From positions 1 to 24,040 of the IMG/VR virus record IMGVR_UViG_3300047481_001758: a DNA stretch of 24,040 bases; one strand, written 5' to 3'. This document shows, in pieces, positions 1 through 24,040 of the stretch. Below the pieces are notes generated by a model that had not been told where the DNA came from, did no database searches, and was given only the letters and a program-made list of their open reading frames with translations. The position numbers were made by a program, and so were the translations under genes. This stretch comes from a virus. Each line of letters starts with the position of its first letter. The first letter of the stretch is position 1.

Positions 1-150
1 GCGAATCGTAAGCTTAACGTAGTTGATGGAGATTTGACGGATTATCGGCCCTCAGATCCCCAGGGTTACAACATTGTGGGCCTACGCTTCAAGCTACCTC
101 ACGGCATCAAATACTCTGAAGCTGACATGCAAGCATTCTGCATCGCATGA
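1..150 (+). CDS. C-terminal end of an unrecognised protein (5' truncated)
   Basis: The first frame is open from base 1 and ends at TGA 148-150, giving the last 49 residues of a protein that starts outside the window. The segment is hydrophilic and contains the stretch DPQGYNIVGLRFKLPHG near its middle. I do not recognise the family. A GC-rich hairpin lies five bases after the stop, which fits the end of a gene. It reads in the same direction as the small genes that follow. Confidence 0.6.
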   Translation, partial: ANRKLNVVDGDLTDYRPSDPQGYNIVGLRFKLPHGIKYSEADMQAFCIA

Positions 151-155
151 TAAAA

Positions 156-172
156 GGCCGCATCATGCGGCC
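156..172 (+). terminator. Hairpin after the first gene, weak terminator
   Basis: GGCCGCA and TGCGGCC form a perfect 7-bp stem around TCA, preceded by AAAA. The next bases are CCATTGTTT, so there is no clean U tract. It may be a weak or factor-assisted terminator, or an RNA-stabilising 3' hairpin. Confidence 0.4.
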
Positions 173-204
173 CCATTGTTTAAACTTTCCCTCGCATTAT
201 TACA

Positions 205-360
205 ATGCCTGAACTTTCTCTTTCTGCACTTTCCCTCTTGGCAGAACTTCTAGAAGATGCCGAACAAACGCAATCCATTTGTGAAGATGTGGCACCATGG
301 TGCGACAGGAAACCACACATCGAAGAACTCTGGGCCCTTTATTCTTCCCTTTTAAAATGA
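205..360 (+). CDS. Small hypothetical protein, 51 aa
   Basis: An ATG at 205 opens a 51-codon frame beginning MPELSLSALSLLAELLEDAEQ and ending SSLLK. It is leucine-rich and probably helical, with no known motif. The main support is its end: its TGA at 358-360 overlaps the ATG at 357 of the next small gene (ATGA). This is the classic geometry of translational coupling in phage operons. No convincing Shine-Dalgarno sequence precedes the ATG. Function unknown. Confidence 0.5.
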   Translation: MPELSLSALSLLAELLEDAEQTQSICEDVAPWCDRKPHIEELWALYSSLLK

Positions 361-563
361 TGGAAACTTTCTACATTCCCTCGGTTGATGAGTACGGTTT
401 CAACTATGAGATGGCCGTACATAGTGTAGAAGATGCCGAAGATCTTCTAGAAAGCTTCAAAGATGCCTTAGAAGATGCTTCAGTGAGTCGATCCTACATT
501 CTGCGCAGCATGATAGAAAGCTTAGAGGATCAACTGGCAAACTATAAAGAAACGCCAGACTAG
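357..563 (+). CDS. Small acidic hypothetical protein, 68 aa
   Basis: The protein begins MMETFYIPSVDEYGFNYEMAV and is acidic and helical, with an EDAEDLLESFKDALEDA segment. The frame is open upstream to an ATG at 297. I choose 357 because it overlaps the stop of the preceding small gene (ATGA), and because the upstream 20 residues look like an out-of-frame reading of that gene. A 16-bp palindrome and an intrinsic terminator follow. Such small acidic proteins are common in the early regions of cyanophages. Function unknown. Confidence 0.6.
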   Translation: MMETFYIPSVDEYGFNYEMAVHSVEDAEDLLESFKDALEDASVSRSYILRSMIESLEDQLANYKETPD

Positions 564-579
564 TCTAGAAGCTTCTAGA
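564..579. repeat. Perfect 16-bp palindrome TCTAGAAGCTTCTAGA
   Basis: The sequence right after the stop codon at 561-563 reads identically on both strands. Its core, TTCTAGAA, also occurs at 248-255 and 445-452 inside the two preceding genes and again at 573-580. It could be a protein binding site or the upper part of a 3' hairpin. It sits between the gene and the terminator at 595. Confidence 0.5.
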
Positions 580-594
580 AGCCCGCACAAGCAA

Positions 595-624
595 GGCCCG
601 CACCCGTCCTAGGTGTGGGCCTTT
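595..624 (+). terminator. Intrinsic terminator
   Basis: GGCCCGCACC (595-604) pairs with GGTGTGGGCC (612-621) as a 10-bp stem with one G-U pair, followed by TTT. It closes the small-gene pair at 205-563. Confidence 0.65.
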
Positions 625-905
625 AACGCGCCACAGAAGCCCGTAGGGTGACGGTAGGACGTGAGCCCATGGGATCGGTGGAGACTGGGGAATAGGGAGA
701 CTGAGGGAATATTAATTATCTGAGAGCCCTTACCACACGGCAAAGCCCTTTGGGGCCTTTATAAAGTATTATGAAACGGTAGCAACGGATACAGACGTGT
801 GGCGCAGTAGCACGGAGGTTTTGCGATGGGGGGCTGCGGTATATGCTCCGAAATGTGCAACCAAAAATGATCTACTTTTTTCGCCTAAGTATTTATACCT
901 AGCGC
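625..905. other. Intergenic stretch with no supported gene
   Basis: Between the terminator at 595-624 and the end of the HNH gene at 906 I see no convincing coding frame. A 63-codon frame starting with GTG at 797 has implausible composition and runs into the HNH gene on the other strand. A weak hairpin (GCCC-TTTG-GGGC) lies near 744-755 and could end leftward transcription from the HNH gene. A GTGGCGCAG stretch near 797 resembles a tRNA D-arm, but no T-arm follows. Confidence 0.4.
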
Positions 906-1454
906 TTAGAATTCCAGGCTATCGACTATTGCTTTTCCAACGGCTTTTGTTACTAGCTTTAGTTCTTCGTGAGTGGCATTACTTTTGATCGTATTCGCTC
1001 GATAGCTGATAATCCATACATTTCCTTTGACATAGCCACGCTCTGGATCAATGCGATCTATGGAAGGGGCATAGGGATGAGGACCTCTGCCCTGATTGCG
1101 CTGACAAGACCACTCAAGAGGGATGCCAAAGACAGGACAATGGGAAGACAGTTCAGCATTATTCCCCACCATTGAGCGGATGTAGTAAAGATCAATGTCA
1201 AATGGAAGGCATTTATCTCTTGCTCTTTCTCTTGCGTCTCTTACAAGCTGCGCTGTAATAACCTTTACTGGATTTAGCTTGTTATAGGAGCGCACCTTTT
1301 CTTTTCCGCCATTTACATAGTAATTAGAGCTTTGTTTAGACTTGCAGGATCGACACCAGTATTGAAGACCATCTTTCTTGCTCCTGTTTTTAGCAAACAT
1401 TTCTACTGGCAGCATTTGCTTGCATTTAGGGCATTGCTTTTCCGGGAGGGGCAT
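906..1454 (-). CDS. Zinc-ribbon HNH endonuclease, free-standing homing type
   Basis: The predicted 182-residue protein starts at 1454 (MPLPEKQ). Its N-terminus has a zinc ribbon with C8-x2-C11 and C34-x2-C37. The C-terminal half has the HNH-type core SIDRIDPERGYVKGNVWIISY followed by N-x3-K-S-N-A-T, typical of phage HNH nucleases with a D-R-I-D signature. Such proteins cut DNA and often spread as selfish homing endonucleases. The frame stays open upstream to 1556, but those 34 extra residues look unlike protein, and the shorter start gives a normal zinc-finger N-terminus. It lies alone, opposite to its neighbours, in a gene-poor region, as expected of a mobile endonuclease. No intron boundary or interrupted gene is visible. 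The exact start is uncertain. Confidence 0.8.
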   Translation of the reverse strand: MPLPEKQCPKCKQMLPVEMFAKNRSKKDGLQYWCRSCKSKQSSNYYVNGGKEKVRSYNKLNPVKVITAQLVRDARERARDKCLPFDIDLYYIRSMVGNNAELSSHCPVFGIPLEWSCQRNQGRGPHPYAPSIDRIDPERGYVKGNVWIISYRANTIKSNATHEELKLVTKAVGKAIVDSLEF

Positions 1455-1571
1455 AGTGAGCTTATTTGCTAGCGAAATGATAACCAGCAAAAACCTAGTT
1501 GCCACACGCTGAAAGCAAGCCCTCGCAGAGGGCGCCGCTTGAAGCGTTCTAGACAATGGTTAAGCTAGTGA

Positions 1572-1676
1572 TCCTCCCCAAGGAGGAGAACGATGAACAA
1601 AGAGCAAGACGAAACAATTTGCATCACTTTCCTTTCCATCGTCTGTTTTTCTTGAAAAGGAGGCCTTGGGGCCTCC
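1572..1676 (+). promoter_or_regulatory. Two hairpins with interchangeable GGAGG/CCTCC arms
   Basis: Hairpin 1 is TCCTCC (1572-1577), CCAA, GGAGGA (1582-1587), so the Shine-Dalgarno sequence is in the stem. Hairpin 2 is GGAGGCC (1659-1665), TTGG, GGCCTCC (1670-1676). The CCTCC of hairpin 1 can also pair with the GGAGG of hairpin 2, and the GGAGG of hairpin 1 with the CCTCC of hairpin 2. On the minus strand hairpin 2 is followed by TTTT and could be a terminator there. A regulatory role is inference. Confidence 0.3.
1593..1655 (+). CDS. Possible 20-codon leader peptide
   Basis: ATG 1593 is preceded at good spacing by AGGAGGAG (1581-1588), the strongest Shine-Dalgarno sequence in this part of the window. 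The frame is short (MNKEQDETICITFLSIVCFS) and stops three bases before a stable hairpin. The ribosome binding site is itself the right arm of a hairpin. This could be a leader peptide or chance. No partner gene follows for about 480 bases. Confidence 0.3.
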   Translation: MNKEQDETICITFLSIVCFS

Positions 1677-2101
1677 GTGCTAGACCCTCTTGGCATAGAA
1701 AAAGCTTTTTAGCCCTCTCTTGGCAGCGACGCGCACGAAGGGAAGCCCTTTACTTAGGAACAGGACCAGCCTTTTGTTTTTCGCTGCTCGGAGGGAAGGC
1801 TCGCCCTGGGGGCTCGCGGTCATGATCGAGCAGCTTACTTGGCCTTTTGTCAGTAGACGCTCCGCCCTTGGGGGCTACGCTCGCTTGAGGCTCTCGTCTG
1901 AGGAGCGTCGTCTTGCTGCGGAGCATTCCAAGCAGTTGTCAGCGGCTCCGCTAAGGCTATCGTATCTCGCACTGTGGCTCAAATGTGGCATTTTTGGTAT
2001 CAGTAGGATACATTTCTCCAAATTTCTTCCGCTTTTCTTAAGATTTCAATGGGGAGAGGGGATGCGGCGGAAGAATGTATTAAAAACGACTTGCACAGTT
2101 C

Positions 2102-2126
2102 TTGACACCGACTAGCGTGAGATAAT
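2102..2126 (+). promoter_or_regulatory. Possible promoter with short spacer
   Basis: An exact TTGACA (2102-2107) and a near-consensus GATAAT (2121-2126) lie just upstream of the small gene at 2142. The spacer is only 13 bases instead of about 17, so sigma-70 recognition would be poor. Listed as a weak candidate because both boxes are good and the position is right. Confidence 0.25.
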
Positions 2127-2141
2127 CTTCGCAAAGCTTCT

Positions 2142-2333
2142 ATGTGGGGCCTTCCTGATCGCCAGCCATTTAATATTGGGCCGTATAAATTGTGGCCTTG
2201 TTTTAGCAAGCCAGAGTTTCAATGGTTTGCAGCAGTAGATGGGCGTCCGTATTATTTCCGCACGACGAACGAGGCTCGTCTGTTCGTAAACGACTTGCTC
2301 TCCATAGAAGACTCCGAAGGCCTTTGCGATTAA
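2142..2333 (+). CDS. Small hypothetical protein, 63 aa
   Basis: The protein begins MWGLPDRQPFNIGPYKLWPCF and is rich in aromatic residues, ending with an acidic EDSEGLCD. Its pattern of short strands (YKLWPCF, FQWFAAVDGRPYYF) followed by a helix (TNEARLFVNDLLSIE) resembles the 66-aa protein at 4997-5197, and the two may be distant relatives. No Shine-Dalgarno sequence is visible. It is followed by an intrinsic terminator at 2392. Function unknown. Confidence 0.6.
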   Translation: MWGLPDRQPFNIGPYKLWPCFSKPEFQWFAAVDGRPYYFRTTNEARLFVNDLLSIEDSEGLCD

Positions 2334-2391
2334 AGGCTTTCTTCCTCTTTCCCAAAGGCTTCCTGCGCTAGCCTGCTTTGGTTGATTCTCG

Positions 2392-2411
2392 GGGGACCAT
2401 GGTCCCCTTTT
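2392..2411 (+). terminator. Intrinsic terminator before the RNR genes
   Basis: GGGGACCATGGTCCCC is a perfect palindrome (2392-2407) followed by TTTT. It ends the unit of the small gene at 2142. It also decides the start of the reductase gene, since the longer frame from 2378 would run through it. Confidence 0.75.
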
Positions 2412-2419
2412 GTCGTCTT

Positions 2420-3865
2420 ATGAAGCTGAAGGAAAAGGCAAAATGTGAGCCGATTGCTCGAACAGGACGCGTGCAAGATTGGCTAGACAGCTCCGATGGT
2501 CGCCTCCCGGTGAGCTGCACTGTTTTCAACGTGGATGATTCAATGGAGGGCGAAGATGGCATTGAAGCGTCTTGGCGGTTTGTTAGCCACGGCTTGCGCA
2601 ATGGTGCGGGCGTCGCTGTTCATTTGTCTTCTTTGCGTGAGAGGGGGGCTGAAAATGGCAAAGGCCTCGTGGCAAGCGGACCAGTAAGCTTTGGCAAAAT
2701 TTATTCCACGCTTAATGAAATCTTGCGTAGGGGTGGTTTGTATAAAAATGGTGCCGTAGTTCTTCATCTTGACTATACGCATCCTGACGCCATTGAATTT
2801 ATCAATGCTTCGCGTGGTGAGCTTCCTTGGGTGAAGCGTTGCTTGAATGTTGATGAAAACTTTCTTTCTGCATCGTCTCCTGAGCTAATTAATGCCTGTC
2901 TTCGTTCCATCTCTTCTGGCGATCTCTGGCTCAACAAAATCCGCTATAACAATCGCGGAGAACGCATCCGGGCCAATGTCTGTTTGGAGGTATATCTTCC
3001 GCATCGTGGCACTTGCCTTCTTCAGCACGTTAATTTGGGCGCATGCACGCTGGGCAATATTCAGGGAGCCTTCGCTGAAGGGATGAAGCAGCTTTGTGAG
3101 CTGCATCCTGGAACTGGCGTTGGTGACACCGGAGAGTACCTTTCTCCCTCCATTGATAAACAAATTGGCCTTGGCGTGTTGGGCCTGGCTAATTTCCTCG
3201 CTATTCAAGGGATTAGCTACGAAGATTTTGGCAATGCACTAGAGGCTTATCTTGACGAAGATCCGCATCCTTGGGCGCACCATTGGAAAGATACCATTTC
3301 TGGCGAAGCCATATGGCAGATTGATCAAGGCATTCAGAAGGCTGCTGAAATTGCTCGTGAGCATGGCATGGAGCGTGCTTTCTGCATTGCCCCCACTGCA
3401 TCGTGCTCCTATCGCTATTTAGACACGCGGGGCTTCACCACCACGCCTGAAATTGCTCCTCCCATCGCTCGGACTGTAGATCGTGACTCGGGCACGTTTG
3501 GCGTTGAGAGTTTTGATTACGGGGAGGTGGAAACTGCTGCGGAAGTGGGCTGGGATGCTTTTTACAAAGCCGCCAATGGGCTAGTGCGGTTGTATCAACG
3601 CACTGGTCTTTTCCATGGTTATTCGTTTAATTCTTGGTCAGATGTGGTGAGTTATAACGAAGCCTTCCTGAAGGATTGGCTAGACTCTCCTCAGACGAGC
3701 CTCTATTACAGCTTGCAAGTCCTGCCTGATACTCAGCGCAAGGACGACGCATATGCTGCGTTGGACGACGACTTTAAGAGCATGTTTGGTCTCGATGAAG
3801 GGACTGAGCAGGATTCTGCGTCTTGTTCGCTAGAGGCTGGATTCTGCGCTGCTTGCTCAGAATGA
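2420..3865 (+). CDS. Ribonucleotide reductase class I, catalytic (alpha) subunit, short phage form
   Basis: The protein reduces ribonucleotides to deoxyribonucleotides to feed phage DNA synthesis. From start 2420 it has 481 residues, far shorter than bacterial NrdA/NrdE (about 700-760), and lacks the N-terminal ATP-cone. Visible catalytic residues are C33 (PVSC) and C209 (GACTLGNI) as the redox pair, and the thiyl-radical motif N186-x-C188-x-E190 (ANVCLEV). The tyrosine pair Y429-Y430 (TSLYYSLQ) and a C-terminal C476-A-A-C479 are also present. The YY pair and the C-terminal cysteines are marks of class I rather than B12-dependent class II, and a beta subunit follows. The frame is open to 2378, but that start lies upstream of the terminator stem, so ATG 2420 is preferred. 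No Shine-Dalgarno sequence is seen. Confidence 0.88.
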   Translation: MKLKEKAKCEPIARTGRVQDWLDSSDGRLPVSCTVFNVDDSMEGEDGIEASWRFVSHGLRNGAGVAVHLSSLRERGAENGKGLVASGPVSFGKIYSTLNEILRRGGLYKNGAVVLHLDYTHPDAIEFINASRGELPWVKRCLNVDENFLSASSPELINACLRSISSGDLWLNKIRYNNRGERIRANVCLEVYLPHRGTCLLQHVNLGACTLGNIQGAFAEGMKQLCELHPGTGVGDTGEYLSPSIDKQIGLGVLGLANFLAIQGISYEDFGNALEAYLDEDPHPWAHHWKDTISGEAIWQIDQGIQKAAEIAREHGMERAFCIAPTASCSYRYLDTRGFTTTPEIAPPIARTVDRDSGTFGVESFDYGEVETAAEVGWDAFYKAANGLVRLYQRTGLFHGYSFNSWSDVVSYNEAFLKDWLDSPQTSLYYSLQVLPDTQRKDDAYAALDDDFKSMFGLDEGTEQDSASCSLEAGFCAACSE

Positions 3866-3873
3866 CAAAAAAG

Positions 3874-3895
3874 AAGGGGCCGGAAGGCCCCTTTT
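3874..3895 (+). terminator. Intrinsic terminator between the RNR subunit genes
   Basis: AAGGGGCC (3874-3881), GGAA, GGCCCCTT (3886-3893) is a perfect 8-bp stem with a GNRA-type loop, preceded by AAAAAAG and followed by TTTTCT. It lies between the alpha and beta subunit genes. The two subunits may therefore be made in different amounts, with readthrough or a separate promoter needed for beta. Confidence 0.85.
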
Positions 3896-3927
3896 CTCCT
3901 CAACACCCACTGAACGATACTACGACC

Positions 3928-4662
3928 ATGACCACGAAGAGCCCCTATCTGTCGATGATTACTAAAAAACGGCCTTGGCAGGCCGTTGCCGTGGACAAGG
4001 GCGTTGTGCAGGAAGGCAGTGAGGCTACACTTGGCAAGCTGCTGGCTCTGCGCCATCTAGAGCTGCCCGTAAAGGACTTTTTAGAGCAAGGGCTACAGCG
4101 TGATCTTCCTTCCACTCCGGGCGTTGTAGAAGCTCTGCGGCACAATCAGGAAGATGAGCAGCGTCACGACCAGGCTCTCAACTACATCGTTGCTGCCCAT
4201 GGTGCCGATGAAAAAGCCGAGAGGGAAGTGGAGGGCATTTTGAAGGCATGGCAAGAGCATCCTGCCCATCCCATTTTGAAAGCCGCCATTTTGGAGCGCA
4301 GTATTTTCTTCGTTGTGCTGCCGTTTTTCCGTTTCAATGGAGACATGGGTATTCGCACCGTGGCTGCTGATATTAGTCGGGATGAAATCACTCATGTGGG
4401 CGTCCATAGTCTTGTGGCTAAGGAACTCAATGAGAATGCTGGTCAGAGCCTGAATAAACTACGTCGTGCCACTGCATTGTGGGCGTTTGATGCACTTGGC
4501 ATGAGTGAGAACAAATGGCTTAACAAGGATTTCTGGCTCAAGCAAAGTGATAGCTTGTTTGAGAAAGGTAAAGCTGATGGTCTTGCGGAAACGCAACGTA
4601 GCCGGATGCCCGCATTTTTTGAGGCATCGAATACCAACCTGCCTTCTTACGGTAAGGCTTGA
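3928..4662 (+). CDS. Ribonucleotide reductase class I, radical-generating (beta) subunit, short phage form
   Basis: This is a ferritin-like di-metal protein of 244 residues (typical NrdB/NrdF is 320-380). Predicted ligands are a first-helix acid (E45 is the best candidate), E77-x-x-H80 (EDEQRH), E123 (ILERSIFF) and E153-x-x-H156 (DEITH). In E. coli NrdB the radical tyrosine is four residues after the histidine of the first ExxH. Here that position is L84, and the nearest tyrosine is Y86. This suggests a metal-centred radical rather than a tyrosyl radical, or a shifted tyrosine. The frame is open upstream to 3823 across the terminator, so I take ATG 3928. It works with the alpha subunit just upstream. 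The assignment is firm and the cofactor type is inferred. Confidence 0.85.
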   Translation: MTTKSPYLSMITKKRPWQAVAVDKGVVQEGSEATLGKLLALRHLELPVKDFLEQGLQRDLPSTPGVVEALRHNQEDEQRHDQALNYIVAAHGADEKAEREVEGILKAWQEHPAHPILKAAILERSIFFVVLPFFRFNGDMGIRTVAADISRDEITHVGVHSLVAKELNENAGQSLNKLRRATALWAFDALGMSENKWLNKDFWLKQSDSLFEKGKADGLAETQRSRMPAFFEASNTNLPSYGKA

Positions 4663-4680
4663 CGCTATATTGAGCAAGTT

Positions 4681-4897
4681 CCCGCTCTGCGCTAGCATCG
4701 GGCAGACAGAGCCTAAGCCTCTGAAGCGATTGGCTCCTGTTAATCGCTTCACGCTTGGGCCATCACCTCCCTCCATTGCTCTGTCAGTGGAGAGCAGCGC
4801 ACGGGCTGGAAATTTCTGGTCGCCGCGTTTGCGTGATTCGCCCCCAAGCTTAGCTCTCAGACGGAAACCATTTTCGGGACGTCACGAAATTGGTTTC
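4681..4897. other. Hairpin-rich non-coding stretch
   Basis: No plausible gene lies between the beta subunit and 4997. The stretch contains four inverted repeats. They are GCTCTG/CAGAGC (4684-4689, 4707-4712), a perfect 10-bp TGAAGCGATT/AATCGCTTCA (4722-4731, 4742-4751), TGCTCT/AGAGCA (4777-4782, 4791-4796), and GAAACCATTTTCG/CGAAATTGGTTTC (4864-4876, 4885-4897; 12 of 13 pairs). It is followed by a tRNA-like element. It could be a structured RNA, a recombination or packaging landmark, or a remnant. Confidence 0.45.
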
Positions 4898-4916
4898 TAG
4901 AGATGATGCTCAAACA

Positions 4917-4995
4917 GGGGGCTCCTGGCCCTGAAGTGTTGGCACACGTTAGGCACATAGCCTAGAATTCCGTGGTTCGATTCCCGGCAGCGCCC
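4917..4995 (+). tRNA. Degenerate tRNA-like element, CAT anticodon position
   Basis: A T-loop signature GGTTCGATTCC (4974-4984) lies before an acceptor-like AGCGCCC (4989-4995). The latter pairs with GGGGGCT (4917-4923) in six of seven positions. A 5-bp anticodon-type stem, TTAGG/CCTAG (4949-4953, 4961-4965), closes a 7-base loop with CAT at the anticodon position. Against a working tRNA, base 33 is A instead of U, the D-arm is not canonical, the T-stem needs a bulged T, and the length is 79. It is best read as a decayed tRNA, or as a captured tRNA 3' end such as an old attachment site. The next gene's ATG begins one base after a T at the discriminator position. Confidence 0.35.
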
Positions 4996-4996
4996 T

Positions 4997-5197
4997 ATGG
5001 CCCGCTATCGCATCGTTAAGCGTGGAGGCCTGGCCAATCCCACAAAAGCCTATTACGACGTTGAAGAGCGCGTGTTATGGTTTTGGTTTTGGCAGAACAC
5101 CTTTACAAAGCTCGAAAGCGCTGAAGCGCTAGTAAAAGACTTGCAAGCACAGGACAGGCGAGTCAAGAGGGAAGTGGTTGGAGAATACAAGGAATGA
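4997..5197 (+). CDS. Small hypothetical protein, 66 aa
   Basis: The protein begins MARYRIVKRGGLANPTKAYYDVEE, has an aromatic WFWFWQNTF strand and ends in a charged helix. Its strand-strand-helix pattern recalls the 63-aa protein at 2142-2333. The ATG directly abuts a tRNA-like element and has no Shine-Dalgarno sequence. Its stop overlaps the start of the phosphoesterase gene by four bases (ATGA at 5194), which argues that it is truly translated. Function unknown. Confidence 0.65.
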   Translation: MARYRIVKRGGLANPTKAYYDVEERVLWFWFWQNTFTKLESAEALVKDLQAQDRRVKREVVGEYKE

Positions 5198-5751
5198 GCG
5201 CCTTTGTCACCGCAGACACGCATTTTGGCCACGTCAAAAGCTTGTCTTTTATCACGCCTGATGGCTCCCCATTGCGTCCGTTTTCTTCTGTTGAGGAAAT
5301 GGACGAAACCATGGTGGAACGATGGAACGCGAAAGTGGGCAAGCATGACACGATTTACCACCTTGGTGACGTGGTCATTCCGCGTGCAAGCTTAAAGATT
5401 TTGGATCGTCTCAATGGGAGAAAGATTCTCATTCGTGGGAATCACGACTTAGGGCGTCTGTCTGATTTTTCAAAGTATTTTGAAGACGTGCGTGGCGCAT
5501 TCTTTCATAATGGCGATTCAACAATGCGAGGAGGCCTCATCTTCACTCACATCCCAGTCCATCCATCGTGCCTTCAAGGGCATTATTTGGGGAATGTACA
5601 TGGCCACCTCCATTGCCATCAAATTTTTGACGATGGAAAAGTGGATAGACGGTATTTCAACGCCTGCGTAGAAAGGAACGATTTCGCCCCTGTAGCATTT
5701 GATGAGATAAAAGCCTTCTTCAAGGGCCATGACAGAACGCAGGACTTTTAA
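5194..5751 (+). CDS. Calcineurin-like metallophosphoesterase
   Basis: The 185-residue protein has all the metal-binding motifs of the calcineurin-like fold in order: D8-x-H10 (ADTHFGH), G58-D59 (LGDVV), G82-N-H-D85, H119 with H123 (FTHIPVH) and G137-H-L-H140. These residues bind two metal ions that hydrolyse phosphomonoesters or phosphodiesters. The substrate cannot be read from the sequence. Related small phage phosphoesterases occur near nucleotide and DNA metabolism genes, and here the RNR genes are close by. The start overlaps the preceding stop (ATGA), and its end overlaps the next gene by 23 bases, so it belongs to a compact operon. Confidence 0.85.
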   Translation: MSAFVTADTHFGHVKSLSFITPDGSPLRPFSSVEEMDETMVERWNAKVGKHDTIYHLGDVVIPRASLKILDRLNGRKILIRGNHDLGRLSDFSKYFEDVRGAFFHNGDSTMRGGLIFTHIPVHPSCLQGHYLGNVHGHLHCHQIFDDGKVDRRYFNACVERNDFAPVAFDEIKAFFKGHDRTQDF

Positions 5752-5977
5752 CACTCCCCTGCGCGAGCCTCTCAATCCCATTATTTACCAATCGTTGCGA
5801 GCCATTGATTGGCACAATGCCCAATATTTTCTCACTATGGACCAGTGGCATCTTGAAAAGGCTGCCATCATTAGGCAGTATGTCAAAGAGCTAAAGGCTT
5901 GGATTTATGAGCAAGAAGAACAAGGCGTGGCGAATTTGGGCGAAGGCATTAGGGGCGAAGGAGAGCAGTTGCCATAA
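5729..5977 (+). CDS. Small hypothetical protein, 82 aa
   Basis: The protein begins MTERRTFNTPLREPLNPIIY. A helical central part (FLTMDQWHLEKAAIIRQYVKE, about residues 34-54) is followed by a glutamate/glycine-rich tail. It overlaps the phosphoesterase gene by 23 bases and the next gene by 71 bases, in another frame. The central part looks like a real protein, whereas the tail is low-complexity as expected of a region also constrained by the overlapping gene. Function unknown. Confidence 0.6.
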   Translation: MTERRTFNTPLREPLNPIIYQSLRAIDWHNAQYFLTMDQWHLEKAAIIRQYVKELKAWIYEQEEQGVANLGEGIRGEGEQLP

Positions 5978-6122
5978 AGAAGCGGACAGAGTTGCTCTTG
6001 TCCGCACATTTATTTTTGCGTCGTATCTTGTTACAAACGTGGCGATTGTGGCAAACGCCTGGCGCCATTGGGACGACGGGCAACGATCTAGTTGCGTTCA
6101 AGCAATAAAAAAGGGAGTTTAA
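5907..6122 (+). CDS. Small membrane protein, 71 aa, cyanophage type
   Basis: The protein begins MSKKNKAWRIWAKALGAKES, has one hydrophobic segment (about residues 34-50, TFIFASYLVTNVAIVANAW) and ends in a basic tail. The WRIWAKALG start followed by KEADRVALVRT and a membrane span is a pattern I recall from small uncharacterised proteins in marine cyanophages; that match is from memory. The stop codon TAA (6120-6122) lies in the loop of a hairpin that also terminates the opposing unit. Its 5' end overlaps the preceding gene by 71 bases. Function unknown, probably in the inner membrane. Confidence 0.7.
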   Translation: MSKKNKAWRIWAKALGAKESSCHKEADRVALVRTFIFASYLVTNVAIVANAWRHWDDGQRSSCVQAIKKGV

Positions 6123-6129
6123 GCTCCCT
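6107..6129 (-). terminator. Shared terminator between convergent units
   Basis: AGGGAG (6112-6117) and CTCCCT (6124-6129) form a 6-bp stem. Read leftwards, the stem is followed by a run of T (the complement of AATAAAAAA), so it is a good intrinsic terminator for the minus-strand unit. It lies directly at the stop codon of the 55-aa gene. It may also stop the rightward unit, but there is no U tract on that side. Confidence 0.7.
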
Positions 6130-6296
6130 CAAGAAAGCCCGAAAAGCAAGGCCAACAGAAGAAGGCTTCCGCCTCCTCCATCTGGTTTGCCTTTTTGCTG
6201 TTTTTGCGTTTTGCGAGAGTTGCGTGAGCATTGACGCAACATTGACATTTTGCCGCCACGTTTTCGCGGTTGCAGCGGACGAAATTTTCTTGCCAT
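6129..6296 (-). CDS. Small basic protein with hydrophobic C-terminus, 55 aa
   Basis: The frame reads MARKFRPLQPRKRGGKMSML and continues with a basic, glutamine-rich middle. It ends in a glycine stretch and a leucine-rich tail (GGGGSLLLLALLFGLS). The composition is ordered (basic head, then Gly linker, then hydrophobic tail) and not what chance would give. The stop at 6129-6131 adjoins an intrinsic terminator on the same strand. No Shine-Dalgarno sequence is seen upstream. It could be a small membrane-associated protein. A competing minus-strand frame (6119-6442) gives a cysteine-rich product that looks unnatural. Confidence 0.5.
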   Translation of the reverse strand: MARKFRPLQPRKRGGKMSMLRQCSRNSRKTQKQQKGKPDGGGGSLLLLALLFGLS

Positions 6297-6299
6297 GGT

Positions 6300-6326
6300 G
6301 AAAGAAGGAAAGGGGCTCGCGCCCCT
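6300..6326 (-). terminator. Intrinsic terminator, leftward
   Basis: GGGGC (6312-6316), TCGC, GCCCC (6321-6325), extended by an A-T pair, is followed leftwards by TTTCCTTCTTTC. It sits between the 39-aa gene (ending at 6354) and the 55-aa gene (starting at 6296). Confidence 0.6.
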
Positions 6327-6353
6327 GTATTAAAGCCTAAAACCAGAGATTTG

Positions 6354-6473
6354 TCAAAACCAGTGGGGCTTGGGCACATAAGCAACGCCGCGATAGACGA
6401 GCGAAGCCATTTGTGCTTCACGCAAACGAGCTGCTTTCTCAAGCTGCTGCTTGATGAGGGCGAGTGGGTTCAT
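6354..6473 (-). CDS. Small DUF4278-like protein, 39 aa
   Basis: The protein begins MNPLALIKQQLEKAARLREAQ and ends in a short YRGVAYVPKPHWF. A helix followed by a YRG-x-x-Y motif is typical of tiny cyanophage and cyanobacterial proteins related to DUF4278. The frame stays open upstream to 6599, but the extra residues look like untranslated sequence and cross a hairpin cluster, so ATG 6473 is chosen. A GGGAA a few bases upstream may serve as ribosome binding site. Function unknown. Confidence 0.6.
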   Translation of the reverse strand: MNPLALIKQQLEKAARLREAQMASLVYRGVAYVPKPHWF

Positions 6474-6745
6474 GATGGTTCCCGATGATGCTGGTCCCGT
6501 TCCGTACCAGCCAGTCATGCGCCCCTTGCGGGGTGAACGTACCATCAGTGTAGCAAAGGGGAGGCTAGAGGAAGTTGAGGGCGCCGAGCGGGGCTTCAAT
6601 CCGCTTTATACGGCATTTCAGAGCAGGTCGGCCTGCTCCCCTCTTCCCCTGAAGGGAACAATGGCGCCTGAAACCATTGTTCCTTGTTGATCCAACGCTG
6701 GCCAGCGTGCTTCGCGAAAGCTTTGAAATCATAACATGCCTAGGT
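6474..6745. other. Non-coding hairpin cluster downstream of the terminase unit
   Basis: Five compact inverted repeats lie in 220 bases. They are GCTGGT/ACCAGC (6490-6495, 6506-6511), CCCC/GGGG (6522-6525, 6530-6533), GAGCAGG-TCGG-CCTGCTC (6621-6638), GGAACAATGG/CCATTGTTCC with a 9-base loop (6655-6683), and the palindrome ACGCTGGCCAGCGT (6695-6708). No convincing gene lies here; a 63-codon minus frame at 6565-6756 has poor composition. The position between terminase-region genes makes a packaging (cos/pac) site or a structured leader for the 39-aa gene possible. Confidence 0.5.
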
Positions 6746-7009
6746 TTAGGCGTCATATTCTTTTAAGGATTGCTCTTCGGGAAAGCTGCGGTCTCGGCAA
6801 TAGTCATCTTCTTCTCCCCCATCGCTTTCCAGGGCAGCAAGCTCAGCTTGTCTTAGCTGCTTTGCATAAGCCTTGAGCTTGGGCAGAAGCGTGGGAATAT
6901 AGAGATGTTCAGCGGCAAGAAGCTGAAGGCAAGTTTGCTTGCTAGTGGTGCCATTCATTAATAGTGCAACAAGAAACTGAGTCTCTTGCATGTTTAAATT
7001 ACAGCTCAT
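6746..7009 (-). CDS. Hypothetical protein downstream of the large terminase, 87 aa
   Basis: The protein begins MSCNLNMQETQFLVALLMNG and is helical, with a possible helix-turn-helix-like region (TQFLVALLMNGTTSKQTCLQL) and an acidic tail (DGGEEDDY). It follows the large terminase gene on the same strand after 34 bases. Size, helices and position would allow a small terminase subunit, but that subunit usually precedes the large one and I see no clear motif. M7 (6991) is an alternative start. Confidence 0.6.
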   Translation of the reverse strand: MSCNLNMQETQFLVALLMNGTTSKQTCLQLLAAEHLYIPTLLPKLKAYAKQLRQAELAALESDGGEEDDYCRDRSFPEEQSLKEYDA

Positions 7010-7043
7010 CGCGTTATGAGAGAACTATTGTTTGAAAATCATA

Positions 7044-8411
7044 CTAGGAGATTAGGCTTTCAATCCATCCGATGTCGTCGTCTTTACTAGCAGCAAGAAT
7101 TGCACCTGCCATTGCAAATGCCAAGTCGTCAATTCCTGATGCCTTGCCACCAGTTACACTCCATTGTCCGCTGGGTTTATAAATGACAGTGAGATTTTTG
7201 AGCTGCATAATTGCTTTCTCATGGCGATAGACGTTGATTTGCCCTGCATTGAATAGTTCTCGCATCTTGCTGAATGCTTTCATCTTGGAGCTGACGGTCC
7301 AAGTGAGTTCCGTGATAGGCAAATCACTGGCCAAGCTTTGAATGGTGCCAGCACTATTAAACTGGTCCATCACGATGGTGTCAAAAACATATAGGCGATG
7401 CTGCTCCTTAATCCAATCTTCCACTGCATTAATATTCACTTCCATTCTTCCATTGATTTCAAAATCAGCCACGAAGGAGTGGAATTTGTCTACGACTAAC
7501 GTGCCGTTCTCATAGTGAACAATACAAGCAGTGTAGTCGTCACGGCCAACGCCACCACGGGCGGGGTCAAGGGCAAGAACGTAAGCGCCTTGGAATTCAG
7601 GACGGGGAGGGAGGGCAGCGCGACGATCATCAACGCAGGCATCAATAACATCGCTTGCAACAAGGGCTGAAAGATTGCTCGCGAATTGCGCCCCGTACTC
7701 AACTTTAAACTTCTCAGGATCGCGCTGCCTTTCAGTTTCAAGAAACTCTTGCGAAATGCTTGGGTTCATCTCCCATGTTGGGAGATTCACAGCCTGCATG
7801 AAAGGAAAACGGCCTGAGCTTGCTTCTTTGAAATGCTGATAGAAGATGCCGTCTGTTAACCATGGAGAGGAGAGTTCAAGGATGCGTCCCTTCCCCCCGA
7901 ACTGAGCAATGGCAGGAGAAAGTGCGTCATAAATGCCACGTCCTCCACTATTTGCATCACCTTCAGTGGCAAATGCAAGTTCGTCAAATACTGCGCCTGC
8001 ACAAGCAAGACCACGAGCAGCACGTCCCGATGTGGGAATAGCCTTAAACACGCAATTGTTGCTCAGTTCAATGATGTCGGCGGTTTCACGAACAATTTCC
8101 TGTGCGAATGGGCTATCAAGAATGAGCTGACGAATGTTATTTAGAGCAATTCGAGCCTGGTCTTGGCTGTTTGCAACTGTCACGATGTACCATTTCTCTC
8201 CTTTCCTTACGCGCCTGCGATATTCATCCTCTAAGACAAAGCACATATACACGCAAGCCACTGCTGCCATGACGGTCTTGCCTGATCGTCGCCCCAGAGC
8301 CCACACTGCATGGCTTTTGTCGGGCTGGAAGAAGGTGTCAAGGATTTGGGCCTGCCTCGGATAGAGGTCGAGTTTGAGGGCGTGCCTTGAGAAGTCAGAA
8401 CATTTCAGCAT
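7044..8411 (-). CDS. terL: Terminase large subunit (TerL)
   Basis: The 455-residue protein is the DNA-packaging motor, which cuts concatemeric phage DNA and pumps it into the prohead through the portal. The ATPase domain shows Walker A G40-R-R-S-G-K-T46 and Walker B AVFD143-E144. The C-terminal RNase H-like nuclease domain shows acidic residues in LALD282PARGG, IVMDQFNS and GIDDLAFA. The length is normal for a phage TerL. It is read leftwards, opposite to the portal, and overlaps the preceding nuclease-like gene by 17 bases. Confidence 0.93.
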   Translation of the reverse strand: MLKCSDFSRHALKLDLYPRQAQILDTFFQPDKSHAVWALGRRSGKTVMAAVACVYMCFVLEDEYRRRVRKGEKWYIVTVANSQDQARIALNNIRQLILDSPFAQEIVRETADIIELSNNCVFKAIPTSGRAARGLACAGAVFDELAFATEGDANSGGRGIYDALSPAIAQFGGKGRILELSSPWLTDGIFYQHFKEASSGRFPFMQAVNLPTWEMNPSISQEFLETERQRDPEKFKVEYGAQFASNLSALVASDVIDACVDDRRAALPPRPEFQGAYVLALDPARGGVGRDDYTACIVHYENGTLVVDKFHSFVADFEINGRMEVNINAVEDWIKEQHRLYVFDTIVMDQFNSAGTIQSLASDLPITELTWTVSSKMKAFSKMRELFNAGQINVYRHEKAIMQLKNLTVIYKPSGQWSVTGGKASGIDDLAFAMAGAILAASKDDDIGWIESLIS

Positions 8412-8910
8412 GGCGCAAGTCTACAAGAGGAAGCAATGCGGATTGCGGAACAAAATATGCGGGCCTTCCACCTGCAGGATCTTTCCTCCATTGTTCCTTC
8501 ATTGCATCTTCACTGCTTATCCACCCATGGAGAAGAGTGATTTTGTTTTGAATTGTAACCAATACTAGTATTTTCCCAGGCTTCTCATCTAACTGGCAAA
8601 TGAGATCATAGTCATGGCGCGAGCGTGTCTTAATGTCAATATTGGGAGGAAGATCACAAGACCCTCGTTTTGCCTCTGTTTCCCGGTAGAGAAACTCCCG
8701 TAGCTGGAGATAATCTGCCACTGCTAGCTCTCCTGCAGCGCCAAGCTTGTGAAAGAACAGCGCCCTGTCGCCATTGGCCGGGCCTCCATTGCGCCCCTTT
8801 AAGCCTTTTAGCTCGTTGACGTACTGCCTTCGCAACGCTTCTGCCCGTACAAGCGCCTTGTCTTCCTCGCAAAATGCGAAAACAAGCGGAGAGTTGGCCA
8901 TGGTGTGCAT
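8395..8910 (-). CDS. Putative PD-(D/E)XK-like nuclease
   Basis: The 171-residue protein has a helix with a conserved-type glutamate (GAAGELAVADYL, about residues 57-68), followed by PPNIDIKTRSR and LVLVTIQNK. The order E...D-I-K...Q-x-K fits a PD-(D/E)XK restriction-endonuclease-like core, in which D-I-K would be the variant of (E/D)-x-K. The assignment comes from motif spacing only. Gene order suggests a role in DNA processing or packaging with TerL, whose start it overlaps by 17 bases. M4 (8901) is an alternative start, and neither start has a good Shine-Dalgarno sequence. Confidence 0.55.
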   Translation of the reverse strand: MHTMANSPLVFAFCEEDKALVRAEALRRQYVNELKGLKGRNGGPANGDRALFFHKLGAAGELAVADYLQLREFLYRETEAKRGSCDLPPNIDIKTRSRHDYDLICQLDEKPGKILVLVTIQNKITLLHGWISSEDAMKEQWRKDPAGGRPAYFVPQSALLPLVDLRHAEMF

Positions 8911-8911
8911 A

Positions 8912-8931
8912 GGCTACGTGCCAATGTAGCC
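8912..8931. promoter_or_regulatory. Inverted repeat between divergent packaging and portal units
   Basis: GGCTAC (8912-8917) and GTAGCC (8926-8931) form a perfect inverted repeat with an 8-base spacer. They lie in the 66-bp gap between the leftward nuclease/TerL unit and the rightward portal unit. The gap must hold promoters for both or be read through. No consensus -35/-10 pair was found. Confidence 0.3.
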
Positions 8932-8976
8932 AGCTCTTAGAATAAAAGCAACACATCATGGCCATAAAGAAAGCTT

Positions 8977-11064
8977 ATGGAAGGCGAAGCAATTGATCTC
9001 GGCCACGTTGGCAGTGGCGGCGTAAGGGCTGATGGTCTTCAAAACGTGCTCATCGGCATGGGCACTGGCCGTGACAAAGGGCAATATACTAAAACTACAG
9101 CCACTGTTTTTCTTGCGCAAGAAGAACTAGAAAATCTTTATGGTGAATGGCTTCCTCGTCGTATTGTTGACATTTATGCTGATCAAGCCACTCGCAAAGG
9201 CTTCAAAGTATTGTTTGGCGGAGAAGGCGTTAGGGCCGAAGAAGTGCAAGGCATTGAGCAAGTAATTGAAGACTTATACATCCTTGAACATCTCAACCTC
9301 GCAGCCAAAAACTCCCGCCTTTATGGGGGTGCTTGTCTACTTCTTTTTATTGACGATGGGCGTCCCGCTTACATGCCTGTCGATAAACGTAACATCCGTC
9401 GCGTTGAAGAAATTGAATGTCTTGATAGATGGCAAATTGCACCAGTTATCAACGAAGAAAACCTCTACGACTATTCAAAAGCCAATTATTATCAGATCAT
9501 CTCTGGTGATTTAATTAACCAGCCACAACTCGCTTATATTCACAAAGACAGGATTCTTCGTTTTGACGGAGACTGGCTGCCCTATCGCGTGAGGCAAAGG
9601 AACTATGGGTGGGGTATGAGCAGTTTGCAAACTGTTTATGACAGTTTTCGGCATTATTGGACTGGCTTGAATTCGGCAGCAACGCTCCTCACTGAATTTG
9701 ATATTTTTGTGCATAAAGTGAGGGGACTTGCGGCAATGCTTGCTGCTGGCAAGGAAAGCTCCATCCGTGACCGACTGCAAGTGAATGATATGAGCAAGAG
9801 CATTTATCGCGGCTATGCGATTGATGCGGAGAAAGAAGAGCTTGAATTCATTAGTCGCAACTTTGGTGGCATTGGAGAAATTTTAGAGAAGCTGCGCGTT
9901 GATATTATTGGCGCCAGCAAGATTCCTCACACTGTTTTGTTTGGTGAAAGCCCTGGTGGACTTGGTTCCACTGGTCGCAGTGAAGAGCGTGATTTTGCAA
10001 AGACGCTAGCTGATTATCAAAGCGTTCATTTCAAGCGCCCGATGAAGAAGCTGCTTGAATACATCATGCTCAGTAAAGAAGGGCCGACAAAAGGAGAACT
10101 GCCCGAATCATGGCGCATCTCCTTCAATCCATTGTTCGAGCTTAATGAGCGCGAAATGGCTGACGTGCGGGCGCGTGTGGCGGCTGTGGATGGTCGCTAC
10201 ATCCAGCTAGGCGTGCTGAGTCCGAAGGAGGTGGCAGATGCTCGCTATGGCGGTTCTGAATGGAGCATGGAGCTTACGCTTGACCCGTCCGTAGTGCGGG
10301 AACTTCCCACTCAAGCCGGGGGTGGTTCCACTCAGGATGGGGGTGGTTCTGGAAAGATGGCAGTGCCTCCTGGTGGCCGCGATCCCATGAATGAGGAGAA
10401 TGGCACGCTTCCCATGGACGGGAGCAGGGAAGTGACAGACTCAGCTTCGCTTCATCTGTCGGGCGATCTTGAGAAAGTTCGTGGCGATGTCAAATTCACT
10501 GACAAGGCTCTTCATTCACGAGCAGTGAGTGCCGCCAAAGCTAAGTTCAAAGTGTGGCCGTCTGCTTATGCCAGTGGTTACGTCGTGCAACAGTACAAGC
10601 AAATGTACAAGAAGAAGCATGGCTCATTGAGCGGAGCCTTTAAGAACGACGAGCAAGAGCTTCATGCTGATGATCTTGATAAGTGGTTCAAGGAAAAATG
10701 GGTGAGAATTGGTGCCAATGGTGAAATCCTTGGTCCCTGTGGCGCTCGTGAAGAGAAAGAAGGCAAGCCCAAATGTCTTCCTCAAGCCAAGGCTCAAGCC
10801 ATGAGCAAAGAAGAGCGGCAAACAATCGTTGCTCGCAAGCGCAAAGCCGATCCCGATCCAGAGCGCAAAGGACCAGCCAAAAATGTGAGCAGCAAAGTTG
10901 ATGCGCTTGAGCCAATGAAAGTGGAAGGTCTCATCCTTTCTGACGTGGACGAAGCATCGCTGATTAGTCCAGAAGACATTGACGCTGCATTGAATCAATG
11001 GAAGGAGGAAGCTCCTGAGCGTTTCAAGGATATTCTGGAGGCTGAAGATGCAAGGCCTGAATGA
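8977..11064 (+). CDS. Portal protein (DUF1073-type) with extra C-terminal domain
   Basis: The 695-residue protein forms the dodecameric portal ring through which DNA enters and leaves the head. The N-terminal ~440 residues match the DUF1073 portal family in pattern: an N-terminal GMGTGRDK, then LPRRIVDIYADQATRKGF, then IPHTVLFGESPGGLGSTGRSE. A (GGGS)2-like linker at residues 448-459 leads to a C-terminal domain (about 500-645). That domain has the blocks AKAKFKVWPSAYASGYVVQQY, DLDKWFKEKWVRIG and CGAREEKEGKPKCLPQAKA. It resembles DUF5872-type phage domains of unknown function. The portal fold's Pfam family is also labelled Acb1-like, but that does not imply anti-defence activity. The gene overlaps the next by 17 bases. 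The Shine-Dalgarno sequence (AAAGAAAG) is weak. Confidence 0.85.
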   Translation: MEGEAIDLGHVGSGGVRADGLQNVLIGMGTGRDKGQYTKTTATVFLAQEELENLYGEWLPRRIVDIYADQATRKGFKVLFGGEGVRAEEVQGIEQVIEDLYILEHLNLAAKNSRLYGGACLLLFIDDGRPAYMPVDKRNIRRVEEIECLDRWQIAPVINEENLYDYSKANYYQIISGDLINQPQLAYIHKDRILRFDGDWLPYRVRQRNYGWGMSSLQTVYDSFRHYWTGLNSAATLLTEFDIFVHKVRGLAAMLAAGKESSIRDRLQVNDMSKSIYRGYAIDAEKEELEFISRNFGGIGEILEKLRVDIIGASKIPHTVLFGESPGGLGSTGRSEERDFAKTLADYQSVHFKRPMKKLLEYIMLSKEGPTKGELPESWRISFNPLFELNEREMADVRARVAAVDGRYIQLGVLSPKEVADARYGGSEWSMELTLDPSVVRELPTQAGGGSTQDGGGSGKMAVPPGGRDPMNEENGTLPMDGSREVTDSASLHLSGDLEKVRGDVKFTDKALHSRAVSAAKAKFKVWPSAYASGYVVQQYKQMYKKKHGSLSGAFKNDEQELHADDLDKWFKEKWVRIGANGEILGPCGAREEKEGKPKCLPQAKAQAMSKEERQTIVARKRKADPDPERKGPAKNVSSKVDALEPMKVEGLILSDVDEASLISPEDIDAALNQWKEEAPERFKDILEAEDARPE

Positions 11065-11731
11065 TTTATCAACGTTCGCTGCCGCTCTTGAACTGCGTCT
11101 TGATGAATCCTCATGGCGCTACGACCCCGTTACTGGCCGTTATCGCGGAAGTAACGGACGCTTCCTTAGTCAGTCTGCCGTTGAAGCTTTGGTGGATGGT
11201 CGAATTAACAAGCTTGGCACTTTGCTACGTCGTCTTACAAACATGCTTGGCAACGGCGATATTACGCTGGTTCAATGGCAGGAAAGCGTGAGGGAAGCGC
11301 TTAAGCTTGCTCATGTACAAGCAGCAATCATTGGCAATGGTGGCAGGGACAATATGCAGGCTTCAGATTGGGGCCGCATTGGCCAGAGGCTTCGTGCGGA
11401 ATACCGTTATTTGGAGGGTTTTGCTCGCGATCTTCTGGCTGGGAGCATTTCTGCTCCCATGGCTATTGCTCGTATCGGCATGTATTCTCAAGCTGTGCGA
11501 GGTTCTTACTGGGAAGGCAGTGCAATTCGACAAGAGCGACAAGGCTATAGCTTGATGCGACGCATCCTTGATCCACAGGCAAAGCATTGTGAGGATTGCG
11601 TGCGCTTTGCCGCGAGGGGCGTTGTTCCCATTGGAAGCTTGCCAATGCCAGGACAGCGATGTGCGTGCCTTTCTAATTGCAGATGCCGCGTACAATACAT
11701 GCGTCAACAAGCGCCAGTCGTGGCCGTTTGA
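11048..11731 (+). CDS. Minor head (MuF/SPP1 gp7-like) morphogenesis protein
   Basis: This 227-residue protein is mostly helical. It ends in the cysteine-rich signature of MuF-type minor head proteins: C-E-D-C (KHCEDCVRFAA), then PGQRC, then NCRCRVQY. Such proteins are encoded next to the portal and are packaged in the head. The start overlaps the portal stop by 17 bases, and GGAGG lies seven bases upstream of ATG 11048, a good ribosome binding site. It is the last head gene before the carbohydrate cassette. Confidence 0.75.
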   Translation: MQGLNDLSTFAAALELRLDESSWRYDPVTGRYRGSNGRFLSQSAVEALVDGRINKLGTLLRRLTNMLGNGDITLVQWQESVREALKLAHVQAAIIGNGGRDNMQASDWGRIGQRLRAEYRYLEGFARDLLAGSISAPMAIARIGMYSQAVRGSYWEGSAIRQERQGYSLMRRILDPQAKHCEDCVRFAARGVVPIGSLPMPGQRCACLSNCRCRVQYMRQQAPVVAV

Positions 11732-11733
11732 AC

Positions 11734-12459
11734 ATGGACGTTTTGGTTGGAAGCACGGGCTTGATTGGCAGCGTGCTTCGTGAACATCACGAGTTTGATT
11801 GCCGCTTTAATTCCGAGAACATTCACCTTGCACCATTGATAAAGGGAGATGTTGACAAGCTTTACTTGGCTTGTTTGCCGGCGGAAAAATGGAAGGCAAA
11901 CCAAGCCCCTATGGATGACTTCAACAATATGTATCACGTCGTTACAAAAATAAGACTATGGAAACCGAGGGAAATCATTCTCTATTCCACCATTGATATT
12001 TACAGCCAAACTTGCAAATATGTGCAAAACTTCCCTGAAATTCACGGGATTGACTATGGCTCTGTTCGTTATATTTTTGAAATGCTAGTCAGGGGCACTT
12101 TCCCTGAATCAATTATCACCATTATTCGCCTTCCTGCATTATTCCATCGGCGCATTAAAAAGAACGTGCTGTTTGATCTTCTCAACAAAAATAACGTAGA
12201 GAAGATTAACGCAAATTCAGCTTATCAATGGTACGATTTAAATGATCTATGGGCCGACACTGAAGCCTGCAGAAAAGGAGAAGAGCATCAGTGGTTTCCT
12301 GAGCCTGTTGAAACCTTAGAAATTATTGACAAATGGTTCCCATGGGCAAGGGAAATAGTTGATTGTGGCAAGCGTGTTGAATACAATTACGCTCCATATT
12401 CTGCTAGCAAAGAAGAAACAATGAAGAAGATGGGAGCTTTGATTGATGCTTGGAATTAG
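11734..12459 (+). CDS. NAD(P)-dependent epimerase/dehydratase-like (SDR) protein
   Basis: The protein has 241 residues from ATG 11734. Its N-terminus has the Rossmann motif G6-x-x-G9-x-x-G12 (VGSTGLIGS). A YSTIDIYS strand and YGSVR follow, the latter placed like the SDR Y-x3-K motif but with Arg instead of Lys. Extended SDR enzymes modify nucleotide sugars, so a role in making or altering a sugar is likely. The Arg could mean altered chemistry. The frame is open upstream to 11677 inside the minor head gene. ATG 11734 follows that gene's stop by two bases and starts the Rossmann strand cleanly. It overlaps the next gene by 14 bases. Confidence 0.7.
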   Translation: MDVLVGSTGLIGSVLREHHEFDCRFNSENIHLAPLIKGDVDKLYLACLPAEKWKANQAPMDDFNNMYHVVTKIRLWKPREIILYSTIDIYSQTCKYVQNFPEIHGIDYGSVRYIFEMLVRGTFPESIITIIRLPALFHRRIKKNVLFDLLNKNNVEKINANSAYQWYDLNDLWADTEACRKGEEHQWFPEPVETLEIIDKWFPWAREIVDCGKRVEYNYAPYSASKEETMKKMGALIDAWN

Positions 12460-13186
12460 TGCCATTGGCTGGAAGGATGAAGAGGAGCATGAAATCTTAA
12501 GTGCCAATGCTGGCGCTTTCAATTTCATTGAGCTAGTACCGTCTCGCATCTTCGCCAGAAATGAAGACTTTGGCGACATCGCAAAACGCTACAGAGAGGA
12601 TTATGGACTCTGGGCATATTCAGCTCAAGCATTATTTTATGACAGTGCGGTGCAAAGCTTTGAAGACACTGCTGCCACTCAAGAGCATTTGTTGCGAGTG
12701 GTGAGGCTAGGTTCGTTAATGGGCATCAAACGCTTTGTGCTTGGCAGCCCTGCATTGCGCAGGGGGAGCCCGTCAAGCCTGATGGAAACTCTTAAGCGTA
12801 TGGATTCAATCCTAGAAGCAAACGACGCCATCCTTTGCATTGAACCCATTGCTAAAGCATTTGGTGGAAAGTATTTCTATACAGTCGAGGAGATTATCAA
12901 TCACATTGATTTTTACAATTTGCACAACGTAAAGACAATGCTTGATACAAATAATGCTTGGTTACAGGGCGATAGCCCGACAAAGATTATTAAACATTAC
13001 TTCCGCTTCATTGCACATGTTCATATCAGTGACACTGACAATGGTCCCATTTTGAACCAGTATGAACACAGACAAATTAAACAACTCTTAGTTGCAAGTA
13101 GTTACCAAGGCGGAATCACTCGCGAGCTTATAAATGTTTCTCAGCACCATCGAGAATACCCGTTGTTTAGGCAGCTTTATGGCTGA
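12446..13186 (+). CDS. Sugar phosphate isomerase/epimerase-like TIM barrel
   Basis: The protein has 246 residues from ATG 12446. It fits the xylose-isomerase-like/AP endonuclease 2 superfamily, with metal-site residues in order: E133 (LCIEPIAK), D167 (MLDTNNAW) and H191/H193/D196 (AHVHISDTD). These enzymes isomerise or epimerise sugars through a divalent metal. Beside an SDR enzyme and a FAD oxidoreductase, a role in a sugar or cyclitol pathway is likely; the substrate is unknown. GGGAG lies about 11 bases upstream. The C-terminus meets the opposing FAD gene, with a 10-base tail-to-tail overlap. Confidence 0.7.
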   Translation: MLGISAIGWKDEEEHEILSANAGAFNFIELVPSRIFARNEDFGDIAKRYREDYGLWAYSAQALFYDSAVQSFEDTAATQEHLLRVVRLGSLMGIKRFVLGSPALRRGSPSSLMETLKRMDSILEANDAILCIEPIAKAFGGKYFYTVEEIINHIDFYNLHNVKTMLDTNNAWLQGDSPTKIIKHYFRFIAHVHISDTDNGPILNQYEHRQIKQLLVASSYQGGITRELINVSQHHREYPLFRQLYG

Positions 13187-14130
13187 GCGATAATTTGCCT
13201 AGCCATGGTTTCAATGGCATAGACGCCTTGGATTTTGCCTGTGAAGAAAGAGAATAGATTTTCGTCTTGACGCATTAACGGCGTGCGATTGGCGCTGCAG
13301 TCTTTTGTTTTCGCTTTAATTGAAAGAGTGGGGAATAGATAGTCAAAGCTATCAGTAAAATCCGGCCAATAGCGCTCTACATGCTGCTCAATTAATTGCC
13401 TTGCATCGTCCGCATTATCGAGCAAATTATCGTTCATAATACCATACTTCACATGGCTTAATGAGAGGCATTTGTCGTTGTATGGATAGATGGAAAACAG
13501 TTCTCCATCAATGTAGGTGAGAGCGCCAAATGGAAGAGCTTTCTTGGGGCGATAGATGAACATTGCCACCGCCTCAAAGAAATGAGAAGACAATGGCTCC
13601 AAGAGAGAGTTATTGGTGCAATCAAAAACAAAATCGTAATCCTGCTTTAGCGCTTGCAGATTGCATCGCTGAATCTTTTCCTTTTTGACCAGCGGTTCTA
13701 GGCACCACTGAAAATACAGGCTCGCTCCGATGGCATCAATGCGCTTTTCAGGCGTATTTAACAAAAGCGATGTGTGGTTAAAAGCTTGTGGATCCAGAGA
13801 GCTATGTGGGCCATTCCCGAAAATAATTGAAATGGTTTCAGCGTCAAGAAGACTTTCGTCTTCTGATACGGCGTAGTAATTATTCTCTACGTCATAAACA
13901 AGATCGCCGTAATCCTCCATGAAGCGCACAAAAGTGGTGGCACACAAGCGGCGAGTGGCAGCATTTCTGGCATAGTGATAGCCATAGTGCAAGCGGTTTT
14001 GATTGATAAAAGACGTTTCTGAAATGAGTGTATGATTCTTTTCATACAGCGTCACTTCCATCTCATCGCGGAATTTCATTGCCAAATGGCATCCCACCCA
14101 GCCTCCGCCAATAATTGCAATGCGCTTCAT
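13177..14130 (-). CDS. FAD-dependent oxidoreductase
   Basis: The 317-residue protein opens with the dinucleotide-binding motif IAIIGGGWVGCHLA (residues 4-17) and an acidic residue at the end of strand 2 (TLYEKN). Next comes a QNRLHYGYHYAR stretch typical of DAO-type FAD oxidoreductases that act on small molecules. The C-terminal FTGKIQGVYAIETMARQI fits the closing FAD-contact region. Enzymes of this kind are found in polysaccharide loci next to SDR and GT genes. It is read leftwards as the second gene of a two-gene unit. Its ATG overlaps the preceding stop by one base (TAATG). Confidence 0.7.
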   Translation of the reverse strand: MKRIAIIGGGWVGCHLAMKFRDEMEVTLYEKNHTLISETSFINQNRLHYGYHYARNAATRRLCATTFVRFMEDYGDLVYDVENNYYAVSEDESLLDAETISIIFGNGPHSSLDPQAFNHTSLLLNTPEKRIDAIGASLYFQWCLEPLVKKEKIQRCNLQALKQDYDFVFDCTNNSLLEPLSSHFFEAVAMFIYRPKKALPFGALTYIDGELFSIYPYNDKCLSLSHVKYGIMNDNLLDNADDARQLIEQHVERYWPDFTDSFDYLFPTLSIKAKTKDCSANRTPLMRQDENLFSFFTGKIQGVYAIETMARQIIAQP

Positions 14131-14825
14131 TAGATGTCAATACAAAGGTGGGGCTGTACGCCTTGCCAGTTGCTTTTGGCTTTAGCGAGGTGCAGTTGTG
14201 GGAAATATTCAATGCGACGCTGCATGCCAGTGCCATATGGATCGGCATGCCCTTGATAGTTCCATTCATCAGGACCATGCTTATCGGGGTGGTAAATATG
14301 GCAAGGCACGTCCTGGAGTTTCCAGAGCATATAGTCTTCGTTCGGTACGCCCCATTGCTTCCATTGCTGCAGCGCATCTGGTGAGCTGTCTGTGTTCTTA
14401 ATGGCCACCAAGCGCTCCTTGTGAGCCATGAGATAGTCGTGGCGGTAAAGACCGATGCTCATGGAGGGCGTGTGCTTCATTGCCACCTTTTCTGGGGCCT
14501 CTACGGGAGGCTCGTAAGCGAGCTGCCTGAAAGTGGGGCCTGCAATGCAAGTGTCGTGCAGGAGAAACCAATATGGACTCTCCATCGAATGCTCAACAAT
14601 TTCAATGAGCGGCGTGTATTCAAAGGAATTTTGCTGCGTCAGCAGCATTGGCACGTCTTTGTAGCTGGTGAAAGCCCTGACGGTTTGTCCTCCATTGACA
14701 ATTAAAACCTCGTCTGGCTTTAGTCCAGCAGCAAGCAAGCTAGGAATAATAACGGGAATTGTGTGCGGAGCAAACTTCTTGCACGTACTAATGCAAAAGC
14801 GAATTGAGCCTTCTGGAAGAATCAT
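14130..14825 (-). CDS. Putative GT-A-like glycosyltransferase or hypothetical protein, 231 aa
   Basis: The N-terminal half looks like a nucleotide-sugar GT-A fold: IRFCISTCKKFAPHTIPVII, then VLIVNGG, a SFEYTPLIEIVEHSM helix, and YWFLLHDTCIAG, where HDT takes the place of the DxD metal motif. The second half (PNEDYMLWKL, PDEWNYQGHADPYG) is unfamiliar. The function is inferred from this pattern and from its GT neighbours. It has one of the best ribosome binding sites in the window (AAAAGGAGG five bases before ATG 14825). It is translationally coupled to the FAD gene downstream on the same strand. Confidence 0.5.
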   Translation of the reverse strand: MILPEGSIRFCISTCKKFAPHTIPVIIPSLLAAGLKPDEVLIVNGGQTVRAFTSYKDVPMLLTQQNSFEYTPLIEIVEHSMESPYWFLLHDTCIAGPTFRQLAYEPPVEAPEKVAMKHTPSMSIGLYRHDYLMAHKERLVAIKNTDSSPDALQQWKQWGVPNEDYMLWKLQDVPCHIYHPDKHGPDEWNYQGHADPYGTGMQRRIEYFPQLHLAKAKSNWQGVQPHLCIDI

Positions 14826-14886
14826 CTAGCCTCCTTTTGCCGCCAGTATAAAAGGCCCTTAAGATGACGAAGATTCAGAGGACATC

Positions 14887-16110
14887 ATGGCTCGTATTCT
14901 GTACTGTGGCGATGCTTTTGTAGAAACTGGCTTTGGGAGAGTGGCTCAATATTTACTTCCCGCGCTAGCAGAAGAGCATGAGGTGGCGGTTTTGGCGGTC
15001 AACTTTCATGGAGATCCCCATCCAGAAGCAAAGAACTATACGGTTTATCCAGCCATGCTTCATGGTAATGATCCATTTGGCTCTCATCGCATTGCAGGCG
15101 TCATCCAAGCTTTTAAGCCCGATCTTGTGTGGGTGACAAACGATATTTGGATTGCATTGCAACTATGGGAAAAGGCGAAGCCCCTCAAGGAGCAGCTCGG
15201 TTTCAAATGGTTCGTCTACACGCCCATTGATTCCTACGGCTTGTTCCCAGATCTGACCAGGCCCATGATGGAGTGGGACGGCATTGCCACCTACACAGAA
15301 TTTGCCAAGAAAGAGCTTGAGCTTATGGGCTACACAAAGCCCGTGCGTATCATTGGTCATGGCACTGATTTCACGAAGTTCTTCCCGCTCGATAAGCAGG
15401 AATGCCGCAAGAAGCTTGGCGTGCCAGAAGATGTGTTTGTTGTGTTCAATGGCAACAGGAATCAGCCGCGTAAGCGCATCGACCTGACTATTAAAGCATT
15501 CATCAAATTTGCCAAGGACAAAGACGATGCTCGACTATGGCTTAATATGGGCAGCAAGGATTTGGGATGGGAATTGGTTCCGCTCTTTAAGCGCGTTGCG
15601 CGTGACGAAGGTTTTGATGCCACTGGCAAGCTTATTTTGACAAGCCCGCACTATTCAGTGGACAATTGCCTTCCCATTGAACAACTCAATCAAGTGTATA
15701 ACGCTGCTGATATTGGCATTAACACTTGCATTGGCGAAGGGTGGGGCTTGGTCAACTCAGAGCATGGTGCCACTGGCGTGGCGCAAGTGGTTCCTGATCA
15801 TACGAGCTTGGCTGAAATTTTTGATGAGATGCCTCGTATTGAATGCAACGCCAGTGAAACTGATAGAAACTATGGGCTTGAGCGCTTGTTGCCAGACCCT
15901 GAGTGTGCCGCCAATATTCTCACTTATTACTATGAGAATCGCGACATTTTGAAGAAGCATGGGCAATGGTGCTATAACCGTCTGCATGAAGAGCCTTTTA
16001 CTTGGCCCTACATTCAGCAGCAGCTCAAGGATGCAGTGAATGAAACACTAGCTATCAAGCCTGTGGAGCCTGAATTTAAAGGCTTTGGCACTCCTGCAAA
16101 AATCGCCTGA
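14887..16110 (+). CDS. GT4-family glycosyltransferase
   Basis: The 407-residue protein has a GT-B layout. The N-terminal acceptor domain starts RILYCGDAF-x-ETGFGRVA. The C-terminal donor domain has GNRNQPRKRIDL (phosphate contacts) and the E-x7-E motif G-E284-GWGLVNS-E292. Such enzymes transfer a sugar from a nucleotide donor to a glycan, lipid or protein. The start is set by AGAGGA six bases before ATG 14887. It is divergent from the gene at 14825, with a 61-bp gap that must hold regulatory sequence for one or both. It heads a rightward run with the GT32 and DUF4422 genes. Confidence 0.85.
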   Translation: MARILYCGDAFVETGFGRVAQYLLPALAEEHEVAVLAVNFHGDPHPEAKNYTVYPAMLHGNDPFGSHRIAGVIQAFKPDLVWVTNDIWIALQLWEKAKPLKEQLGFKWFVYTPIDSYGLFPDLTRPMMEWDGIATYTEFAKKELELMGYTKPVRIIGHGTDFTKFFPLDKQECRKKLGVPEDVFVVFNGNRNQPRKRIDLTIKAFIKFAKDKDDARLWLNMGSKDLGWELVPLFKRVARDEGFDATGKLILTSPHYSVDNCLPIEQLNQVYNAADIGINTCIGEGWGLVNSEHGATGVAQVVPDHTSLAEIFDEMPRIECNASETDRNYGLERLLPDPECAANILTYYYENRDILKKHGQWCYNRLHEEPFTWPYIQQQLKDAVNETLAIKPVEPEFKGFGTPAKIA

Positions 16111-16115
16111 TCACC

Positions 16116-16832
16116 ATGCAGATTTCACAAATCTTTCTTTCCACTGATCCAACGGAAGAGCTGAGCCCATTTCTTAAGCACGCCACTGGCACCATTGATG
16201 CGTGCTTCCCTAGTGCGGAGCATGTCATTTACAGCGATGCTTCACTGCGTGCTTTTATTGCAGAGAACTATGGAGAAGAAGTGGCGTGGGCATATGATTG
16301 CCTGGTGCCATTTTCTTACAAAGCAGACCTTGGGCGGTTTTGCTTGTTAAACAAACTTGGCGGCTGGTATTTCGATATTGGCGTGAGAGCTTTCAACGCA
16401 GTGGACCTTGGCGACCGCATTGAATTCTTGGCATTCCGAGATATTCAACGCTTTAGCTATACCAGTTGGGCGTGTGCTACGACTGTGCTCTATTCCAAGC
16501 CTGATAACAAGGCTTTGCAGACTGCCATTGAAATGATTGTGGCAAATTGCAAAGAGCAATACTATGGCATCACGCCACTGTGCCCCACTGGTCCAACGCT
16601 GTTGGGCAAGGCGCTTGCTTTCAACGGAAGTCAAGCCAATTTTGTCTATGGCGACTATCTAGAACTCACTCCTACGCATGGTCAAAAGAACAGAGGGTTT
16701 GTCTTGCCTGATGGCACGATCATGGCTTGGAGCAAACCCGCAGGAGGCGGGGACTTGACTGGTCTTGGCGCTAAAGGTGTGAACAATTACAACGAACTTT
16801 GGACAGCGAGGAAAGTGTATGCAGCCGTCTGA
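16116..16832 (+). CDS. GT32-like (DXD sugar-binding region) glycosyltransferase
   Basis: The 238-residue protein has the Gly_transf_sug core: SYKADLGRFCLLNKLGGWYF followed by D87-I-G89. The usual metal motif is D-x-D, but here the third position is Gly. Either the motif is relaxed, with another acid binding the metal, or activity is lost. The C-terminal TPLCPTGPTLLGKAL fits the family's acceptor-side region. It follows the GT4 gene by five bases and overlaps the next gene by 14. Confidence 0.75.
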   Translation: MQISQIFLSTDPTEELSPFLKHATGTIDACFPSAEHVIYSDASLRAFIAENYGEEVAWAYDCLVPFSYKADLGRFCLLNKLGGWYFDIGVRAFNAVDLGDRIEFLAFRDIQRFSYTSWACATTVLYSKPDNKALQTAIEMIVANCKEQYYGITPLCPTGPTLLGKALAFNGSQANFVYGDYLELTPTHGQKNRGFVLPDGTIMAWSKPAGGGDLTGLGAKGVNNYNELWTARKVYAAV

Positions 16833-17535
16833 TTGCACCATCTATGCCGTGTGCATTCCTGGCGAGAAAGTGCGCTATGAAGCTCGCTCTTCCATTGTTC
16901 CCATTATGGGAGGAGCATATGCTTTATCAAGCGAGGAGCGTGAAGCGCTCCGCTTGCAGGGCTATGTGTTTGATGATGAAAATGCTTCCCTTTCGCGGCT
17001 TAATAGTCGCTGGGGAGAGCTGTCTTGTATTTCTTGGATGATCCTCAATGCAAATGAGAAAAATATTGGCAATGCGCAATACAGGCGTAATTGGCTAGAG
17101 CCAAATGATCAATGGTATGACGAAAATACGTTGTACTTTCCTGAGCCTGCACTGTTCAATTGCACGCTGGAGCAGCAGTTTTATGGTGGGCATTCTGCTT
17201 TTGATGCTCCTGTCATCACTAGAGAACTTGCCGATTCCGGAAGCTGGATTTTCTCTCGCGAAGAAATTGATGCTATTTGGAAGCAAAATAGCTTTATTGG
17301 CTGCAATATGGCACGAGGGAGCAATGTGCAATACAAGCAATTCATGAGCGCCCTGTTTGTTGCGCTTGCTCCCATTTGGCACAAGCACGAAGAACAGTTT
17401 CTTCGCATTGGAGGCTATGACAAGCGAGCGTTGGCCTTTATTGCTGAGCGTCTCATTACTGGTATGGTTTTGTATCGCGACAAGCTTTTCCCTGGTATGA
17501 ACATTGCCACTGCTCCTATAGGATTCATCCATTGA
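16819..17535 (+). CDS. DUF4422-like putative glycosyltransferase
   Basis: The 238-residue protein shows the DUF4422 pattern: LSRLNSRWGELSCISWMILN (about residues 59-78), then NIGNAQYRRNWL, in the position of the I-G-x-x-H/Q-Y-R-R motif. In other genomes DUF4422 proteins lie in capsule and O-antigen loci and are thought to transfer galactofuranose-type or other sugars. GAGGAA lies about eight bases before ATG 16819. It is the last gene of the carbohydrate cassette. Confidence 0.7.
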   Translation: MQPSDCTIYAVCIPGEKVRYEARSSIVPIMGGAYALSSEEREALRLQGYVFDDENASLSRLNSRWGELSCISWMILNANEKNIGNAQYRRNWLEPNDQWYDENTLYFPEPALFNCTLEQQFYGGHSAFDAPVITRELADSGSWIFSREEIDAIWKQNSFIGCNMARGSNVQYKQFMSALFVALAPIWHKHEEQFLRIGGYDKRALAFIAERLITGMVLYRDKLFPGMNIATAPIGFIH

Positions 17536-17562
17536 TTATGCTTAAGGAAAGCATTTAGCGCT

Positions 17563-17820
17563 ATGACCAAGAAGGAAAAGCAGGCAAAAATTGCCAAGGT
17601 AATGCGCGAATACAAAAGTGGCAAGCTAAAGAGCAGCAGTGGCGAGGCAGTGAAGAGCCCGAAGCAGGCGCTGGCAATTGCCTTGTCCGAAGCTGGCATG
17701 ACGCGCAAGCCGAAAGAAGACATGAGCGACGAATACTACATGGGATTCTTTAAGGAGATGATTGGCGAAGAGGAAGAGGAAGAAGAGGAAATGGATGGGA
17801 GCTGCGGAAAAAAGCGCTGA
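17563..17820 (+). CDS. DUF6496-like small protein; upstream frame of a likely -1 frameshift pair
   Basis: The 85-residue protein begins MTKKEKQAKIAKVMREYKSG and contains KSPKQALAIALSEAG, the pattern of DUF6496-type small phage and bacterial proteins. A glutamate run follows, then SCGKKR. Its last codons read GGA AAA AAG CGC TGA, which includes the slippery heptamer A AAA AAG in the correct phase, and a 7-bp stem starts one base after the stop. Most ribosomes should stop here. A fraction may shift to -1 and continue into the following domain, giving 201 residues. No known role; it lies between the glycosyltransferases and the head protease. Confidence 0.7.
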   Translation: MTKKEKQAKIAKVMREYKSGKLKSSSGEAVKSPKQALAIALSEAGMTRKPKEDMSDEYYMGFFKEMIGEEEEEEEEMDGSCGKKR

Positions 17821-17845
17821 GGGGAGACGCTGAGAGTTTCTCCCC
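17808..17845 (+). other. Candidate programmed -1 ribosomal frameshift signal
   Basis: The slippery heptamer A AAA AAG lies at 17808-17814 in the reading phase of the upstream gene. It is followed by a 6-base spacer (17815-17820, containing the stop) and the stem GGGGAGA (17821-17827) / TCTCCCC (17839-17845) with an 11-base loop. GGGAG at 17797-17801 could act as the upstream Shine-Dalgarno-like enhancer known from dnaX. All parts match known bacterial -1 signals. That it works is inference. Confidence 0.65.
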
Positions 17846-18167
17846 TCCCGCTGCTGTGCGAAGTGCTGCCCGTCGAGGACTAGAACTGCGCAAGAAGCAT
17901 GGCAAAGGCGGCTTAACAACGCAGGAAGCAGGCAAGCAAGGCATTGGTAGTGGCGTTGCTAGGGCCGGTGATTTAGCTGGTGGCAGCAAGATCAGCTATG
18001 CCACAATCAAACGTATGTCTGCATTCTTCTCTCGTCATGAGAAGAATAAAAGCGGCGGGGAAAACGACGCTGGATATATTGCTTGGTTGCTATGGGGCGG
18101 AGATGCCGGGAGGGCCTGGGCCAAACGCATCATTAAGATGGTAGAAAATCGCAACAAAGACCAATGA
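17814..18167 (+). CDS. Downstream frame of the frameshift pair, conserved phage domain (AWLLWGGDAG motif)
   Basis: The -1 frame is open from the slippery site to TGA 18165-18167. The protein-like part begins around VRSAARRGLELRKKHGKGG and continues with IGSGVARAGDLAGG, a helix (IKRMSAFFSRHEKNK) and IAWLLWGGDAGRAWAKRII. I recall this block order from uncharacterised structural-region proteins of many phages. No ATG occurs in the frame. The only local start is GTG 17856, without a Shine-Dalgarno sequence, so expression as a 201-residue fusion by -1 frameshift is the best reading. A stand-alone GTG-initiated 103-aa protein is the alternative. The stop overlaps the next ATG (ATGA at 18164). Confidence 0.65.
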   Translation, partial: ALRGDAESFSPPAAVRSAARRGLELRKKHGKGGLTTQEAGKQGIGSGVARAGDLAGGSKISYATIKRMSAFFSRHEKNKSGGENDAGYIAWLLWGGDAGRAWAKRIIKMVENRNKDQ

Positions 18168-18478
18168 GTGAATATGTGCGCGTCATTGAACAAGAAGACG
18201 AAGGCATTGGTCTGCTGCAGGCTCTGTCCATTCTTTCTGCCAACGAACATCGCAACACTTCACGATGGGAGCTAGTGGAGAAGCAATGCTTCAAGAACGG
18301 CAGGCTTGACGAAACCCACATCTATGTGATGAGCGTTTACGAAAAGCCTGATGAGCATTTTGAGCCCACTAAGTTCCTCACGTTTGAGATTGAGGCAATG
18401 GCAAAATCATACGTGATGGAGGGAATTGAGGCTCAGCTCGCGGACATTCGCGGCGATGATGATGACGATGAGGATTAA
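18164..18478 (+). CDS. Small acidic hypothetical protein, 104 aa
   Basis: The protein begins MSEYVRVIEQEDEGIGLLQAL, has a mixed strand/helix middle (THIYVMSVYEKP) and ends in a run of aspartate (RGDDDDDED). Its ATG overlaps the previous stop by four bases, so it is coupled to the frameshift gene. Its stop overlaps the stop of the opposing XRE gene by three bases. Function unknown. Confidence 0.65.
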   Translation: MSEYVRVIEQEDEGIGLLQALSILSANEHRNTSRWELVEKQCFKNGRLDETHIYVMSVYEKPDEHFEPTKFLTFEIEAMAKSYVMEGIEAQLADIRGDDDDDED

Positions 18479-18759
18479 TCTCGGCGTGTGTTGAGAATAA
18501 ACGAAGGGTAGCCCATTAGCCACAATACGCTTATTCCATAGAGACCACTGAGAGTGCGAATTTGCACGCAATCTGGGGCCAGCTCGGCGCGTTCCATGCG
18601 AGAGTATGAACTTTGGCTTGTGTGCAAAGCTTCTGCAACATTCTTTTGTGAAAGCCCGCTATTAAGGCGGGCTTCTTTAATGCGAGAAGCAATAAGAAGG
18701 CGAGCCTGCTGATGGGGCATCTTAAGCACGTCCACGTCGCTTTTCTTGAGCAGCCACAT
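18475..18759 (-). CDS. XRE-family helix-turn-helix repressor
   Basis: The 94-residue protein has a single HTH_3 (Cro/CI-type) domain: RIKEARLNSGLSQKNVAEAL, then the recognition helix region TSQSSYSRMERAEL, then LSGLYGISVLWLMG (about residues 25-82). Such proteins bind palindromic operators as dimers. It is read leftwards, and a perfect inverted repeat (18764-18779) begins five bases before its start codon, implying self-repression. It probably also controls the rightward promoter of the protease/capsid operon. M14 (18720) is an alternative start, and no strong Shine-Dalgarno sequence is seen. Confidence 0.85.
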   Translation of the reverse strand: MWLLKKSDVDVLKMPHQQARLLIASRIKEARLNSGLSQKNVAEALHTSQSSYSRMERAELAPDCVQIRTLSGLYGISVLWLMGYPSFILNTRRD

Positions 18760-18763
18760 CTTT

Positions 18764-18779
18764 TATTCAGTCCTGAATA
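18764..18779. promoter_or_regulatory. Probable operator of the XRE repressor
   Basis: TATTCAG-TC-CTGAATA is a perfect 7+7 inverted repeat with a 2-base centre, directly upstream of the repressor gene. It covers the region where the -35 element of the rightward promoter would lie (about 18775-18780). Arm length and spacing suit a small dimeric XRE protein. Confidence 0.6.
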
Positions 18780-18797
18780 GCTGTTTCAATTGTAAAC

Positions 18798-18803
18798 TAT
18801 AAT
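18798..18803 (+). promoter_or_regulatory. -10 box of the protease/capsid operon promoter
   Basis: An exact TATAAT lies 18 bases upstream of ATG 18822. No good -35 hexamer is found at the usual distance (GAATAG at 18775-18780), so the promoter may be weak, activated or phage-specific. Its overlap with the operator suggests regulation by the divergent XRE protein. Confidence 0.5.
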
Positions 18804-18821
18804 TATTGGTAAAGTGATTAT

Positions 18822-20015
18822 ATGAGCACCACATCTTGTCGCTACGATTTCTCTCCCATCGAGAAATATGAGGTGACGCCCGAGGGTTATCTTCGGGCTT
18901 GGGCCTCGATTGCTCGCACGGGAATTCAGCTCTACACAGATGCTGATGGCTCCGTGCGTCGCGAATACAGGCCTGAAACAGAAGTGGCTTCTCCCGATAG
19001 TCTTGCTTCCTTTGCGGGCAAGGCAATCACTTCTGAGCATCCCCCCGTCCTTCTTGATGCCGAAAATACTAAAGACTACCAAGTAGGATTTAGCGGCACT
19101 GAAGTGGTGTACGACAATGGTTTTGTCAAGGCTGTGATGACAATCACTGACCAAGACACCATTGAGCGCATCATGCGTGGCGATGCTCGTGAGGTAAGCG
19201 CTGGCTATAGGGTTAATTATGATCCTACGCCTGGCGTTACTGATGGCGGTGAACATTACGATGGCATCCAAAAGGAAATCCTTGGTAATCACATCGCTGT
19301 TGTTCGTCGTGGCCGCGCTGGCCCGCAAGTGAAGCTTCATCTTGATCGCCAAGATGCCGCTGATCCATCTTTAATCCCCAATAATGAGGATCCATCTATG
19401 ACTGCTAAGGTCAATTTTGATGGCGCCGAGTTCGAGGTGAGCGAGAGCGTAGCTCTGGCGATTACCAAAGAACGGGAAGACGCCAAAATGTCCTACGAGG
19501 ACATGAAGAAAAAGTATGACGACATGATGTCCGAAGCTTCCAAAATGAAGGAAGAAATGGACGCCATGGAAAAAGAAATGAAGGGCAAGTGTGATTCCGC
19601 TGAGGGTCGCGCTGATGCTCTGGCTGAGCAAGTGGAAGAGCTTTCCGCTGAACTCGCTGCTGCCAAGGAAATCAATCTTGATTCCATGGTGGAAGAGCGC
19701 GTTGCTCTCATTGAAAAAGCCAAGCCTGTGCTCGATGCAGCTTATGCTTTCGCTGGCAAAACTGCCCGCGAAGTGATGGTTGATTCCATCAAGGCAGTGC
19801 GTGGTGACGAGCTTGATCTTTCTGAGAAGAGCGACGACTACGTGCAAGCAATGTTTGACACTCTCGCTGAGGGTCGCAAAGATTCTGCCACCACTGATGA
19901 GCTGCGCAAAGCCGTAGCTTCCATTGCTTCTCCCGTTTCTGCTCCTTCGTCCTACATGGACATGCTGCAGAATGCTTGGAAGAAGCCCCTTTCCATCTCC
20001 AAGGAGGCTAAGTAA
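18822..20015 (+). CDS. Prohead protease (DUF2213-type) with C-terminal scaffold-like region
   Basis: The 397-residue protein combines two parts. Residues 1-170 show the DUF2213 layout, with candidate catalytic residues H73 (AITSEHPP), S126 (EVSAGY) and H157 (LGNHIAVV). This would be a herpesvirus-type Ser-His-His protease that matures the head. Residues ~193-397 are charged and helical, with a long coiled coil (about 210-290) and an alanine-rich tail, as in scaffolding proteins. The gene lies just before the cement and capsid genes, as expected. An internal ATG with a ribosome binding site at 19398 could yield the scaffold part alone. No strong Shine-Dalgarno sequence precedes ATG 18822. Confidence 0.8.
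   Translation: MSTTSCRYDFSPIEKYEVTPEGYLRAWASIARTGIQLYTDADGSVRREYRPETEVASPDSLASFAGKAITSEHPPVLLDAENTKDYQVGFSGTEVVYDNGFVKAVMTITDQDTIERIMRGDAREVSAGYRVNYDPTPGVTDGGEHYDGIQKEILGNHIAVVRRGRAGPQVKLHLDRQDAADPSLIPNNEDPSMTAKVNFDGAEFEVSESVALAITKEREDAKMSYEDMKKKYDDMMSEASKMKEEMDAMEKEMKGKCDSAEGRADALAEQVEELSAELAAAKEINLDSMVEERVALIEKAKPVLDAAYAFAGKTAREVMVDSIKAVRGDELDLSEKSDDYVQAMFDTLAEGRKDSATTDELRKAVASIASPVSAPSSYMDMLQNAWKKPLSISKEAK
19398..20015 (+). other. Possible internal start giving a separate scaffold protein
   Basis: An in-frame ATG (residue 193 of the protease) begins MTAKVNFDGAEFEV and is preceded by TGAGGATCC at suitable spacing. The product would be 205 residues and would contain just the coiled-coil region. 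Nested protease/scaffold genes are known from other phages (lambda C and Nu3). Here it is inferred from the ribosome binding site and the domain boundary. Confidence 0.4.
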
Positions 20016-20017
20016 TT

Positions 20018-20578
20018 ATGGCCGTAACTTTCTCTGCTTCGGGCACCGCCTCCGCTGGTGGCGTGCAACAGGCTTACAGCCTCGCGCATGCTGCACTGCT
20101 GGAAGGTCAACTGTCTGACATCCGCGACAACACCATCGGCACCTACGTCAACGAGACTGGCGCTGTTGTTCCCTTTGGTAATCTGGCTGTGTATAACACT
20201 GCTGGTACCATCGCTAATTCCGCCACTACCATTTCTGGCGCTTCTGACACTGTGCTGGGCGTTAACGTCCTCACCTACGTTGATGAAACTGCCCTCGACA
20301 GCAACAGCCGTCCTGGCGTGAAGAATCAGCAAGCCATGAACGTGGCTAACGAAGGTGCAGTGGCCGTCTACGTGACCGGCGCTGTTACTCCCGCATCGCC
20401 CGTGCGTGTGCTGTATTCCGCTAGTGGCACTGGCAAGGCTGGTCAGTTCTCCCATGCTTTTGCATCGGGCAAAACTGTGCGCCTCGCTAACGCTCGTTTC
20501 CTCACCTCCACCACTGGCAGCGGTCTCGCTGTTCTGGAGCTGAATGGTCCGAGCTTCACCCTCTCTGCTGATTCTTGA
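20018..20578 (+). CDS. Head decoration / structural cement protein
   Basis: The 186-residue protein begins MAVTFSASGTASAGGVQQAY and is rich in Ala, Gly, Thr and Val with many short beta strands. It ends GLAVLELNGPSFTLSADS. Size, composition and place between the protease/scaffold gene and the major capsid gene fit the cement (decoration) proteins that stabilise phage heads, such as the Gp24-like/DUF2190 type. AAGGAGG lies upstream of ATG 20018. The family assignment is mainly from context. Confidence 0.65.
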   Translation: MAVTFSASGTASAGGVQQAYSLAHAALLEGQLSDIRDNTIGTYVNETGAVVPFGNLAVYNTAGTIANSATTISGASDTVLGVNVLTYVDETALDSNSRPGVKNQQAMNVANEGAVAVYVTGAVTPASPVRVLYSASGTGKAGQFSHAFASGKTVRLANARFLTSTTGSGLAVLELNGPSFTLSADS

Positions 20579-20594
20579 TAGGAGGCTCTTAACA

Positions 20595-21503
20595 ATGTCT
20601 GAATTCCGTATGGATGATGCGGGCCTGTTCCTTGAGCGTCAGCTTGAGTACATTCGCCCCCAAGTTTTTGAAGTGCAGTATGCGGATATTAAATATCCCA
20701 CTGTTCTGCCCGTCACTGCTGAAGCTGGTCCTGGCGCCCAGACTTTCACCTATCGCATCATGGACTCCACTGGTGAGTTCCGTCTGATTGCTGACGCTGC
20801 TGATGATCTGCCCCGTGCTGACATCAGCCAAGTGGAGAAGAGCATCAACATCCGTTCCTTCGGTGGTAGCTTTGGTTACACCGTGCAGGAACTCCGTGCT
20901 GCTCAAATGGCCAACATCGCTCTGGAGCAGCGTCGTGCTGCTGCTGTGCGTCGTGCCTATGAAGAGAAAGTGGAAAGCCTTGCTTTCTTCGGCGAAAGCT
21001 CTGTGGGCTTGGCTGGTTTCTTCAACAACTCCACCGTGGACGTGGTTGCTGCCGATAAGTGGTTCACCACTACTGGCACCACTGCCCAGGAAATGCTGGA
21101 ACTGCTGAACTATGGCGTGACTGCCATCATCAACGGCTCCAAGATGAAGGAACAGCCCGATACCATTCTGCTGTCCTACGCGGATTACAACAAGATCAGC
21201 ACCACTCGCAACTCCGACAGCTCGGACGTGACTGTGCTGGAATATTTCCTGCGTACCAACCCCTACATCCGCAACGTTGAGCCCATCAACCAGTTGGAAG
21301 CTGACAACAGTGTGCTGAACACTGACCGTATGGTTGTGTACAAGCGTGATCCTGAGAAAGTGCAACTGCACATCCCTCAGCCTCTTGAGCTGTTCCCGCC
21401 TCAACAGCGTGGTCTGGAATTCATCGTTCCTGCCCATGCCCGTGTGGGTGGCGTTGCTCTGTACTATCCCAAGAGCATGATCTATGTGCAGGCATCTGCC
21501 TGA
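20595..21503 (+). CDS. Major capsid protein (DUF2184 type)
   Basis: The 302-residue protein starts MSEFRMDDAGLFLERQLEYI. It has the DUF2184 pattern: an N-terminal helix, ADIKYPTVLPV, SINIRSFGGSFGYTVQELRAAQ, EEKVESLAFFGE and a C-terminal ARVGGVALYYPKSMIYV. These proteins have the HK97 fold and build the icosahedral shell. ATG 20595 is preferred over the upstream ATG 20544 because AGGAGG lies at good distance (20580-20585) and the upstream part overlaps the cement gene. It is preceded by the protease/scaffold and cement genes. Confidence 0.85.
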   Translation: MSEFRMDDAGLFLERQLEYIRPQVFEVQYADIKYPTVLPVTAEAGPGAQTFTYRIMDSTGEFRLIADAADDLPRADISQVEKSINIRSFGGSFGYTVQELRAAQMANIALEQRRAAAVRRAYEEKVESLAFFGESSVGLAGFFNNSTVDVVAADKWFTTTGTTAQEMLELLNYGVTAIINGSKMKEQPDTILLSYADYNKISTTRNSDSSDVTVLEYFLRTNPYIRNVEPINQLEADNSVLNTDRMVVYKRDPEKVQLHIPQPLELFPPQQRGLEFIVPAHARVGGVALYYPKSMIYVQASA

Positions 21504-21559
21504 GGATAGTTAATCAAGAAGAGGGGCGTTAAGCTATTAGCAATTGTTTCTCTTGAACA

Positions 21560-21946
21560 ATGCTGATTGCTTATCGTCCCGAACTTGAAAATCCCCCTCG
21601 TGATGCAGGGTTTGGCATTATCACCAAGAGCGGGCTCATTCAACTGACGCCTGGTCTTAATCAGGAAATCCCTGATGAGAAGTGGAAGGAAGCGAAGGAA
21701 AATGGTACGGTCAAAAAGCTTCTTGCTATTGGCGCCATTGAAGAAATGAAAGAACAAGTGATGGTAGAAGACCTGCCTGAAAATGTTCAAAGCCTTAGCG
21801 AACTTCCTCTCACGCAAGCCATTCGTGCCATTGAACTCATCCATGATGCAGATCGTCTTGCTGATTGGAAGAAAATTGAAGGCCGCGTTCGCGTAAGGAA
21901 TGCCATTGCAAAGCGCACGGAAGCCATTCGTATTGGGAAGGCCTGA
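21560..21946 (+). CDS. Hypothetical protein of the head-completion region, 128 aa
   Basis: The protein begins MLIAYRPELENPPRDAGFGI. A short beta region (IQLTPGLNQEIPDEKWKE) leads to a GTVKKLLAIGAIEE turn. A helical C-terminal half (LTQAIRAIELIHDADRLADW, then RNAIAKRTEAI) follows. It lies between the capsid and the DUF4054-like connector gene, two bases before the latter. Its role is probably structural or accessory to head completion, but I do not recognise a named family. No Shine-Dalgarno sequence was found. Confidence 0.65.
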   Translation: MLIAYRPELENPPRDAGFGIITKSGLIQLTPGLNQEIPDEKWKEAKENGTVKKLLAIGAIEEMKEQVMVEDLPENVQSLSELPLTQAIRAIELIHDADRLADWKKIEGRVRVRNAIAKRTEAIRIGKA

Positions 21947-21948
21947 TT

Positions 21949-22260
21949 ATGGCAGTCACCTACGCAAGCTTTCTTGAGCGCTTTCCTGAATTCAGCCCTC
22001 ATCCTTCTGGCATCGTCAATGGTGCCATTGCAGAGGCTTCTTACGATGCCTCTAGCGATGTGTTCGGGGATCAAACTGATAGGGCAGTAAAGTTCCTTGC
22101 TGCTCATATCATTGCCATTCAACTTGCTCAAATGGGCATTCAAATTGGTGCCACTGACGGCAAAGTATATGGCGAGGGGCTTGATGCCACTCAATATGGT
22201 CAGGAGTTTAAACGAATGACCAACAATCTTCCTCTTTCTTCTGTTGGGTTTGTCGTGTGA
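21949..22260 (+). CDS. Head-tail connector (DUF4054-like)
   Basis: The 103-residue protein begins MAVTYASFLERFPEFSPHPS and has the helical pattern of DUF4054/gp6-like adaptor proteins: F-x-x-R-F-P-E-F, then IAEAS, then a DRAVKFLAAHIIAIQLAQMG helix. It ends with YGQEFKRMTNNL. Such proteins sit under the portal and link it to the tail. Its stop overlaps the GTG start of the next gene. Confidence 0.7.
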   Translation: MAVTYASFLERFPEFSPHPSGIVNGAIAEASYDASSDVFGDQTDRAVKFLAAHIIAIQLAQMGIQIGATDGKVYGEGLDATQYGQEFKRMTNNLPLSSVGFVV

Positions 22261-22646
22261 GCAATTTCCTGGAGCCACTTGCAAATGCCACTTTGGTGTT
22301 TAGTGTGGCTTCGGGCTATGCGCTTGACAATGAAACTGGTAATTACGTGCCAGTGGCAACGGGCGTTACTTTCTACGCCACGTTGAAGCAGAAAAACAAT
22401 CCACGTTACGACCAATTACTTGGGGCTGACATGACTGCCGTCTACATGGAAGGCAGAATGACCAGCCCCCTTACTTTGTCTGGCGTTACTGTGGGCGATT
22501 CTGCTCAGGCAACAATCAATGGAAGAGAGGGGAGGTTTGAACTGTTGCCGAATGAACAAATTGCTATTCACTATTGGCAGTTCTTAGGCACGCCAGTCAG
22601 GGGAATTTTTAGACTGATTGGCAAAGGAAGCGTGGACAACGCTTAA
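22257..22646 (+). CDS. Hypothetical head-tail joining protein, 129 aa, GTG start
   Basis: Translation appears to start at GTG 22257, overlapping the previous stop as GTGA, a common coupled start in compact phage operons. The 129-residue product begins with Ser-Asn-Phe after the initiator, has beta-rich segments (GVTFYATLKQKNNPRYDQLL) and ends VRGIFRLIGKGSVDNA. By position it is a stopper or joining protein of the neck; the sequence alone does not show a family. Confidence 0.65.
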   Translation: MSNFLEPLANATLVFSVASGYALDNETGNYVPVATGVTFYATLKQKNNPRYDQLLGADMTAVYMEGRMTSPLTLSGVTVGDSAQATINGREGRFELLPNEQIAIHYWQFLGTPVRGIFRLIGKGSVDNA

Positions 22647-22675
22647 CTCTCTTCTTTCCCATTGAGGATTTTCTA

Positions 22676-23254
22676 ATGCTCTACCATCCCACTGAGCTAG
22701 TGAAGAGCCAGGACGTGATTGTCCGCGTTGGCTCCATTGGCGGCACTTCTCGTCCCGTTATCACTCAAAGCGGCGCCACTTTTACTGTTAGCGGCGCTCC
22801 CACTCTCTACACTCTGCAAGCAGCTACTACTGCCTCTGTTGCCTTTAACGATGGCAACCAAGAATTCTACCTGCTGGGCGGCGGCGGTTTCGCTGATAGC
22901 GTGATTACCACCAGCCAGGCCACTGCTTCCATCACTTCCTACTTCCAGAAGGACGTTGATGGCACTGTGTTCCTGCCCAACAGTTTTGACGAAGCTTTCC
23001 AAACTGTAAGCGCTAGTCGTTACGACAAGAACCACGAAGTGTACGTGGAGATCAACAAGCAACTTGGCGCTTCTGGTAACACTTACTACTATGACCGCGT
23101 GGCATTTGTTGCTTGCGTGATGAACTACAACGAGAGCTATCCTGCTGATAACCTCGTGGAAGTGACTTTCGATCTGACCAGCCGTGGTCGCATCGGTATC
23201 CACCAGAATGCTTCGGAGACTGGTAGCATCATCCCGACTGCTCCTAATTCCTGA
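22676..23254 (+). CDS. Probable major tail tube protein
   Basis: The 192-residue protein begins MLYHPTELVKSQDVIVRVGS and is rich in Ser, Thr, Val and Ala with alternating strands (FQTVSASRYDKNHEVYVEIN, AFVACVMNYNESYP, LVEVTFDLTSRGRIGI). Size, beta content and position between neck proteins and a tail-terminator-like gene suit a siphovirus tail tube protein. GAGGA lies upstream of the ATG. A strong terminator follows, fitting a highly expressed structural gene that ends a unit. The assignment is from context. Confidence 0.55.
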   Translation: MLYHPTELVKSQDVIVRVGSIGGTSRPVITQSGATFTVSGAPTLYTLQAATTASVAFNDGNQEFYLLGGGGFADSVITTSQATASITSYFQKDVDGTVFLPNSFDEAFQTVSASRYDKNHEVYVEINKQLGASGNTYYYDRVAFVACVMNYNESYPADNLVEVTFDLTSRGRIGIHQNASETGSIIPTAPNS

Positions 23255-23275
23255 TTCTTCCATTGAATCTTCGCT

Positions 23276-23303
23276 AGCCTGTCCTTACGGGGCAGGCTTT
23301 TTT
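23276..23303 (+). terminator. Strong intrinsic terminator after the tail gene
   Basis: AGCCTGTCC (23276-23284) pairs with GGGCAGGCT (23290-23298) as a 9-bp stem with one G-U pair around TTACG. The last stem T starts a TTTTTT tract (23298-23303). It ends one base before the ATG of the next gene at 23305. Confidence 0.9.
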
Positions 23304-23304
23304 A

Positions 23305-23715
23305 ATGAACATTTCTCAGCTTCGCGATACGATTACCACGCTTCTTTCTGCGTCGCCCAACTTGATTGGCACTTATACGCTGCCTAATAACTCAACGATT
23401 CCTGCCGTGTATGTAGTGGGAAGGCAAAGCGTGCCAAAGGAATGGAAAGTGAAAGGCTTGGAAGTGACCATGCGAGAATTTCCAGAGCTTGCTCCTCGTT
23501 CTCCATTGGGAGGTACGGTGAAAGTGAATCAACTATGGGAAATCGTTCTAGTGCAATACACGCCTAGCTCCAACACTCTTGCATTGGCTATGGACAGGAT
23601 GATCCGCAGGTTTCCTGACGCTACTCCTCGATATTTTCCTGGCGATGACATTGCTTATGAACGCTGTCGTTTTATCGTGCCCGACTTAATCCTGCGTAAT
23701 CTTGTTGCACCATGA
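23305..23715 (+). CDS. Tail terminator/completion-like protein, 136 aa
   Basis: The protein begins MNISQLRDTITTLLSASPNL, with a helix, then beta segments (IPAVYVVGRQS, KVNQLWEIVLVQYTP), a helix (TLALAMDRMIRRFPDA) and a final CRFIVPDLILRNL strand. This alpha-beta order resembles gpU/gp17-like tail terminator proteins. No Shine-Dalgarno sequence is possible, because the terminator ends one base upstream of the ATG. Its stop overlaps the next start (ATGA). Confidence 0.55.
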   Translation: MNISQLRDTITTLLSASPNLIGTYTLPNNSTIPAVYVVGRQSVPKEWKVKGLEVTMREFPELAPRSPLGGTVKVNQLWEIVLVQYTPSSNTLALAMDRMIRRFPDATPRYFPGDDIAYERCRFIVPDLILRNLVAP

Positions 23716-24040
23716 GCCTAGTCATCGTTGGCGCGAGCCTGCTTAATGCAAAAACATTAGAAGGCAAGCTTTTGCAGGCCTTTGAAGAATGGACTGAGAA
23801 AGACGTTAACGAGGACTATTGGGAAGAGCAATTCATCTTTAAGGATTGGCCTTACAGGGGCGCGACAAAACGAAAAAATCCCGGAGCCTTCATTGAAAAT
23901 GCTGGCGATCCCCGTGACATTATTGACTACGGCAATCTTTATCGAAGTGGCGTGGAGAGCTATTCTTTTTCCATGGGAACAAGCAATGCAAGTGCATCAT
24001 GGAATTGGGATGCTAAAAATGGATCGGGCAAGCCCTACGC
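23712..24040 (+). CDS. Neck/tail-completion-like protein, 3' truncated
   Basis: An ATG at 23712 overlaps the preceding TGA (ATGA), and the frame stays open to the window edge. The visible 109 residues begin MSLVIVGASLLNAKTLEGKL and contain EDYWEEQFIFKDWPYRGATK, then DPRDIIDYGNLYRSG and a Ser-rich end. The pattern of an N-terminal helix, then W-P-Y-R-G-x-T and a D-x-G-x-L-x-x-S-G turn, resembles small head-tail or tail-completion proteins, but the family cannot be fixed from the partial sequence. Confidence 0.6.
   Translation, partial: MSLVIVGASLLNAKTLEGKLLQAFEEWTEKDVNEDYWEEQFIFKDWPYRGATKRKNPGAFIENAGDPRDIIDYGNLYRSGVESYSFSMGTSNASASWNWDAKNGSGKPY

Follow-up and report, generated by a model that had tools for sequence, protein, structure and literature searches.

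How does a virus translate a conserved domain whose reading frame contains no ATG? The window (the whole stretch of DNA analysed here, a 24 kb IMG/VR virus record) raises this question at the end of a small plus-strand gene, 17563-17820, which by normal decoding gives a short DUF6496 protein of 85 aa (Pfam PF20106, E 5.6e-9). Because this ORF ends GGA AAA AAG CGC TGA, the heptamer A AAA AAG (17808-17814, plus strand) lies in the phase required for -1 slippage, and the 0-frame stop TGA (17818-17820, plus strand) follows two codons later. The -1 frame (ORF 17814-18167, plus strand) is open for 117 codons, from 17814 to 18164, with its stop at 18165-18167, and encodes a helical domain matching phrog_2859 (E 6e-17). 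Joined at the heptamer, 84 aa of DUF6496 (through GKK) and 117 aa starting with ALRGDAESF would give a predicted fusion of 201 aa. Further along the plus strand lie an ORF of 104 aa (18164-18478), whose ATG overlaps the -1 frame stop as ATGA, as in relatives, and the neighbouring head maturation protease gene (18822-20015; PF09979, DUF2213, E 4.6e-43; phrog_530, E 1.5e-101). The nearest named relative at the pair is Synechococcus phage S-CBS4, with 71.5% DNA identity over it. The preliminary description of this DNA had already placed the heptamer in phase at the end of the DUF6496 gene and found the -1 frame open for 117 codons with a conserved-looking domain and no ATG; both observations are confirmed.

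The best explanation of the locus as a whole, to which a probability of about 0.9 can be given, is a programmed -1 frameshift that joins DUF6496 to the helical domain, as the preliminary description had proposed and as the comparative evidence supports; that ribosomes change frame here at all would be close to certain. The mechanism is of a known kind, that of dnaX and lambda G-T. A minority of the ribosomes on the DUF6496 gene would slip by -1 at A AAA AAG and re-pair on AAA AAA, stimulated by a hairpin 4-6 nt downstream. The shifted ribosomes would continue into the -1 frame and make the 201-aa fusion as a minor product, and those that do not shift would make abundant 85-aa DUF6496 protein, a ratio of major to minor product presumed by analogy with lambda G/GT.

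Is the arrangement kept in other viruses? Relatives were gathered in two scans of viral contigs, one starting from the -1 frame protein and one from a fused relative; these gave 160 hits with some contigs repeated, and each was read in all frames. Only two states of the locus were found. The frameshift class comprises 65 distinct loci (58 with AAAAAAG and seven with GGGAAAG), and in every one of them the heptamer stands in phase, as X XXY YYZ, at the window's position and at an identical offset (-69) from the domain, which is far beyond chance. The 0-frame stop (TGA, TAA or TAG) usually comes 2-3 codons past the heptamer in these relatives, the two exceptions being loci that no longer have it and where the frame runs on for 7 or 16 codons. 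In the second class, of 30 distinct loci, DUF6496 and the domain are fused in one frame; here the heptamer is absent from the site in 29, and the stem discussed below is weak. By tblastn, DUF6496 itself is detected in all 65 frameshift loci and in 29 of the 30 fused ones. A stand-alone domain with an ATG of its own, which the preliminary description named as the finding that would speak against its reading, was not encountered in any relative of this clade: those lacking the heptamer carry the domain in frame with DUF6496. That 30 distinct loci encode both parts in one frame shows the DUF6496-domain fusion to be what is conserved. A broader pattern search raised the number to 125 distinct signal regions, 82 with AAAAAAG and 43 with GGGAAAG, the sole heptamer types at the site, both of which are highly shift-prone in E. 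coli (PMC5009743). All these counts come from one viral group, so that independent events are fewer than sequences; this large group consists of aquatic viruses whose relatives include a phage that infects a cyanobacterium, and the frameshift is widespread in aquatic viral contigs.

Could the two frames be an artefact, the true genome having one more A and thus a single fused gene? One fused locus gives this idea its footing: L076 has kept AAAAAAG with one extra A, so that its run of seven is in frame and a single A away from that of a frameshift relative, L136. But the 58 distinct AAAAAAG loci come from many metagenomes and from the cultured S-CBS4, and the seven distinct GGGAAAG loci have no long homopolymer to misread, which refutes the error for the group; with the pattern search the distinct regions of the two types number 82 and 43. 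With so many independent A6 and GGGAAAG relatives, an error of one base in the A run, against which the preliminary description had itself cautioned, keeps only the faintest of chances for the window. The junctions of L076 (2698-3345; A7) and L136 (A6) are otherwise very similar, a pair that may be a natural switch or a sequencing error; unless L076 does contain an error, one base can convert one state into the other, because these two differ by one A.

Transcriptional slippage in the same A-rich run could also join the frames, in transcripts rather than on the ribosome. Such slippage usually needs runs of about nine or more A or T, and the run at this junction is shorter. Moreover, in 43 of the 125 signal regions the heptamer is GGGAAAG, at which slippage would not be expected, and the phase of the heptamer, its constant spacing and the covarying stem are typical marks of -1 frameshifting on the ribosome. 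Slippage by the polymerase is therefore highly improbable.

The hairpin that would stimulate ribosomal frameshifting was described beforehand as a perfect 7-bp stem after a 6-base spacer. The 7-bp core, GGGGAGA/TCTCCCC, is indeed there and starts 6 nt past the heptamer, but the stem extends to 9 bp, with a 5' arm GAGGGGAGA (17819-17827, plus strand) pairing with a 3' arm TCTCCCCTC (17839-17847, plus strand), which leaves a spacer of 4 nt. This stem has a folding energy of -18.9 kcal/mol against a mean of -8.6 for synonymous recodings (z -3.9) and is stabler than 300 of 300 such recodings. Does the same hold for the relatives? The mean folding energy is -17.1 kcal/mol in the frameshift class versus -7.2 in the fused class (p 7e-14, without correction for relatedness), and set against recodings that leave the peptide unchanged the two classes have a mean z of -2.8 and -0.4, respectively. 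Over 50 distinct frameshift sequences, 94% of the cells for the nine stem pairs are paired, versus 71% for fused ones. By these comparisons of sequences, selection for the stem is confined to loci whose frames differ, which also argues against a sequencing error. The pattern search offers a separate view, as it fixed the heptamer and the 5' arm and left the 3' arm unspecified: of 104 distinct matches whose contigs also bear the domain, 98 form all seven core pairs, while none of 37 on contigs without it does, a result that served as an unplanned control.

The changes within the stem are informative as well. One pair covaries strongly, being A-U in 54 of the 125 distinct regions, C-G in 46, U-G in 13, G-U in three and unpaired in nine, and it ties the silent third base of a Gly codon to a Ser/Ala change. 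In phylogenetically independent pairs the stem partner follows in 5-6 of eight cases and opposes in none (median p 0.03). The third codon after the slip, for Arg, hardly ever departs from AGG in the frameshift class, at a diversity of 0.03, whereas codon choice there is free in the fused class (0.73). The alignment of relatives proposed beforehand thus shows heptamer, spacing and stem kept over 65 distinct loci (125 signal regions), with covariation in the stem. Within the loop, GCT/AGC could extend the stem inward, but only part of the relatives have this. A reading of the hairpin as a terminator was ruled out, the stem having no T-run after it in the sequence. Upstream, the GGGAG of the preliminary description is present (17797-17801, plus strand) and could be a weak Shine-Dalgarno-like stimulator, but the exact motif is not conserved at this place, being found there in 12 of 65 frameshift relatives. 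A Shine-Dalgarno-like core 2-20 nt upstream occurs in 53/65 frameshift versus 13/30 fused loci, in a stretch that is acidic-coding and purine-rich.

Might the second ORF simply be a separate gene, started at a GTG or reached by re-initiation after the 0-frame stop? The annotation of S-CBS4 takes it so: gp018 and gp019 are separate hypothetical genes there, with the CDS of gp019 starting from a GTG, and the window too has a GTG, at 17856. This codon, however, is not preceded by a Shine-Dalgarno-like sequence, and at its position the 65 relatives have GTA in 29, GTG in 21 and GTT in 15, so that 44 of 65 lack the putative start. No ATG precedes the domain in the window's -1 frame, none was found in this frame among the first 82 loci, and in 35 of the 65 frameshift relatives the first 28 codons after the slip contain no ATG, GTG or TTG at all. 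The -1 frame upstream of the GTG, which includes peptides such as GDAESFSPPAAVR and, before the annotated start in S-CBS4, GDAEGFAPPASVR, is itself conserved: RGDAESF(S/A)PP is found in both classes, the window's version being RGDAESFSPP. A separate gene would also leave the heptamer, the stem and the in-frame fused class unexplained, and it can be given very little weight. The frameshift is thus unannotated even in a cultured phage, and recognizing it corrects gene calls.

If the two parts are joined by frameshifting, what is the fusion for? Tail assembly chaperone genes, the usual place for such a signal in phages according to the preliminary description, come to mind first, since the decoding layout is that of lambda gpG/gpGT and GGGAAAG is an option at the site; the pair would then be a chaperone pair in a displaced location. 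But in the window and in relatives it precedes the protease and major capsid genes and is not between the major tail and tape measure genes, and its C-terminal domain is one common to head proteases. Nor is there a chaperone family among the Pfam, NCBIfam and PHROG matches of the pair, which comprise only DUF6496, phrog_2423 and phrog_2859, all of unassigned function. A tail chaperone is accordingly very unlikely, and the earlier doubt about a precedent was well placed: this is a pair in a head gene cluster. Both classes share their gene order, with glycosyltransferase genes upstream and the 104-aa ORF, a minus-strand regulator, the protease and the capsid gene downstream.

The company that the domain keeps elsewhere points in the same direction. 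In Limnohabitans phage DC31 the phrog_2859-type domain is on the N-terminal side of an XkdF-type protease (PF14550, E 4e-24), and domain ORFs of comparable length occur in a set of related contigs; the prohead protease ORF of HGTV-1 contains the domain too. Several contigs from bacterial and archaeal assemblies have it at the head of ORFs of roughly 750-880 codons, which we read, from their sequence without a family search, as protease-capsid polyproteins. AlphaFold predicts a nearly all-helical structure for a natural fused relative (pLDDT 84.5, pTM 0.58), and the BFVD matches of this model are viral models named prohead protease, XkdF and portal, although in the longest of these the match may exceed the domain; the domain is possibly fused to portal proteins elsewhere. 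In Vibrio phages, stand-alone DUF6496 proteins of ~50 aa are encoded immediately before the portal gene, so that both halves of the fusion, the one through protease and polyprotein fusions and the other through this portal-adjacent position, seem at home in head gene clusters. Since the domain joins head proteases and protease-capsid polyproteins, the fusion is most likely a minor head-assembly factor near the protease. It would act in prohead assembly alongside the protease whose gene follows shortly downstream, and the frameshift would set the dose of the fusion; the chances of such a role are about even. No solved structure resembles the fusion by profile search, nor by fold at E <= 0.001, so that its molecular role is assigned through guilt by association, and the domain also adjoins proteins with non-head annotations (ParB-like, HAD-like and TUDOR). 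The domain is likewise found standing alone, at about 100-130 aa, in alphaproteobacterial contigs (L251, L252, L255 and L257) and Woesearchaeota bins (L247-L250); one contig with a stand-alone domain exceeds 1 Mb, and a cellular or prophage use of the domain is possible.

How does the locus compare with known frameshift systems? It shares with the E. coli dnaX cassette A AAA AAG, a short spacer and then a stem-loop, but the dnaX shift leads to a truncated product whereas here it would reach a second domain of 117 codons, and the upstream Shine-Dalgarno-like element is not conserved at the DUF6496 locus. With lambda G/GT and its relatives it has in common a C-terminal fusion made by a -1 shift near the end of a small gene, G GGA AAG being one of the shift-prone types (PMC5009743); it differs in having other genes, a place in the head rather than the tail cluster, no chaperone homology and a conserved stem. 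The closest parallel for the two states is offered by the Ig-like domains of phage virion proteins, mobile C-terminal domains that some phages add through a frameshift and others encode as an in-frame fusion (T3, Lactobacillus phage A2 and Listeria phages; PMC5009743). Here, though, the domain is helical and its carrier is a small DUF6496 protein, not a major capsid or tail protein. The phrog_2859 part of head proteases (XkdF-type enzymes and S78 protease-capsid polyproteins) is the same domain by sequence and predicted fold, but there it is an N-terminal module with its own start and here it sits C-terminal to DUF6496 by way of the frameshift. Besides tail chaperones and extensions of capsid and tail proteins, we found few conserved frameshifts in phage assembly genes described, and the present one ties a domain of unassigned function to a head protease. 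In the searchable literature on DUF6496, on programmed frameshifts of cyanophages and on frameshifts of head maturation proteases, which leaves out most subscription journals, we found no description of this site; an earlier one is possible. The PRFect paper, whose method was trained on tail chaperone genes, does not mention cyanophages (PMC10885494).

Why would some viruses shift frames and others not? Relatives that share one gene order have the gene either frameshifted or fused in frame, and this coexistence amounts to a natural experiment. Because the fused relatives manage without a separate short product, the short form, or the ratio of the two, may not be essential. Trees of the downstream-domain DNA require at least 5 state changes with 94 sequences, or 11 with 172, figures that indicate repeated switching rather than count it, given the poor resolution of the trees and the likelihood of recombination. 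A tentative and rather doubtful idea is that the frameshift acts as a dose switch: the signal would set the copies of a protease-associated module per prohead, the shift would in addition act as a gate on the translation of the 104-aa protein, and phages would repeatedly exchange this controlled state for a constitutive in-frame fusion and vice versa. The gating is suggested by the overlap of the 104-aa ORF's ATG with the -1 stop (ATGA in 55/65 frameshift and 28/30 fused loci) together with the missing Shine-Dalgarno sequence, a Shine-Dalgarno-like core being absent before this ORF in 64 of 65 frameshift loci. Translation of the 104-aa ORF may thus depend on shifted ribosomes, possibly through translational coupling, which is a lead only, because starts poor in Shine-Dalgarno sequence occur elsewhere in the window too.

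The surroundings of the pair have features of their own. Between the 104-aa ORF and the protease, on the minus strand (18475-18759), lies a gene resembling a helix-turn-helix regulator, present in 65/65 frameshift and 28/30 fused loci and annotated as a transcriptional regulator in S-CBS4. Inside the head cluster, between a head-morphogenesis gene and the DUF6496 gene, a run of genes at 11677-17535 reads like sugar metabolism (epimerase-like, sugar isomerase-like, FAD oxidoreductase-like and glycosyltransferases, some on the minus strand). S-CBS4 has a glycosyl transferase, a methyltransferase and an HNH endonuclease at the equivalent place, and this slot therefore looks variable. Finally, two ORFs at 2378-4662 of the window read like both subunits of a ribonucleotide reductase.
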